This document shows positions 1 through 50,571 of a stretch of 50,571 nucleotides of DNA, piece after piece (within the stretch, counting starts at the first letter, position 1; every line of letters begins with the position of its first letter). The translations under genes were made by a program, and so were the position numbers. Source of the stretch: a virus; IMG/VR virus record IMGVR_UViG_3300037264_004382, positions 1 to 50,571 of that record; one strand, 5' to 3'. The notes under the pieces were generated by a model. It was not told where the DNA came from and searched no databases. It saw only the letters and a program-made list of their open reading frames with translations.

Positions 1-118
1 CATTGATAGCCTCGATGACGAGCGACCAGGCCCGCTCACTCATAGCTTGGCCTCTGCTGGCAGAGCGGCGCTGCGCTAGCGGCACAGAGCTTTGCTTCCT
101 CACGTCTTGGTCGGTCAT
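1..118 (-). CDS. Hypothetical protein, 3' end outside window
   Basis: ATG at 118-116 opens a leftward frame that stays open to the window edge, giving 39 residues and no stop. The readable part is polar, followed by a helix-like stretch (ERAWSLVIEAIN). I do not recognise it. The start lies 4 nt after the stop of the upstream gene (123-464), the same tight packing seen throughout this leftward module. No clear Shine-Dalgarno sequence precedes it, so it may depend on coupling to the upstream gene. Confidence 0.45.
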   Translation of the reverse strand, partial: MTDQDVRKQSSVPLAQRRSASRGQAMSERAWSLVIEAIN

Positions 119-122
119 CGCT

Positions 123-464
123 TCATCTGCCGATCCTCGCATGGCGCGCGTTGTTGATTGCTATAGCACCAAGGGCTATGACCAGGCCCCACCGGACCCC
201 GTTAGCGATGTCCTTGCGGCCGTGCTTCCGAAACTCATACTGGGCTGTCATGACCGCCGCGAACCCGGCGGCGTGCAGGACTACCTGCCCACGCTCGGAT
301 TTGGTCAGCATGTTGGCCTCTCGGCATGTCGGGCATGACGCCAGGGCCGCGCGGCTCGTGGCGATGTCCGCGTACATCACGGAGCCGATGAGTAGAGCAT
401 CTACGGCCAGCGGCTTGATGATTGGTGTTACAGCTAGGGCAGAGGCGAGGAGTAGTGAGATCAC
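123..464 (-). CDS. Small membrane protein with a CPTC motif
   Basis: 113 residues. I chose the GTG start at 464-462 because GGGGGAAG lies 5-7 nt upstream and the preceding gene stops at 476; a longer frame to 656 would overlap that gene almost completely. The N-terminus is hydrophobic (VISLLLASALAV) and reads as a signal or transmembrane segment. A second hydrophobic stretch follows, then a CPTC pair in a polar loop, and a C-terminal hydrophobic helix (WGLVIALGAIAI) ending in a basic tail. This looks like a two- or three-span membrane protein. The double Cys could bind a metal or form a disulfide. A holin-like role is possible but unsupported. Base composition is more GC-rich than the cREC gene nearby. 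Confidence 0.6.
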   Translation of the reverse strand: MISLLLASALAVTPIIKPLAVDALLIGSVMYADIATSRAALASCPTCREANMLTKSERGQVVLHAAGFAAVMTAQYEFRKHGRKDIANGVRWGLVIALGAIAINNARHARIGR

Positions 465-475
465 TCTACTTCCCC

Positions 476-706
476 CTAGCTCGGGTCGACGAGAAAGTAG
501 CCAGGATCCCCATCTTCGTAGCGCTCCAGGATGCCACAGGAGCGACGATATCTGTTCTCGTAGCACGGAGTACAGACGTGCAACTTGGCGGTGGATCCAC
601 AACCAGTATTGTTGCACCTTACATCGTGCACGCAACTGTGATGTGGACACCGGCATTTGTGGTTCAGACGATTCAGTTTACTACACCTCACAGATTCCTC
701 CCTCAT
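476..706 (-). CDS. Small Cys/His-rich putative zinc-binding protein (copy 1)
   Basis: 76 residues with ATG at 706-704 and a strong SD (GGGGGG) 5 nt upstream. The Cys/His pattern is HxCxCxxHxCxxxVxC, then GC, then LHVCxxC. The same pattern recurs in the gene at 2788-2982, so the two are paralogues: both share an H-C-C-H-C cluster, a VxC, a GC and LHVCxxC. Such spacing suggests one or two structural zinc sites, typical of small phage regulators or nucleic acid binders. No family is recognised. The start region is duplicated just upstream (see repeat 701-782). Confidence 0.65.
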   Translation of the reverse strand: MREESVRCSKLNRLNHKCRCPHHSCVHDVRCNNTGCGSTAKLHVCTPCYENRYRRSCGILERYEDGDPGYFLVDPS

Positions 707-782
707 TTCTACCCCCCTTAATGATGTGTAGAAATCTCTGCCTCACATTCCTACCTCCTTTAATGATGTGTAGGGATCCCTG
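701..782. repeat. Imperfect tandem duplication of a gene junction
   Basis: Two adjacent units, 701-740 and 741-782, share the core TTAATGATGTGTAG and similar flanks. On the leftward strand each unit holds the last codons and stop of the receiver-domain gene (ACACATCATTAA), then a purine-rich SD, then an ATG. In the copy next to 476-706 the ATG opens that gene. In the upstream copy the ATG is followed at once by TGA, giving a start-stop codon behind a good SD (GGAGG). Confidence 0.7.
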
Positions 783-1167
783 CATAGTGCAGAACAGCCT
801 TCCCCAACCACCCCTTGTCTGCCGAAAAGGCAAACCTTCCCGTGGGAATACCCCCCTCTGCTAGAAGTTTAGTCATAAAAGTAGCCCCCGGGGGATTCCA
901 TGAGTGAACTAGTACATACTTAGGTTGCTCCCTTTTGGGGCGAGTGAGTAGAAAATGCACTAACTCTACCCCCGTCATCAACCCCACCCCTAAGTCATGG
1001 TCGAGACAAAGAAGATCGAGGGTAGGGTTTTGTGGCGTGGTAATCCATTCAACCACCTCTTCACCACTGTAGAAATGATGAATACGCGAGCCCACTGCAT
1101 AGAGTTGCTCGTGTCTTACCCTTTGGTCGTCTAGGAAGCCGATTTCTATTAGATGGCTCATCACCAT
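760..1167 (-). CDS. Cyclic-phosphate-processing receiver (cREC-like) domain protein
   Basis: 135 residues. The N-terminal strand ends in an acidic pair (D13, D14). A central LCLDHDLG block (D56, H57, D58) is followed by TGVEL, then YVLVHSWNPPGA (H88, N91) and a C-terminal helix. This order (acidic DD, LDHDLG, TGxEL, VHSxNPxG) matches the receiver-like fold family predicted to process cyclic phosphates at RNA or nucleotide ends; the family link is from memory of the motif. Conserved D and H residues are intact, so it is likely an active enzyme rather than a phospho-acceptor. The start at 1167 overlaps the stop of 1161-1352. A role in RNA end repair or in countering cyclic nucleotide signalling would be inference. 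Confidence 0.65.
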   Translation of the reverse strand: MVMSHLIEIGFLDDQRVRHEQLYAVGSRIHHFYSGEEVVEWITTPQNPTLDLLCLDHDLGVGLMTGVELVHFLLTRPKREQPKYVLVHSWNPPGATFMTKLLAEGGIPTGRFAFSADKGWLGKAVLHYAGIPTHH

Positions 1168-1352
1168 GTAGGTGGGCCTTCATTCCCCTTGACTGCTTTA
1201 CTTTCCCTAGTCAAGAGCCTCCGCACTACATCTGATCTTCCTACGTTGAAGCCTGAGATGGAGCGGTAGTGGGTTACAAGGTAGTCAAGGGCTTCCTGTG
1301 CTGGCTTATCGAGGGTGAAGGTGTAGGTTAGGTTGTCTACTAAGGCTTTCAT
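1161..1352 (-). CDS. Small ribbon-helix-helix-like protein
   Basis: 63 residues. It starts with a beta-like segment (VDNLTYTFTLD), then a helix (PAQEALDYLVTHYR), then GRSDVVRRLL, the kind of second helix seen in CopG/Arc-type DNA-binding dimers. The ATG at 1352-1350 overlaps the stop of the Ala-rich gene upstream (ATGA), and its own stop overlaps the start of the cREC gene, so all three are probably coupled. It may act as a small transcription regulator of this module. The family is not certain, because the order of strand and helices is only approximately RHH. Confidence 0.55.
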   Translation of the reverse strand: MKALVDNLTYTFTLDKPAQEALDYLVTHYRSISGFNVGRSDVVRRLLTRESKAVKGNEGPPTW

Positions 1353-1615
1353 CTATTCGCCTCCACGCTGGCCTCCAAGGCTGCCGAAGCTGCCCTCGCC
1401 GCCGCTGCTGAAGCTGCCATCTTAGCCCCCGACTTCGCCGCCTTCGCCGCTGCCCTCGCCGCTGCCTCCGCCGCTGCCGAAGCGCTGGCCGAAGCGTAGG
1501 AAGAGGCAGCTTCGGCAGCCTTGAGGGCGGCGAGGGCAGCGGCGTAGGCAGCAGCTTCGACAGCTAAGAGAGTCACTTGACTAGGCGGACTCATCGCTTT
1601 GTTTAGTTTTATCAT
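1349..1615 (-). CDS. Alanine-rich helical protein, short paralogue
   Basis: 88 residues. ATG at 1615-1613 overlaps the stop of the larger Ala-rich gene as ATGA, which fixes the start; a longer frame to 1984 would run through that gene in another phase and encodes an implausible Arg/Cys-rich stretch. After about 18 ordinary residues the protein is mainly Ala with E, K, R, S and Y at spaced positions. It should form one long amphipathic helix or coiled coil. It is more charged (K/R/E) than its neighbour, whose repeat uses D, N, Y and T. Function unknown; the two adjacent genes probably arose by duplication or shared repeat expansion. Confidence 0.6.
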   Translation of the reverse strand: MIKLNKAMSPPSQVTLLAVEAAAYAAALAALKAAEAASSYASASASAAAEAAARAAAKAAKSGAKMAASAAAARAASAALEASVEANR

Positions 1616-2355
1616 AGATATGCCACCCCTGGTGCTTTCAGCTCGATCAAGGAATCCAAGGCCAACTTGGCCGAAAGCAGGAGATACTTGTCCTGGTCGT
1701 CCCCGATACCAACAGCATTGACGGCATTGACGGCATTGGCGGCGGCGGTGGCGGCAGCGTAGGAGGCATTGGCGGCGGCATTGGCGGCGGCATCGGCGGC
1801 ATCGGCGGCGGTGGTGGCAGCGTAGGCGGCATTGTAGACGGCATTGGCGGCGGCATCGGCGGCATCGGCGGCGTAGGCGGCATCGGCGGCGGCGTAAGCA
1901 TTGGCTGCCTCGGCTGCCTCGGCTGCCTCGGCGGCTGCCTCCTTTGATCCTTCTTTTTCGCACAGATCCGCGGCAGCCATGCACTGCACGTCATGGCTTA
2001 ACACGTCCCGAAACAGAGTTGGTATTAGCACGCGGATCGTTTTCTCGGCCACTAACCCTGCGAACTGGCCGACCGACAAGGAGTTTCCGGTGCCGAGTTG
2101 AGCAATTGCTAGGTCGCGCATTCCTACAGCGCGCGCTATGGGGCTTGACCACGGGGAATCATTCAGCCGAATCTTGAACTCTCGAACATCCGCAGCCACG
2201 CAACCGGGATCATCACCATGCGGCAGGCCCATAGCCTCACAGATCGCCGCCTCCACGCATACCTGTGCGCCTTGCGTGCCAAGACCATGCGATAGCCCAC
2301 GAGCCAAGATCGCGTCAATCTTCGGTACTAATACCTCGAAATTCAACTCTCCCAT
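1612..2355 (-). CDS. Protein with N-terminal globular domain and Ala-repeat helix
   Basis: 247 residues. Residues 1 to about 135 are ordinary and look folded (VEAAICEAMGLPHGDDPGC, then REFKIRLND). Residues about 140-215 are a run of Ala units spaced by D, N, Y or T (AADAAYAADAADAAANA type). A normal C-terminal segment of about 30 residues follows. The repeat has no fixed period, but polar residues recur every 3-4 positions, so a long solvent-exposed helix is likely. The DNA reads as GGC/GGT-rich repeats on the + strand, prone to slippage. I recall similar environmental phage proteins without known function. Helical Ala arrays of this kind also occur in type I ice-binding proteins, but nothing else supports that. 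Confidence 0.65.
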   Translation of the reverse strand: MGELNFEVLVPKIDAILARGLSHGLGTQGAQVCVEAAICEAMGLPHGDDPGCVAADVREFKIRLNDSPWSSPIARAVGMRDLAIAQLGTGNSLSVGQFAGLVAEKTIRVLIPTLFRDVLSHDVQCMAAADLCEKEGSKEAAAEAAEAAEAANAYAAADAAYAADAADAAANAVYNAAYAATTAADAADAAANAAANASYAAATAAANAVNAVNAVGIGDDQDKYLLLSAKLALDSLIELKAPGVAYL

Positions 2356-2377
2356 TTCTATCTATCCCCTCATTTGA

Positions 2378-2599
2378 CTAGTCTAGAACTTTCAAGATTG
2401 AAAGCTCCTCCAATTGATTGGATTTTCCTACCCTTCTAAGGTAGTCAAGCCCCCCATCAACTGCATTCCCACATGGGCAGGCCACAAAGTCATGACGATG
2501 CTTAGAAATGAGAACTGTTTTGCATTTCTTACACTTAGCGGAGTTAAGAAATATCTTCTTGTGGTCCCCTGAGGTCCAGCGCCTGTCGAATATGGTCAA
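2378..2599 (-). CDS. Small zinc-ribbon phage protein (CxxC ... HDF..CxCG..VDGGLDYLRR)
   Basis: 73 residues, TTG start at 2599-2597 behind a strong SD (AGGAGGAAG). It contains CKKC (about residues 23-26), KHRHDF, CPCG and VDGGLDYLRR. This combination is a widespread small phage protein family of unknown function (I recall it as DUF7695-like; the label should be checked). The two Cys pairs probably bind one zinc. It sits between the Ala-rich gene and a small hypothetical gene in the leftward operon. Confidence 0.7.
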   Translation of the reverse strand: MTIFDRRWTSGDHKKIFLNSAKCKKCKTVLISKHRHDFVACPCGNAVDGGLDYLRRVGKSNQLEELSILKVLD

Positions 2600-2615
2600 A
2601 ACTTCCTCCTATTCC

Positions 2616-2801
2616 CTACTTCTTGCAGAGAGCCTCAAAAGCCTCCCCTACAGGGCTCCAATAGGTGAGGATAAAAACAAGTCTTCCAAGGGATAGGGAG
2701 ATTTCAGGCTCCTCGCCACCTTTCATGAGAATGCGCCAGATGGGAGTATGATACCTCCACAGGATGGAAAAGGAGAGAACTCTGGCTCTAATGGTCTTCA
2801 A
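2616..2801 (-). CDS. Hypothetical small protein
   Basis: 61 residues if the TTG at 2801-2799 is used, overlapping the end of the Cys-rich gene by 14 nt. No good SD precedes this TTG. A shorter version from the ATG encoding MKGGEEPEISL (36 residues) is possible. The central SLGRLVFILTYW segment is hydrophobic enough for a weak membrane or buried strand. It fills the gap between two well-supported genes on the same strand and lacks rare-looking sequence, but I recognise nothing in it. Confidence 0.35.
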   Translation of the reverse strand: MKTIRARVLSFSILWRYHTPIWRILMKGGEEPEISLSLGRLVFILTYWSPVGEAFEALCKK

Positions 2802-2982
2802 GGCTGTTCACCGTCTGGCCCGTCGGTTCGAGTGACTCGTGGATGACCTGACATGCAGGCTTAGGTTCGCAGGACGAGCAGACGTGCAGAGGAACACAAC
2901 CCCTGACGCGGCAAGTCACGATGTTTTTGCAGTCGTGTCCTTCACACTGGCACTCATGTACGTAGGACTCTATCTCCATCAT
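2788..2982 (-). CDS. Small Cys/His-rich putative zinc-binding protein (copy 2)
   Basis: 64 residues from the ATGATG at 2982, chosen because it overlaps the stop of the upstream gene and has GGGGAAAG upstream; the track-like longer TTG version would run 36 nt into that gene. The pattern HxCxCxxHxCxxxVxCxxxGC then LHVCxxC repeats that of 476-706. Two diverged paralogues of a zinc-binding protein within 2.3 kb suggest duplication or independent acquisition. Probably a small nucleic acid or protein binding factor; function unknown. Confidence 0.65.
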   Translation of the reverse strand: MMEIESYVHECQCEGHDCKNIVTCRVRGCVPLHVCSSCEPKPACQVIHESLEPTGQTVNSLEDH

Positions 2983-3176
2983 TGCCCTATCTTTCCCCTC
3001 TTCACGGGGCAGCAACACTCAAACTTCGCGATGAAGCGGGCGCGGTTGAATCTCGGGTTTGACGCCGCGAGCACGTCCGCAAGTGCAATTACGATTACTG
3101 CCCACGCCTCACGGTGGTTTACGCCCTTGACTTCGTTGAGCGCCGCCGCGATCGCTTGATAGTCCTTCTTGCTCAT
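2979..3176 (-). CDS. Conserved small phage protein (YxxIAAALN...AW..V..ALADVLAxxNPRFxRxRF)
   Basis: 65 residues, ATG at 3176-3174 after a strong SD (AGGGGGAGG). Two helices are evident: KKDYQAIAAALNEVK and REAWAVIVIALADVLAASN, followed by PRFNRARFIAKF. I recognise this layout from many unrelated phages, where it is a short all-helical protein of unknown function. The C-terminus ends in a CCC tract and basic residues. Its stop overlaps the ATG of 2788-2982. Confidence 0.7.
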   Translation of the reverse strand: MSKKDYQAIAAALNEVKGVNHREAWAVIVIALADVLAASNPRFNRARFIAKFECCCPVKRGKIGQ

Positions 3177-3280
3177 CTCACGCCTCCCCCTTTCTGTAGG
3201 CTAGATCCCTTGGTATCGTCTACCTCTTCCCCCTTTCGCCAGACAGGCATCGGGCCACACTCGTAGCGTGGCCTTAGACT

Positions 3281-3318
3281 CCCCGCGCCTATCCACAAAA
3301 AGTGTGGATAGGGCGGGG
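3281..3318 (-). terminator. Strong hairpin downstream of the 3335-4276 gene
   Basis: CCTATCCACA and TGTGGATAGG pair perfectly around an AAAAG loop, extended by CCCCGC/GCGGGG across a single bulged G: 16 bp in all. It lies just past the stop of 3335-4276 and before the SD of 2979-3176, as expected for a terminator or attenuator on the leftward transcript. There is no U-tract, so it may stall or protect RNA rather than terminate. Each arm also contains TATCCACA, one base short of a DnaA box. Confidence 0.5.
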
Positions 3319-3334
3319 CGGGCACGGTAGATTG

Positions 3335-4276
3335 TTAGGCGATCTCGACGGCTTCGTTGACGGTGGCCGGCTTCGGCTTCTTCTTCGCGGCGGGGGCGGG
3401 GCGGTCAGCGTCCTGGGCAGTCAAGACCGGGACTGCTTCGGAATCGGCGGCCTGCTCGGAGTTGAACATCTTGAATGACTTCCCGTCCAGGATCACGGTG
3501 CATGAAACCTCAACGGTCTTGCCGTCGCGCTCCACAATGGCACGCGGCAGGAAGATCACAAGGGCCGGGGTGATGACCTCGGTCCCGTCCTTCTTAGCTG
3601 AGGTCACTGTCTCGACGCTCGCAAACTTCACGAGGGGCTTACGGGCTTCCTTGCCTTCGGAGGTTTGCTTGACCGTGGGCAGGGTGAGCGGCCCACCGTT
3701 GATACCCTCTGCTGCTGTCCAGATCGCGACCAAGTTCTCTTTGACTTCGGAGATATCCAGATCGTTCTGCGCTTTGGTCGAGATACCAAGTGCCTTCTTG
3801 ACGGCACGGGCTGGAGCGGTCCAGGTTGTGAGGTAGGGGGTTTCCTCGCCTGTCTGGCTGTCCTTCCTCAGTGAGACGGACGGGGGGAAGGCGTGCAGGG
3901 TGAGGGCGGCGAGTGCGGCCCCGATAAGCTCGCCCCGGTCTGAAACGTGATGTGAGACGACGACCACGGGAACGCCGTCTACCAAGGTGGTACGATTACG
4001 GATCGGGTCTGAGATCGGCTGAAGGTACTCGTAGTAGGCGGGGCCTACCACGTTACCGTTAGGCTTGTGTTGCTCGACGTTCCGAGAGGTACACGCTCCA
4101 AAGACCGCGCGATAGGGGGCCATCGGCTCATTGATGGCGTCCCCAATCTTACCGGCTGCCCGTTGGATGATCGGCTCGCACGCGGCCAGGAGAGCCGCGA
4201 TTGACATGCTGACAGCCAGTGCCGAGTCAGTCGAGGACGTGACAGGCTCGGGGGCCGTGTTCTGCTCGTTCGACAT
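3335..4276 (-). CDS. Hypothetical protein, possible ssDNA/recombination accessory
   Basis: 313 residues from the ATG at 4276-4274, preceded by GGAG at about 10 nt; an upstream in-frame start at 4306 lies inside a hairpin and lacks an SD. The N-terminus is Thr/Ser/Pro-rich and probably disordered. A helical region follows (residues about 25-55), then an alpha/beta middle with DRGELIGAALAALTLHAFPP. The C-terminus is KKKPKPA-rich and acidic at the end. It is the largest gene of the left arm, GC-rich, and has its own leader with several inverted repeats, so it is probably well expressed and regulated. I do not recognise the family; its size and position fit phage recombination-associated proteins, but no motif proves it. 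Confidence 0.6.
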   Translation of the reverse strand: MSNEQNTAPEPVTSSTDSALAVSMSIAALLAACEPIIQRAAGKIGDAINEPMAPYRAVFGACTSRNVEQHKPNGNVVGPAYYEYLQPISDPIRNRTTLVDGVPVVVVSHHVSDRGELIGAALAALTLHAFPPSVSLRKDSQTGEETPYLTTWTAPARAVKKALGISTKAQNDLDISEVKENLVAIWTAAEGINGGPLTLPTVKQTSEGKEARKPLVKFASVETVTSAKKDGTEVITPALVIFLPRAIVERDGKTVEVSCTVILDGKSFKMFNSEQAADSEAVPVLTAQDADRPAPAAKKKPKPATVNEAVEIA

Positions 4277-4301
4277 AGGGTTAACTCCAGGAATAGGCTT
4301 G

Positions 4302-4463
4302 AGCACTTCACCTTTGGAGGTGAGTGCTTTCGGCCTGGTAGGTTTTCAAAGAACTGACTCGGCAACTTGAGTCAGGGTAAGTGCTCTAAGAGTGAAGGAG
4401 TTGCTTTAGTGTAGGGAGCACTAGGAAGTCAACGGTCTAGATGGTAGGCTAAATCGTTGACTT
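4302..4463 (-). promoter_or_regulatory. Leader with three inverted repeats upstream of 3335-4276
   Basis: Three inverted repeats lie in the 200-nt gap between two leftward genes. 4302-4328: AGCACTTCACCT and AGGTGAGTGCT with a TTGG loop, one bulge, just above the SD of 3335-4276. 4354-4375: CTGACTC and GAGTCAG, perfect, 8-nt spacer. 4426-4463: AAGTCAACG and CGTTGACTT, perfect, 20-nt spacer. The last includes TTGACT, a -35-like hexamer on the leftward strand, but the best -10 at normal distance (TAAAGC/CTAAAG) is poor. AGTGCT and AGGTGA half-sites recur through the gap. Probably an operator/attenuator region. Confidence 0.45.
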
Positions 4464-4475
4464 CATGGTGCTTAC

Positions 4476-4760
4476 CTAAAGGTGAAAGTTGCGGTCTGTC
4501 TCTCTCGCGGCGTTGGCTGCGCGTTCAGCGGCTCGGAAGGCGATAAGATCCTCGGGCTTCCGAGTAGTTAGCCAGATCCAGCGGAGCCGGTTGGACCTTT
4601 CGAGAGCCGCTAGCAGAGCGTCACGCCTCGTTGAACACTCTTTGAGGTGAACCTGAGCGTTCGCTTGTGATAGGCCATGACGAAGTGCGAAGGCTTGAGT
4701 GTGGCGGGTCTTGATATCGGCCTGGCTGCCGACGTGGGTTGACGTTTGAAGGATGCTCAC
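4476..4760 (-). CDS. Hypothetical helical protein
   Basis: 94 residues from the GTG at 4760-4758, which overlaps the stop of 4757-4882 (GTGA). This coupling decides the start over the longer frame to 4856, which would overlap the upstream small gene. The sequence is rich in Ala, Arg, Glu and Thr (RDALLAALERSNRLRWIWL, then FRAAERAANAARE), predicting two helices and a basic surface. It resembles small DNA-binding or HTH-like phage proteins (HGLSQANAQVHL could be a turn and recognition helix), but I cannot name a family. GC-rich codon use. Confidence 0.45.
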   Translation of the reverse strand: MSILQTSTHVGSQADIKTRHTQAFALRHGLSQANAQVHLKECSTRRDALLAALERSNRLRWIWLTTRKPEDLIAFRAAERAANAARETDRNFHL

Positions 4761-4882
4761 TTGGCGGAATGCCTTGCGCCCGTGAGGCCAACTCCGAATA
4801 GCACTCGGTAGCGGTGCGCTGGGGTTGCTTCGAAGCCGCAGATACAGCAATACCAAACACGCCTAGGGTCGCTGACTGACAT
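4757..4882 (-). CDS. 41-residue Cys-containing small protein
   Basis: ATG at 4882-4880 with GAGG about 6 nt upstream; stop overlaps the GTG of the next gene. The core is VWYCCICGFEATPAHRYRV, with CCxxC and a His, suggesting half a zinc site. It is the first gene of the leftward module beside the divergent non-coding region, so it would be transcribed early from any leftward promoter there. Too short for secure recognition. Confidence 0.4.
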   Translation of the reverse strand: MSVSDPRRVWYCCICGFEATPAHRYRVLFGVGLTGARHSAK

Positions 4883-5061
4883 GGGGAGCCTCGTTGGAAG
4901 ATGGGGCGTTAACGGGTGATCTTTACCGGCTGCAGAGACGATGAGCCTCTGAGGCTCAGCCTTCGTACTCAGGCCGGGTTAGGTGGCGGTGTCAAAGAGC
5001 GGCGCGGGCCTAGTGCCAGCGATTGTCTTTAGTGCAAGTCTGATGCCAGGCTGTAGGGGGG

Positions 5062-5070
5062 TTATCCACA
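5062..5070 (+). promoter_or_regulatory. Perfect DnaA box (TTATCCACA)
   Basis: TTATCCACA matches the strict bacterial DnaA consensus. I see only this exact copy in the divergent region. Near matches (TATCCACA) occur as the two arms of the hairpin at 3288-3312. It sits about 150 nt from the AT-rich segment at 5240-5270, a distance compatible with DnaA-assisted melting if host DnaA is used. Confidence 0.5.
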
Positions 5071-5219
5071 GGGGGGCGTGGCTCCGCTACCATAGGCAAG
5101 AAGCGTGCCAGCCATACACGCAAGAGCCATGCCACCTCTAAGTGCTTGAGCCATATAGAGTTAGCCCACCTGTGGCTGTCAGACCACAGCCTGTTGTCGG
5201 GGGGCCACACCCCCACCAA

Positions 5220-5280
5220 CTTGGGGGGTAGGGGGGGCATTTGTCCATTGAATTTTTCAAAATTTCTCCTTCCCCCCAAG
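5220..5280. repeat. Inverted repeat around an AT-rich core
   Basis: CTTGGGGGG (5220-5228) pairs perfectly with CCCCCCAAG (5272-5280). The 43-nt interior holds GAATTTTTCAAAATTTC, itself nearly palindromic and the most AT-rich piece of the surrounding region. It could form a cruciform or be a duplex-unwinding element flanked by stable arms. Confidence 0.5.
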
Positions 5281-5728
5281 GAAAGGGGAGAAAAGAAAAC
5301 CCCCTATTCATTGGCCTGGCAGCCATAATGGCTCATATTTAGGGGGGAGTGCCAGCCTACCACCCTCCCTAAAAGGTGGTGAAAGGTAGGTGGGGGAGTT
5401 GCCTTGGGCGACCCTTTCCGCCCCGGCACCTTCACCCCTTAAAGAGGGCAAAACCCCAACAAACAACCCCCCTTCATTGGAACTCCCTATCCTATGGCTC
5501 CTCGTGCACCCCTAGGAGCACGACAAAAATTCAAGTCCGTTTCCTCTCTCTATCTCCATTGATAGGCACTGGTACACCATCCACTGTATATATGGGGGAG
5601 TGCCAGTCGGTTTTTACCCCACCTAAGTCCTTTAGAATCAGCTCCACGTTCTGGCACTCACCCCCCCTAGATTCCACCACCCCCCTGCCAACCCATTCAC
5701 CCTCCCCCTCACCTAATACAATTCCCCT

Positions 5729-5757
5729 TGACATCCTCTCCGAATTCATATATGTTA
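5729..5757 (+). promoter_or_regulatory. Promoter-like site at start of rightward arm
   Basis: TTGACA (5729-5734), 17-nt spacer, TATGTT (5752-5757). The -35 is perfect and the -10 moderate. It faces the papain-like peptidase gene and whatever small ORF precedes it, and marks the first rightward promoter after the divergent region. Confidence 0.45.
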
Positions 5758-5760
5758 TGA

Positions 5761-5952
5761 ATGCTCATGCTCATAGCGGCCCCCTTCAAGCCGGGTTTTC
5801 CCCATCCTTTACCCGCTTTCGTCACTATGGGCATGGGCATTTTGCCACAAGGGGGCCTATGTATTTGTGGCAAAAGGATGGAGTACCTGGGACACTGCAA
5901 GGAGCAATGCAGGTCTTGTGGGTTCTTTCAAGGATGCTCAGAAGGGATTTAA
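5761..5952 (+). CDS. Small Cys-rich ORF, start uncertain
   Basis: Frame ending at 5952, seven nt before the next gene. The last 35 residues hold CICGKR, HCKEQC, RSCG and QGC, six Cys and a His arranged like a small zinc-binding protein, which is unlikely by chance in this composition. The ATG at 5761 is only a few nt from the predicted -10, so the real start may be an internal ATG (for example 5827 or the one encoding MEYLGHCK). No start has a convincing SD. Confidence 0.35.
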   Translation: MLMLIAAPFKPGFPHPLPAFVTMGMGILPQGGLCICGKRMEYLGHCKEQCRSCGFFQGCSEGI

Positions 5953-5958
5953 CAGAAA

Positions 5959-6672
5959 ATGCTTCCAGGACTAGGGCGACTTAACTCTATCGACCCTCGA
6001 AATAGCAAGTTCCCAATGGCCCCCGCTCTGGCTGGATCGACCATCCCAGCTCCTGGGTTTAAGGTTTGGGCCTTCCCCGGCACCCCCCTAGATCAAGGTG
6101 CGACCGGGACGTGTGTGGCTCAGGCGGCGGTTCACTTTATCCACGCTTCCCCCAACCCACATAAGACCTTCCTCAATCCCTTCAAGCTCTATCGAGAGAT
6201 TGTTCTCCTTGATGAGTATCCTGGGAATGACGGCGAGGCTAATGCCCCCAGTGACTCTCAACTTCAATATGGCTCTAGTGGTACGGGCGGGGCTAAGGCC
6301 CTTCATAAGAGGGGGCTCACCACTGGGTATCTATGGGCCTCCACTATGGAAGAGGCGAGAAAGTGGGTTCTTACAAGAGGCCCTGTTATGTTTGGTGGGG
6401 ACTGGTACTCCTCCATGTTCAACCCCACCTCTGAAGGGTTTGTCAAGATCACCCCAGGTTCTTACGTGGCCGGGGGTCATGAGTGGCTCCTTAGAGGGGT
6501 TAGCACCAGGAGGGGAGTAGCGTGGGGAACGAATTCTTGGGGTCCTAGCTGGAATCCCTGGAACCCTTCTAGAAAGCTACGAAGCGGTCATTTCCTAATC
6601 GACTTCGAGACCCTCGATAAACTATTTAAGGATGGCGGGGATGTAGTGTCCCCCATAGAGAGGGTGGGCTAA
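5959..6672 (+). CDS. Papain-like (C1) cysteine peptidase
   Basis: 237 residues, ATG after AGAAGGGA. DQGATGTCVAQA gives the oxyanion Gln (Q46) and catalytic Cys (C52). GGHEWLLRGV supplies the His (H174). GTNSWGPSW supplies the Asn (N192), and GHFLIDFETL follows as the last strands. Order and spacing match C1 peptidases, and all four key residues are present, so it is probably active. No signal peptide or propeptide is evident. Its place next to a holin-like gene and just before the terminase region could mean a lysis or host-takeover role; a maturation protease for the virion is another option. The next gene starts within its stop (TAATG), so they are coupled. Confidence 0.8.
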   Translation: MLPGLGRLNSIDPRNSKFPMAPALAGSTIPAPGFKVWAFPGTPLDQGATGTCVAQAAVHFIHASPNPHKTFLNPFKLYREIVLLDEYPGNDGEANAPSDSQLQYGSSGTGGAKALHKRGLTTGYLWASTMEEARKWVLTRGPVMFGGDWYSSMFNPTSEGFVKITPGSYVAGGHEWLLRGVSTRRGVAWGTNSWGPSWNPWNPSRKLRSGHFLIDFETLDKLFKDGGDVVSPIERVG

Positions 6673-6812
6673 TGAGTTTGTGGGGTAAGATCCGAGGGCT
6701 TCTCGGGAAGATTACTGATATTTTGGTTGCTGGTAGAAGCGCTGGACTTTGGAACGAAAAACCGGGGACCGGCAACGACAAGATTACAAGAGATAACTTT
6801 AGGAATAGATAA
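6672..6812 (+). CDS. 46-residue hypothetical protein
   Basis: ATG at 6672 shares a base with the peptidase stop (TAATG), typical translational coupling. The first part is an amphipathic helix (LWGKIRGLLGKITDILVAG), followed by a polar, Asn/Arg-rich tail. It could associate with membrane. It belongs to the cluster peptidase, this gene, holin-like protein. Confidence 0.5.
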   Translation: MSLWGKIRGLLGKITDILVAGRSAGLWNEKPGTGNDKITRDNFRNR

Positions 6813-6831
6813 AAGGGAGTAAATAGAAAAC

Positions 6832-7053
6832 ATGGATTACAAGGTTACGCTACTCAAGGCCCTAAAGGCCATGGTGTTTGTCCTAGTAGGGTCGGCGGTT
6901 ACGGCCCTTGCTAGTGCGGAGATGGCAGCCCCTATCGTCGAGGCTGCCGGGGGGATCCCCTTTGTTGGTGGATTGGTCTCTTCATTGGCCGTCGCTGGTC
7001 TTACTGCTCTAGCAGTGGCCCTTGACAACTGGCGCAAGAATTATTTCAAGTAA
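6832..7053 (+). CDS. Holin-like small membrane protein
   Basis: 73 residues, ATG with GGGAG upstream. Two hydrophobic segments (MVFVLVGSAVTALASA and IPFVGGLVSSLAVAGLTALAVAL) are separated by a short turn, and the C-terminus is charged (DNWRKNYFK). Length, two spans and the basic end are typical of class II holins or phage membrane proteins. With the papain-like peptidase two genes upstream it may form a lysis pair, but no classical endolysin is adjacent, so the assignment is by topology only. Confidence 0.6.
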   Translation: MDYKVTLLKALKAMVFVLVGSAVTALASAEMAAPIVEAAGGIPFVGGLVSSLAVAGLTALAVALDNWRKNYFK

Positions 7054-7056
7054 CCC

Positions 7057-7317
7057 TTGAAACTGTTCGACCCGGTGGGCCTCCTCAAAATTGGGGAGGC
7101 CCTAGAGGCGCTTGTAAGGCTGTATGAACTTGACCTAAGAACAAGAGGAGTTGTCAAGGGTAAGTTGCCCAATAGGGGCGGTGATCAGAGTGAAGTCATC
7201 TATGGGACCGAAGCCCCCAATCCAGTCGTGAAGAGCCTTTATTATGAACGAGATGGCAGGGATGTGGAAAGTCTACCAGGTCCACTTGATCCTGATGGAA
7301 ATGAGTGGGGTGTCTAA
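7057..7317 (+). CDS. Hypothetical protein
   Basis: 86 residues from a TTG at 7057, 3 nt after the holin-like stop. A helix (VGLLKIGEALEALVRLYELDL) leads into a polar Gly/Pro/Asp-rich C-terminus (GPLDPDGNEWGV). The start has no clear SD and may rely on termination-reinitiation from the holin-like gene. Possibly a peripheral membrane or coiled-coil partner; family not recognised. Confidence 0.5.
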   Translation: MKLFDPVGLLKIGEALEALVRLYELDLRTRGVVKGKLPNRGGDQSEVIYGTEAPNPVVKSLYYERDGRDVESLPGPLDPDGNEWGV

Positions 7318-7320
7318 AAA

Positions 7321-7497
7321 GTGAAGGGTAATAAACACTGGCATACAAAGGAGCGCCAGGAGCTTTGGATGATAAAAAAGATCTTACAAGTGGGGGCAGA
7401 GGCAGACTATGGCCAGATGGCGTTTAGACGGTCCCGGGTCGATCAACGACAAGATACTATACCAAGAGATGAAGAGAAGAGGGATAGTGGGAGCTAA
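7321..7497 (+). CDS. Small Myb/SANT-like ORF overlapping the next gene
   Basis: GTG at 7321 to TAA at 7497, 58 residues. HWHTKERQELWMIKKILQVGAEADYGQMAFRRS is read in this frame; W, E, L and a terminal RRS are placed as in short Myb/SANT-type HTH proteins. The last 89 nt overlap the start of 7409-8227 in another frame. SD is weak. Either this is a small DNA-binding protein ahead of the terminase genes, or the start of 7409-8227 is really further downstream. Confidence 0.35.
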   Translation: MKGNKHWHTKERQELWMIKKILQVGAEADYGQMAFRRSRVDQRQDTIPRDEEKRDSGS

Positions 7498-8227
7498 ACT
7501 GCCTGCCCAACTTCGGGATAGCATTGTAGCGAAGAGTAAAAAGGGGCCAATCGGGGTGATTGCCCTCAGAAAAATGACCGGCGTTCAGACCGGTCCAGCC
7601 CTAAAGATAGTACAAAGATTCGAGGAGAATGTAGGAGGAAAGGACGATGTAATAGAAAAGTTGCAGGCTTTGGACACCCTCTCTAAGGAGCAATCCAGGT
7701 TCCTTCAGGCCCTTATCAATAGTGGTACAAAGTCCCTAGCTCGGGTTCTGGCGGAAGAGGGTGTCGAGCCCGTGGCTATCATGAAGTCCTATGCAAAGGG
7801 GTGCATAGAGTTGGGGAAGTACGAAGCGGCGATAGTGGCCCATAAGAACCTCCCAGCCCTAGTAAAGGAGTATTATAAACATGCCCTCTCTGAGAAGGGC
7901 TATTGTGGGGCCTGTGGGGGCTCTGGGAAGGTCCATAAGCGGGCGGGTGACCATAAGGACCTCGAAGGGTGTCTCTTCTGTGAGGGGAGCGGGATCACCC
8001 TTGAGAGTGGGATGAAAGAGAGCGCGATGGCGAAGATGCTAGAAGTGACCAAGATGGTGGGGAAGGACCCTGCTATTAGTGTGACTACGAATGTGGGGGT
8101 AAAGGTGGGGGCCGGGGAGGGGTATAGTGTGTTTGAAAAGATAATGGGGGCCGGTGATGAGGTGCTTTATAGAAAGGATCGAGGGAGGGAGGGGGAGATT
8201 ATAGAGGCTGAGGTAGTGAAGGAGTGA
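7409..8227 (+). CDS. Putative small terminase subunit with DnaJ-type zinc finger
   Basis: 272 residues, ATG behind AGAGG; an internal ATG at about residue 22 is an alternative. The N-terminal 80 residues are basic and helical, with an HTH-like segment (IGVIALRKMTGVQTGPALKIV). A middle helical domain follows. Then come two CxxC[GE]GSG motifs (C166/C169 and C188/C191) forming one DnaJ-type zinc centre, and an acidic C-terminus. It lies directly before the large terminase and is about the right size for a small subunit, which recognises DNA and regulates TerL. The zinc centre is unusual for TerS. Position is the main evidence. Confidence 0.45.
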   Translation: MARWRLDGPGSINDKILYQEMKRRGIVGAKLPAQLRDSIVAKSKKGPIGVIALRKMTGVQTGPALKIVQRFEENVGGKDDVIEKLQALDTLSKEQSRFLQALINSGTKSLARVLAEEGVEPVAIMKSYAKGCIELGKYEAAIVAHKNLPALVKEYYKHALSEKGYCGACGGSGKVHKRAGDHKDLEGCLFCEGSGITLESGMKESAMAKMLEVTKMVGKDPAISVTTNVGVKVGAGEGYSVFEKIMGAGDEVLYRKDRGREGEIIEAEVVKE

Positions 8228-8268
8228 ACTCAGCCTGGGTAGCTTTTGGATTTTCTACCTGTGGCTAA

Positions 8269-10311
8269 ATGTACTCACAGAGAGTAGTCCAAGCCAGTAT
8301 TGAGCAGCTTGAAAAGAGTCTTTATCTAAAGCTGCGCCGTTACACCCTCACCGAGATAGATGATTTTGCTTATAGAATGAAGGATGTAGACTGGAGTTTG
8401 GCTCCAACTAGCACCATCATCGCCACCCTTCCTGAAGAGATTCAAAAATACATCCTCAATGAGCTTCAACTTTCTAAGGTTGACTGGCTTTATTGGGCAA
8501 ATAGATATGCGTATATCACTGATGATAAGGGCAGGAATGTACCACTTAAGTTGTGGACTTCTCAGAAGCTTCTCCTTGATATCCTCTCTAAGGAAGAGGA
8601 AAAGGCCTGGGATCTCTACCAAAGGGACCCTGAACAAAGGGAGTTGCTCTGTAAGGTGGCCCTTATTTTGCTAAAATCCCGGCAAGTGGGTGGAACTATC
8701 ATCTCTGAGGTCCTTCTTGCCCATCTTGTCCTTTTTTTCCACCACACCAGAGCGGTAATAGCCTCCGACCACCCCGATAACTCCCTAAAACTCTTCAGGG
8801 TATTCACAAATGTGGTAGATAACCTCCCTATGTGGATGAAACCAGTAGTAAGTGATAGAGTTAAGGCCACAAATATGCACTTTCCCACGCTAAATGGAGA
8901 CGTTTCAGTGGGTTCGGGGAACCAAAAGACCACTTTTGGTCAGGGAATGACAGTAGATGCGGCTCACCTTACAGAAGTGAGTACTTGGGGGCCGGTAAAT
9001 GCGGATGGAATAGACGCAGACCTCAAACCTGCCTTCAATTCTTCCAGAAAACACCACTCTCTCTTCATTCTGGAGAGCACGGGGGCAGGAGGGCAGGGAA
9101 ACTGGTTTCACGACCAATACAAAGCCACCAGAGAGGGAAAGGGGCTCTTTAAGCATCTATTTATCGGGTGGTTTAGGTGTGCGGATAAGTTTTCTCTTCC
9201 TACCGAGGGGGTGGAAATTGGGGAAACCGCCAAAGCAGTAGCCGCTAGGATTGAAAGAGATAATAACATAACCATCACGAAGGGGCAGATGGCGTGGTAT
9301 CAGGTAATGAGGGAGGAGTTTGAATCTAGGGGTCGGTTGGAGACTTTTTTCCAAGAATACCCCTCCTCCCCGGAAGAGGCCTTTCAATTTGGCCTTAAGA
9401 GTGTTTTTTCACTCGATAGTATCGACAAGACTAGGAATTTGATGAGAGAGCCTATTTTTGTGGGAAACTGGAGATCAGACACGAGGAAGTTCAAGCAGCT
9501 CTCCCTTAAGGAGTGGAACGAAGAAGTAGGGGTCGAGAAGCATACGAATAGGCTTGTTATTTGGGAGTTGCCAAAACCTGGACACATCTACGTAGTGGCT
9601 TGTGATACTGCTTATGGGTTAGATGGTGGTGACTCTTCGGCTATAGAAGTGGTTAGGGTAGGGAATAGATGGCTCCCCGACGAGCAAGTGGCAGAGTGGA
9701 AAGGAAACTTTAGACCATCTGCCCTAGCGGATATAGTATGGAACATCGGGCATCTCTATGCTGATAAGGTGGATGGGTTTCCTGCTAAGGTGGCAATTGA
9801 ATGTCAACCGGGAAGTCCGGGAACAGTACCTCAATTGGATCTTCAGAGGCGGGGGTATCCACATTTTTATATCTACAAAAGACCCCTTAGGGTAGGTGGG
9901 GGCGGGTGGTCTAAAGAGGTGGGGTGGTGGACTACTGGAATCACCCGCACCCCCCTCACAGAGGGTGGAGTTAATGTAGTCGAGAAGGGTGAGTTGAAGG
10001 TGAACTCTCCAGTCGTGATAGAGGAAATGCGCTCTTATGTGTATAGGTATACTAATCAAGGGGATAGGAGGCTTGACCACGCTCCTGGGTATCACGATGA
10101 TGCCCTCCTTGCACTCTTCATAGCTTATTATGTCGCTCATGAGTCTGATACTAGAAATATAGCCGATGATAGGAGAAAGGACCATGAGAAGAAGGGGATG
10201 CCTAAGGAGAAGGTGATTCAGTTTCAAGATCTAGCTGCTTCATGGGTCCCTGGAATGGACTGGGAGAAGGCCGTTGGAAGATGGGAAGAGGAGCTTGATC
10301 AACCCCAGTAA
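8269..10311 (+). CDS. terL: Terminase large subunit
   Basis: 680 residues. The ATPase domain shows a deviant Walker A, KSRQVGGT (residues 136-143), and an acidic Walker B region VDAAHLTE (D230 to E236). The nuclease domain shows CDTAYGLDGGDSSA (D446), IECQPG (E511) and GYHDDAL (D610, D611), the RNase H-like acidic triad. It cuts concatemers and packages DNA through the portal as the motor. No SD is obvious before the ATG, and a 41-nt gap follows the presumed small subunit. A new promoter begins right after its stop, so capsid genes can be expressed separately. Confidence 0.93.
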   Translation: MYSQRVVQASIEQLEKSLYLKLRRYTLTEIDDFAYRMKDVDWSLAPTSTIIATLPEEIQKYILNELQLSKVDWLYWANRYAYITDDKGRNVPLKLWTSQKLLLDILSKEEEKAWDLYQRDPEQRELLCKVALILLKSRQVGGTIISEVLLAHLVLFFHHTRAVIASDHPDNSLKLFRVFTNVVDNLPMWMKPVVSDRVKATNMHFPTLNGDVSVGSGNQKTTFGQGMTVDAAHLTEVSTWGPVNADGIDADLKPAFNSSRKHHSLFILESTGAGGQGNWFHDQYKATREGKGLFKHLFIGWFRCADKFSLPTEGVEIGETAKAVAARIERDNNITITKGQMAWYQVMREEFESRGRLETFFQEYPSSPEEAFQFGLKSVFSLDSIDKTRNLMREPIFVGNWRSDTRKFKQLSLKEWNEEVGVEKHTNRLVIWELPKPGHIYVVACDTAYGLDGGDSSAIEVVRVGNRWLPDEQVAEWKGNFRPSALADIVWNIGHLYADKVDGFPAKVAIECQPGSPGTVPQLDLQRRGYPHFYIYKRPLRVGGGGWSKEVGWWTTGITRTPLTEGGVNVVEKGELKVNSPVVIEEMRSYVYRYTNQGDRRLDHAPGYHDDALLALFIAYYVAHESDTRNIADDRRKDHEKKGMPKEKVIQFQDLAASWVPGMDWEKAVGRWEEELDQPQ

Positions 10312-10315
10312 GTGC

Positions 10316-10344
10316 TTGACTTCTATCACTTCTTGTGGTAGGAT
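10316..10344 (+). promoter_or_regulatory. Extended -10 promoter
   Basis: TTGACT (10316-10321), 17-nt spacer, TAGGAT (10339-10344) preceded by TGG, an extended -10. The next gene starts 36 nt downstream with an AGGAG SD. Same architecture as the sites at 17782 and 33040. Confidence 0.65.
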
Positions 10345-10380
10345 ATTGGCTTTGACCACCATAGATAGGAGCGAACAAAA

Positions 10381-10758
10381 ATGATCGTAAACCTAGCCGT
10401 CCCGGATGAACTCTATCAGGCCTACATAAAACACAGCCCCTCAAATCCAAGAAGGGCTATTCTAGCCCAGCTTGAAAGGCATAAGGACTCCGGTCCCAAT
10501 GATAGAGAGATTGTGTTTACCCAGGATCAAAGAAGGTACATGGAAGGGTTGTATGGTAGGCCAATTGAGGATGTCCAGAAGTTCTGTGAGTGGATTGCGG
10601 GGCTTCTCACCTTGAAGGTTGGGGAGGCTTCAGTAGTCCTGAAGGAGGGCCAGCGAAAGCAACTGGTAGCACAGGCTGGGTATTGGAAGAAGAACATTCC
10701 TCAGTATATAAGGGAGAGGGTCTCTACTGCGCTGGGGAATGAGTTGGGGAATTACTAA
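10381..10758 (+). CDS. Hypothetical protein of the portal operon
   Basis: 125 residues, ATG with AGGAG at normal spacing and a promoter immediately upstream. The start VNLAVPDELYQAYIKHS resembles the beta-strand plus helix of ribbon-helix-helix proteins, followed by NPRRAILAQLERH. The rest is helical (RRYMEGLYGRPIEDVQKFCEWI; QRKQLVAQAGYWKKNI). First gene of the transcription unit that includes the portal. It could be an autoregulator or a small virion or packaging factor. No family recognised. Confidence 0.65.
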   Translation: MIVNLAVPDELYQAYIKHSPSNPRRAILAQLERHKDSGPNDREIVFTQDQRRYMEGLYGRPIEDVQKFCEWIAGLLTLKVGEASVVLKEGQRKQLVAQAGYWKKNIPQYIRERVSTALGNELGNY

Positions 10759-10856
10759 TGAAGAAAAGGGGAAATAAGAATGATACCAGAGCTGGGACGT
10801 GCCTTAGGTGTGGACTATCAACTCACAGGGGAAGCATCCTCATCGCCCATGGATAA
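10758..10856 (+). CDS. 32-residue ORF with a CLRCG motif
   Basis: ATG at 10758 shares the TAATG junction with the upstream stop and has GGGGA upstream. It encodes KNDTRAGTCLRCGLSTHRG, a short zinc-ribbon-like peptide, and overlaps the first 77 nt of 10780-11085 in another frame. Either this or the N-terminus of the overlapping gene may be spurious: the latter also has an internal ATG at 10850 that would remove most of the overlap. Confidence 0.3.
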   Translation: MKKRGNKNDTRAGTCLRCGLSTHRGSILIAHG

Positions 10857-11085
10857 TAAAGGGGAATATAAGAACTTTGTAGCTCCAGTAAATACCACTA
10901 GTACAGGGCTTTCTGGCAGTTGGGGCTATCCCGTCAATGCCTATGGTACTTGTCCATCGTGTGGGTATTGTAGAGAGTGCGGCCGAGGTGGCCACCATTT
11001 TCAGCCCTTCTTACCGTCCCCCCAAACACCCTACCCTTCTCACCCTTTCTGGACTGGCACCGCCACCTCCACCACTTCACCCTAG
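10780..11085 (+). CDS. Cys-rich small protein with a CPSCGYCRECGRGGHH cluster
   Basis: 101 residues, ATG with GGGGA SD; an internal ATG at 10850 is possible. The N-terminal half is polar. YGTCPSCGYCRECGRGGHH (about residues 55-73) holds two CxxC pairs plus His, a zinc knuckle. The C-terminus is Pro/Ser/Thr-rich and probably disordered. The stop overlaps the GTG of the next gene (TAGTG). Probably a small virion-associated or assembly zinc protein; similar CxxC-GRGG motifs occur in environmental phage proteins of unknown role. Confidence 0.5.
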   Translation: MIPELGRALGVDYQLTGEASSSPMDNKGEYKNFVAPVNTTSTGLSGSWGYPVNAYGTCPSCGYCRECGRGGHHFQPFLPSPQTPYPSHPFWTGTATSTTSP

Positions 11086-11092
11086 TGCCAGT
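11053..11092. repeat. Inverted repeat spanning a start codon
   Basis: ACTGGCAC (11053-11060) pairs perfectly with GTGCCAGT (11085-11092), 24-nt loop. The right arm contains the GTG start of 11085-11441. In the mRNA the hairpin would hide that start until ribosomes finishing the upstream gene open it, a classic coupling device. The arms share GTGCCAG with the motifs in the divergent region. Confidence 0.45.
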
Positions 11093-11441
11093 TTACCAGC
11101 TTCAGTGTGATGCGAAAAAGTGCCACAAGGAGTGGGAGGTCTACCTGCCCTCTTTCAGGTCACGGAACCCCAAGTGTGAATGCGGGGGGAAGGGCCAGCG
11201 AGTTTGGCGAATTACACCAAGAGTGGGGTACGGGGTATTCCCCTACACCACTTCACACCTTACTGGGAAGCCGGTTGAGATTACATCCCCTAGACACTTG
11301 AGGGAGCTAGAGAAAAAGCACCACGTAAAGCTAAGAGACGATGTGGCTTATGTGAATCAAGAGTACAAGGGATATGATCCATTTACAAAAAAGCAGATCT
11401 ACAACGAGAGTGGTAGAGGGGTGAAAGGACAGTGGATTTAG
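11085..11441 (+). CDS. FmdB-like zinc-ribbon protein
   Basis: 118 residues from the GTG at 11085, which overlaps the previous stop; this choice removes an out-of-frame, Pro-rich N-terminal extension. VYQLQCDAKKCHKEWEVY and NPKCECGGKG form a zinc ribbon of the C-x4-C ... CxCG type seen in FmdB-like proteins. A basic linker, then LRELEKKHHVKL and a Tyr-rich C-terminus follow. Its stop abuts the portal ATG. Small zinc ribbons of this type commonly sit beside phage portal or head genes; the function is unknown. Confidence 0.6.
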   Translation: MPVYQLQCDAKKCHKEWEVYLPSFRSRNPKCECGGKGQRVWRITPRVGYGVFPYTTSHLTGKPVEITSPRHLRELEKKHHVKLRDDVAYVNQEYKGYDPFTKKQIYNESGRGVKGQWI

Positions 11442-13535
11442 ATGGCTCTCTTTGGCACCACTGACAGCTTATATGAGTCCGAGACCCTTGCATGGGTCCA
11501 GCGAGAAATTACAAAGGGTCAGGGTGTCCTAAAGGGGGAGAGGGCGTATAATCAAATTCAAAAGGTTCTCGACGCTGTAGAGGGACTTGATCCCTCACCT
11601 ACTCAGTCAAAGGCTATTTCGTCTGCTAGCAATAATAAGCTAAGAAAAATCCTCTTTGAATTAAGGGGAGCCCTTACAGATGTTAGACCTATATGGTCTT
11701 ATGAAACCCAGAACCATGAACTCAAGAAGGATGCAGATCTTCTCTCCAAGCTGACCAGAGCATGGTGGAGAAATGTAAAGGCTGATAGAAGCCTTCAAAG
11801 CGGCATCACTTATAGTGCATGTGGTGGAACAGGTTATCTAGCAGTGACGTGGAACCCCACCCTCAATGGAGCAGGTGACCTTCAGCTAGTACCATTCGAC
11901 CCAAGGGATGTCATCCCCATTGATCCAGTGTTCTCGGACTCCATCCAAGACTGGCGCGGGGTGGCCCTTAGAGAGAGAATGTCGATTGAAACTGTAAAGG
12001 ACATGTTCCCTGCGAAGGCTTCGGAGATCGTAGAGGGTGGGACATGGGTTAGTGGGGGATCGGGTAGAAGTGGTAGGATGCTCGAAGTGGTTACCACGGT
12101 TTTCAACTTCATGTCTGGGAGAGGATCTGGCTCTACTGATAGGCTCCCAGGGTCTTGCAATGTCTATAGGATTTTTATCAAGGATGAGACCATCCATACA
12201 GGTAATGAGCCAAGGGTGATGGGGTCGAAGGACGACAATAGTGAATATATTGTCTATCCAGTGGGGTCGATCAATCCTAAGACAATGCAAAAGGTATCTA
12301 GACAGGAGGCTAAGCTCTATCCAAGGGGCCGCTTTATAATGTGTACGGAGACGACCATCCTAAAGGATAGGCCGAATCCCTACTGGCACGGAATGTTCCC
12401 TGTTGTTAGGCTTACCCTTGATCCCCTTCCCTGGACAGTTTTGGGGTCCAGTTGTATGGGTGATCTCCTCTCCATGCAGGCTGGGTTGAATGAGGCCCTG
12501 AGGGGGGCGGAGGATGGAATTCAACAGTGGGTCACGAGAGGTGTGGTTGCGGATAAGTCTGCAATCTCTAATGAGACCCTCAGGAAGATAGATACTAGAA
12601 AGGGCGGGATGAAGGCCCTCCTTAATCCTAATGCAGGACAGGGCTTTCAGGTAATAGATGGACCCCAACTGCCACCCTGGTATTTGCAGATGCTCGAGTA
12701 CTACTCAGGACAGATGGAGGAGAACTCGGGGACGAGGGGACTTCAGCAACTGGCCCAACTAAAGCAAATGCCCTCCTCAGACACCCTTGAGAAGTTCATG
12801 GACGCTCTCTCTCCTATCTTGAAGCAGCGAGCGAGAAGCTTAGAAATTAGCTTAGCTGAATTAGCAGAGATCGTAAAGATTGGATTCTTTCAGTTCTATC
12901 GAACTCCGAGGAGATATCAGATTCTTGGAGAGGATGGAGTCACCATTCAGGACTTTGACCTTAATCCTGGAAGCATGGTTCCAGAAGACTCTCCTGGTAC
13001 GACAGAGGAAGAGAAGGCAAAGTTTTATCACCAGAACTTCCACTTCTCGGTAGCTCCTAATTCCTTTCTCAACATCTCAAATGTGATGCAGAAGATGATG
13101 ACGATGCAGCTCTTTAGGGCTAATGGGATAGATATCTGGAGTTTGTGGCAGGCTCTCGACGTGCCGAATATCGGGCCACTTCCCGCAGAGACAATCCCAG
13201 AGAGAATGGTAGCCGCGAGGAAGCTTGGGTTACAACCAGGCCCCACCCCTGAAGTGGTGGCAGCCCAGGAGAAGCTGATCTTGCTCCAGGCACAAATGGC
13301 CCAGATGCAGGCACAAATGGCCGCAAGCGCCCCCCAGGGACCTTCCTTATCACCTGAAGGAGCTATCCCTCAGGGAGGGGGTGGAGGGGGTGGGATCCCT
13401 CCCCAGGGAGGGGGTGGTGGTCCTACGAGCGGAACCACAGGGCAGGGCGGACGACCTCCCTCAGGACAGCTTCCCCCAAGGATGATCTCGAAGGACGGCG
13501 GCGCTAGGACTACCATTAGTGAGAGCGGGAGTTAA
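11442..13535 (+). CDS. Portal (head-to-tail connector) protein
   Basis: 697 residues. Length, position between terminase and scaffold/capsid, and content (N-terminal helical region; DPRDVIPIDPVFSDSIQDWRGVALRERMSI-type wing strands; long helical LGLQP and QAQMAQMQAQM stem and barrel at the C-terminus) fit a podovirus-type portal. The last 65 residues are Gly/Pro/Gln-rich (GGGGGGGIPPQG) and probably disordered. Twelve copies would form the packaging ring. The name rests on context plus fold-level resemblance rather than a single motif, but alternatives are few. Confidence 0.82.
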   Translation: MALFGTTDSLYESETLAWVQREITKGQGVLKGERAYNQIQKVLDAVEGLDPSPTQSKAISSASNNKLRKILFELRGALTDVRPIWSYETQNHELKKDADLLSKLTRAWWRNVKADRSLQSGITYSACGGTGYLAVTWNPTLNGAGDLQLVPFDPRDVIPIDPVFSDSIQDWRGVALRERMSIETVKDMFPAKASEIVEGGTWVSGGSGRSGRMLEVVTTVFNFMSGRGSGSTDRLPGSCNVYRIFIKDETIHTGNEPRVMGSKDDNSEYIVYPVGSINPKTMQKVSRQEAKLYPRGRFIMCTETTILKDRPNPYWHGMFPVVRLTLDPLPWTVLGSSCMGDLLSMQAGLNEALRGAEDGIQQWVTRGVVADKSAISNETLRKIDTRKGGMKALLNPNAGQGFQVIDGPQLPPWYLQMLEYYSGQMEENSGTRGLQQLAQLKQMPSSDTLEKFMDALSPILKQRARSLEISLAELAEIVKIGFFQFYRTPRRYQILGEDGVTIQDFDLNPGSMVPEDSPGTTEEEKAKFYHQNFHFSVAPNSFLNISNVMQKMMTMQLFRANGIDIWSLWQALDVPNIGPLPAETIPERMVAARKLGLQPGPTPEVVAAQEKLILLQAQMAQMQAQMAASAPQGPSLSPEGAIPQGGGGGGGIPPQGGGGGPTSGTTGQGGRPPSGQLPPRMISKDGGARTTISESGS

Positions 13536-13537
13536 GG

Positions 13538-13837
13538 GTGGCAGCTAGATTTGAGGGAACTGAGTTCACTGTTACCGGGACCGCGGCCACCCTTACGAGC
13601 CTCTTAGGGTATACTGCAAAGCTTCATTTCTCCCATATAGCCATCAGAGCAGACATCACTAATGCTGCTAGTGTGTTTATTGGGAAGAGTAATGTGACTA
13701 CTGCTACTAATAGGTGTGGGTTTATTAGAGCGGGGGAGGCCTTTGAAATCGCTCTTGAGGGGATGTGGACGGACACCGACCAGATCTTCCTAGTAGGCAC
13801 TGCCTCTGACAAGTGCTATGTTGCGATTGTAGTCTAG
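13538..13837 (+). CDS. Small beta-rich virion protein (copy 1)
   Basis: 99 residues from GTG at 13538, 2 nt after the portal stop. It shares a pattern with 22500-22799: TAxTLTSxLG, IxxRAxxxNAAxVxxGxSNVT, NR, then TDxxFxVGTAxDKxYVA. Both are short, strand-rich and lack charged helices, as expected for decoration or head-fibre trimer subunits. Probably a capsid or connector accessory protein. A paralogue of the later gene by clear alignment along its length. Confidence 0.65.
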   Translation: MAARFEGTEFTVTGTAATLTSLLGYTAKLHFSHIAIRADITNAASVFIGKSNVTTATNRCGFIRAGEAFEIALEGMWTDTDQIFLVGTASDKCYVAIVV

Positions 13838-13918
13838 TGGGGATTACCTATAGGGTGGTAGTGATGAGGAAACCTACTGTTTGGACTCGTCTAGTGAAGT
13901 GGTTCCAAAAGGGCTAAA

Positions 13919-14299
13919 GTGAGCGGGTATGGGTATGACTTTCCAAGTGCAGGCTTCTCAGGCTCAGGCTCAGGACTAGCATTCTCTCTCGGTGGTGCGA
14001 TTATGTCACCAACAGGAGCACTTGACGTATCTACTTGGAGAGCCCCATTTGCTTGTACAGTAACCGCGGTTAAGGGGTATAGAGTTGGTGGAACAGGTGC
14101 CACGGTGAATGCTTGGAGGAATGGCGCGAGCTTACACTTAGCCTCTGCCCTCTCCCTAGTCTCTGCTGATACTTGGTTAGATGGTGGAGCGGTCCAGAAC
14201 ACAGCATACGCAATAGGTGATGCTCTTCAACTTAGGCTTTTGACTATAGCAGGGTCCCCAACACAAGTGGTTATCCAGGTTGATTTTACTAGAAATTAG
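13919..14299 (+). CDS. Jelly-roll-like virion protein
   Basis: 126 residues, GTG start at 13919 directly after a tiny possible ORF. The N-terminus is Gly/Ser-rich. The body (TGALDVSTWRAPFACTVTAV, ATVNAWRNG, SADTWLDGGAVQNTAYAIGD, QVVIQVDF) is a repeat of beta strands of the type found in phage decoration or head-fibre proteins. Last gene before the GC-rich block; the block boundary falls in the 14-nt gap after it. Confidence 0.6.
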   Translation: MSGYGYDFPSAGFSGSGSGLAFSLGGAIMSPTGALDVSTWRAPFACTVTAVKGYRVGGTGATVNAWRNGASLHLASALSLVSADTWLDGGAVQNTAYAIGDALQLRLLTIAGSPTQVVIQVDFTRN

Positions 14300-14313
14300 G
14301 AGAAACAAAGTAA

Positions 14314-14754
14314 ATGGCGAAGTACTCGACGGATCTTGACAGGACTGGCAACATTAAGGGCGTCGGCACGGTGTCGCAACCGGCGTCCGCGCTGCATCGA
14401 TTCAAGGTGTACGAGGCGTTTGTTGGGCTCAACGGCGGCACGCCGTCCGATGCGTATCGTGAGTGGCAGCTTCTCACGATCACGGCGGCTGCCACGGGAA
14501 CCACAGTCACCCCCGCAAAGATTGACCCGGCCGACGGCACCGCGACCATGATCGCGCTCGATGTCATCACGGCGGAGGGGACCGAGAGCACGATCCTCTC
14601 GACCCGCTCGGTTCATGAGCGGGCGAGCTACACGTGGGTCTTCTACCCCGGCACCGAGTTGATTTTCCCGGTCACGAACCTGATCGGCTGCAAGCTGATG
14701 CAGCAGAGCGCGTCCGCGACGGTGACGAAGGGCAACATCCTCTTCGAAGAGTAG
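14314..14754 (+). CDS. Beta-rich accessory virion protein (family A, GC-rich copy)
   Basis: 146 residues, ATG with AGGAG upstream. LHRFKVYEAFVGLNGG, YREWQLLTITAAATGTTVTP, VHERASYTWVFYPG and the ending KGNILFEE resemble 26310-26768 and 26770-27183, which end in HFIVEER and EIEFEEL and share the same strand order. This suggests a small family of trimeric decoration-like proteins with copies in two codon-usage backgrounds. The SD comes from the flanking less GC-rich DNA, so the block uses a resident signal. Confidence 0.6.
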   Translation: MAKYSTDLDRTGNIKGVGTVSQPASALHRFKVYEAFVGLNGGTPSDAYREWQLLTITAAATGTTVTPAKIDPADGTATMIALDVITAEGTESTILSTRSVHERASYTWVFYPGTELIFPVTNLIGCKLMQQSASATVTKGNILFEE

Positions 14755-14763
14755 AGGGTCGTC

Positions 14764-15039
14764 GTGTTCGATTTCACACGCGGACAGCGGAGCGCCGCCG
14801 GCCGAGGCATGGAGTCTGGCCCGGCCGGTGCTAAATATGAGGACTTTTTCGTGTGCTACCACTGCCAGTCCACGGTGTTCGTGCGCCCGCGAGAAGATCC
14901 AGCGAACATGGGCGGCTTGTGCAAGACGTGCATGAGGCTGATCTGCGCGAAGTGCGTCGGGAACGCTTGCACGCCGTGGGAGAAGAGGATGGAGCGCATG
15001 GAGGCGCGACAGCGCTTCCTCAACTCCGCGGGGCTGTAG
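14764..15039 (+). CDS. Zinc-finger virion-cluster protein (family B, GC-rich copy)
   Basis: 91 residues, GTG start. VCYHCQSTVFVRPRED, GGLCKTCMRLICAKCVG and NACTPWEKRMERMEARQRF form CxxC...CxxC...CxxC then a charged helix. I recognise this arrangement from many phages as a small zinc protein encoded among tail or head genes, of unknown role. 25945-26295 is its less GC-rich paralogue (CGHC, CGGCGGWICEKSEIC, THCTPL). Likely two zinc sites. Confidence 0.7.
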   Translation: MFDFTRGQRSAAGRGMESGPAGAKYEDFFVCYHCQSTVFVRPREDPANMGGLCKTCMRLICAKCVGNACTPWEKRMERMEARQRFLNSAGL

Positions 15040-15040
15040 C

Positions 15041-16333
15041 ATGAGCCTCCAGTCCGCGCAGGGTACGATCTCGATCCTCTCGTCCGACACGGTAGGGACG
15101 ACGAAAGTCGTATCTGGGCTTGGCTTCGCTCCGGTCGCGCTGTTCTTTTATTGGAGTGGTACAGCTTCAGCCGTTGATGTGCTTGAGTCGCTTGACGTAC
15201 AAGAGGGCTTCGGCGTTGCTACTGGAGCGGCGGCACGCCGTTGCGTCAGCGGCTTCTCGCAGAACGGGGTCACGACGACGGTTACTGAGGGTGGCTATCA
15301 CAATGCTGCCGTAGCTTGCACGATGGACGCTGCCGGGTTCACCGGACTGCTCGACATTCAGAGCTTCGACGCGGGCGGCTTCACCGCTATCATTGACGAC
15401 CAATTCCCGGTTAACATGAGGGTTCAGTGGATGGCCATCGGTGGGAGCGACGTGGCGAACGCGAGCGTCGGTAGCTTCCAGCAGCCGGTCGGCGCGGGCG
15501 ATCAGGACATCGTGGACGCGGGATTCCAACCGAACTTCATCATGGTCCTGCACGGGGGGCGCACCGCATCAGGGGCACCGAACACGACGGCCGATGTCAA
15601 CCTGACCATCGGGGCTTACGACGGGACGACTCAGGGAGTCCTCGCGGTAGGTTCCCAGAACGCGGTGACTACCACGGCCACAATGCGCTACTGCCGCGCG
15701 GGGGAGATCGCTGTAGAGTACGACGGCAGCATCACGGCGACCAGCGCGCGGGCGAGCGCCACAGCGTTCCTCGCTAACGGCTTTCGGTTGAACTGGGCCG
15801 AGGTGGCGGCGGCTCAGTCCCATTACTTCTACCTCGCGCTCAACATCTCCACAGGGAAGCGCATAGTCGGCAACCTGCTGACGAGGACAGACGGGGCTGA
15901 CATTGTGGAGAGTGGCTTCGGCTTCACCCCCGAGGCTGCGATGTTCTTCGCCGCCGGAGCCGTCGAAAATGCGGCCGATACGCCCGTTGCACATAACGTT
16001 TACGCGGTCGGCGCTGCCGTGAGCCCGTCGAGCAGAGGCGCGATATACGCCAGTGACAAAAATGCAGTGACGACGACGGAATGCCGGGCTGGTGTCGAAT
16101 ACGACGAGGTGTATATCGAGGATGAGTCTCTGTCCGGGACTGTCACTGGCCTGATGGACCTCAAGAGCATGGACTCCGACGGGCTGACGTGCGTGATGGA
16201 TGACCCAAGCAGCACGGCATTTTTTGTCTGGTACTTCGCCTTTGGCGAGGCTGCTGTAGGCGGGCCGACTGATCTATCGTGGGTCGCGCAGGGAGCCAGC
16301 GCCGGCATCTCGCGCATCATTATGGTCGGCTAG
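15041..16333 (+). CDS. Repeat-containing virion fibre-like protein (family C, GC-rich copy)
   Basis: 430 residues. Three similar units of roughly 130 residues each begin VxGxGFxPxxxxFF or similar (VVSGLGFAPVALFFYW, IVDAGFQPNFIMVLHGG, IVESGFGFTPEAAMFFAAG) and end with DxDGLT or AxGFxLxW strands (DAGGFTAII, LANGFRLNWAEV, DSDGLTCVM). The same unit builds 28268-29791. All-beta and Thr/Ser/Ala-rich with few charges, it is most likely an exposed fibre or capsid appendage. No enzymatic motif. Confidence 0.6.
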   Translation: MSLQSAQGTISILSSDTVGTTKVVSGLGFAPVALFFYWSGTASAVDVLESLDVQEGFGVATGAAARRCVSGFSQNGVTTTVTEGGYHNAAVACTMDAAGFTGLLDIQSFDAGGFTAIIDDQFPVNMRVQWMAIGGSDVANASVGSFQQPVGAGDQDIVDAGFQPNFIMVLHGGRTASGAPNTTADVNLTIGAYDGTTQGVLAVGSQNAVTTTATMRYCRAGEIAVEYDGSITATSARASATAFLANGFRLNWAEVAAAQSHYFYLALNISTGKRIVGNLLTRTDGADIVESGFGFTPEAAMFFAAGAVENAADTPVAHNVYAVGAAVSPSSRGAIYASDKNAVTTTECRAGVEYDEVYIEDESLSGTVTGLMDLKSMDSDGLTCVMDDPSSTAFFVWYFAFGEAAVGGPTDLSWVAQGASAGISRIIMVG

Positions 16334-16336
16334 CGG

Positions 16337-17770
16337 ATGAGCTTTCCAGCCTACGTCAATCACCTAATCTCAAGCAACAGTGCGGTAGACACGACGCCGG
16401 ACCCGCTCCTCCCGGCGAATATCCGTGCCGGAAACCTGCTGGTCCTGTTCATCCGAAGTGCTGTAGCTGGAGCCATCGGCTGGCCCGCTGGCTGGAATGA
16501 GTTGTACGACGAGTCGGCCGACGGGTCCGACGACCAGAACGCCGCAGCGTGGCGCAAGGCGGACGGGACCGAGGGTGCGAGCATCGCGCTCACGTCAGGC
16601 AACGGCAAGTGGGTTGCCGTCTGCTACCAGATCGCCAACTGCGCCGACCCGAACGTCACGCCTCCGCAGCTCTCCACCGTCGCCACGGGCACGACAGCCG
16701 AGCCGGACGCCACGACCGTCACGCCGACCGGCGGGGCGAATGACTACCTCTGGCTCACGATGTTTGGGATGGAGGGCGAGCAAACTGGGATCACGGCGTA
16801 CCCGACGAACTACACCGTGGGGCAGACCGGGCTGATCTCGTCCGGGACGGGCGGGGCGACCACGACGAACGTGCGTATGGCGGCGGCGATTAGGACCAAC
16901 TTGAACGCCGCGTCCCATGACGCTCCGGTGTGGGACGTGACGGGGACGATGACAAACTGGGTCGCGTATACCCTGGCGGTTCATCCGTCGCCGCCGGAGC
17001 TGATCGCACCGACAGAGCAGGTCGAGGACTCGAAGCAGACCGCTCACCCGATAGTACGCAGCAGAAACGTCCGCGCCGCCGTTGCTGCGCTTGCTCTTGC
17101 GACAGCGACCGCAAACTCGCTTGCAACCTTTGAACCGCCGCCCGTGGCTCCAGACACAACCCTGTCTTGGGTGGCACAGGACAACCTCGCTCCGCCGCGC
17201 ACGGTCTGGCAACGCGATCCGCCGCGACAGCAGAGTGACAGCGACCAGGCCGCTCTCCTATTCGACTTCGACCACGGGCCGAGTCAAGTAGGCAGCGACC
17301 TCGCGCCGCGACGTGCGCCGTTCGCCCGCTACGCCAAGGCATCGTTCATTTCCACCCCGGCTGAGGCTAGCGTTGCCGTAGTTTCCACGGACGTGGTGGC
17401 CGGGGCGTCGAACCTTGGTCCGCCGCCTCCTATTGCTCTACGAAGGATGCCGTGGCCAAAGAGTCACTATGACGGGGACCTTCTTGGAGCATTTGCTGCT
17501 CCTGTAAATACTGATGTTCCTCAGCTAGGGACTAATCTTAGTCCACGTCCCTCGGCGCTGCGGCGGCTTCCCCCCAAAAATTGGGTAAGCCATCTAGAAC
17601 TACCACCCCAGACTCTACTAGACTCTATAGAGTGGATCCCATCTATGAATAGACGGGTTTCCCCACCCTATAGGGTCTTTCCCCGTAGGAGTGGGTATGA
17701 TGGTGATCTTCTAACGGTTGATGCCCCAGGTGGTGGGGGAACATATGTTATCATCTTTACCTCACAATGA
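16337..17770 (+). CDS. Mosaic fibre-like protein with C-terminal tandem repeats
   Basis: 477 residues. Residues 1-215 form a beta-sandwich-like domain (ANIRAGNLLVLFIR, WPAGWNEL, VAYTLAVHPSPP), resembling carbohydrate-binding or adhesin domains. Residues about 275-470 are five imperfect repeats built around SxLxPPRxxxxRxPW and DGDLL (for example WVAQDNLAPPRTVWQRDPP, GPPPPIALRRMPW, SHYDGDLL, SGYDGDLL). Base composition drops within the repeats near 17450, so the gene itself is a recombinant: the N-terminal domain and first repeats are GC-rich, the last repeats match the resident genome. Probably a receptor-binding or surface protein. Confidence 0.6.
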   Translation: MSFPAYVNHLISSNSAVDTTPDPLLPANIRAGNLLVLFIRSAVAGAIGWPAGWNELYDESADGSDDQNAAAWRKADGTEGASIALTSGNGKWVAVCYQIANCADPNVTPPQLSTVATGTTAEPDATTVTPTGGANDYLWLTMFGMEGEQTGITAYPTNYTVGQTGLISSGTGGATTTNVRMAAAIRTNLNAASHDAPVWDVTGTMTNWVAYTLAVHPSPPELIAPTEQVEDSKQTAHPIVRSRNVRAAVAALALATATANSLATFEPPPVAPDTTLSWVAQDNLAPPRTVWQRDPPRQQSDSDQAALLFDFDHGPSQVGSDLAPRRAPFARYAKASFISTPAEASVAVVSTDVVAGASNLGPPPPIALRRMPWPKSHYDGDLLGAFAAPVNTDVPQLGTNLSPRPSALRRLPPKNWVSHLELPPQTLLDSIEWIPSMNRRVSPPYRVFPRRSGYDGDLLTVDAPGGGGTYVIIFTSQ

Positions 17771-17781
17771 AAAGAAAGGGC

Positions 17782-17811
17782 TTGACTACCACCCACAAGA
17801 TGTGGTATCAT
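17782..17811 (+). promoter_or_regulatory. Extended -10 promoter
   Basis: TTGACT (17782-17787), 18-nt spacer, TATCAT (17806-17811) preceded by TGG. The -10 predicts a start near 17818, only about 5 nt before the first ATG (17823). It drives the scaffold and major capsid unit. CCACA/TGTGG around AGA in the spacer form a small palindrome. Confidence 0.65.
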
Positions 17812-17822
17812 AGATACTAGAT

Positions 17823-17978
17823 ATGCCCCTATCTAGCGCCGGTAACACCATTCTAAGAGACATGATAGACCGGTATGGCGAGAAAAGGGGCAAACGGGTT
17901 TTCTACTCGAAGGAAAACTCAGATAAAAAGTTCAAGAGGACCGTCCGGGGTAGAGGAAGGTCCACTACTAGGGGGTAA
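17823..17978 (+). CDS. Small basic phage protein (LRDMIDRYGEKRGKRVFYS type)
   Basis: 51 residues. NTILRDMIDRYGEKRGKRVFYSKENSDK is the core of a small conserved phage family I know from the head gene region (YGaKKGexVFYAS pattern), usually of unknown function; the C-terminus is Arg/Lys-rich. This frame is preferred over the out-of-phase 65-residue frame from 17875 because it matches a family and ends exactly at the SD of the next gene. The ATG is nearly at the predicted transcription start, so the first gene of this mRNA may be leaderless. Confidence 0.65.
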   Translation: MPLSSAGNTILRDMIDRYGEKRGKRVFYSKENSDKKFKRTVRGRGRSTTRG

Positions 17979-17979
17979 A

Positions 17980-18072
17980 ATGGCACACAAGAGTCCGTCG
18001 GGCAAATCGGGTAAGGCGGTCGGTCTTAAGACCCCCTTCTCGGATGCCATCGAGAAGAAAGCCGGGAAGTAA
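17980..18072 (+). CDS. 30-residue basic peptide
   Basis: ATG at 17980 with a strong SD (AGGGGG) that overlaps the previous stop. The product is Lys/Ser/Gly-rich (HKSPSGKSGKAVGLKTP) and ends in EKKAGK. A longer frame that fuses it to an upstream out-of-phase stretch is rejected. Possibly a small DNA- or capsid-binding peptide. Confidence 0.5.
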   Translation: MAHKSPSGKSGKAVGLKTPFSDAIEKKAGK

Positions 18073-18079
18073 GTAAAGA

Positions 18080-18406
18080 GTGCCGAGTGATCTTGGTCTG
18101 AGTAATAGGATGTCGGGGCCTCCGGTCCCGCCTCCTGATGCTCCAACCCTAACCGCATACCGAGGACCAGCCTCCAATGGTGGCTATTCTAGCGGTAGCG
18201 GGGGGGTGCCGCCCTATCAAGGGCAGGCCCTTCTTCGGCTCTTTTATGAGGTCGATAAGACCTTAGACTCAATCGCTCAGGGTGCGCCTGGATGTGCGGA
18301 GGAGATCGCAGAGATCAAGTCCATGCTGAAGGACGTTATGACAAATGTTGCTCAGGAAAGAGCTGGCAGGGAATCCGGTGGTCAAACGACCTCGGACCTA
18401 GCCTAG
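18080..18406 (+). CDS. Head-region coiled-coil protein
   Basis: 108 residues from GTG at 18080 (an ATG at 18110 is also possible). The first 45 residues are Pro/Gly/Ser-rich and flexible. GQALLRLFYEVDKTLDSIAQG and EEIAEIKSMLKDVMTNVAQE are two amphipathic helices. This disordered-plus-helix-pair plan is common for small proteins next to podovirus scaffolds and may help assembly or packaging. Exact role unknown. Confidence 0.55.
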   Translation: MPSDLGLSNRMSGPPVPPPDAPTLTAYRGPASNGGYSSGSGGVPPYQGQALLRLFYEVDKTLDSIAQGAPGCAEEIAEIKSMLKDVMTNVAQERAGRESGGQTTSDLA

Positions 18407-18424
18407 TAACCTAGAAAGGGCCAA

Positions 18425-19234
18425 ATGGCAAAAAAGAAGGAAGAGGAACTGTTCAAGGCGTGGGTCGAAGAGGCCAAGGCAAAGCTTAGTGATGATTCAA
18501 AGAAGGCTTTTGATGTCCTGCTTGCAGATGAAGCAGGTGCTAAAGAGGTCTTCCGGGGTGGTCTCCGCGAGGCAGACTACTACCGCCGGCTAAATGATCT
18601 CAGTGAGGCCAAGAATGCGTGGGAGTCGGAGCGGTCCACCATTAGGGCGAAGTGGGATGAAGAGAAGCCAAAGAATGAGCGTTTGCTGAAAGCATACAAC
18701 GACACTGTGGCAGAGCTTGATACTGCGAAAGAGCAGCTAGAGACTCTAGGCCTTAGTGAGGGTGAGGTAAAGAAAGTGATCCCTGCCGAGAAGAGTAATC
18801 CCAATAGTGTCACCCGTGAAGAGCTAGATGCGGTCAAGTCGCAGCTTCAGGTCTTTAATACCGTCCTACCCAAGATCCTTATGGATGTCTCGGATGTCAA
18901 TAAGAGGATCTTGAAGGAGGATTGGGACATTGAACCGCGAGCCGTCATCGAATATGCACTGTCCAAGGGCGTTGACCCAAATGTGGCCTTTTACACACTC
19001 ACACAAGACGAAAGGGCCACCCGAGCCGAGGCAAATCTGAAAAAGCAGCTTGACAAGGCTCGTGAAGAGGGTAAGCGCGAGGCACTAACAGCTAATAGCC
19101 CGGATCATATCCGGCAGACAGGTCCAAGTCCAGCGGACTTTATCACATCATTCGGCACTAGGACCGACGCTAGGTCTAGGGTCGATGCTGCGATCAAGGG
19201 GTTTGACTCGGCCCTAGAGGCATCACCTCAGTAA
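18425..19234 (+). CDS. Capsid scaffolding protein
   Basis: 269 residues, ATG after AGAAAGGG. Strongly charged and helical: KKKEEELFKAWVEEAKAKL, long E/K-rich coiled coil at residues about 55-110, a helical middle domain and a second charged coil (ANLKKQLDKAREEGKREAL), with a short C-terminal segment that would bind the coat. Placement directly before the major capsid gene, acidic-basic heptads and size are those of phage scaffolds, which assemble inside the procapsid and leave before packaging. Confidence 0.8.
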   Translation: MAKKKEEELFKAWVEEAKAKLSDDSKKAFDVLLADEAGAKEVFRGGLREADYYRRLNDLSEAKNAWESERSTIRAKWDEEKPKNERLLKAYNDTVAELDTAKEQLETLGLSEGEVKKVIPAEKSNPNSVTREELDAVKSQLQVFNTVLPKILMDVSDVNKRILKEDWDIEPRAVIEYALSKGVDPNVAFYTLTQDERATRAEANLKKQLDKAREEGKREALTANSPDHIRQTGPSPADFITSFGTRTDARSRVDAAIKGFDSALEASPQ

Positions 19235-19286
19235 AGGTACTGAGGGTAGATGGTTGTTAGCCCTTTTCTAAGGGAGAACATTTGAA

Positions 19287-20318
19287 ATGGCGTTTCTAGA
19301 TCCGGTTAATACGATCACCACTAAGGAGATTATTCCTGGCATTACCGATGGGGTGTTTAGGAATAGCCCCCTTCTGGCATTTGCGCGCAAGAATTGTCTT
19401 GAACCCTATACGGGTGGACCCTCATGGCAGGAGAATATCCTGTATGATGTCCTGAACATCGCGGCTTATACCCCCGGTGATGCTTTCGATACGACCCAGA
19501 GCCAGATCGCCACTGGCGCGACGGTTACTCCCAGGTACTACAACGTAGCAGTGCCTGCGTATATCGAAAAGCTCCGCATCGAGATGAATGGCAAGCGGGC
19601 GGTCTTCGATCATGTAGACCTTCTCTTGCAGGCTGCGGCCCTCAGTATGAGTGCCAAGCTTTCTAATGACCTCTATCGAGATGGACAGGCCGTGGGTAGA
19701 ACGGCGAACATCAACGGGCTCGATGAAGCCCTCAATGATGGAACGAACACTGGTTTCCAGGGTTCTACCTTTACTAGCTACCTCACTCTCACCCGCACGG
19801 ATGTTGGTGCAGCACTCATCTCGCCCATGACTTCGCCTACCGCGAACGTGGCCGGCGCGATCTCCTATCCAGTGCTGGAGCAGGCCTTCCAGTCTGTCAC
19901 GATTGGTATGGAGCGTCCTGACTTGATGATCACCTCGAACAATGGGTTTTCCTACATTAAGATGGTCTTCCAGCCTCAACAGCGGTTTGAAGAGACGGAC
20001 CCCGATTTTGGGTTCCAGACTTTGAAGTTCAACGGTGCTAAGGTCCTCGCGGATCAGTATGCACCCGGAACGAGGGCGGCAACGGCGGCTGACACTAAGG
20101 TTGGCTACGCGGCAGTTGCTTCAGGTGAAACCCTTTGGTACCTGAACACTAAGTTTATGCGGCTTTATGTGAGCACCGATCCGCTGTTTAAGTTCGGCTT
20201 CACTGGCTTCCTGCCTGCACAGAACAATTCAGTAGTGGTTGGCCACTATAAGGCGTGCTTGAACTTCACGGTTCAGACTCCCCGCCTTATGCGTTACCTC
20301 TTCGGGATCACTGGTTAA
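19287..20318 (+). CDS. Major capsid protein
   Basis: 343 residues with a strong SD (GGGAG). MAFLDPVNTITTKEIIPGITDGVF is the usual start of this coat family; the body has WQENILYDVLNIAAYTPGDAF, VPAYIEKLRIEMNGKRAVFDHVDLLLQAAALSMSAKLSNDLY split over two helices, and late GFTGFLPAQNNSVVVGHYKACLNFTV. A HK97-fold coat is most likely, given size and scaffold neighbour. Ends with LMRYLFGITG. Highly ordered composition and no cleavage domain; scaffold is separate, so no prohead protease is needed here. Confidence 0.88.
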   Translation: MAFLDPVNTITTKEIIPGITDGVFRNSPLLAFARKNCLEPYTGGPSWQENILYDVLNIAAYTPGDAFDTTQSQIATGATVTPRYYNVAVPAYIEKLRIEMNGKRAVFDHVDLLLQAAALSMSAKLSNDLYRDGQAVGRTANINGLDEALNDGTNTGFQGSTFTSYLTLTRTDVGAALISPMTSPTANVAGAISYPVLEQAFQSVTIGMERPDLMITSNNGFSYIKMVFQPQQRFEETDPDFGFQTLKFNGAKVLADQYAPGTRAATAADTKVGYAAVASGETLWYLNTKFMRLYVSTDPLFKFGFTGFLPAQNNSVVVGHYKACLNFTVQTPRLMRYLFGITG

Positions 20319-20341
20319 GGCTAGGGTTAAGGAGAAATATA

Positions 20342-20944
20342 ATGGCTAACAACGATCTTCGTAACATTGGCGCGTGGGTTTCCACTGGCAATCCACAGAC
20401 CGTCAATGATGCTCCTTCAACGGCATTTGCTGCGGGCCAGCTAGGCTCCTATACAGTCACGATGGATGGCCTTGCGATTCCCTCGGGAACTGTTGACCTG
20501 CCCACGGGGACGTTCCCCCGGGTATGGCAGTATGTGACCTTGAGTGCGACTTCAGCTACTCCCGCCTTCGGGCAGGTTGTAGGTTGGGTTACCGCTACCG
20601 GTTCGGCCTTTACAGTCTCGACTGGTATCACGGTTTCCCGCAACAGGCCTGCTGGGATTGTCACCTCTTCGGCGGTTACTCTTGGTAACTACATCTGGAT
20701 TTTGGTTAGTGGTGTTGGGCCGGGGCTGAACGAGGCGGGCACTACGCCTGCTGATGGTGATGCTCTTAGGGTTGGGGCGACCACCGCTGGTCGAATCGAC
20801 TTCACGGCTAACGGTACTGCTACTGCATCCTTGTGCATCGGTACCGCTCTGGGGACAAAGACGACTGCCTTTGGTGGCAGCTCAGCCCTTCCCACCGACA
20901 CTATCGCGGCTCTCTATAACTTCCCTCGCTTCGGATCTCTCTAA
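20342..20944 (+). CDS. Capsid accessory (decoration-like) protein
   Basis: 201 residues from the ATG at 20342, which has AAGGAG; a longer frame from 20255 lies inside the capsid gene. All-beta, Thr/Ala/Gly-rich (GSYTVTMDGLAIPSGTVDLP; FTVSTGITVSRNRPAG; PADGDALRVGATTAGRI), no helices or enzymatic motif. Adjacent to the coat gene and followed by another beta-rich gene, so probably a decoration or capsid-stabilising protein. Confidence 0.65.
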   Translation: MANNDLRNIGAWVSTGNPQTVNDAPSTAFAAGQLGSYTVTMDGLAIPSGTVDLPTGTFPRVWQYVTLSATSATPAFGQVVGWVTATGSAFTVSTGITVSRNRPAGIVTSSAVTLGNYIWILVSGVGPGLNEAGTTPADGDALRVGATTAGRIDFTANGTATASLCIGTALGTKTTAFGGSSALPTDTIAALYNFPRFGSL

Positions 20945-20963
20945 GGTAGGGGGCTAAGAAGCT

Positions 20964-21332
20964 ATGGCGGTTACCTACGCTGTCTCAAATAGGACTGTCG
21001 ATGTCAATGGCAGCAAGCGGGTCGTAAGGGGTAACCTTACTTGGACTGGGACCTATACGTCGGGTGGTGATGCACTCACCCCCGAAGCACTAGGACTGCA
21101 TACTATTCAGAATTTGTACATTACAAATTTCAACAATGGTAGCGCCACGGTTCCCATCTCAGTAGGGGTTCACCCCATCAAGCAGGCTAACGGCTCCTGG
21201 AAGTTGGCTGTGAGTGGAAACGTGATTGGTGCGGTTAACGTCGGCACCATCGCGGCAACACCTACTGTTACTCTGACAGCGGCTGAGACGCTTACTAATT
21301 ACGTTTGTGCGTTCGAGGCGGTCGGCACCTAG
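20964..21332 (+). CDS. Beta-rich head protein
   Basis: 122 residues; GGGGGC upstream serves as a weak SD. VDVNGSKRVVRGNLTWTGTYTSGGDALTPEALGL and TVTLTAAETLTNYVCAFEAVG are strand patterns like those in phage head decoration subunits. Last gene of the capsid unit: a hairpin terminator follows after 4 nt. Confidence 0.6.
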   Translation: MAVTYAVSNRTVDVNGSKRVVRGNLTWTGTYTSGGDALTPEALGLHTIQNLYITNFNNGSATVPISVGVHPIKQANGSWKLAVSGNVIGAVNVGTIAATPTVTLTAAETLTNYVCAFEAVGT

Positions 21333-21336
21333 CATA

Positions 21337-21361
21337 AAGGGGGTCTCTCAAGGACCCCCTT
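21337..21361 (+). terminator. Rho-independent-type terminator after the capsid unit
   Basis: AAGGGGGTC (21337-21345) and GACCCCCTT (21353-21361) pair perfectly, 7-nt loop, followed by TTCTATTA. Strong stem with a modest U-rich tail. Placed right after 20964-21332, it would cap high-level capsid transcription; some read-through must supply the next genes. Confidence 0.75.
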
Positions 21362-21377
21362 CTATTAAAGAGGCATA

Positions 21378-22301
21378 ATGGCCAGTGATGCTAGTTACGA
21401 GCAGCTTTGGAAGTCTATTTTGGTCTTTGCGCCCAAGACTCCAGTTCCTCTCGCTCAGACTTTCATCAACAAGGCCTACTCTAGGATCTTAAATTTCGGT
21501 CCCTGGCAGGGGGTTATGAAAGCAAGCGGGTTTATCATCCCCACCAGCTATAATACTGGAACAGTTACAGTTACCCAGGATTCACCCATAGTGACTGGGC
21601 TCACCACTGTTTGGACCTCTTCAATGGTTGGTAGGCAGTTCTTGGTAGGTCCAATTGCCCCCTTCTACGATATTCTTACAGTAGACACCCCCACCCAGAT
21701 TACCCTGGCAACCAACTACATAGGGGTAAATGCCTCCACACAGCCCTATGCGATTCAGCTTAGATATGTTACTTGTCCTACTGACTTCATGAACTTTGAT
21801 AGTGTGGTGGATGCGGTTAACAACTGGCAGCTTAGGTTCAACTACACCCAGTCGAAGATTGATGAGTGGGACTCTAGGAGGACAAGTACTGGTACTCCTA
21901 GAATTCTAGCGGCTGCTCCCTTCACCTCCACTGGTCTTTTAAGGTATGAAATCTGGCCTCAGACCACCACGGATGTGAGTTATCCCTTTAGATATAGAAG
22001 TGTTCCTGCGCTTATGAGTGCTAATACTGATAGACCGGTATTTCCTATCAGGGGGGATGTTATCAAGGAGGGGGCTCTAGCAGAGCTTTCTTTGTGGCCA
22101 GGGCTTGACACAATGGCAAATCCGTACTATAATCTAGCCCAGTACAGGGTGCATGAGGACAGGTTTTGGAAGATGGTAGATCAGCTAGAGTTGGAGAATC
22201 AAAACCAAAACCAGACAGCGGTTGACTACACATCTGATGCTGGATTACCCTATGCGCCGATTGATGCTGCGTACATTCAAGCCCACGGTGGTGGGCTCTA
22301 A
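21378..22301 (+). CDS. Head-tail adaptor / tail connector protein
   Basis: 307 residues with AGAGG before the ATG. Helical N-terminus (SYEQLWKSILVFAPKTPVPLAQTFINKAYSRIL), central beta domain (GTVTVTQDSPIVTGLTTVW), then RYRSVPALMSANTDRPVFPIRGDVIKEGALAELSLW, a signature I associate with phage adaptors near the portal. The C-terminus ends in a helix with VHEDRFWKMVDQLELENQN. Likely binds beneath the portal and seals the channel. 25274-25942 and 27184-28278 look like relatives. Confidence 0.6.
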   Translation: MASDASYEQLWKSILVFAPKTPVPLAQTFINKAYSRILNFGPWQGVMKASGFIIPTSYNTGTVTVTQDSPIVTGLTTVWTSSMVGRQFLVGPIAPFYDILTVDTPTQITLATNYIGVNASTQPYAIQLRYVTCPTDFMNFDSVVDAVNNWQLRFNYTQSKIDEWDSRRTSTGTPRILAAAPFTSTGLLRYEIWPQTTTDVSYPFRYRSVPALMSANTDRPVFPIRGDVIKEGALAELSLWPGLDTMANPYYNLAQYRVHEDRFWKMVDQLELENQNQNQTAVDYTSDAGLPYAPIDAAYIQAHGGGL

Positions 22302-22311
22302 GGAGTTAATA

Positions 22312-22500
22312 ATGAGCAAGCCTATTGATTGTATCACTTATGATCTTGAGAAGGTGGTCCCCACTTCTTCGGGTGCGAGTGATTTTGCTGGTGCAAAATA
22401 CGCCACCGCCCCTGATGGTTCTGGCAGCCCTTGGGTTCTTGGGGTCGCCCTTTCAGACAGTGATCCTACCCCTGTTCTTTTGAACGACATCGCTCGCTAA
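22312..22500 (+). CDS. Small hypothetical virion-cluster protein
   Basis: 62 residues; AAGGAG precedes the ATG at 22312 (longer frame rejected). No strong features: IDCITYDLEKVVPTSSGASDF, then beta-like and polar. The stop overlaps the ATG of the next gene (TAATG), so both are coupled. Possibly a minor structural protein. Confidence 0.55.
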   Translation: MSKPIDCITYDLEKVVPTSSGASDFAGAKYATAPDGSGSPWVLGVALSDSDPTPVLLNDIAR

Positions 22501-22799
22501 TGGCCTGGGGTGGCGGACAATATACTGTAACTGCTACGGCGGTCACCCTAACCTCTGCCCTTGGTCTTAGTGAGAAGCAGCACTGTAAGAACATTGACGT
22601 TAGGGCGAAGGTGGGGAATGCCGCACCTGTTTACCTAGGGGCGTCGAATGTGACTAATGCGCCGGCGAATGCCAGGGTGGAGATTCCCGCTAGTAGCTGG
22701 TGGTCTTCAGGTCCCCTTTGGACTAATGGGATCAATACAGATGAGGTTTTTATCGTGGGAACAGCGGCTGATAGAGTTTATATCGCCCTCGGTTTCTAG
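22500..22799 (+). CDS. Small beta-rich virion protein (copy 2)
   Basis: 99 residues, paralogue of 13538-13837 with the same strand pattern (VTATAVTLTSALGL; IDVRAKVGNAAPVYLGASNVT; TDEVFIVGTAADRVYIAL). Coupled to the preceding gene by a TAATG junction. A decoration or fibre-base role is likely; two diverged copies flank the capsid and connector units. Confidence 0.65.
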   Translation: MAWGGGQYTVTATAVTLTSALGLSEKQHCKNIDVRAKVGNAAPVYLGASNVTNAPANARVEIPASSWWSSGPLWTNGINTDEVFIVGTAADRVYIALGF

Positions 22800-22811
22800 G
22801 AGACTCTAATA

Positions 22812-24767
22812 ATGCCCTACTCTGGAGGTGGTGCGGCGGGTGGCACAGTTGTTACTACCTTTACCTCCTCAGGAACCTACACTAAGCCCATAGGGGCCAG
22901 CGGGATTTATGTTATTTGCTATGGCGGTGGCGGGTCTGGAGGAGGCGGTGGAGCCCACAATGCCGGCGCTACGTCCCAGGGCGGAACTGGAGGCGGCGGC
23001 GGGGCTAGACATGAGAAACTCTTCTCCCCCGGTGAATTAGGGGTTAGTGAGACTGTTACTATAGGTGATGGCGGCACAGCAGGTGCCGGCGGGGTCCAGC
23101 CGACCGGCTCCGGCGGAGATGGGACGGCTGGCGGGACTACGACGTTTGGCACGCTGCTCTCGGCCTTCGGAGGTGGCGCTGGCGCAGGTGGCCCAACGGC
23201 GGCGTCGGCTAGAAGCGGAGGCGGCGGCGGTGGGTGGGCTTCTGTTGGCCAGAATGGTAATGTTGATGCGGCGGTTGGTGGGTCCCCTGGTGGTGGTGGC
23301 ATTGGCGGTACTGCTCCAACACACACGGGAGGCGGAGCATCAGTAAACACCGGCGCGTCGGTAGGGCGCGGTGCCGAGGATGGGGGCGGCTCTGGCGGGG
23401 GCGCATCCACATCTGGAGCGGCTGGCGTCGATGGCGGCAACAGCTTCTATGGCGGTGGCGGCGGTGCGCCCGGGGGTGGAGTCACCGCCGCGAACGCCAC
23501 CTCGGCCGGCGGGACAGGCGGGAACGTTGCTGCGAGCGTCACGTGGGACGGATCAGCGGGAGGGGGCGCGTCTGGAGCGGCTGGCGCTAACGGCACCGCC
23601 GGTGCTGCCGGCAACTCCACCAAGGGCGGGCAAGGTGGCGGTGGTGGTGGATCGCAGAGAACCGCTGGGTCTGCCGGTATAGGCGGTGCGGGTGGCGTGA
23701 ACGGTGGTGGTGGCGGCGGAGGTGGGTCGGGCCAGAACACCGTCAGCGGCGGTGCCGGTGGGGTAGGCGGCAAGGGTGCCGTCTATGTCATCGCGTTTTT
23801 CGGTCCCCCGGTCCTGACCAGCTACACGTCTGCGGCGTCTCCGACATGGACCAAGGGAAGCTCCACGGCCGCGGTGCAGTGTATCGTCTATGGATCGGGT
23901 GGGTCTGGAGGAGGCGGAGCTGGAGGCGTTCTGACTGCCGTCGCCGCCTCGAACGGAGGTGGCGCTGGTGGCGGAGCTAGGAATGAGAAGTGCTGGCTCG
24001 CCTCAGACATCACCGGAACTGTGGCTGTCACGGTTCCTGCCGGTGGAGCATCCGCGGCGGGCGGCGCTGGCGGGGTAGGCCCATTCGCTGGCACAGCCGG
24101 GAACCCAGGGTCGCCAACCTCATTCGGCGCGTACTTGATCGCCTATGGTGGCGGTGGCGGTGCTGCTGGAGCCGCTACTTTTGCCCAGCGCACCGGCGGT
24201 GGCGGCGGAGGGACAACCGGAGTTGGCCAAAACGGGTCAGCTTCCGCTACGGCGGGCGGGACCCCGGGACCTGTGGCTGGCGGCTCGCCTATTGGCCCAA
24301 CTGGCGGCGGTGGTGGTGGCTCGAACTTGGGTGGCGGGCCTGGATGGGGATTCCCAGGTAATTGGGGCGGGGGTGGTGGGGGGGCACTGGCGGATCCATC
24401 AGTGGCCACATACGCGTTCGCCAGCGCGCGTGGAGCAGGCGGCTCAGGCGCAGGTGGCGTTGTAAATACTGCCAATGTGGCCAAAGTTGGCAACTTTGGC
24501 TCGTTGTACTCATTCATCCAGGGGGCTACTTCTGGCGGAGCCATTGGAGCCGTCGGCTACACCGGGACCGCTGGTGGTATGCATTTCGGAGGCCAAGGTG
24601 GCGGAGGCGGTGGCGGGCAAACTGGCGGGGCTGCGGCTGGGAACGGCGGGCCAGGCGGGCTCTGCGGCGGTGCAGGTGGTGGTGGCGGCGGCGGGCAGGT
24701 AACGTCAGCAGGCGGGGCATCTGGGGTGGGCGGTGATGGAGCAGTTTTTGTCCTAGAGTGGTCCTAA
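22812..24767 (+). CDS. Glycine-rich fibre/adhesin protein
   Basis: 651 residues, about two-thirds of them Gly, Ala, Ser or Thr. Two parallel halves each begin with a strand motif (VTTFTSSGTYTKPIGASGIY and SYTSAASPTWTKGSSTAAV) leading into VYGxGGSGGGG and long GGGGGGG tracts, the pattern of the Gly-rich domain found in phage tail fibres and adhesins. Such tracts can pack as polyglycine helices. It should be a receptor-binding or fibre protein. The DNA is GC-rich from the Gly codons and highly repetitive, so copy number and frame may vary between isolates. Confidence 0.65.
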   Translation: MPYSGGGAAGGTVVTTFTSSGTYTKPIGASGIYVICYGGGGSGGGGGAHNAGATSQGGTGGGGGARHEKLFSPGELGVSETVTIGDGGTAGAGGVQPTGSGGDGTAGGTTTFGTLLSAFGGGAGAGGPTAASARSGGGGGGWASVGQNGNVDAAVGGSPGGGGIGGTAPTHTGGGASVNTGASVGRGAEDGGGSGGGASTSGAAGVDGGNSFYGGGGGAPGGGVTAANATSAGGTGGNVAASVTWDGSAGGGASGAAGANGTAGAAGNSTKGGQGGGGGGSQRTAGSAGIGGAGGVNGGGGGGGGSGQNTVSGGAGGVGGKGAVYVIAFFGPPVLTSYTSAASPTWTKGSSTAAVQCIVYGSGGSGGGGAGGVLTAVAASNGGGAGGGARNEKCWLASDITGTVAVTVPAGGASAAGGAGGVGPFAGTAGNPGSPTSFGAYLIAYGGGGGAAGAATFAQRTGGGGGGTTGVGQNGSASATAGGTPGPVAGGSPIGPTGGGGGGSNLGGGPGWGFPGNWGGGGGGALADPSVATYAFASARGAGGSGAGGVVNTANVAKVGNFGSLYSFIQGATSGGAIGAVGYTGTAGGMHFGGQGGGGGGGQTGGAAAGNGGPGGLCGGAGGGGGGGQVTSAGGASGVGGDGAVFVLEWS

Positions 24768-24802
24768 GAGTAGCTTGATGAAATTTTGGAAGGAGACCTA
24801 AA

Positions 24803-25270
24803 ATGCCCAGAATGCCACTATCACTTGTCCGAGGAGCTAGACGAGGTAGGAATGTTGGTTCGCCCCAAGCCCCTATAGAATCATATCCCCATACTCCTCC
24901 TGTAGTAGCTCCACCTACACCTGTCAGTCCCTATCCAGGAAACTTTGCTCCTCCGTTTGATCCACAGGGTCCACCTCCCTATATTCCAGGTGAGCCAGAT
25001 ATTCCATCTCCCTATCCACCTTATCCAAGCTATCCAGGTATCCCCCCCGGAAGCCCACCCTATCCACCCTATCCAGGTATTCCCGGAAGCCCCGGCATTC
25101 CCCCTAGCCCCTACCAAATACCACATCCTAGTGGTCCACTCGTTCTTGGCGGTGGCGCGACGGGGATGTATAATAGGAATCCCCTCCAGCGCTCTCAACA
25201 GTCTGGACTCCTCGGCCCATCAAGGCAGAAAGCCCTTACAATGGGTTCTAGCAATCCGACCTTCAGATAA
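24803..25270 (+). CDS. Proline-rich linker protein
   Basis: 155 residues, ATG with GGAG. Residues 20-110 are P/Y/G/S-rich (PYPPYPSYPGIPPGSPPYP), with a basic start and a polar, Ser/Gln-rich end. Such sequence is extended and disordered. It sits between the Gly-rich fibre and an adaptor-like gene; perhaps a flexible spacer in the tail or fibre attachment. A 7-codon mini-ORF (MKFWKET) lies just upstream and includes the SD. Confidence 0.5.
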   Translation: MPRMPLSLVRGARRGRNVGSPQAPIESYPHTPPVVAPPTPVSPYPGNFAPPFDPQGPPPYIPGEPDIPSPYPPYPSYPGIPPGSPPYPPYPGIPGSPGIPPSPYQIPHPSGPLVLGGGATGMYNRNPLQRSQQSGLLGPSRQKALTMGSSNPTFR

Positions 25271-25273
25271 CCA

Positions 25274-25942
25274 ATGCCCTACACCTCCTTTAACCTTGCA
25301 GACGCTAAGCAGCGACTTCTAGACAGGGTGGGGAGTAGTGTTTTCTGGACCCCCGCCGAAGCCGGGGCTGCCTTTAATGAAGCAATCTGTGTGTGGCAGG
25401 CTCTCGTGGGGGAGTGGACTTCCTCCCTTGACCTACCAGTAACAAGTGGCAATTACTATAATGTCCCCAGACAAATCATAAGTGTACAGAGGGTAAAGTG
25501 GAACAACACCTCCCTTACCCTTGGATCGCAGGAGGAATGGGATTATGGTAAACCGGGGTGGGAGGGAGTCACTGGGACTCCAGAAGAGTGGGCTCCCCTT
25601 GGACTGAGTATGATTGCTATCAGTCCCGCCCCCACCACTGGGATCATCACCTTTGAAGGGTATAAGGAGGCTCCTATTCTCAGTTCGGATGGAGAGTTCT
25701 TTGATCTTGGAGACGAGTATCTTTCCGACTTCCTTGGCTATGGTCAACATGTTCTCTGTTTCAAGGAGGGAACCACCGAACAATCAAACAGTCAGAGTCT
25801 CTATCAGCAGTTTGTAAAGGCGGCGGGGGATCAGAACAGCGCCCTAAGGGCAATGAATGTCTATAAGAATGCGATGGGCCTCCCCAGGGATGAAAGTGAA
25901 AGATCCGGCAGCTCACAGCCCTCAATTGGGGCTAGGTTGTAA
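25274..25942 (+). CDS. Adaptor-like virion protein
   Basis: 222 residues, ATG 4 nt after the previous stop. Helical N-terminus (LADAKQRLLDRVGSSVFWTPAEAGAAFNEAICVWQALVG), then strands (YYNVPRQIISVQRVKW), a GWEGVTGTPEEWAPLGLSMIAISPAP segment and a C-terminal helix (LYQQFVKAAGDQNSALRAM). The W-GW-P-IxxxPxP order recurs in 27184-28278, so the two look homologous and belong to the same adaptor class that joins portal and tail. Confidence 0.6.
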   Translation: MPYTSFNLADAKQRLLDRVGSSVFWTPAEAGAAFNEAICVWQALVGEWTSSLDLPVTSGNYYNVPRQIISVQRVKWNNTSLTLGSQEEWDYGKPGWEGVTGTPEEWAPLGLSMIAISPAPTTGIITFEGYKEAPILSSDGEFFDLGDEYLSDFLGYGQHVLCFKEGTTEQSNSQSLYQQFVKAAGDQNSALRAMNVYKNAMGLPRDESERSGSSQPSIGARL

Positions 25943-25944
25943 AG

Positions 25945-26295
25945 ATGAGGGGATCTAATAAGTTCGGGGAGCTTACTCTCCATGGATGCGATCTTGATGG
26001 AAACTTGCGGCCAGGCCGGCGCTCCTACCCCACTTACACATGTGGGCACTGCTCGAAGGTGGTGGTTATCAGGCCGGATAGGGAAAGACCAAGAAAGACT
26101 TGCGGAGGGTGCGGGGGGTGGATCTGTGAGAAGAGTGAGATCTGCAATACCCACTGCACCCCGCTTCACGCACTTTCCAGGAATGGAATGGACCAAGATC
26201 GTCCAGGATCTCCTAGGACAAAGTACCTCCCCGCCATCATGGCTGGGATAGAATCAATCGAACAGGCCCACAAGTTGGGGCTAGTCAATCCTTAA
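25945..26295 (+). CDS. Zinc-finger virion-cluster protein (family B, resident copy)
   Basis: 116 residues. YTCGHCSKVVVIRPD, CGGCGGWICEKSEIC and NTHCTPL repeat the CxxC, CxxC, C..C and C motif order of 14764-15039, then a basic helix. The N-terminal 30 residues are extra. Two zinc sites are likely. Unlike its GC-rich relative it uses AGG/GGG-type codons, so it belongs to the resident genome. Confidence 0.65.
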   Translation: MRGSNKFGELTLHGCDLDGNLRPGRRSYPTYTCGHCSKVVVIRPDRERPRKTCGGCGGWICEKSEICNTHCTPLHALSRNGMDQDRPGSPRTKYLPAIMAGIESIEQAHKLGLVNP

Positions 26296-26309
26296 GAGGA
26301 GGAACATAG

Positions 26310-26768
26310 ATGGCTTTTTATACTACTTCAGTCAACGGGGTTGCACTAAGCACCACTAACGATCTGAAGACTTTTGTAACAACTGCTACTGGCGCGGGAT
26401 CGGTTATTGCCATGAGTGAATACTACTTGGCTGGCGAGGCTGGTGCTAGTGCGGTGTGCAGGGTGGCGATCAATAGACCCAGCGCGGTTGGTATCACAGG
26501 AGCGGGTGCTCAGACCCCCGAAAAGGTCAGCCCCGCCAGCGTCGCGGCTGCCTATACAGTTTACACTGGTTGGACCACTCAGCCCGTACTGGTTGCTAAC
26601 GACGTGCAGACTCCTACCTTTAATGCCTTTGGTGGCGTTGCCCTCTGGGGCGCGCCTCCTGGACAGGAGATTGTCGTTGGCTCACAGGGCGCGATAGCGA
26701 ACCTTTCAGTGAGATCGAGGTCTGGTACTAGCACTGTGAGCGGTCACTTCATCGTCGAAGAGCGATAA
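26310..26768 (+). CDS. Beta-rich accessory virion protein (family A)
   Basis: 152 residues, ATG after GAGGAGG. ATGAGSVIAMSEYYLAGEAGAS, VCRVAINRPSAVG, then VRSRSGTSTVSGHFIVEER: beta strands and a terminal VEE as in 14314-14754 and 26770-27183. The three probably share a small jelly-roll-type fold. An exposed capsid or tail decoration is the simplest role. Confidence 0.55.
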   Translation: MAFYTTSVNGVALSTTNDLKTFVTTATGAGSVIAMSEYYLAGEAGASAVCRVAINRPSAVGITGAGAQTPEKVSPASVAAAYTVYTGWTTQPVLVANDVQTPTFNAFGGVALWGAPPGQEIVVGSQGAIANLSVRSRSGTSTVSGHFIVEER

Positions 26769-26769
26769 T

Positions 26770-27183
26770 GTGGCGTCTTACCGCCTCGGTGTTGCCGGGG
26801 CTGCTCCTCTAAGAATTCAACTAGGAACTGCCGCTATGAGAGTAGCGGAGGTTCATAGGTTGACAGCTTCTGGGGAGAATGCTACAGGGACTGCCTCTCG
26901 ACCTACACTATCTAGACCTGCTGTCCCCGGAACTGGGACAGCAGGAACCATAGTGTCTCTGGATGGACACTCCACCCCCACATCGACTGGAATTACCTCC
27001 TTCTCGGGGGCTCCCTCCACCCCTAGTGTGACTACTGGAAACTTCAACCTACCAGTTCAAATTGACTTCATCCTACCACCTGGCCGCGGAATTGTGGTCC
27101 TACCATCCTCTTTCATCCTATGGTACGCATCAGCCTCAGGCGGGCATACATGGCAAGGCGAGATCGAATTTGAGGAACTCTAG
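26770..27183 (+). CDS. Beta-rich accessory virion protein (family A)
   Basis: 137 residues from GTG at 26770, 1 nt after the previous stop. RIQLGTAAMRVAEVHRLTASGENA, VPGTGTAGTIVSLDG, FNLPVQIDFILPPGRG and EIEFEEL: the same plan as its neighbour and as 14314-14754. Tandem copies suggest local duplication. The next gene starts directly after its stop. Confidence 0.55.
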   Translation: MASYRLGVAGAAPLRIQLGTAAMRVAEVHRLTASGENATGTASRPTLSRPAVPGTGTAGTIVSLDGHSTPTSTGITSFSGAPSTPSVTTGNFNLPVQIDFILPPGRGIVVLPSSFILWYASASGGHTWQGEIEFEEL

Positions 27184-28278
27184 ATGAGATGGGGAGCTAG
27201 GACTGTCAATATTCTACGGTCTACCATTGCCGGGGAGAGTCCTAATGTAAGTGGGGTGGTTAGGTCGGGGAACCCCCTTACCAAGCTTTCTAGGTATAGA
27301 ACCAGGCTTCTAGGTAGCCCCTTCGCCCTCATCTATGATGGACTTTCTCCCTTTGTCAATAAAATCTATCGACCACCTGGGGGTAGGTTAAGGAGGGCTG
27401 AGCGGGAGCTTTTCCTAGCTCGCAGGCGAGGACTTAGATCGCTTTATGTGATGAAAGTGCCCCTTACAATCTCGAACGTCCCTCCTGATGAGACGCTTCT
27501 TACGTTTACCAGGTTTAGCGGGCTTGCTAAGAGGAGGGCACTGGAGAGGAGGGCTCTTCTAGTGATGAGGGCTGGAAGAAACTTTGGGTTCGCCGGAGCA
27601 CCTATTATTGGCCTCCCAGCCTCAACCACCCTTTCTGACTCTTGTAGGATCCTTTCAGATATTCAGAGGATGCTTCTTGAACCTATCATTGATAGCGGGG
27701 TAACTTGGAGTCTCTGGACTCAACAGGAAGTTTTCGACTACATGACTGACAGGATTAACAAGTTCTTACTGGAGACGGGGATAACTAGAACCAGGGTAGC
27801 CATCCCCCTTGCTCTGGGTCAGAGATTTGTCTCGACCCCAGAGGACTGTCTAGTCATTAAGAGGGTAGTACTGCAATCCACCACCTACTCTCCGCTAACA
27901 CGAGTGGATCCGTTTATGCTAGACAATGCCTATCCAGGATGGGAGACTGCTGGATCTGGGACCATCGACACCGTATATGGGTATATAGAGAATCCTCAGA
28001 ATGGCGGGGTTATAGAAATTGCGAGACCCCTCAATGCGGCCTCGACACTACATATCGAGTATGTTCCAAAGCAGATCATGACCCTTGGGGTGTGTGAGCC
28101 TATTATGATTCCAGAAACGCTTGTTCCATTTATCAAGTATGGGATCCTAGCGGATATGCTTGGGAAACAGGGGGAGGCAAATGACTCCCTCAGAGCAACA
28201 TACTGTGAGCAGAGATTTGGGGATGGGGTCGAGCTTGCCGGAGCTTTGATGGGTCAAGGAGGTAGAAATGCCTCTTAG
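27184..28278 (+). CDS. Adaptor-like virion protein with basic N-terminus
   Basis: 364 residues. Residues 1-145 are very basic (RLRRAERELFLARRRGLRSLY; LAKRRALERRALLVMRAG). From 150 on it resembles an adaptor: LSDSCRILSDIQRMLLEP, QQEVFDYMTDRINKFLLETG, PEDCLVIKRVVLQ, NAYPGWETAGSG, EIARPLNAASTLHIEYVP and FIKYGILADMLGKQGE. Similar to 25274-25942 and a known podovirus connector plan. The basic extension could hold DNA in the channel or neutralise the portal interior. Overlaps the next gene by 11 nt. Confidence 0.6.
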   Translation: MRWGARTVNILRSTIAGESPNVSGVVRSGNPLTKLSRYRTRLLGSPFALIYDGLSPFVNKIYRPPGGRLRRAERELFLARRRGLRSLYVMKVPLTISNVPPDETLLTFTRFSGLAKRRALERRALLVMRAGRNFGFAGAPIIGLPASTTLSDSCRILSDIQRMLLEPIIDSGVTWSLWTQQEVFDYMTDRINKFLLETGITRTRVAIPLALGQRFVSTPEDCLVIKRVVLQSTTYSPLTRVDPFMLDNAYPGWETAGSGTIDTVYGYIENPQNGGVIEIARPLNAASTLHIEYVPKQIMTLGVCEPIMIPETLVPFIKYGILADMLGKQGEANDSLRATYCEQRFGDGVELAGALMGQGGRNAS

Positions 28279-29791
28279 TGTGAAGGTGGGGACCTTTGCG
28301 AAGAGTACGGGGGCAGCACCGGCCTCCCAAGCCATCACTGGAGTAGGCTTCACCCCCTCAGTGATTATTTTCTGGTCCTCTGGTGGGACCACTACCGATG
28401 CTTGGATTGACTCCAGCACAGAGACTTTTGGGTTCGCCACCACCACAGAACAGCTAGCTCACGCTCGCTTTGGCTTTGACGGGACCACTGGGACGAATAG
28501 CTTTTCCACTGGCGGTTCCACCTCGGATGCTATTCAATTCACTGGCATAAACCCAACCCCAACGGTGATAGCTAGGGCTGCTAGCCCCACTATGGACGCA
28601 GATGGCTTCACCCTTTCATGGACCACCAATAATGCCTCCGCCTATTTAATTCACTATCTCGCCCTGGGCGGCACACAGATTACAGGTCAAGACATCAGCA
28701 ATTTTGGCTCTCCTGCTGCTCCGGGAGATAAGGTGGTAACAGGTGTAGGCTTTAGGCCTGAACTCATCATCACCTCTAGAGGTATAATCGCTGCTCCCGG
28801 AAGCACCAACTATGACCGGGGTATAGGCGCAGCAGATGGTACCACGAATTGGTCCGCAGATAGCAGGACCTTCTGGTATACCACTGATTCAAAGATGTAC
28901 GCTTATGCAACAAGGTCTTCCACCAAGATTATCTCCTTCCCAGACATTTTCGCGGTTGAGGATATCGCAGCCACTCTCTCCGCATTTGATTCAGATGGAT
29001 ATACCATCAACTTCACAAATATCAACGTCTCTGTGGCGTGGAAGGCACTCACCATCAAGGGTTGCCATGTCAAGGTAGGGTCATTCAACAAGAGTGTGAC
29101 GGGGGCACCAACTGACCAGGGTGTGACGGGGGTAGGATTTACCCCAAAGGCTCTCTTCTTCGTAGCTACAGGAACTGCGGCAGGTATCCAGTCCGGCACT
29201 GGATCTAAGATTGTAATCGGTGCCTCAGATGGCACCAGTCATGCAGTCACTGCGGACCAATCAGATTCAAATGTCACCCCCACCAACATAGCCGCTGTGG
29301 ATTCTTCGACAAGGGCATTCATCAGGGCAAACAACAGCTCAAAGACAGTGAATGCTCAGTGTGTGGTGAAGACCCTGGATTCAGACGGGTTCACTCTCAC
29401 CTGGGACATCAATGATGCCACCGCCACACCTATTGGATATGTGGCATTTGGGGCGTGGGTAACTCCTACTGCAACCACCACCATTGCCAGCCCAGTCACC
29501 ACCGTTAGCGCACAGCTTAATGGTATAATGAATCCTGGAGGGGCTACTGCTAGCTTTCCAGTCTCCTACAAGTTCGAGTATGGACTCACCGCTGCGTATG
29601 GGTCGAGCACTACCCCTGTAGGTGGACAGACGGGTTCCTCAGACATAGTGGTGATGGAGAACATCTCTGGTCTCACCCCTACCACTCTTTATCACTTTCG
29701 GCTGGTCGCGTACAATGATGGAGAGACCGCCAATGGACTCGATGAGACCTTTACAACCTACGCTAATGACCCTTCTATCATGGCCCTCTAA
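28268..29791 (+). CDS. Repeat fibre-like protein with FnIII-like end (family C)
   Basis: 507 residues, ATG with a near-perfect SD (AAGGAGG). Three units start with VGTFAKSTGAAPASQAITG-, VGFRPELIITS- and VGSFNKSVTGAPTDQGVTG-type strands, and contain GVGFTPxxxxF and DxDGFTLxW. They are homologous to 15041-16333. The C-terminal 100 residues (FPVSYKFEYGLTAAYGSST; GLTPTTLYHFRLVA) look like a fibronectin type III domain. Probably an exposed tail or capsid appendage. Its stop overlaps the next ATG. Confidence 0.65.
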   Translation: MPLSVKVGTFAKSTGAAPASQAITGVGFTPSVIIFWSSGGTTTDAWIDSSTETFGFATTTEQLAHARFGFDGTTGTNSFSTGGSTSDAIQFTGINPTPTVIARAASPTMDADGFTLSWTTNNASAYLIHYLALGGTQITGQDISNFGSPAAPGDKVVTGVGFRPELIITSRGIIAAPGSTNYDRGIGAADGTTNWSADSRTFWYTTDSKMYAYATRSSTKIISFPDIFAVEDIAATLSAFDSDGYTINFTNINVSVAWKALTIKGCHVKVGSFNKSVTGAPTDQGVTGVGFTPKALFFVATGTAAGIQSGTGSKIVIGASDGTSHAVTADQSDSNVTPTNIAAVDSSTRAFIRANNSSKTVNAQCVVKTLDSDGFTLTWDINDATATPIGYVAFGAWVTPTATTTIASPVTTVSAQLNGIMNPGGATASFPVSYKFEYGLTAAYGSSTTPVGGQTGSSDIVVMENISGLTPTTLYHFRLVAYNDGETANGLDETFTTYANDPSIMAL

Positions 29792-31932
29792 TGAGTGACT
29801 ATCTCAATCTTACGAGGCGCTTTGTCGATCTTGGTCTCAATCTAAGGGACGACACCGATAAGGTTACTGAGGGGTTTTCCACCATCCTCAAGAATCTCAG
29901 CCCCCAGAAGGAGGGATCGAATAGTACCAGGCCTGGTAGAGCTTTGAACTTCAACACAGGAACTGGCCTTCCTATCCACACCATTGATAGGGTGGACACT
30001 ACCACTACCTTAGTGGGGAGTGGGACGCAGCTTTTTAGAAATAGCACACCCTACTCCACAGGTGGGTATAGTGGTAACCCGCTCTCTGTAGTGCAGGCAA
30101 AACCAGCAATTGGATCGACCTTCTGGTCGTATATTGGCGATAGCCTGCGGATGAGAAAGGTGAATGTAAGTGGCTCCGATCAGAAGTGGGGAATTGCCGA
30201 ACCAACGGTGGCTGCTACGTTTCAAGCCCTTGGGGCTGGAGACCTAGACTCAAGTGTCGCGGGGGCAGTTGTCTACGACTGGCGGTATGCCTACTATTCG
30301 AGTGTAACTGGCAGCGAGAGTAATCCTTCTCCGGTTGGAAACGGGATTTCTGTAATTCAACAAAGAGCCCAGGTTACAGTAACGGCCTCCACTGACCCCC
30401 AGGTAGACTGCATTAGAGTCTATCGAAGGGGCGGGACCCAGGTTACAACCTGGAGGCTCGACGTAACCGTGGGGAATATTAGCGGAAACCACATCACAAA
30501 CAACGCGGACTCCACTATTGCGCTCAATAAGGTAATAGGGCTTGATAATTATGTCCCATTTTCCTCCGTAGATAATGATGGAAATAGTCTAAATGGAGTC
30601 CCGATGCCCTACATCTGGGGACCCTTTATTGGTAAGTATCTCTTCGGCGCGGGAGACCCCAATAGACCTGGGTATGTGTATTGGACCAACTCTGAAAGAC
30701 CCGATACTGCGGATGTGAGTAATAATATTCAGGTAAGTGCTCCGAATAAGGGGATTCTGAATGGTTTCATCTATTCTTCTAATCCATTTGTTTGGACTAG
30801 GGAGAACCTCTTCGCACTGGACTTTGGCGGTCCACTCTCAACTCCGAAATTTGCCCCCAGAAGGACCCCCTGTGGTAGAGGGTTGGCTGCACCCTATGCT
30901 TTTGCTGTAGGACCCACCGTTGTGTTTCTTTCTAGGGATGGTATCTATGAGACCGACACTCAAAGTGAGGCACGTATACTCACAGAGTCTTCACTGAGGC
31001 CGATCTTTCAAGGATATCCTGCTGGTGGAATTTCACCGATTGACTTCGCCTTTCCTAGCGACATTAGACTGTTCTACACAGACCTTGAATATCATTTTCT
31101 CTACAAAGCTATCAGTGGTATTAGGGTGCATCTTGTTTATAATACCATCTATAAGAGGTGGAGGCAGGAGGTTACCCAAGGGTTTACGGAGACAGTGGTG
31201 GTACTGGATAAAACCGCGGCCACTCAATCCATCTATGTGGGATCGGGAGAGGGGAAGGTCTACACCGTAGCGGGGACCACTGACGATGGAGTGCCAATTC
31301 AATGGCAGGGTCGGACTGGGAGTGAGGATTTAGATAGAAGCCAGACGCTAAAGGAGTTTGGAAATCTCGTACTAGATGTGGATTCTCAGTCTACGAACAT
31401 TACTGTTACCCCCTATCTAAATGCGGAGGCAACAGCCCTCTCTCCCCTTACTGTGAACACCACCACGAGGGGAAAGAGCCCCTTGTCGCTTTCAGATACC
31501 TATGGGTATAGTATTGCCTTTGATTTTGTGGGTACAGGACCTGCCTCTCTATACACCTATGACATCCTCTTCAGATTCGATGAGGAGCAACTCCTTCACT
31601 GGGAACTACCAGCTACTTCTCATGGGTACCCCGGCTGGCAGCATGTTAGAGACATCTACTTTGGTCTCAAGAGTAATGGGGATATTACCTTCACACTCAC
31701 AGTGGATGGGGTAGCACATAGCTATGTGGTTCCTTCCACTGGTGGTAGGAGAGAGAAGGCTCACATATATGTAGATCCTGTAAGGGGAAAGATGTTTCAG
31801 TACAAGCTCGACTCGACTGGACTCTTTAGTATTTATGGGGAGGATTGTGAAGTGAGGGTAAAACCGTGGACTACCTCGCTTGGGTACCAGCTCATAAGTC
31901 CATTTAGAAAAGCGGATGTCAGGGAGGCCTAA
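29791..31932 (+). CDS. Tubular tail / nozzle-like protein
   Basis: 713 residues. N-terminal YLNLTRRFVDLGLNLRDDTD then LKNLSPQKEGSNSTRPGRAL is typical of podovirus tail tubular B-type proteins that bind beneath the adaptor. The middle has repeated propeller-like blades (FIGKYLFGAGDPNRPGYVYW; GPTVVFLSRDGIYETD; YHFLYKAISGIRVHLVYN; ATQSIYVGSGEGKVYTV). The C-terminal half is beta-sandwich. Likely six copies form the nozzle through which DNA leaves. Name by layout and context; no catalytic residues. Confidence 0.7.
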   Translation: MSDYLNLTRRFVDLGLNLRDDTDKVTEGFSTILKNLSPQKEGSNSTRPGRALNFNTGTGLPIHTIDRVDTTTTLVGSGTQLFRNSTPYSTGGYSGNPLSVVQAKPAIGSTFWSYIGDSLRMRKVNVSGSDQKWGIAEPTVAATFQALGAGDLDSSVAGAVVYDWRYAYYSSVTGSESNPSPVGNGISVIQQRAQVTVTASTDPQVDCIRVYRRGGTQVTTWRLDVTVGNISGNHITNNADSTIALNKVIGLDNYVPFSSVDNDGNSLNGVPMPYIWGPFIGKYLFGAGDPNRPGYVYWTNSERPDTADVSNNIQVSAPNKGILNGFIYSSNPFVWTRENLFALDFGGPLSTPKFAPRRTPCGRGLAAPYAFAVGPTVVFLSRDGIYETDTQSEARILTESSLRPIFQGYPAGGISPIDFAFPSDIRLFYTDLEYHFLYKAISGIRVHLVYNTIYKRWRQEVTQGFTETVVVLDKTAATQSIYVGSGEGKVYTVAGTTDDGVPIQWQGRTGSEDLDRSQTLKEFGNLVLDVDSQSTNITVTPYLNAEATALSPLTVNTTTRGKSPLSLSDTYGYSIAFDFVGTGPASLYTYDILFRFDEEQLLHWELPATSHGYPGWQHVRDIYFGLKSNGDITFTLTVDGVAHSYVVPSTGGRREKAHIYVDPVRGKMFQYKLDSTGLFSIYGEDCEVRVKPWTTSLGYQLISPFRKADVREA

Positions 31933-33009
31933 GTGGCAGACGGCGACGAGAGATACATACCTATCATAGAGACTACTGAGGAGGGGATAGTGAAATCTCC
32001 TTCTGTGAATGAGGCCTTTAGACAGGTGTTTCAGATTCTACACTACCTAGAGGGGAGGGTAGGACCGGTTACTGTTAGGGACGATCTGGAGATTCTGGGC
32101 TCTGTTACCCTTACAGTGGGGTCTACAACCCCCGATCCCTCCGATGATGGGACTGCAACTATTTACATGCACCCGGATGATGGGCTTCAGGTAAATCAGA
32201 ATGGCGGACCAGACTCGGAGCTGATAGGGTCTACTAACCTTAGGTGGAGCCAGGCTCCAAGGGTTGTAGTGAATGAGTTAAACTTCACAGACGCCTTCGG
32301 TGTCGATATATCCGAAGGCAATGGACAAGGGTCGATTTCCCTTCCAGAACTCGACTACTCCTACTCGGTAGTGACCTTCCTTGATGACTTTTTTAACTTC
32401 GACTCCACCAACTACACAATAGGCAGAGGGTGGTATACACCCGCGATTGCTAGAATTACTGAGGATAGTGGGGCCATTGCTGGCCATCCAGGGGTAATAA
32501 GACTTGCAACCGGGGCTGTGGTGAACACAGTAGCACACATGAGATGGAACAGAATCTCCTCTACCTCGATGGTGTTGTTTGATGATACCTTTAAGGAATT
32601 TAGCTGGGCTATGGCCCCCACTAGTAGTACTAATCAGGCGTTTCTACTAGGAATGGGCTCCTCCCCCAATGATACCTCACTCGACGCCGACCTTGGTCCT
32701 GAGTCTATAGCTTTTAAGTTCGATAGTTCAGTCTCCCCTAACTGGTTTTGTCAGACTGTAACAGGTGGTGTGGCTACTAATACCAACTCTGGAATACCAC
32801 TCGATCCAGATGACTGGATGACTCTGAGAGCGGTCAAGACCGAGACTGGGGTTGATTTTTACATCAATGGAGCAGTAACTCACCAGACCACTAATATACC
32901 ACTCAACAGTCAACTACAGGCTGCGTGCAGAATTGAAAACCTCACCGGTGCCAACAAGGAGCTTAGAATTGATAACTTTGGAATGCGACTCATTGGTCTT
33001 CCTAGGTAA
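31933..33009 (+). CDS. Tail fibre with lectin-like domain
   Basis: 358 residues, GTG start directly after the nozzle stop. Residues 1-40 are helical (SVNEAFRQVFQILHYLEG), a likely tail-binding N-terminus. Residues 60-120 are short beta repeats. Residues 145-355 (VVTFLDDFFNFDSTNYTIGRGW; ADLGPESIAFKFD; DDWMTLRAVKTETGVDFYINGAVTHQT; KELRIDNFGMRLIG) read as a concanavalin A/laminin G-like jelly roll, common in phage adhesins. Confidence 0.65.
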   Translation: MADGDERYIPIIETTEEGIVKSPSVNEAFRQVFQILHYLEGRVGPVTVRDDLEILGSVTLTVGSTTPDPSDDGTATIYMHPDDGLQVNQNGGPDSELIGSTNLRWSQAPRVVVNELNFTDAFGVDISEGNGQGSISLPELDYSYSVVTFLDDFFNFDSTNYTIGRGWYTPAIARITEDSGAIAGHPGVIRLATGAVVNTVAHMRWNRISSTSMVLFDDTFKEFSWAMAPTSSTNQAFLLGMGSSPNDTSLDADLGPESIAFKFDSSVSPNWFCQTVTGGVATNTNSGIPLDPDDWMTLRAVKTETGVDFYINGAVTHQTTNIPLNSQLQAACRIENLTGANKELRIDNFGMRLIGLPR

Positions 33010-33039
33010 AAGGGTGATCTGGATTGGTAGATAAAGTGC

Positions 33040-33068
33040 TTGCATCTTTAGAACTTACGTGTTATCAT
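33040..33068 (+). promoter_or_regulatory. Extended -10 promoter
   Basis: TTGCAT (33040-33045), 17-nt spacer, TATCAT (33063-33068) preceded by TGT. It lies in an 80-nt gap, and the next gene has a TTGGAGG SD. It defines a late unit: S74 fibre, membrane virion protein, ejection protein. Confidence 0.65.
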
Positions 33069-33090
33069 ATGACCAGCTCTTGGAGGCCTA

Positions 33091-35316
33091 ATGCCCGACT
33101 ATAACATGCCCCAGTACCCAGGTTTGGACATCGTAACTGGGACCTATATTGGGCCAAACGGGCAAAGAATCCCCCTTAGCTCCCAAGATTGGCTCAATGT
33201 AAAGAGCTTTGTAGGATCGCAAGGAGGGGATACTTCACAGCTTGGTGTTGAGGATAAGGGGGGCATACCTCCTGGTGGCCAGCCTCCTCCTGGCCAACCT
33301 CCTGGTGGCCAGCCTCCCCCTTATGCACCTCCTCCTCCTGTCACGCCTCCTCCTGGTACAACTCCTCCTGTCACGCCTCCTCCTGGTGATCCGCATTATC
33401 AGCCACCAGATCTGTCGTCACCTCCACCTCCTCCTGGTGGCTACCCTCCTGGCTACCCTCCTGGTGGCTACCCTCCTCCTGTTACGCCTCCCTCAGGTCC
33501 AGGAGCCCCCGGCCAACTGCCACCCCTGAACATGGAGGCCTTTAGCGCACTACTTGCCCAGCTTGTTAAATCAGGGGAGATGGACGTTTACACCCAGCAA
33601 AACCTCCTAGCCGAGCACAAGCTTGGTGCCGATCAGTACCAGCAAAGGAAGAACTATCTAGACCAGCTCTATGGTGGAGATGTCCTTGGTGTTCAATTTG
33701 ACCAGCTCCCCACCCTTGCTCAGTATGTGAATGAGGTTGGGATAGGGAGTCCCCAGTCACCCACCTCTTCTTATGGAACGGGCGGGCAGGGGGGAACGGG
33801 GGGAGGTGGATTTCTGCCTCAACCTGGTAGCTCCACCACTGTGTATCCCGAGGGTACTGGACCCGGGGCAGGGTCTTATCAGATCGGGCCAGGTGGAGTC
33901 ATTTCCAATTGGCAATACCACAAAGATCAATATAGACAGGGTGCTACTACTGCACAGCAGGGTATTAAAGACGAGGAGGGCCAGGGCCGAAATATCAGAA
34001 ACCTCATGGGTGATGATGCAACGGGGGATCCCGGATTCTGGGGGTTCTTTGGAATGCGGGCGCGGCCTACCTATGACTATAGAGTGGTCGATGGTCAGAT
34101 GCAATGGAGACCTAAGAAGGGTCAGACTGACCGTATTGAAGCTGGGGGTGGTGAGAGAAAGTGGGAGAATGTTCCCGCTAACCAGCAAAAGGCCTATGAG
34201 AAGATGCAGGCCTTTAGGGAGGCAAATCCTGGAGCCTCTGCCGGGACCTTCCTCGCAGATAAGGGTCTACAACAGGCCCTAAGTAAGGAAACCTATAGGG
34301 GAGACATGCAACAGGTAGGTGGGGATAATCAGAACCCCATCTGGTTCAGCCCTGGGACTGGCCTCTACTATAATAAAAATGGCCAACAGGTTTCCTTTAA
34401 TGGGTCTACTGTCGAGAGCGGTCCCTACACTGTGGGTGGTATAAATGGTACCACATACACACCACCTGCTGGGGTTGATGTATCTTCACCGTATGATGGT
34501 TCTCCGATGGCGGATAGGGCAACAGGACCAAGTGGTCAGGCAGGTAAGGTAGGCTCTGGTGGGTTTCATATGCTCGCCAATGCCTATAATCCGACCAATA
34601 ATAGAAGCTGGGGCCTCCTCGCCGCTCCTGCCTCACAGATTGCAGGTGGATACGATGATCTTGAAAAGCAGATCATGGAGTCTATGCCTGCTGGGGGAGA
34701 ACGTGATAGGGCTATAGCTGAGGCTAGACAGGCTAAGTTTGCTGGGGTGGCCGGGCTCAAGCAGAACCTTGTAAATGATGCTACTAGGTACATTAGTAGT
34801 GGTACTATTCCAACTGCGGCTTCGTATACGGGTGCGGCTGGAACTGGAGTGGGTGGGATCAACCAACAGGGATCTAATATAAATCAAGCAAATGCCATTG
34901 CTAATCAGTATGACCTTGGCCTTAGGGGTATTGATGCAGGTATTGACCAGGCTGGCTCGAATCTTTGGGGAAGTGTGTTTGGTGCCCTTGGTACTCTTGG
35001 CAGTGCTGCCATTTTCGCATCCGACATCCGTGTCAAGGAAGACATAAAAGAGCATGAACCTGGCCTTCTAGAGCTGGCCAAACTTAAGACCTATGACTGG
35101 ACCTATAATGGAAAGGGTGACTCCACCAAGGGTGTAAAGATGAGCGGCGTGATGGCTCAAGAACTAGAAAAGATCATCCCTGAGGCGGTAACCAAGAGGA
35201 AGACCAAGGACCTCGACGACATGCGAATGGTAGACTATAGCTCCCTCCTCGCCACCACTATCAATGCCGTGCAAGATCTTGACAAGAAGGTCAAGAAGCT
35301 GGAAAGGACCCACTAA
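33091..35316 (+). CDS. Virion protein with C-terminal S74 chaperone domain
   Basis: 741 residues. Residues 50-150 are a P/G/Q/Y-rich tract (GGQPPPGQPPGGQPPPYAPP type). The middle (residues 150-640) is Gly/Gln-rich and mixed, with a Trp-rich part. From S644-D645 (SDIRVKEDIKEHEPGLLELA ... MSGVMAQELEKIIPEAV ... VDYSSLLATTINAVQDLDKKVKKLE) it is an intramolecular chaperone of the peptidase S74 family, which folds fibre trimers and then cuts itself off at the SD junction. The start has an excellent SD. The chaperone marks it as a fibre or spike, although the body lacks a clear beta-helix. Confidence 0.75.
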   Translation: MPDYNMPQYPGLDIVTGTYIGPNGQRIPLSSQDWLNVKSFVGSQGGDTSQLGVEDKGGIPPGGQPPPGQPPGGQPPPYAPPPPVTPPPGTTPPVTPPPGDPHYQPPDLSSPPPPPGGYPPGYPPGGYPPPVTPPSGPGAPGQLPPLNMEAFSALLAQLVKSGEMDVYTQQNLLAEHKLGADQYQQRKNYLDQLYGGDVLGVQFDQLPTLAQYVNEVGIGSPQSPTSSYGTGGQGGTGGGGFLPQPGSSTTVYPEGTGPGAGSYQIGPGGVISNWQYHKDQYRQGATTAQQGIKDEEGQGRNIRNLMGDDATGDPGFWGFFGMRARPTYDYRVVDGQMQWRPKKGQTDRIEAGGGERKWENVPANQQKAYEKMQAFREANPGASAGTFLADKGLQQALSKETYRGDMQQVGGDNQNPIWFSPGTGLYYNKNGQQVSFNGSTVESGPYTVGGINGTTYTPPAGVDVSSPYDGSPMADRATGPSGQAGKVGSGGFHMLANAYNPTNNRSWGLLAAPASQIAGGYDDLEKQIMESMPAGGERDRAIAEARQAKFAGVAGLKQNLVNDATRYISSGTIPTAASYTGAAGTGVGGINQQGSNINQANAIANQYDLGLRGIDAGIDQAGSNLWGSVFGALGTLGSAAIFASDIRVKEDIKEHEPGLLELAKLKTYDWTYNGKGDSTKGVKMSGVMAQELEKIIPEAVTKRKTKDLDDMRMVDYSSLLATTINAVQDLDKKVKKLERTH

Positions 35317-35318
35317 AA

Positions 35319-36401
35319 ATGCCCACCTACATTGACCCCGTAAGTGGAGAGGTTATCGAGGAGCCTGAGGGACCTCCGCCACCTAGCTTGGTTAATCCTT
35401 ATGTAAACATGCCAATGCGACCACCTACCTCAGATCAACAGTGGCTTGTTGATAATCCAGGAGGTGAGGTGGTCCAGGCTGAACTGCCACCTGGCTATAG
35501 TAATGAAATGGGCGCACCCCCTGAGATGATGGGGATTAAACAGGCCCCGCAAGCCAAGCTTGGTAAGTGGTCGGGTATTTTGCCTCTTCTCATTGGTGGC
35601 GTAGGTCTTGCCCTTAGTGGAAAGCATAAAAATCTCGGCGCTGCCCTGGGCGGATTTGCTAAAGGTTTCGCTGACAGTAGGCATCAACAGCTTATGAAGA
35701 CAAGGGAGAAGGACTTCGAGATGGAGCAGTTTCAAGTCAAAGAGGCCCATGATTTGGTAGGGGAACTTGAGGGCTTTAACCTCGACAAGCTAGTAGGGAA
35801 AGCTCCCAGGGGAATTCTCGAAGGTATCCAGACTCTCTCCCAGAAATACAATGAAGCTCTCACAAATGATGGTGGAGAGGGACCTGGAAAGGTGAGCGCG
35901 AAGGAGGCTACAACCCTTCTAGGGTATGCTGCTCCCCTTCGCTCCTATATAAAGGACTTCAAGGCTGCCGAAGAGATGGAAAGAGTGAAGATGATTGGTG
36001 ATGAGAAAACGGCCCAGGCGCTCTCCATGGAGACGGCCATTCGCGGACTTGGTGTAAGTCCTACCGATCAGGCCGCAATTGCTGGAAGAGGGCAGGTAAG
36101 CGCGGAGGACAATGCAAGGGCTCTTGAAGTTGCTAGGATCAATGCTAATAAGCCGCAGAGGCCCCACCGACCACCCAATCCACCTGACCCTGTAGCACAG
36201 GCGGTGAAGGTGGGTAAGTATCTCAAGGAGGTGGGCTTTATTCCTGGCACACCTGAGTTTATAGAGGCATTCAAACAGGGTATGCGCGGGGAGCCTATTA
36301 CTGTATCACCACCCAACAAACGAAGAGGTGGACCTTCCATTCCTGTTGGCACTACCCAAGATGGTCGTAGTGTTACCTACAATGGTGTCCCGGTCCAGTA
36401 G
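35319..36401 (+). CDS. Internal virion/ejection protein with membrane segment
   Basis: 360 residues, ATG 3 nt after the fibre stop. N-terminal 75 residues are Pro-rich. SGILPLLIGGVGLALSG and LGAALGGFAKGFADS form a hydrophobic hairpin around 90-120. A long charged helical region follows, with REKDFEMEQFQVKEAHDL and GYAAPLRSYIKDFKAAEEMERVK. The C-terminus is Pro-rich and basic. Membrane hairpin plus helices is typical of podovirus ejection proteins that help build the trans-envelope channel. It precedes the giant internal protein, as in other phages. Confidence 0.6.
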   Translation: MPTYIDPVSGEVIEEPEGPPPPSLVNPYVNMPMRPPTSDQQWLVDNPGGEVVQAELPPGYSNEMGAPPEMMGIKQAPQAKLGKWSGILPLLIGGVGLALSGKHKNLGAALGGFAKGFADSRHQQLMKTREKDFEMEQFQVKEAHDLVGELEGFNLDKLVGKAPRGILEGIQTLSQKYNEALTNDGGEGPGKVSAKEATTLLGYAAPLRSYIKDFKAAEEMERVKMIGDEKTAQALSMETAIRGLGVSPTDQAAIAGRGQVSAEDNARALEVARINANKPQRPHRPPNPPDPVAQAVKVGKYLKEVGFIPGTPEFIEAFKQGMRGEPITVSPPNKRRGGPSIPVGTTQDGRSVTYNGVPVQ

Positions 36402-36407
36402 TTAAGA

Positions 36408-39400
36408 ATGGGTCAGATCACCGTCACTGGAAAGGATGGCGGGGTCCAAACTTTTGACTGGGCCTCTCCACAACCACCTACTATCGAGGAGGTCGAAAAG
36501 CTCATAGCAGGTGGGCAGGGTGGATACTCCTTTCTAGAGCAGCTAGGTGGGGCTGCTAACTATGCGATGGACAATAAGTGGGAGGTGGCCAAGGGGGCGT
36601 GGGATGCCGGAAAGAGTATGCTCTCAGCCCCCTTCGAGATGGGGGCGATTCCCCTTTCAGCAGCAGGACATGCAGGACTCTCAGCAGTGGGGATACCTGG
36701 TGAGTCCTATGGAGAGCAGGTAGAAAATCTACCTCCTGGTCTTCTAGAGTCTGCTGGTAAGATTCTTACAGGGCCAGCCGGATACGCATTTCCAAATGTA
36801 GCTAAGGGACTGGGAAAGTATGCAATGAACCAGCTCCCCTATGCACCTGCTCTCCTTCTTGGCGGTGGTCCTAAAATAGCAGCCAAGGCAATGGCTACTT
36901 TCTTTGCAGTCACTGGTATCGAGGCTGGGTCAGAACAAGGTCAGGCAGCTTGGGCAAACTTCGAGAAAGAGGGGCTCACCCCCACCACCCAGGATATGAT
37001 AGGACAAGCTCTTGGCGGCTCCGCGATGGGGGCAGCGGGGGTGGCAGGACTGAGGCAGGCCTTTCAGAAAAAAAGGAAGCCGATTACCCCTGTAGTAGCC
37101 ACTCCTGAGGAGGTAACCACCCCCAATCAACTAGTCGATGAAATAGAGTTTACTCCACCTAAAGTCCCCATAGAGAAGCAAATTCAAGAGAGATTTGACA
37201 GGGAGCTTAGTAAGAAGGGGGAACTTAGTAAGAAGGACCCACTTCCTGATCTTCCAGAAGAGTTTACTGGCTCTGAGACCCTTTCCTCTAAGACTCCTAC
37301 ACCTGCTCTTCCTTTCTTCAGGGGGATCATAGACAGGCTTACTGGGAATCAAGTGGAAAAGGCTCTCAAAGAATTTGCCGATAGCCCCGACGCAGCTATT
37401 ATAACAGCATGGCAAAGGAGTGTTGCTTGGAGAATCCAGCAAACTCTGGAAGCCTCTGGGTTGTTGGTGGGTCAGCAGGGTACAAGACTCAGGGCCAGTA
37501 AACATGAACTTGAGTATAAGGCTCGAACATATGCCTACACTCGGGGAGTGAAAGTTAAATACAACCCCATTACCATCTTCGCTGAAATGTACAGAGATGC
37601 GACATCATTGAACACTAGACAAGTGGACAGTCATGGCCGTGTATCCTCGACTAGTGGTGCAAAGCTTCCTGCAAACTACTTTGAAGGAGTCTGGGCAACC
37701 AAAGAAGCCTTCATTAGTGACTTCATTCATAGAAACATCGCCGTAGTCCTGCATGAGATGGTCCACGTTGCCGATCATAAGACCGCGCACGATATGACTG
37801 GAGGGGGCGACCGCTTTGCCCAACTTCGCAGCCGCTTTGAGAGTGTAATAAAGTCAGACATCTATGATAGAATGGTCAAGGATGCACATGACCTTGGGAT
37901 TGGGGAAATATTTGAGGAGGTTAGAAGTGTTACCAGAAAGGTCGAACCAGTTGGATCCAAGTATCTTGATCGCCTATTTGAAGGGACTGAAGAACTCCCC
38001 GCAAGTGGCAAAGGACCTCGCCATGTTAGAGAAGGAGTACCCACTCCAATTGAGGTCGGAAGAGGAGATGACTCCGCTGTATTAGCTAGTAAGTTACCAC
38101 CTGAAGAGAAACCTCTGGGGGGAAATCGAGAGAGCCTTGAAATGGGTGAAGCTCCCCCCACTAAGAAACCCCCCCACGTAGAGAGAGAGGGACCATTTTC
38201 TGAAACCTCCAATAGCGAGCTTGAGGCTCAGAAGCAGCTTTTCCTCGGCCAGGTGGCAAAAGGCCACACCGAGGGTGGGTCGGCGGATGCCATTTCTAGA
38301 ATAAGGGAAGAGCAGGCTATTAGAGCGGCTGAAGCCTTGGGTGGTGGGGTTACACAGGAGCGAGCCCTTAACATCATAGATGGTGTAATAGCAGGTAGGA
38401 TTGACTATACCTACAAGGCAATAAAAGAGGCTGCACTGACCCTCACCGGCAGGGCGCAAAAGGGTCCCCGCACCCAGCGAATAATCAATGCAGTAATCGC
38501 CGATCTCGAAACTAGAGGGAAGAAAATAGGTGGTAACCCCGAAGAGGGGTCTATCAGCCTTCAGGCCATCACCGCTCCTATCAGGGCAGTAGGGTCTTAT
38601 GGTAGGGCTCTTGTCACTACCCCAGGCGAGACTCTCCGCTCCACTGAACAGACCATGAAGACCATCGACCTTGCCTCCAGGGCTTCCCAACTAAAGACCA
38701 CACTCAACAATATCTTGTATAGTAAAATTCTCTCTACACAAGAGCTAGTGGCGGATGTCTTTAAGTCGGGCCTTGGTAACAAAGAGGCTAAGAGTAGGAT
38801 GGGAGCTAGGGGAAAGTTGTGGAACATCCTGGACAAGAAGTCCACTATTGATCTCGTTTCCCTTTTCGGAGATAGCCTTGAGGCGTTGAATCCATCACTG
38901 GCGGGAAAGCTTGCAAAGGGCGGGACCTCCATGGAAGTGGGGGCTCTTCAGGAAATTACTAGACAAAACCTTTCAAAGGGAAACCAGGAGAGACTCTGGC
39001 ATCTTACCGGAACTGGGACAAAAACTGGTGGCAATCTTACCTCAACTGAGAGAGTCTCCCAGAAGCTCATGATGGCCTCTCTTATCCATGATAGAGTGTC
39101 GAGGGTTGCCCAGATCTACCTACACTTAAAGCCCTTCATGGATAGGGTGGGGGTTCACTCCTTTGAGGAGCTTAAGACATTAGCCACCCAACAGAAAGGC
39201 AACCTCGACTTTGAAAGTGCCCTCCAAGATGCAGTGAGCGATTCCTCGAATATTGCCCTGAGACGCTCCTACGCAGCACAGGCTCCTACTAAGTGGATGA
39301 AGAAGGGGATCGAATTCCTCGATAGGCTCCCACTTGCCTGGATTGCCATGAAGTACAATAATGCCACCTTCGCCAATGGAATGATGGGACTTCTTGAGAG

Positions 39401-40748
39401 CATTCCACTTCTCGATAAGGTGCCTGTGGCTAAGTTCCTGAACCCCAGAATGGAGATGGCTAAGGAAAAGCCAAGGCTAGTGAAGGCCCTTCTCGGTGCT
39501 GCTAAAGATCTTAAGGTGGCCGAAGCTAAGACAGACCAAACTCGCCTTGACGTAAAGGCTGGAACAGCGACTAGGGCAGACCTAACAAGCGCTACAATCA
39601 CCGAGACATCTGCAAGAAAGGCCCATAAAGAGCTAAAAGGCTCCCTAAAGGAAATGCGAGAAAGGGGGGTAGTGCCAACCACTGAGCTTAACAACTTCAT
39701 GGCCACTTCTGCTATGTTGTTCGGCGCGGGACTGGCCTATAGGGATTGGAAGATCAAGAAGGATGGTGGGAAGGATACTGGAGAGGATTGGTTCCGGCCC
39801 AAGGTCATGGATGGAAGGTTCGACCTGCGCGCCGCCGCTGGCCCCTTTGGCTGGGCGATGATGCTTGGCGATGTGGTTGCCAGAAAGATCCACAAATCCG
39901 ATAAGTATGAAAGCTATCCAGGATTCAGCAACCTAGCCCAGGAAGCTGAGGCCGCTTCTGGCTCCCGCTTTGGCGGGTACACCCCCTCAGACCTCTGGAA
40001 CTCTATCAACTCTACCATTCAGGAAGGATCTTTTAAGGCAGGGGTAACAAAGCTCTCCCATGAAATTGGAAAGGGCTTTACCATGGGTGGGCCACTTATG
40101 GATCTTGCAAGGCAACTCGCCCAGAACACCAGGATCGAGGAGTCCATTATGCGGAGGGGGGACCTTCCACAAAGGGGGGATACCTCAGTGGTAAGTGGGT
40201 TCAAGAGGGGGCTAGAGTCGAATATCCCTGGAGCTAGGTCCGAGGCAGCTCCAGCCTTTTCACCCTTCTCGGGAAACCTTAAGGGCAGAGCTGGGGTGCT
40301 TCTTGGAAGAGAGCTTGCACCTCTCGAAAGGTTTGTCGAGAAGCACTATAAAAAGGTGGGGGATGTCACTAAGTTCTTGGTGGGTCCCACAGGGGATAAA
40401 GCGTATGACGCCGATGTCTACAGTGTGATCCGAGCGGAGGTGCCTGAAAGAATCCTCCCCATCATTAGCGACCCCGCATACACCGACGACGAGAAGATCC
40501 TCTTCGTCCAGAGAGAGATGGCAAACATCCGAGATGAAGCCACTGACTTTGCCAAGGCTCAGGCGATGGAGGATGGAAGACCCCTTCCTGAAAAGGTGGC
40601 TGGCACTATCAAAGAGACAGAACGTCGAAGAAGGCTAAGGGAGGATGGTGAGGATCTGTTCCCGAAGAAGCGACCTGAAAGTGACTATAAGATGAACAAG
40701 TTAGAGAAGGAAGACCTTACTGGCTATGTAATGGAGGAGGCTCCCTAA
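36408..40748 (+). CDS. Giant internal virion protein with HExxH metallopeptidase motif
   Basis: 1446 residues. A hydrophobic region spans about 130-180 (YAPALLLGGGPKIAAKAMATF). At H449-E450-M-V-H453 lies LHEMVHVADHKT, a zincin signature, in a domain with further His/Asp. After it come long helical, charged regions (residues 680-1290) with a coiled coil (KAHKELKGSLKEMRERG) and a hydrophobic stretch (MATSAMLFGAGLAYRDWK). The C-terminus is very charged. Size, position and composition fit an ejected protein of the T7 gp16 or N4 kind; a peptidase here would act on the envelope or on other virion proteins during entry. The SD is weak, so it may be coupled to 35319-36401. Confidence 0.7.
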   Translation: MGQITVTGKDGGVQTFDWASPQPPTIEEVEKLIAGGQGGYSFLEQLGGAANYAMDNKWEVAKGAWDAGKSMLSAPFEMGAIPLSAAGHAGLSAVGIPGESYGEQVENLPPGLLESAGKILTGPAGYAFPNVAKGLGKYAMNQLPYAPALLLGGGPKIAAKAMATFFAVTGIEAGSEQGQAAWANFEKEGLTPTTQDMIGQALGGSAMGAAGVAGLRQAFQKKRKPITPVVATPEEVTTPNQLVDEIEFTPPKVPIEKQIQERFDRELSKKGELSKKDPLPDLPEEFTGSETLSSKTPTPALPFFRGIIDRLTGNQVEKALKEFADSPDAAIITAWQRSVAWRIQQTLEASGLLVGQQGTRLRASKHELEYKARTYAYTRGVKVKYNPITIFAEMYRDATSLNTRQVDSHGRVSSTSGAKLPANYFEGVWATKEAFISDFIHRNIAVVLHEMVHVADHKTAHDMTGGGDRFAQLRSRFESVIKSDIYDRMVKDAHDLGIGEIFEEVRSVTRKVEPVGSKYLDRLFEGTEELPASGKGPRHVREGVPTPIEVGRGDDSAVLASKLPPEEKPLGGNRESLEMGEAPPTKKPPHVEREGPFSETSNSELEAQKQLFLGQVAKGHTEGGSADAISRIREEQAIRAAEALGGGVTQERALNIIDGVIAGRIDYTYKAIKEAALTLTGRAQKGPRTQRIINAVIADLETRGKKIGGNPEEGSISLQAITAPIRAVGSYGRALVTTPGETLRSTEQTMKTIDLASRASQLKTTLNNILYSKILSTQELVADVFKSGLGNKEAKSRMGARGKLWNILDKKSTIDLVSLFGDSLEALNPSLAGKLAKGGTSMEVGALQEITRQNLSKGNQERLWHLTGTGTKTGGNLTSTERVSQKLMMASLIHDRVSRVAQIYLHLKPFMDRVGVHSFEELKTLATQQKGNLDFESALQDAVSDSSNIALRRSYAAQAPTKWMKKGIEFLDRLPLAWIAMKYNNATFANGMMGLLESIPLLDKVPVAKFLNPRMEMAKEKPRLVKALLGAAKDLKVAEAKTDQTRLDVKAGTATRADLTSATITETSARKAHKELKGSLKEMRERGVVPTTELNNFMATSAMLFGAGLAYRDWKIKKDGGKDTGEDWFRPKVMDGRFDLRAAAGPFGWAMMLGDVVARKIHKSDKYESYPGFSNLAQEAEAASGSRFGGYTPSDLWNSINSTIQEGSFKAGVTKLSHEIGKGFTMGGPLMDLARQLAQNTRIEESIMRRGDLPQRGDTSVVSGFKRGLESNIPGARSEAAPAFSPFSGNLKGRAGVLLGRELAPLERFVEKHYKKVGDVTKFLVGPTGDKAYDADVYSVIRAEVPERILPIISDPAYTDDEKILFVQREMANIRDEATDFAKAQAMEDGRPLPEKVAGTIKETERRRRLREDGEDLFPKKRPESDYKMNKLEKEDLTGYVMEEAP

Positions 40749-40765
40749 GGAGCCCAAGTCCTTAG
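40745..40765. terminator. Palindrome at convergent gene ends
   Basis: CTAAGGA (40745-40751) and TCCTTAG (40759-40765) pair around GCCCAAG and contain the stop codons of both converging genes. Only 7 bp and no T-tract, so a weak bidirectional terminator at best. No other terminator separates the two arms. Confidence 0.3.
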
Positions 40766-41946
40766 TGCATCTCTCCAAGCGAAATCCCCTCCTTAGCGTC
40801 GGTCTCGACCATCAACCCCCCAAGCTGCGGCCACTGTCTCTCCATCGAGGCGCGAACAATTCCACCTGCCTCTTGACCACAGCCCATCTTCACCATAGTG
40901 GTGATCGCGTCATGGGTTGGGATGAGGAGCCAGAAAATCTTCCCGTGGAGCGGGTGGTTTGACAAATCCACGAGGCACTCCCTCAGCATAGCCGCGCAAG
41001 TGCCCTGAGGGAGGCAGGAGAGGGCCTCATTAGCCTCTTTCCCGAGAACCCACTTCTCTCCCTCCTTCCTAAAGACCTCGAAGAATGAAAGGGAATAGCC
41101 AAAGGGATTAGTGAGCTTGCCCTCTGTGTGAGCCATTAGTCTAACTGTCTCCTGCCACTTCTTTACCTTAGGTGCCATCTCCTCATAGATAAGGTCGAGC
41201 CTTTTAACCTCAGCCACACTCACACCCAGATCGAGGGCCATGTTATAAATACCTTGGCCATATGACCCACCGTGAATGCGCTTCTTCGCCCTAGCCCGCA
41301 CATCATTATGATTTGCCTTGAGCCACTCGATGAATTCAGGCAGCTTGGGGTCTTGTGGGTGAATCGGTTTAGGGATAATACCATCCCTATACAGAAGGTG
41401 GCTTGCAAATATGTCATGCACCCCCTTCCTCGCGGCTTCCATGTAGAGGGGATCCTCCGCGAAGTATCCTACTAGGAGGGCTTCTATTGCTTTCCAGTCA
41501 CGCTCCTGGAAAAACCATCCCTCCTCTGGGATTATAGTCGAGCGTACTGCCTGAGCTACTTCATAAGCGACTGACCCTGGCCCCTCCCTACCCTGAGGAA
41601 TGTTCATCACATTCGGGGCCTTTGAGGCCAGTCTTCCTGTTTTTACTATAGTATATCTGGGATGAAATCTACCGTCCCTCCCTACAAAGGTATCCTTAAA
41701 GGCCCCCACCCCATCTTTTAGGTCCTTCGCCTCCTTCAGGGCCTTGAGAACGGGGTCGGTGGGGAATTTATATCGAAGGCGATTGATAGCCTCTGCATTG
41801 ACAGTGGGCCTTTTGGTTTTTCTATGCTTGGGGACTTGATAGCCTTTTAGTTTGAGGTAGGCCTGGACATCCTTGGTGGAACCAGGATTGAAGGGGAGAG
41901 GGGTGGCCCATCTTTCCACCTCCACCATCTCAGAGGAGGAGGTCAC
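40762..41946 (-). CDS. Family A DNA polymerase, polymerase domain (C-terminal part of split gene)
   Basis: 394 residues, GTG start overlapping the previous stop (GTGA). FNPGSTKDVQAYL begins the thumb/finger region. TGRLASKAPNVMNIP is the classical TGRLSSxxPNLQNIP-like motif. Motif A is RDWKAIEALL (catalytic D150). Motif B is R217-x3-K221 ... SYG230. Motif C is IPTHDAI (D346), where the usual Glu after HD is Ala. It lacks the exonuclease domain, which is in 42438-44012. Both catalytic aspartates are present, so polymerase activity is plausible. Family A phage enzymes with HDS or HDA are known to me, so the missing Glu is not proof of inactivation. Confidence 0.85.
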   Translation of the reverse strand: MTSSSEMVEVERWATPLPFNPGSTKDVQAYLKLKGYQVPKHRKTKRPTVNAEAINRLRYKFPTDPVLKALKEAKDLKDGVGAFKDTFVGRDGRFHPRYTIVKTGRLASKAPNVMNIPQGREGPGSVAYEVAQAVRSTIIPEEGWFFQERDWKAIEALLVGYFAEDPLYMEAARKGVHDIFASHLLYRDGIIPKPIHPQDPKLPEFIEWLKANHNDVRARAKKRIHGGSYGQGIYNMALDLGVSVAEVKRLDLIYEEMAPKVKKWQETVRLMAHTEGKLTNPFGYSLSFFEVFRKEGEKWVLGKEANEALSCLPQGTCAAMLRECLVDLSNHPLHGKIFWLLIPTHDAITTMVKMGCGQEAGGIVRASMERQWPQLGGLMVETDAKEGISLGEMH

Positions 41947-42098
41947 TTGGGGGCCTGATTTAGGGTAAGGGCTATGTCTGCTACTATGAGCCAGTCCTCT
42001 CGATAGAAGGCCTTGAGGAGGTCCTGCTTAAGCCCCGAGCGACCCCTATCTAGATGCTCCCTCGCTAGTCCATAGGAGACAAACTCCTCTGCGTTCAT
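41943..42098 (-). CDS. 51-residue hypothetical helical protein between polymerase halves
   Basis: ATG 42098-42096; the region upstream lacks a clear SD but it begins 5 nt after the stop of 42103-42315. The product is helical (EEFVSYGLAREHLDRGRSGL and LLKAFYREDWLIVADIALTL). Its stop overlaps the GTG of the polymerase gene. It is the last of three small ORFs in the break between the polymerase parts. Function unknown; it could support assembly of the two halves. Confidence 0.5.
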   Translation of the reverse strand: MNAEEFVSYGLAREHLDRGRSGLKQDLLKAFYREDWLIVADIALTLNQAPK

Positions 42099-42102
42099 GT
42101 CG

Positions 42103-42315
42103 CTAGGACTCTTTGACAACCTTCCCCCCTTTAGCGTCTACTAAGGTAGACACCTCCATCTTCGCATCACTTACCTGTACCATGTAGGTGCATTTGCATT
42201 TTTTACAAATCGCCCCCACATGTGGGTAACCATCGAGGATGTAGACATCCATGGCCAGCTCCGTTATTGGAACATGACCAACCTTATGACAATCAAAGCC
42301 CATGGACTTAGACAT
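42103..42315 (-). CDS. Small Cys-containing hypothetical protein between polymerase halves
   Basis: 70 residues, ATG at 42315 overlapping the end of 42308-42466. FDCHKVGH near the start and CKKCKC in the middle provide Cys and His for a zinc site, followed by a beta-like, Lys-rich C-terminus. Second of the three ORFs in the polymerase break. Not recognised. Confidence 0.55.
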   Translation of the reverse strand: MSKSMGFDCHKVGHVPITELAMDVYILDGYPHVGAICKKCKCTYMVQVSDAKMEVSTLVDAKGGKVVKES

Positions 42316-42466
42316 ACTTGGTCACCTTAATCATCTCCGCCTCTTTACCCCCAACAGAGCAGTGGGACAACTTGTTAGGACTCTGGTGTAGATAGAGGAG
42401 CCCTTTTACCTTCTCTTCTCCAACATACTCGATAATCTCATAGCATACTGGGCACTTTAGGATCAT
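42308..42466 (-). CDS. 52-residue zinc-ribbon-like protein overlapping the polymerase N-terminal gene
   Basis: ATG at 42466-42464 with AAGGAAGAGGA just upstream, an excellent SD inside the C-terminal codons of 42438-44012. CPVCYEIIEYVG and LLYLHQSPNKLSHCSVG supply CxxC, His and Cys. First of the three small ORFs in the polymerase break. Overlap of 29 nt with the upstream gene suggests coupled translation. Confidence 0.55.
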   Translation of the reverse strand: MILKCPVCYEIIEYVGEEKVKGLLYLHQSPNKLSHCSVGGKEAEMIKVTKYV

Positions 42467-44012
42467 TCCTCTTCCTTTCCTTTTTCACCTTAGGGTGACA
42501 CTCACACTTGAAGGACTTAGGGCGGGCCTTAGTGTGAGCGCAGACACAAGCAACCAACCCCTTTTCATAATCACCACACGTGAAACAATGCTTATGCTTC
42601 ACCTTCTCCATGACCTTCACCTTCACCATGGTGTTCACATCAAGGCCCCTCTTTATTAGTGTCTCTTCGGAGAGCTTATAGACCTTGAGCTTTCTCGCCT
42701 TGAGTGGTATAAGAGGCGCAAGCTCCGCGAGCTTTTCCTGATACCTCGCCTCAAACCTCCCCCTTGCCTCCACTCGCTTTTCCTGACTCACTTGGATGCC
42801 CCTTCTAGTCATTGCCTTGAGCACTTGGGTTAGCTGAATGAAGTGCTTATCAAAGACCCCCCATCGGCCCTGCTCTTCTAAAACTTTCTTGGTTCTAGCC
42901 AGAACTCGCCACAGTACATCACTGTCGGCCGCGCTGTACCACTCTGGCTCCGACTTGCTCGATAGCTTCCACGCTGGCATATCTGGACAGTCAAAGGTGG
43001 CTGCGTATTTGAGTCCCATTGGCAGGGCCGGTTCCCTGAAGTGCCAAGCATCCATTCCGTCGATGAGTGGTCCATTTATCTCACACCCATTCGCTTCTAG
43101 ACGGGGGCAGTCGAAGTGTTGGTTCCAGACGGCTTTCTCCCCTGAAGAAGCCAGTGCAAGACGTGCATAGTCTGAGAAAGGGGGGCACCATGGAAAGGTA
43201 ATCGCCTCTCCAGAACAGTACGAAAACGAGATTCTATTGATCGTGTAGGAAGGGTCATCTTCTAGATTTATCTCCTCGACCTCAGGATCTATGAGGTCAT
43301 CCTTGAACATACTAGAATGGGGGGTCTCGATATCGAATGCGAGAGTTATTGTGGGGTCTTTCTTTAGGGTCTCTAGGTATTCTTGCACCCACTTCTCCAC
43401 CTCCATGGGGGAGGGCCGGAGGATGTAATGCTTTTCTAGGACAGGCACCCCGCAGCGTGCTACATATAGGGCTCGCTTGAGATCATTCTGCCACACCCTG
43501 GCAAGGTGAAAATTGCCCCTCATAATATAGGAAGGGTGGTAAGTGGGGATCACCGGTCCCCACTTGCTCTGAAAAATGTAGCCCCTCAGCTTCTCAATTC
43601 CCCACTCACCAGTGAACCACCTTAAAGGTTGGTTCCCCAGTGTGAGAATGACCTTCGGCTTCCATCTTTCGAGGAGTCCCTCAAGGTGTGGTCTACAGTG
43701 GTTAATGGCCCCAAGCTCATAGGGTGCTCCGGTGAGGTGGTTATCAGGGGGTCGGCAGGAGAGGACATTGGCGAGGGCGAACTGGCTCCTCTCAAGGAGG
43801 AATCCCGTGTCTGGGTCCCTTGTTCTTTCGAGCATCCTGGTAAAGACCTTACCAGCGCCTCCCACGAGTATGTCCCCAGCCGCCGCCTCCTCCTCTCCGA
43901 GGGCCTCCGCGACAATAACAACCCCAAGCTTAGGGTCGCCACGGCCCACAACATAACCTGTAGGCTTATAAGAAATAAGTGGGCAAGTCTTGCAAAGAAG
44001 TCCACTAGACAA
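42438..44012 (-). CDS. Uracil-DNA glycosylase/3'-5' exonuclease fusion (N-terminal part of split family A polymerase)
   Basis: 524 residues, TTG start. Residues 1-180 are a family 4-like UDG: C7, C10, C86 and C106 match the four 4Fe-4S ligands, EALGEEEAAAGDILVGGAG the first active-site block, TYHPSYIMRG the last. Residues 222-375 are a DnaQ-like exonuclease: DIE (D227, E229), NQHFD (N297, D301) and YSAAD (Y359, D363). Residues 376-470 hold the start of the polymerase region, with AMTRRGIQVS. The tail (C476, C479, C489, C491, C503, C505) is a zinc-ribbon-like insert. UDG-polymerase fusions are known for SPO1-type phages; here the polymerase core is on a separate gene. Confidence 0.82.
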   Translation of the reverse strand: MSSGLLCKTCPLISYKPTGYVVGRGDPKLGVVIVAEALGEEEAAAGDILVGGAGKVFTRMLERTRDPDTGFLLERSQFALANVLSCRPPDNHLTGAPYELGAINHCRPHLEGLLERWKPKVILTLGNQPLRWFTGEWGIEKLRGYIFQSKWGPVIPTYHPSYIMRGNFHLARVWQNDLKRALYVARCGVPVLEKHYILRPSPMEVEKWVQEYLETLKKDPTITLAFDIETPHSSMFKDDLIDPEVEEINLEDDPSYTINRISFSYCSGEAITFPWCPPFSDYARLALASSGEKAVWNQHFDCPRLEANGCEINGPLIDGMDAWHFREPALPMGLKYAATFDCPDMPAWKLSSKSEPEWYSAADSDVLWRVLARTKKVLEEQGRWGVFDKHFIQLTQVLKAMTRRGIQVSQEKRVEARGRFEARYQEKLAELAPLIPLKARKLKVYKLSEETLIKRGLDVNTMVKVKVMEKVKHKHCFTCGDYEKGLVACVCAHTKARPKSFKCECHPKVKKERKRNDPKVPSML

Positions 44013-44076
44013 GAAATACCCAGCTTATTATGCAGTATGCAACTATGGCTAGGATGATGAGCCTGGCGGTGGTCAC
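44005..44076 (-). CDS. 23-residue transmembrane peptide
   Basis: GTG at 44076-44074 with GGAGGTAAAGG upstream, a strong SD for such a short frame. The product (TTARLIILAIVAYCIISWVF) is one membrane span with an Arg at the N-terminal side. Its stop overlaps the start region of the UDG fusion gene. Could be a tiny membrane effector or a leader that couples translation. Confidence 0.4.
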   Translation of the reverse strand: MTTARLIILAIVAYCIISWVFLV

Positions 44077-44089
44077 CCCTTTACCTCCA

Positions 44090-44521
44090 TTAGTTAGTCC
44101 TACTGGCTAGATAAAGCGTCGCACAGCGATTTGCGTCCGCCTCCAATAAGTGTCTCCTTCCAGGTGTCAAATCAATGTGGCTCTTTAGGTCTACAACATG
44201 TCGTAAATGACAAGCCTCATGGACTGCTACCAGCCTACGAATCGGGGGTGGCACTGAGAGGAGGGCGCGCCAGTCTACCCTAACTACAAAGCACCCCTTC
44301 ATCCCAAAGATGGTAAGGGCCAGAGCCCTTTCGCCAGAAACCGATAACCCAAGGTCTGATATATCCAACACTACGCATGTGCCAGGAGCAGTGACAGCCT
44401 GCACCTCGAAGTAGTCCTCCTTAAATTGCTCAACCACCTCATTATAAGCCGCGCCTTTCGACTCCATTTTCATCCATCCAGGATTAACCTGAAGCAGTAG
44501 CATCAAAACTAAAGCTTGCAA
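44090..44521 (-). CDS. Secreted-type HExxH metalloprotein
   Basis: 143 residues. TTG at 44521 is supported by AAGGAG 6 nt upstream and overlaps the end of 44509-45372. The first 14 residues (QALVLMLLLQVNPG) resemble a short signal sequence. VAVHEACHLRHVVD contains HExxH (H101, E102, H105), and LLEADANRCA about 25 residues on provides E or D as third ligand, the gluzincin-like arrangement. Likely a small zinc peptidase acting at or outside the inner membrane. Family not named. Confidence 0.6.
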   Translation of the reverse strand: MQALVLMLLLQVNPGWMKMESKGAAYNEVVEQFKEDYFEVQAVTAPGTCVVLDISDLGLSVSGERALALTIFGMKGCFVVRVDWRALLSVPPPIRRLVAVHEACHLRHVVDLKSHIDLTPGRRHLLEADANRCATLYLASRTN

Positions 44522-45372
44522 GCGAGGGCTCCTTTTGTGAGAACTTCCTTAGCTAAGGCGTGGTATTCCCTAGCTCCAGACCATCTCTCCCAACTGAAGA
44601 AATTCATCCCTATCACCCTTTTGTTGTCCTTACACATATCATAAATAGGCTGTTGAAGGTCTACTAGGGTCTTGACTGCTTGCCGCCAGGGGGCTGAGTC
44701 AGGCTCTAGATAGGGACCCTGCCAGCGCCTTATGTCAGGGTGGCCAATACCCCTCCACTCATAATTTCTAGAGTATGCCATTGGTATTACTACCGCCAAC
44801 TTGCGTGCCCTTTCTACCTCCCCCAAAGCCCTGCCTAGATACTTCTCCATGGCAGCCACATTATAGGGGGAATTATGATCACCTGGGGGCTTGATATAGG
44901 CCTCGACGCCAATCCAATCCGCTGAATCATATGGTCGTATCTTGCCGGGCTTTACTGGAAACTGGTCGGTGCTATAGACAATACCAATGGGCTTTATGCC
45001 AAAGCCCGTGCGGCGCATCGACTGTCTAATAGCCCTAAGCTGAGAAGTGGTAGCACTTAGATTCCACTTTGGCTCGTCGGCACCCTCCACGAGATCGACA
45101 TTATCCTTAAATGGAAGAAGCTTCTTAAAGACATCATCAATCGGCGTTGGCCATGTCATGTCTATGTTGAGGTGGATTCTCCTTCCTGCCTCTACTGCAC
45201 GTTGACAGGAGGCCTGGAGGCCGGGGAGCCAAACCTCAGGCGGGTCGTCGGCGTTCTTCGCATATCTCCAACACCAAGCGTAATGGGTGTTTGAAGACTT
45301 TGCTATCTCCCTAGTCTTATTTCCATACCTCTGAGAGTCATCAAAGTAAAAACCAACATTCATTCTAGCCAC
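44509..45372 (-). CDS. TIM-barrel glycoside-hydrolase-like protein
   Basis: 287 residues; GTG at 45372 has GGAGG 7 nt upstream and overlaps the exonuclease stop. Strand-helix alternation with acidic or catalytic-looking ends: NVGFYFDDSQ, RRIHLNIDMTWP, VDLVEGADEPKWN (E in strand 4 position), KPIGIVYSTD, ADWIGVEAYI, LAVVIPMAYSRN, GMNFFSWERWSG. This is the layout of GH-type barrels. No signal peptide. It could cut a host polysaccharide on lysis or sit as an inactive scaffold. Family cannot be fixed by eye. Confidence 0.55.
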   Translation of the reverse strand: MARMNVGFYFDDSQRYGNKTREIAKSSNTHYAWCWRYAKNADDPPEVWLPGLQASCQRAVEAGRRIHLNIDMTWPTPIDDVFKKLLPFKDNVDLVEGADEPKWNLSATTSQLRAIRQSMRRTGFGIKPIGIVYSTDQFPVKPGKIRPYDSADWIGVEAYIKPPGDHNSPYNVAAMEKYLGRALGEVERARKLAVVIPMAYSRNYEWRGIGHPDIRRWQGPYLEPDSAPWRQAVKTLVDLQQPIYDMCKDNKRVIGMNFFSWERWSGAREYHALAKEVLTKGALACKL

Positions 45373-46067
45373 TTCTCTACCTCCTTGATGGTCCTAGTAT
45401 CCCACCCAGCACAGTCTCTACACTGTACCCTTCTTTGTTGGCCCTTTAGTTTGGAGACTGCCAGTCCCCTGGATTGAAGTCTAGAAGAATTGCAAAACCT
45501 ACAATGCCCAAGGTCAAAGCCGACCCTGTGGTGAGTTCGCATGAGTGGCCGCAACCTGAGATAAAGCTCCTCCAACACGAGAACATCCGCCTCGCAGTGG
45601 TCTATTATGTACTTAATAGAGGGTCTATGCCCAGTGGCTGCACGCTTCCAAATCCTTCCCTCTACTGGTGTCTTCTCGTTGGAGAGCCCAAGAAAGTATG
45701 CGGTGTTTTGTAGGCTCTTTCGTGAGAGACGAAAGTTCGACTTCACCGTGAAGTATGGATCTTGAACAGGGATGTTAGGGGGAACCGGGAGCCCATGCTC
45801 CATTATCTTCGCCATTAGATAAGGCTTATCGAATAAGACCCCGTTGTATGCTACTGTAAGATCCGCACTTACATACACCTTGAGAAAATCCCTTACTAGT
45901 TGACGGTCATTCCACGGTTGGGTGGCAAAGACCGGGTAATCGGCTATAGAGAGAACCGTCACCACCTTTTCGCCTAGCCACTTGAACCCCACCGCTAAAA
46001 GTGTACCAAAGTCTGCGTCTAGATTTGAGGTTTCTATGTCCCATATAAGGATCCTTTTATTGATCAT
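45360..46067 (-). CDS. DnaQ/RNase H-like 3'-5' exonuclease with C-terminal zinc ribbon
   Basis: 235 residues from the ATG encoding MINKRILIWDIET, which has GGAAGGGG upstream; a longer frame from 46103 lies in the preceding gene. ILIWDIETSNLDADFG is ExoI, VAYNGVLFDKPYL is ExoII, HCEADVLVLEELY ends with the last acidic residue. CRFCNSS and CRDCAGW at the C-terminus form a zinc ribbon. Resembles YprB-type exonucleases. A second exonuclease beside the one in the split polymerase; it may serve recombination or repair. Confidence 0.75.
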   Translation of the reverse strand: MINKRILIWDIETSNLDADFGTLLAVGFKWLGEKVVTVLSIADYPVFATQPWNDRQLVRDFLKVYVSADLTVAYNGVLFDKPYLMAKIMEHGLPVPPNIPVQDPYFTVKSNFRLSRKSLQNTAYFLGLSNEKTPVEGRIWKRAATGHRPSIKYIIDHCEADVLVLEELYLRLRPLMRTHHRVGFDLGHCRFCNSSRLQSRGLAVSKLKGQQRRVQCRDCAGWDTRTIKEVEKWLE

Positions 46068-46215
46068 CAGGCCCCTTCCATGTAAGAGGGTCATCGTTAC
46101 CATCTACGAACCTGTTCTCATATGATTCGCACAGTGAACAGGTTTCACTTAGGGCAAATCCATACCCACGTTCAAAGGGATCACCACAGTTGACACACGT
46201 TCCAACTCCAGTCAT
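46057..46215 (-). CDS. 52-residue zinc-ribbon protein
   Basis: ATG at 46215-46213 with AGGAAGG 4-5 nt upstream. TCVNCGDPFERGYGFALSETCSLCESYENRF has two CxxC pairs about 20 residues apart, a classic zinc ribbon. The frame overlaps the start of the exonuclease by 11 nt. Too short for the usual gene callers, but the SD, motif and coupling support it. Confidence 0.65.
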   Translation of the reverse strand: MTGVGTCVNCGDPFERGYGFALSETCSLCESYENRFVDGNDDPLTWKGPDDQ

Positions 46216-46226
46216 GAACCTTCCTT

Positions 46227-46859
46227 TCACTTCTTTTCCTTTTTTTCCTTCTTAGGTGGGGATGGAAGACCCGTCTTTAGGGGCCAACCATAGACCGCGG
46301 ACTTCAAAATGGCCTTTCTCTCCAGAAGGAGAAGATTATCATTTAGTGAATCCCCCGCTCTCAATCGTTCAGCCATAGGGGGGAATGCCCACTGAACAGC
46401 ACCTAAAATGATACCTACTACCTCTTTCTTTTTATTCCAGATAGGACTCCCACTAGACCCGGGATAGACCCATCCATCTATGACGAGGAAGCCCTCTAGG
46501 TTTTCACCTAAGTATCTACCTACTATGGTAGTGGTTACTCCTTTGTCTACCATACCCTTGTAGTAAAGCTCTTCAGTCTCCTCTGGCTTGTCTCTACTTA
46601 TCTTCACCCTATGGCTAAAGGGGATCTCCTCTTCTGTTTCTGTGTTGAAGAGAGCGAGATCCCTTTTTGTGTCTACCCACTGCCTCTTGGCAGAGTGCCT
46701 TTCCCTATCTATCTCGTATGTACAAGTTCCAGTTGAGCTAAGATGGGCAACTGTAAGTAGGACCTTGGGGTAGGGTGAAAAGGCCCAACCACTTTTGCCA
46801 TCACAGGAAAAGGGGAGGGCTCCCTGGGTTAGACTCACGACAAGTAGAATGGCCAACAT
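46227..46859 (-). CDS. Trypsin-like serine protease with signal peptide
   Basis: 210 residues, ATG with AAGAGG. LAILLVVSLTQGALPFSC is a signal peptide. LLTVAHL gives catalytic His (H39), KRDLALF gives Asp (D67), and YPGSSGSPI gives Ser (S136) in GxSG context, followed by VVGIILGAV. The chymotrypsin-fold triad is complete in the right order, so it should be active after export to the periplasm or outside. The C-terminus is Lys-rich. Exported proteases of this fold are unusual on phages. It might degrade host envelope proteins or protect progeny. Confidence 0.75.
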   Translation of the reverse strand: MLAILLVVSLTQGALPFSCDGKSGWAFSPYPKVLLTVAHLSSTGTCTYEIDRERHSAKRQWVDTKRDLALFNTETEEEIPFSHRVKISRDKPEETEELYYKGMVDKGVTTTIVGRYLGENLEGFLVIDGWVYPGSSGSPIWNKKKEVVGIILGAVQWAFPPMAERLRAGDSLNDNLLLLERKAILKSAVYGWPLKTGLPSPPKKEKKEKK

Positions 46860-46870
46860 TTTAATACCTC

Positions 46871-46939
46871 TTAATACCTAAGCTTTCTATCTTCCTCCAC
46901 GAAAAGGAGGAAGACCAGAACTATAAAAAGGGCGATCAA
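46871..46939 (-). CDS. 22-residue transmembrane peptide
   Basis: TTG at 46939-46937 overlaps the stop of 46936-47394 (TTGA). IALFIVLVFLLFVEEDRKLR is a single span with a charged tail. The stop is followed by the SD of the protease gene. An 8-bp palindrome (CTTCCTCC/GGAGGAAG, 46891-46913) lies within it. Plausible by coupling and composition; no homology possible at this length. Confidence 0.35.
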   Translation of the reverse strand: MIALFIVLVFLLFVEEDRKLRY

Positions 46940-47394
46940 TCGAGATGGATGTCATTTAGAGTAGGATGATGCTTCTCGAAGTACATAAGGGCAAGAAGAT
47001 GAAAGCAGGCGTGAGCAAGGTGGGAAAGGCCGGACTCTTTATCCTTAGACTCTCCCGAGGCCCAGAGGGCGAGGTGCCTACCAAGAGCGCTCAGGCTCAG
47101 GGTCCATGAATAACCCTTCTGCCAGTTCCTAGGAGCATACTTAGTAGCCCCATATCCGTACACCTCTGCAACTTGGTTCAACTCTGCGAATGGAAGGAGC
47201 CCCCACTCGGCCTGCTTAGCACCCTTCTCTCCACCTGTAAGGGGATCCTTCATAAGAATTTCGCCCTCACCACCACTCCTTCTTCCATTTTCTAGTGTCC
47301 ATACACCTATGGAGGGTGGTGGTTCAACCCTCCGCAATTCTTCTTTCCTGTTTGCCGCACAGACAGGACAATCAGTGACGTTGCAGTCTTCCAT
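46936..47394 (-). CDS. dATP/dGTP diphosphohydrolase-type protein (DUF5664-like)
   Basis: 152 residues with a strong SD (AGGGGG) before the ATG. KGAKQAEWGLLPF, YGYGATKYAPRNWQKGYSW, SALGRHLALWASGE, KDKESGLSHLAHACFHLLAL fit the MazG-like phage family called dATP/dGTP diphosphohydrolase N-terminal. The family hydrolyses deoxynucleoside triphosphates and in some phages goes with diaminopurine DNA (MazZ). No PurZ or DatZ is in this window, so base substitution cannot be claimed. Two Cys pairs at the N-terminus are extra. Likely shapes the dNTP pool. Confidence 0.7.
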   Translation of the reverse strand: MEDCNVTDCPVCAANRKEELRRVEPPPSIGVWTLENGRRSGGEGEILMKDPLTGGEKGAKQAEWGLLPFAELNQVAEVYGYGATKYAPRNWQKGYSWTLSLSALGRHLALWASGESKDKESGLSHLAHACFHLLALMYFEKHHPTLNDIHLD

Positions 47395-47395
47395 T

Positions 47396-47953
47396 TTATT
47401 TGCCCCCTATCCACTTTGCAATATCCATATAACCAAACACCCTTTTGTAGGGACAAACTATGTCAAGACTCTGATTCCAGGGGCGATCTAGGAGGAGGGA
47501 GTCCGCATCAGAGTGCATACCTACATCAATGGCATTCCCTATCTTATCATCCACCATAAGAATACCCCCTAACTCTTTTATGATGACCGCCTTCTGGTTG
47601 CTAAAAACCACTTCATCCACCCCAACCACGTCAATGAGGGTCTTCTTCGCCTCTTCATCTGCCTTTGACCTCGCTGAAACCACTACAACATTAAAGCCTA
47701 GAACTTTAAGATCAGAAACAAACTCCCTTGCCCCATCATAGGGAGGAATCTCTCTTTGATAGGTGTAGGTCCAAAGCTGAGAGATGTACTCTTGTGAGAG
47801 GCCAAAGGCCTCTTCTAGATCCCAGTGCCCTATATCCCTAACCTTTACCTCTATCTTGGAGGGAAAGCGCTTGTTGATAAAGTCAATCCACACAGAGGCC
47901 ATGTCCAGTAGAACTCCATCTGCATCGAGACAAATTACTGGCTTTTTCGTCAT
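47396..47953 (-). CDS. HAD-like 5'(3')-deoxyribonucleotidase
   Basis: 185 residues from the ATG encoding MTKKPVICLDADG, preceded by GAAAGG; an upstream TTG frame overlaps the M15 gene. Motif I is LDADGVLLD (D10, D12), motif II VVVVSARS, then a Lys, and motif IV ILMVDDKIGNA. A cap-like insertion sits between I and II. Family resemblance is to the deoxyribonucleotidases that clear dNMPs. Together with the neighbouring diphosphohydrolase it may tune host nucleotide breakdown. Confidence 0.75.
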   Translation of the reverse strand: MTKKPVICLDADGVLLDMASVWIDFINKRFPSKIEVKVRDIGHWDLEEAFGLSQEYISQLWTYTYQREIPPYDGAREFVSDLKVLGFNVVVVSARSKADEEAKKTLIDVVGVDEVVFSNQKAVIIKELGGILMVDDKIGNAIDVGMHSDADSLLLDRPWNQSLDIVCPYKRVFGYMDIAKWIGGK

Positions 47954-47969
47954 CCTTTCAAATCCCCCC

Positions 47970-48293
47970 TTAAGTAGGATCAAACTCTAAGTGTATGTGT
48001 TCATTAACCCCACCCCTATCTTCTAAAAGAACATCAAACCCTAGTGGTATTAGGATGGTTTGAAGTTGAGCAAAGATGCTGTCTTTAGTGGGCTCATCTG
48101 GAAGATCCTTGGTTCTAAGATCACAGGCCAAACCCTTGTAGTGAAACGAGTTAGAGGTATGCACGCCGTCCACTACAGCAGTAACAGTAAGCACCTGCCC
48201 GTGCTCCTCCCAGATCCTCTCCGCGAAGTGGATGCCAACCAAAAGCTCCGGCTTGAGCCCTATGATACTCACACCCTTCTTACAGCTAAGCAT
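47970..48293 (-). CDS. M15-type peptidoglycan peptidase (endolysin candidate)
   Basis: 107 residues, ATG overlapping the stop of a 37-residue frame. SNSFHYKGLACDLR is the HxxGxAxD zinc motif (H51, D58), and NEHIHLEFD supplies catalytic Glu (E98) and the last His (H101). The length matches single-domain L-Ala-D-Glu or D-Ala-D-Ala peptidases used as endolysins. No signal peptide, so a holin is needed; a membrane-anchored coiled coil gene lies just upstream. Confidence 0.8.
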   Translation of the reverse strand: MLSCKKGVSIIGLKPELLVGIHFAERIWEEHGQVLTVTAVVDGVHTSNSFHYKGLACDLRTKDLPDEPTKDSIFAQLQTILIPLGFDVLLEDRGGVNEHIHLEFDPT

Positions 48294-48399
48294 ACTTTTT
48301 CTTCTTCTTTCTACTAGCCTTGACTAGATTTTTTCTAAGGCGGTCAAGCTCCTCCATCATCCTGTCTTCATTTTCTTGCTGAGTCTTACTCCGCGTCAT
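48286..48399 (-). CDS. 37-residue charged coiled-coil peptide
   Basis: ATG at 48399-48397 behind GGGGGA within the preceding gene's end. The product (RSKTQQENEDRMMEELDRL) is helical with a KKKKK tail. Overlaps both neighbours, as usual here. Belongs to the presumed lysis cluster. Confidence 0.45.
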   Translation of the reverse strand: MTRSKTQQENEDRMMEELDRLRKNLVKASRKKKKKYA

Positions 48400-48565
48400 G
48401 ACGATCCCCCAACTCCTTATTTAAGAGTGTAAGCTGTGTTACCACCCTCTCAAGGAGGGCCTCGTACTTTTTAGAGGCATCCACATTAGCCCTCCAGAGG
48501 ACCCATACACCAAAAAGGTAGACCCCCGAGGCCCCGTACTTTACTGCTAACTCTAAGATATCCAT
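48386..48565 (-). CDS. Membrane-anchored coiled coil, holin-like
   Basis: 59 residues. ILELAVKYGASGVYLFGVWVLW is one membrane span and VDASKKYEALLERVVTQLTLLNKEL is a coiled coil. This plan is the one of small holin or spanin-like proteins of the BhlA/XhlA type. It directly precedes the coiled-coil peptide and the M15 peptidase, so the three likely form a lysis cassette. Upstream ATG at 48565 follows the preceding stop by 1 nt. Confidence 0.6.
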   Translation of the reverse strand: MDILELAVKYGASGVYLFGVWVLWRANVDASKKYEALLERVVTQLTLLNKELGDRHDAE

Positions 48566-48566
48566 T

Positions 48567-48911
48567 CTAAATCACCCGGCCAAGGAGGCCCTTTCCTGTC
48601 AACTGTCTAACCGCCCTGTTCCAATCCTTATCACCATGATCAGCATTGGGTAAGACAATGTGAAGACACTCATGGGTTAATACTAGGTAGAGCCACTTTG
48701 GGAAGTCCTTGAGGGAAGTGTCTATTTCTATATGCCACATCCCGTCCTCTCCCTTCACCACGCAAGCCTCTTCATCTCTAGTATCTATCCAGTCTCCCTC
48801 TGCCCTGTGCTCTATGAATCGAAAGGTGACCTTCTCAAGCTCAGGAAGCTCGGGGAGATACCTTCTCTTTATGTCTATAAAGATCCCCTTCGGGCTCTTA
48901 GGGCGTCTCAA
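48567..48911 (-). CDS. SprT-like HExxH metallopeptidase
   Basis: 114 residues, TTG at 48911 supported by GAGGG 8 nt before and overlap with the previous gene. YLVLTHECLHIVLPNADHGDKDWNRAVRQ holds HExxH (H80, E81, H84) and then a DHG (H92) and W, the order seen in SprT-like proteases. No signal peptide. Probably cytosolic; SprT-like enzymes act on DNA-bound proteins, but other small zincins share this motif, so the role is open. Confidence 0.65.
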   Translation of the reverse strand: MRRPKSPKGIFIDIKRRYLPELPELEKVTFRFIEHRAEGDWIDTRDEEACVVKGEDGMWHIEIDTSLKDFPKWLYLVLTHECLHIVLPNADHGDKDWNRAVRQLTGKGLLGRVI

Positions 48912-49836
48912 TGATTTCCCTCATGAAGCGGAGGGCCTTCTCAAACTCCACATCGCCCATAGAGTGTCTCCAAAGCATAAAGGCTACTCCATTTCTTTTG
49001 TTTGCAATGGCCAGTTCGCGCCATCTAGAAGCGGTAAGGGGAGGGTTGGGGTTGTATTCATTGACAATAGTAGGTCCAGCTCCCGGACTAACCACATACA
49101 CCCCATGCCTTGCAATGTAGTCCATTTCAGACTCCAGGAATGGGTCGTGTGAGTTCGTCCCGATAGGCGGGGCCACCCTTCCCCGCTTCCTGTAAGCCTC
49201 TTTAATAGCATCCCTAATCCCCTCTTCCCACTCAGGGACTAGCATCCCCTGACAGTCAAAGGTTTCATTCCCTATCTGAAAAAACACATTAGGATAGGGT
49301 CCGAGGGCCTCCACCAGGGTGTCAACCCAGTCGATATGTCTTTTCTGGGGTGGACCGGAGAGGACCTTGCAAGAATCATTCCACCAGCTTAGATGCGGCC
49401 GTTCAAGGACCCACGCATCTACCGTATCCACCTCCACGTAGATCCCCCTCTCCATCGCCATCTTCACTGTCTCTATGAGAAGGGGTATGATCCTGTCCGC
49501 TGCGTATTGTCTCCCCTGTGGAGCCTGCTCTGAGAAGGGTCCAGTCCTTATATGAACGTAGTTCCCCTTGTGGGCGTAGATCAAGTCTAAGAAGCTCTCG
49601 GAGGCTAACGGCCAGCCGCTCCCCCACTCTCGTGAACCACAACACCCCACCACTCCCATCAAAGGGGGTTGAAATTGTTGGCCTATAACTCGTAGAGGGG
49701 GGACCCCCCATGGGGATGGGGATGGGGATGGAGATGGGGATGGGGATGGTAAATGGGAGGGGCCACCGACTGAGGGGAAATCCTGGCATCCCATTGTTAG
49801 TGAGAGGAAGAAGAGACCTAAAAGTTTCTTTATCAT
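48898..49836 (-). CDS. TIM-barrel glycoside-hydrolase-like lipoprotein
   Basis: 312 residues. KKLLGLFFLSLTMGC is a signal peptide with lipobox-like end (C17 as the modified Cys; T at -3 is slightly off consensus). A PS repeat linker (residues 30-42) leads to a GH-A-like barrel: FFQIGNETF (E191, acid/base position) and IVNEYNP (E260, nucleophile position), with VEVDTVDAWV and VAFMLWRHS as other strands. Both catalytic Glu are present. It would be anchored on the outer face of a membrane. Possible superinfection, capsule or envelope function. Confidence 0.65.
   Translation of the reverse strand: MIKKLLGLFFLSLTMGCQDFPSVGGPSHLPSPSPSPSPSPSPWGVPPLRVIGQQFQPPLMGVVGCCGSREWGSGWPLASESFLDLIYAHKGNYVHIRTGPFSEQAPQGRQYAADRIIPLLIETVKMAMERGIYVEVDTVDAWVLERPHLSWWNDSCKVLSGPPQKRHIDWVDTLVEALGPYPNVFFQIGNETFDCQGMLVPEWEEGIRDAIKEAYRKRGRVAPPIGTNSHDPFLESEMDYIARHGVYVVSPGAGPTIVNEYNPNPPLTASRWRELAIANKRNGVAFMLWRHSMGDVEFEKALRFMREIIETP
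49710..49748. repeat. Hexanucleotide repeat encoding the PS linker
   Basis: About six units of ATGGGG (one unit ATGGAG) on the + strand, reading TCCCCA/CCCCAT on the coding strand and giving Pro-Ser pairs. Slippage here would change the linker in steps of two residues without shifting frame. Confidence 0.7.
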
Positions 49837-49842
49837 CCATAA

Positions 49843-49872
49843 ACACTACCACTATTATACCCCCCCTGTCAA
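49843..49872 (-). promoter_or_regulatory. Promoter-like site for the lipoprotein unit
   Basis: On the minus strand, TTGACA (49872-49867) with an 18-nt spacer to TAGTGT (49848-49843), preceded by TGG. An alternative -10, TATAAT (49859-49854), is perfect but only 7 nt from that -35. The first option would put the transcript start at the lipoprotein ATG (leaderless), the second about 11 nt before it. No SD is visible for that ATG. Confidence 0.4.
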
Positions 49873-49884
49873 GGCTTTTCTGGT

Positions 49885-50250
49885 TTAGTAGATCCACTGT
49901 CTTGCAATCTCGCAGAGCGCCACGAATACAGCATCCTTGTCGCGCTCCAACTGGCCCAGCTTCGCGTAGGGGACTAGATCCGGGTGGATCTTGGCCTCAC
50001 GATCGTACTTCTCGCCATAGACCCATCCCATGGCGTAGTAGGCTTGCATCCAACTGCCATGAAGTTCCTCGGGTGACATCGAGCGATCCTCGCCACCCTG
50101 ACGCTCGATGACCTTGCGGAACTGAGCCTTGAATGGCTCCTCACGCTCGGCCCATTCAACGGGGATGATCGGGGCAGTTGCAGCCATTGCAGCCAGCCTA
50201 GCCCCGTTGTAGACGAACTCGGCGCGCCTTTCGACCAGCTCCGTTACCAT
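49885..50250 (-). CDS. RyR-domain protein
   Basis: 121 residues, ATG overlapping the previous stop. MQAYYAMGWVYGEKYDREAKIHPDLVPYAKLGQLERDKD is the core of the RyR domain (MGWxYGxxxD ... KxHPxLxPYxxL ... ExxKD), which phages often carry as a single small domain of unknown function. The N-terminus is helical and includes a VEWAERE segment. GC-rich, with CGC and CTC codons unlike its neighbours, suggesting separate acquisition. Confidence 0.75.
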   Translation of the reverse strand: MVTELVERRAEFVYNGARLAAMAATAPIIPVEWAEREEPFKAQFRKVIERQGGEDRSMSPEELHGSWMQAYYAMGWVYGEKYDREAKIHPDLVPYAKLGQLERDKDAVFVALCEIARQWIY

Positions 50251-50408
50251 GGATCCATCATCCTTCCCCAGAAAATCTCCAGCCCAACCATCGCCTCTGT
50301 AAGAGCCACATAGTCCCCGTTGGTCCTATGCTTTTTATATTCATTAAAAAGCGTACTCACTATAAGAAGGTGTTCCTCCATCTTTTCCATTTGAGACTCA
50401 TTTAGCAT
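50244..50408 (-). CDS. 54-residue hypothetical helical protein
   Basis: ATG at 50408-50406 overlaps the end of the partial gene upstream, and its stop overlaps the RyR start. QMEKMEEHLLIVSTLFNEYKK and ALTEAMVGLEIFWGRM are two helices. Unknown function. Confidence 0.5.
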   Translation of the reverse strand: MLNESQMEKMEEHLLIVSTLFNEYKKHRTNGDYVALTEAMVGLEIFWGRMMDPW

Positions 50409-50571
50409 TGTTTCTAATGGCCTCCAACTTTGTAAGAGTGGTCACCATGAAATCGAAAACGCGCCGAGCAACCTCTAAAGGAGTCTCCCCCCTATAGTTA
50501 ATCGCTGGTGGCTTATCGCGGTGCCTAAGGTTCCATCTTAGGTCTTTCAAGTATGAAACAAACAGGTTTGC
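50398..50571 (-). CDS. Hypothetical protein, 5' end outside window
   Basis: The frame is open from the window edge to TGA at 50400-50398, 57 residues. LKDLRWNLRHRDKPPAINYRGETPLEVARRVFDFMVTTLTKLEAI is basic then helical. Start is beyond the window. Unrecognised. Confidence 0.5.
   Translation of the reverse strand, partial: ANLFVSYLKDLRWNLRHRDKPPAINYRGETPLEVARRVFDFMVTTLTKLEAIRNNAK

Follow-up and report, generated by a model that had tools for sequence, protein, structure and literature searches.

A stand-alone phage protein of the cREC family, most likely an enzyme, and a test of its RNA-repair gene context

The DNA analysed here, referred to in its whole length as the window, makes up one virus record, 50,571 bases long, and encodes terminase-like, portal and major head proteins together with a family A DNA polymerase. 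Near its left end, on the minus strand, lies a small gene whose product we assign to the cREC family, and this gene and its immediate surroundings contain the following features.

760-1167, minus strand (reading from 1167 to 760): cREC-family protein of 135 amino acids (ORF list, Pfam and structure model)
1161-1352, minus strand: 63-amino-acid ORF directly upstream of cREC, overlapping the cREC start by 7 nucleotides
476-706, minus strand: 76-amino-acid Cys-rich ORF, next downstream of cREC, without a family match (ORF list and Pfam)
704-783, no strand assigned: two-copy 38-nucleotide direct repeat (copies at 704-741 and 746-783; 84% identity, spacing 42)
D13 and D14 of the cREC protein: conserved residues at the end of strand 1
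L55-D56-H57-D58-L59-G60 of the cREC protein: conserved residues at the end of strand 3
H88-S89-x-N91-P-P-G-A of the cREC protein: conserved residues at the end of strand 4

The product of the ORF at 760-1167 matched Pfam PF20274 (cREC_REC) over residues 11 to 103 with an E-value of 2.5e-13 and 51 bits, the cut-off being 27, and a search of the whole record with the PF20274 profile gave 51.3 bits at the same ORF, in which internal stops are absent. It also matched PHROG 1479, a family of unknown function (E 2.5e-13). NCBIfam, PADLOC and plasmid searches with the cREC protein gave no match; when the PDB was searched by sequence, the single protein drew chance matches only and the cREC profile drew weak receiver matches, the best receiver at an E-value of 0.067. 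The two motifs from which an earlier note on this DNA had recognized the family, LDHDLG and VHSxNPPGA, were located at residues 55-60 and, as VHSWNPPGA, at residues 87-95. From an alignment of 76 of the 111 non-redundant sequences among the matches listed, AlphaFold2 built a model with five strands alternating with five helices (pLDDT 90.2, pTM 0.83). Foldseek against the PDB placed receivers on top (6xvu_A, E 5.6e-5), and the nearest viral model was A0A6J5LST8, a protein named as cREC (E 1.7e-8). Since the family assignment and the fold are both supported, the ground on which the earlier note would have given up the assignment, a predicted fold unlike cREC, falls away, and we regard membership of the cREC family as virtually certain.

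To see how widespread such proteins are, two DNA patterns for the paired motifs, with a gap of 63-93 bases, were run on viral contigs. Each of the two scans gave at least 120 matches, compared to 2 matches for a scrambled pattern with the same gap, and every one of the 50 records tested from the real-pattern scans (50 of the 109 loci listed, short contigs being mostly skipped) exceeded the PF20274 cut-off. A chance match of the motifs was ruled out by the PF20274 score of the window protein together with the scrambled-pattern control and these Pfam results. Judged from sequence, the cREC family is common in phage contigs, and because many phages carry a cREC protein, the window copy is an ordinary one: it is a new member of a family already in print, and its predicted role is also in print.

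For residue conservation, only sequences of 85-160 amino acids were kept among the matches listed, giving 176 rows, or 111 after a 60% identity filter. Both D13 and D14 were found in 111 of 111 rows and an Arg following this pair in 97% of them, all three lying outside the search pattern; in the second alignment (76 rows, again among the matches listed) D14 was invariant and D13 was kept in at least 90%. D56, H57, D58, H88 and N91 were present in all 111 rows listed, and as the scan patterns demand DHD and H-S/T-x-N, the strict conservation of these residues is built in. Residues past 111 are poorly shared across the family. A Lys at strand 5 marks signalling receivers. We found no conserved Lys column at this position, and Lys-Pro occurred in the strand-5 region of 3 of 76 rows among the matches listed; cREC therefore seems unlike an ordinary phospho-relay receiver. 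In essence, cREC shares with CheY-like receivers such as Thermotoga RR468 the fold itself (VIA-align Z 15.6, 1.9-2.0 Å over 114-115 residues), the two acidic residues after strand 1 and the Asp after strand 3, and differs from them in lacking the conserved strand-5 Lys and in carrying DHD after strand 3 and HSxN after strand 4. In a tree of the 111 rows among the matches listed, which is rough given its few alignment columns, the window protein fell within a 14-row clade (support 99/89) that has the DDxxxR form after strand 1, and it stood there on a long branch, its best identity to any tree row among these matches being 41%.

The TGA of the 63-amino-acid ORF overlaps the cREC start, and together with a second in-frame ATG it forms the junction TGATG. 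The 7-nucleotide overlap and this junction make translational coupling of the two genes likely from the sequence, so that the description of the operon as coupled was right. The same upstream neighbour had been called RHH-like, which we could not confirm: no weighty Pfam, PHROG or NCBIfam match was obtained for it, and its single-sequence structure model was of low confidence (pLDDT 59). Searches of viral contigs found no relatives of this ORF, nor of the 323-amino-acid ORF at 3335-4306. On the other side of the gene, the 38-nucleotide repeat spans the cREC 3' end and stop codon as well as the region where the following minus-strand ORF starts, apparently as a tandem copy of a stop, ribosome-binding-site and start junction. 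By eye, the Cys-rich ORF at 476-706 looks paralogous to another at 2788-3018 (minus strand), with similar Cys spacing around a common LHVC-x-x-C stretch, and neither has a Pfam match. A further Cys-rich protein, encoded at 2378-2599 (minus strand), belongs to DUF7695, whose function is not known (PF24749, E 2.1e-19), and a DUF7695-type motif was found near none of the other cREC genes (0 of 109 loci among the matches listed). The 247-amino-acid ORF at 1612-2355 (minus strand) has a long Ala-rich, GCC-repeat stretch, and a minus-strand frame overlapping it, at 1349-1984, is open too, which leaves the true frame unsure.

The only relatives of the window portal in the phage collection were those of two Tunturiibacter phages (22% identity over 81%). 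Tunturi_1 has its structural genes on the plus strand and its small and replication genes on the minus strand, as in the window, and no cREC was found in it. From gene order, we infer that the left-end minus-strand genes of the window form its early side; the 'early region' in which cREC had been placed is thus an inference of this kind, by which the gene would be expressed early.

According to the available text of a 2021 paper, cRec was introduced as a divergent receiver for which processing of cADPr or 2',3'-cyclic nucleotides was predicted from gene neighbourhoods (PMC7824862). A 2022 paper, in the part available, repeats this prediction, puts the share of jumbo phages with cRec at up to 18% and describes cREC, NADAR and SLOG as still experimentally uncharacterized (PMC9503650). 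An assay of any cREC was not found in the literature searched, which took in few subscription journals and left bioRxiv outside. The idea that the protein acts on cyclic phosphates consequently agrees with a published prediction and should not be read as demonstrated fact (PMC7824862, PMC9503650, as far as their available text goes). The window protein is like the published cREC in family score, motifs, fold and phage location, but the RNA-ligase, sirtuin, Nudix and 2H neighbours stressed in the available portions of those papers (PMC7824862, PMC9503650) are absent from the window as far as they were tested. The 2H phosphoesterases, whose known or predicted substrates are the cyclic phosphates also predicted for cREC and which are structurally unrelated to it in the account available (PMC9503650), gave no match in the window.

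More broadly, RNA_ligase, RtcB, NUDIX and AAA_33 were not found in the 50,571-base record, which may be a fragment, and the Pfam scan of 66 window ORFs detected no other NAD/ADPr-processing or RNA-repair family. Neither a tRNA gene nor an Rfam RNA family was found in the window, and the window proteins scanned (7 proteins; 66 ORFs) included no known defence or anti-defence family. One of the 66 ORFs carries a RyR domain (PF02026, E 4.9e-9).

Gene context was then examined across the kin of the window protein. In G008 an RtcB gene lies 107 bp from cREC; in G006 an RNA ligase gene lies 767 bp away and tRNA genes stand on either side of cREC; in G012 the RNA ligase gene is 807 bp away; and in Enterococcus phages H1 and EF1, cREC sits within a tRNA array. 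Among the matches listed, a tRNA gene occurred within 2 kb of cREC in 23 of 109 loci, at a density of 0.26 per kb near cREC vs 0.23 per kb in the rest of the same loci. Genes for tRNA were present in 29 of 109 cREC loci among the matches listed and in 0 of 29 random loci. Most of the random contigs are much shorter, and we therefore neither take this contrast as proof nor claim that the presence of RNA ligase is enriched. The ORFs within two of cREC (120 of 248 given) matched 77 Pfam families with no dominant partner; PolyA_pol was represented by three of these ORFs, and RtcB, Thg1 and RlaP by one each.

An RNA ligase or RtcB above the cut-off was present in 30 of 59 cREC records among the matches listed and in none of the other 29. 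In a proximity test that omits sub-cut-off ligase matches and the second cREC of G040, and again among the matches listed, such a gene lay within 5 kb of cREC in 7 of the 30 records, with 3.6 expected, which is marginal (P 0.05), and within 10 kb in 9, with 6.5 expected (P 0.16). The random control records contained RNA_ligase in 6 of 29 and RtcB in 0 of 29, and of the six control records longer than 100 kb, five carried RNA_ligase, four of these being probably near-copies by score. As large control records also carry RNA ligases, record size explains much of the link between cREC and ligase. RtcB was found in 5 of 10 viral records tested from the window's clade vs 6 of 49 others among the matches listed (Fisher P 0.014), a comparison chosen after the data had been seen. 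We therefore rejected gene context as proof of RNA repair, the proximity being marginal and 29 of 59 records having no ligase. Overall, with record size taken into account, cREC and RNA ligase are weakly linked in these 59 viral records (among the matches listed), and since half of the carriers also have no ligase, it would be wrong to treat the RNA-repair reading as settled. The proposal of an anti-defence or RNA-repair factor stands in part: RNA repair is plausible for the family, some of whose members lie beside RtcB, RNA ligase or tRNA genes, but for this phage no feature found in the 50.6 kb suggests RNA repair or a named defence system, and the suggested anti-CBASS action finds no support here.

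Taken together, the 760-1167 product is most likely a stand-alone phage enzyme of the cREC family, and that it opens 2',3'-cyclic phosphate RNA ends is a tentative reading, credible though somewhat on the doubtful side. The receiver-type fold would present the fixed acidic set D13, D14, D56 and D58, along with H57, H88, S89 and N91, where strands 1, 3 and 4 end. Host ribonuclease defences would leave 2',3'-cyclic ends on tRNA or other RNA, cREC would open these cyclic phosphates, and repair enzymes, here presumably those of the host, would then finish the repair, to the possible benefit of the phage.

Alternatively, cREC may block a nucleotide-signalling defence by degrading a soluble immune signal, which would be either a cyclic oligonucleotide or an ADP-ribose cyclic phosphate. 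Such a degrader needs no RNA-repair partner, and it would suit a lone accessory gene carried by many phages amid neighbours as diverse as the 77 Pfam families, as well as the half of the cREC records among the matches listed that have neither RNA ligase nor RtcB; the published predictions, in the text available, also name cADPr and ADPr cyclic phosphate among the compounds processed (PMC7824862, PMC9503650). However, some kin adjoin RtcB or RNA ligase and the scanned window proteins (7 proteins; 66 ORFs) offered no known defence or anti-defence family, and we consider this reading fairly unlikely. A narrower form of it, that the window's clade (14 of 111 rows among the matches listed) includes ligase-independent stand-alone members that destroy a soluble immune signal, which would make the window protein an anti-defence enzyme belonging to a so far unassayed type, is decidedly unlikely.

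It is also unlikely, on present evidence, that cREC serves phage DNA metabolism as a metal-dependent phosphatase or phosphodiesterase of nucleotides, its Asp-rich site binding a divalent metal together with His and Asn. D13, D14, D56, D58, H57, H88 and N91 are rich in possible metal ligands, and the window encodes an NT5C-type phosphatase and a dATP/dGTP diphosphohydrolase N-terminal domain; these genes, however, lie at 46.9-48.0 kb, away from cREC, and the site is described in the available part of one paper as metal-independent, itself a prediction (PMC9503650). A receiver mimic, which would draw phosphate from a host histidine kinase or titrate the kinase, would account for the fold and for the Asp at the end of strand 3, the position of the receiver phospho-acceptor, but the conserved strand-5 Lys is missing, a His occupies the end of strand 4 where receivers have Thr or Ser, the strictly kept DHD and HSxN motifs look catalytic, and the published survey, in its available text, never found cREC with histidine kinases (PMC7824862). 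This makes mimicry very improbable.

The window copy itself adds little, and what may prove useful here is that the argument from gene context has been tested. The family remains worth assaying: direct assays of this small 135-amino-acid protein would be informative for relatives in many phages. Elsewhere in the window, the protein encoded at 42438-44012 (minus strand) has a UDG-superfamily domain (PF03167) and also matches the polymerase family phrog_17, and a separate family A polymerase ORF lies nearby at 40762-41946; the two ORFs may together represent a split polymerase that includes a UDG-like part.

Follow-up and report, generated by a model that had tools for sequence, protein, structure and literature searches.

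Hydrolase genes interleaved with nucleotide-metabolism and replication genes in the minus-strand operon of a virus genome

A single IMG/VR virus record, IMGVR_UViG_3300037264_004382, was analysed over its full length of 50,571 bases, called the window in what follows; no terminal repeat, tRNA gene or Rfam match was found in it. Virion genes, among them those for terminase, portal, major head protein and tail fibre, occupy the plus strand, and convergent with these runs a minus-strand operon, from about 50,250 to 40,762, which contains genes of nucleotide metabolism and encodes a DNA polymerase, split and bearing a uracil-DNA glycosylase domain, as well as a separate exonuclease. Judged by its head protein, the virus comes closest, among described phages, to Tunturiibacter phage Tunturi_1 and to Myxococcus phages; identity is only 23-26%, so it is remote from anything well studied. 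Scans for promoters and terminators gave signals insufficiently above chance for use.

Several other features of the genome were recorded. A RyR domain (PF02026, above cut-off) is present in a small protein encoded at the head of the operon (49885-50250). The polymerase (40762-44012) is of family A, with the uracil-DNA glycosylase domain at its N-terminus, and is split into two ORFs that are separated by a 70-aa Cys-rich ORF, the N-terminal half itself having a Cys-rich tail; a polymerase in two ORFs is also found in the Manatee Spring phage MW202554. At 1349-2355 lie overlapping repetitive ORFs with no family match, one of them Arg/Cys-rich and both with long alanine-rich stretches.

Within this operon, a first-pass annotation had described six ORFs at 44090-49836 as a dense set of exported and lytic hydrolases that may modify the envelope during infection. 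All six are present, on the minus strand and in one tightly packed operon (Table 1). Each scores best in its own coding frame, except that one reverse frame equals it in the M15 gene; 44090-44521 scores lowest, its own frame being slightly negative and still the best of the six. The ORFs, their family matches, their motifs and the conservation of the M15 residues are directly established. To call the set dense was an overstatement, since its genes alternate with genes of nucleotide metabolism and replication; the six hydrolases are not one lytic or exported module, genes for a dNTP diphosphohydrolase, a HAD nucleotidase and an exonuclease lying between them.

Table 1. Genes of the hydrolase region, in order of position in the window.
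Feature	Coordinates	Strand	Basis and remarks
HEACH-motif protein	44090..44521	-	HEACH; N-terminal hydrophobic segment; weak YgjP-like match
Protein with possible beta/alpha barrel	44509..45372	-	No signal, no profile match
DNA polymerase exonuclease subunit	45360..46103	-	PF13482, phrog_403; 53% identical homologue in contig L009
Trypsin-like serine protease	46227..46859	-	PF13365 Trypsin_2; triad H39/D67/S136; N-terminal hydrophobic segment
dATP/dGTP diphosphohydrolase N-terminal domain protein	46936..47394	-	PF18909, E 8e-30; phrog_801
HAD / NT5C-like nucleotidase	47396..47983	-	PF06941, 33.8 bits, above cut-off; not envelope related
M15-type (clan MD) peptidase, probable endolysin	47970..48293	-	Microvirus homologues; invariant active-site residues
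37-aa lysine-rich ORF	48286..48399	-	Overlaps M15 start and end of 59-aa ORF; coding-like
59-aa protein, candidate holin	48386..48565	-	One hydrophobic segment, then charged helix; coding score positive
SprT-like putative metallopeptidase	48567..48911	-	HECLH at residue 80; no signal; PF10263 below cut-off
GH5-like glycosidase lipoprotein	48898..49836	-	Weak PF00150 match; lipobox; fold matches

M15 peptidases are an established type of peptidoglycan-cutting enzyme, and 47970-48293 is firmly predicted to be of this type. It shows the pattern S-x-H-x6-D with a downstream E and H-x-H, and the motif S-x-H-[YKR]-x-G-x-A-x-D had 0 occurrences in 300 shuffles of the protein set. A tblastn search of phage and plasmid records found relatives in 15 phage records, 14 microviruses and one Microcystis phage, and S49, H51, D58, E91, H99 and H101 are invariant in an alignment of nine sequences; catalytic residues are present in the set, with conservation in relatives found for those of M15. 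A profile built from the protein and its relatives matches hedgehog N-domains, which belong to the same peptidase clan, at 3e-8. Because PF08291, the Pfam M15 model, is unmatched anywhere in the window and the microvirus branch is divergent, identity is claimed only as M15-like, clan MD.

Between the SprT-like gene and the M15 gene sit two short ORFs, of 59 and 37 aa, which had been overlooked; neither has a meaningful family match, and the 59-aa ORF neither matches PF10960 (the BhlA/UviB holin) nor has a relative among phage records. By its position and its single hydrophobic segment it is a candidate holin. Short ORFs directly upstream of M15 are placed as a holin gene is beside its endolysin gene, and a lysis pair is the most economical reading for M15; the peptidase, on which no export signal was found, is most simply an endolysin with predicted activity on peptidoglycan, and it is the one gene of the six to which the word lytic can still apply. 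A survey of microviruses reported that in dsDNA phages M15 peptidase genes have a holin gene as neighbour, and it proposed a role in lysis (PMC3394797). Together with the M15 homology, the conserved residues and the membrane and basic ORFs upstream, this survey supports the endolysin-holin reading; counting against it are the 59-aa ORF, which has neither holin family nor relative, and a rival pair elsewhere in the genome.

This rival pair, at 5959-7053, consists of a papain-like cysteine protease (phrog_16701) and, next in line, a two-segment membrane protein of 73 aa. It is conceivable, if unlikely, that lysis is carried out by these two proteins and that M15 serves in DNA entry or cell-wall turnover: the membrane ORF adjoins the protease gene, and the protease has relatives in 52 phage records, one of which is annotated 'putative lysin'. 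However, phage papain-like proteases mostly carry no annotation beyond peptidase or cysteine protease and possibly serve virion assembly, whereas M15 enzymes are well established as cutters of peptidoglycan and a membrane ORF lies upstream of this one. The 5959-7053 genes are possibly a second lysis pair or a virion-maturation protease.

The assignment of the SprT-like protein is motif-based, since its match to PF10263 (E 0.058) lies below the cut-off, and no relatives of it were found in phage records; SprT-like peptidases have been published in jumbo and T4-like phages (PMC7824862, PMC1524935). This protein and the possible barrel protein look cytoplasmic, export signals being absent in both as in M15. 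An endolysin identity was also considered for 46936-47394, which matches PHROG 2252/5033, and was rejected, since a dNTP diphosphohydrolase is indicated both by PF18909 and by phrog_801, which is the stronger PHROG match. The label carried by these PHROGs, 'endolysin; inhibits RNA polymerase', is likely an annotation trap for this gene.

HExxH motifs occur three times in the set of 56 ORFs, against 0.31 expected in shuffled proteins (1 of 300 shuffles reaches three); two of these are in the cluster, and the third belongs to a giant virion protein. The latter, a 1446-aa protein of the virion arm (36408-40748), has HEMVHVADH, with HExxH at residue 449, and a weak match to a SprT-like model; it is a third zincin candidate. 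The HEACH protein matches a YgjP-like model at E 0.018, below the cut-off, and has a candidate third ligand in LEADANRCA. Identity with M78 / ImmA-IrrE was rejected, PF06114 being without a match in the window. For the two HExxH proteins named previously, the secreted-type and the SprT-like one, the motifs are present and the Pfam matches fall below their cut-offs.

Three export signals had been reported. Just three of the 56 ORFs do have a strongly hydrophobic segment whose start lies among the first five residues, 44090-44521, 46227-46859 and 48898-49836; export is likely for the last two, as judged from their N-termini, and doubtful for the HEACH protein, which begins at a TTG codon with a good Shine-Dalgarno sequence (AAAAGGAG) and has a hydrophobic, uncharged N-terminus with no convincing cleavage site. 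Only 48898-49836, alone in the genome, combines a basic n-region and an h-region with a lipobox (N-terminus MIKKLLGLFFLSLTMGC); the lipobox, LTMG-C17, fits a Prosite-like pattern ending at residue 17 and is followed by a Ser/Pro linker. The lipoprotein is probably a GH5-like glycosidase, on the combined indications of profile and modelled fold. Its match to PF00150 (E 3.3e-4, 20.7 bits) spans the GNE motif and is below the 23.5 cut-off, so the protein is named GH5-like only; E191 (GNE, 189-191) and E260 (VNE, 258-260) are candidates, assigned by eye, for the catalytic acids that in GH5 follow strands 4 and 7 of the (beta/alpha)8 fold. A Foldseek search with a weak model (mean pLDDT 49.8) is led by GH5 enzymes, with a best E of 4e-4 and two matches at E<1e-3. 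Of the GH-like lipoprotein first described, the lipobox holds, while the GH5-led fold matches come from a weak model and the Pfam match does not reach its cut-off. No close relatives were found in phage, plasmid or GTDB scans; a virus-encoded GH5 with endomannanase activity has been published (PMC6786970).

The second likely exported protein, 46227-46859, is firmly predicted to be a trypsin-like serine protease. The complete triad reported for it was confirmed, with the serine motif GSSGSP (GxSGxP) and a match to PF13365 of 38.1 bits (cut-off 27.6) that begins at residue 23; the serine motif alone is weak, being reached in 14 of 300 shuffles, and the Pfam match supports the assignment. The protease is probably exported: its N-terminus has a hydrophobic segment, an uncharged n-region and a possible cleavage site near residue 13, this candidate signal precedes the Trypsin_2 match, and the start codon has a good Shine-Dalgarno sequence. 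A relative in the IMG/VR contig L002 shares its triad motifs and has a signal-like N-terminus.

The GH-like barrel of the first-pass annotation was not recovered. No family profile, GH or other, matches 44509-45372, and its single-sequence AF2 model (pLDDT 40) is too weak for assigning a barrel; TIM-barrel glycosidases are numerous among the fold matches of this unreliable model, but with E>=0.03 and a TM of about 0.2, and no match falls below 1e-3. BLASTP found no homology between this protein and the GH5-like one.

The same cluster was also sought in related phages, as had been suggested, and was not found. IMG/VR peptide-pattern scans, run for seven window proteins and for one alignment of two sequences, returned only L002 and L019 (trypsin-like protein, unrelated phage) and L009 (exonuclease only), the last having none of the hydrolases within the 16.7 kb examined; GTDB genome scans with two window proteins gave no matches; phage and plasmid tblastn of the cluster hydrolases apart from the HEACH protein found relatives for M15 only. 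The Tunturiibacter phage, Mx9 and the Manatee Spring phages show similarity in head, terminase and polymerase and have no such hydrolases. Since so few relatives were findable, little weight attaches to the cluster's absence elsewhere.

We regard the region, with moderate confidence, as a mixed operon that holds an M15 endolysin with its 59-aa holin candidate, cytoplasmic enzymes and two exported accessory enzymes; holin role, export, substrates and timing are what we infer. The 59-aa protein would open the inner membrane and release the signal-less M15 enzyme, which would cut peptide bonds in peptidoglycan. The SprT-like protein, HAD nucleotidase, dNTP diphosphohydrolase and exonuclease would be cytoplasmic enzymes whose targets are nucleotides, DNA or DNA-bound proteins, the SprT-like protein presumably working near replication. 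The GH5-like lipoprotein, anchored by a lipid at Cys17 and reaching outward on its Ser/Pro linker, may cut surface or nearby glycan, and the trypsin-like protease would be an accessory exported enzyme active outside the cytoplasm. This reading is supported by the interleaving of the genes, by signal-like N-termini on three proteins only, by the above-cut-off Trypsin_2 match, by the GH5-like indications and by the single SprT-like and GH5 members published in phages (PMC7824862, PMC1524935, PMC6786970); against its exported part it counts that the export and GH5 calls are below formal thresholds or sequence-predicted.

An alternative for the exported pair, which we hold to be improbable, is that lipoprotein and protease are nutrient-acquiring auxiliary enzymes that digest polymers outside the cell and leave the envelope unaltered; the GH5-like match, the endomannanase precedent and the suitability of a linker-borne lipoprotein for outward-facing work favour it, but a sub-threshold match cannot predict a substrate. 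That the enzymes jointly remodel the host envelope during infection, excluding other phages, releasing nutrients or protecting the cell, appears distinctly unlikely. Two, perhaps three, of the proteins have export-like N-termini, the sole ones in the genome, and a probable glycosidase domain is borne by one of them, the lipoprotein; however, two of the six are signal-less, M15 has a simpler role as endolysin, 44090-44521 is uncertain in both identity and location, nucleotide and replication genes lie in between, and no conserved cluster was found elsewhere, though few relatives are findable. Nothing specifically points to superinfection block, nutrient exposure or cell protection; a block exerted by the exported pair is possible and not favoured over polymer digestion or help in lysis. 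Very unlikely, too, is an exported set of GH5-like lipoprotein, trypsin-like protease and HEACH protein that would trim receptor glycans and proteins from the infected cell and so block other phages.

The mixed operon explains the apparent surplus of lytic enzymes with no need for a new system, through a probable lysis pair, cytoplasmic enzymes of DNA metabolism and an exported pair. The last is a modest lead, because a glycosidase domain carried on a phage lipoprotein could change the surface of infected cells or their surroundings. The cluster is real but was over-read, and it consists mostly of further examples of known enzyme kinds.

Among these kinds, GH5 (clan GH-A) supplies the lipoprotein's leading fold matches, GH5_18 enzymes among them; unlike members of the family, the lipoprotein is below the Pfam cut-off and has no close relative. 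The trypsin-like protein shares the triad, the GxSGxP motif and an above-cut-off domain match with Trypsin_2/S1-clan proteases, and its nearest solved structures are the Spl proteases of Staphylococcus and DegP-like proteins; it differs in having only 210 aa and no PDZ domain, and its only viral relative found is 29% identical and lies in an unrelated T4-like contig. With the SprT-like peptidases of jumbo and T4-like phages, 48567-48911 has in common HExxH, a downstream H-G..W pattern, small size and absence of a signal, whereas its Pfam match reaches only E 0.058. The M15 protein resembles the Microviridae M15 peptidases (Peptidase_M15_3 type, clan MD; PMC3394797) in length (about 105 aa) and is 32-39% identical to them, with all active-site residues invariant; it differs in its tailed-phage context and in a five-residue insertion before the final H-x-H, and, as in dsDNA phages, its gene stands beside a possible holin gene.
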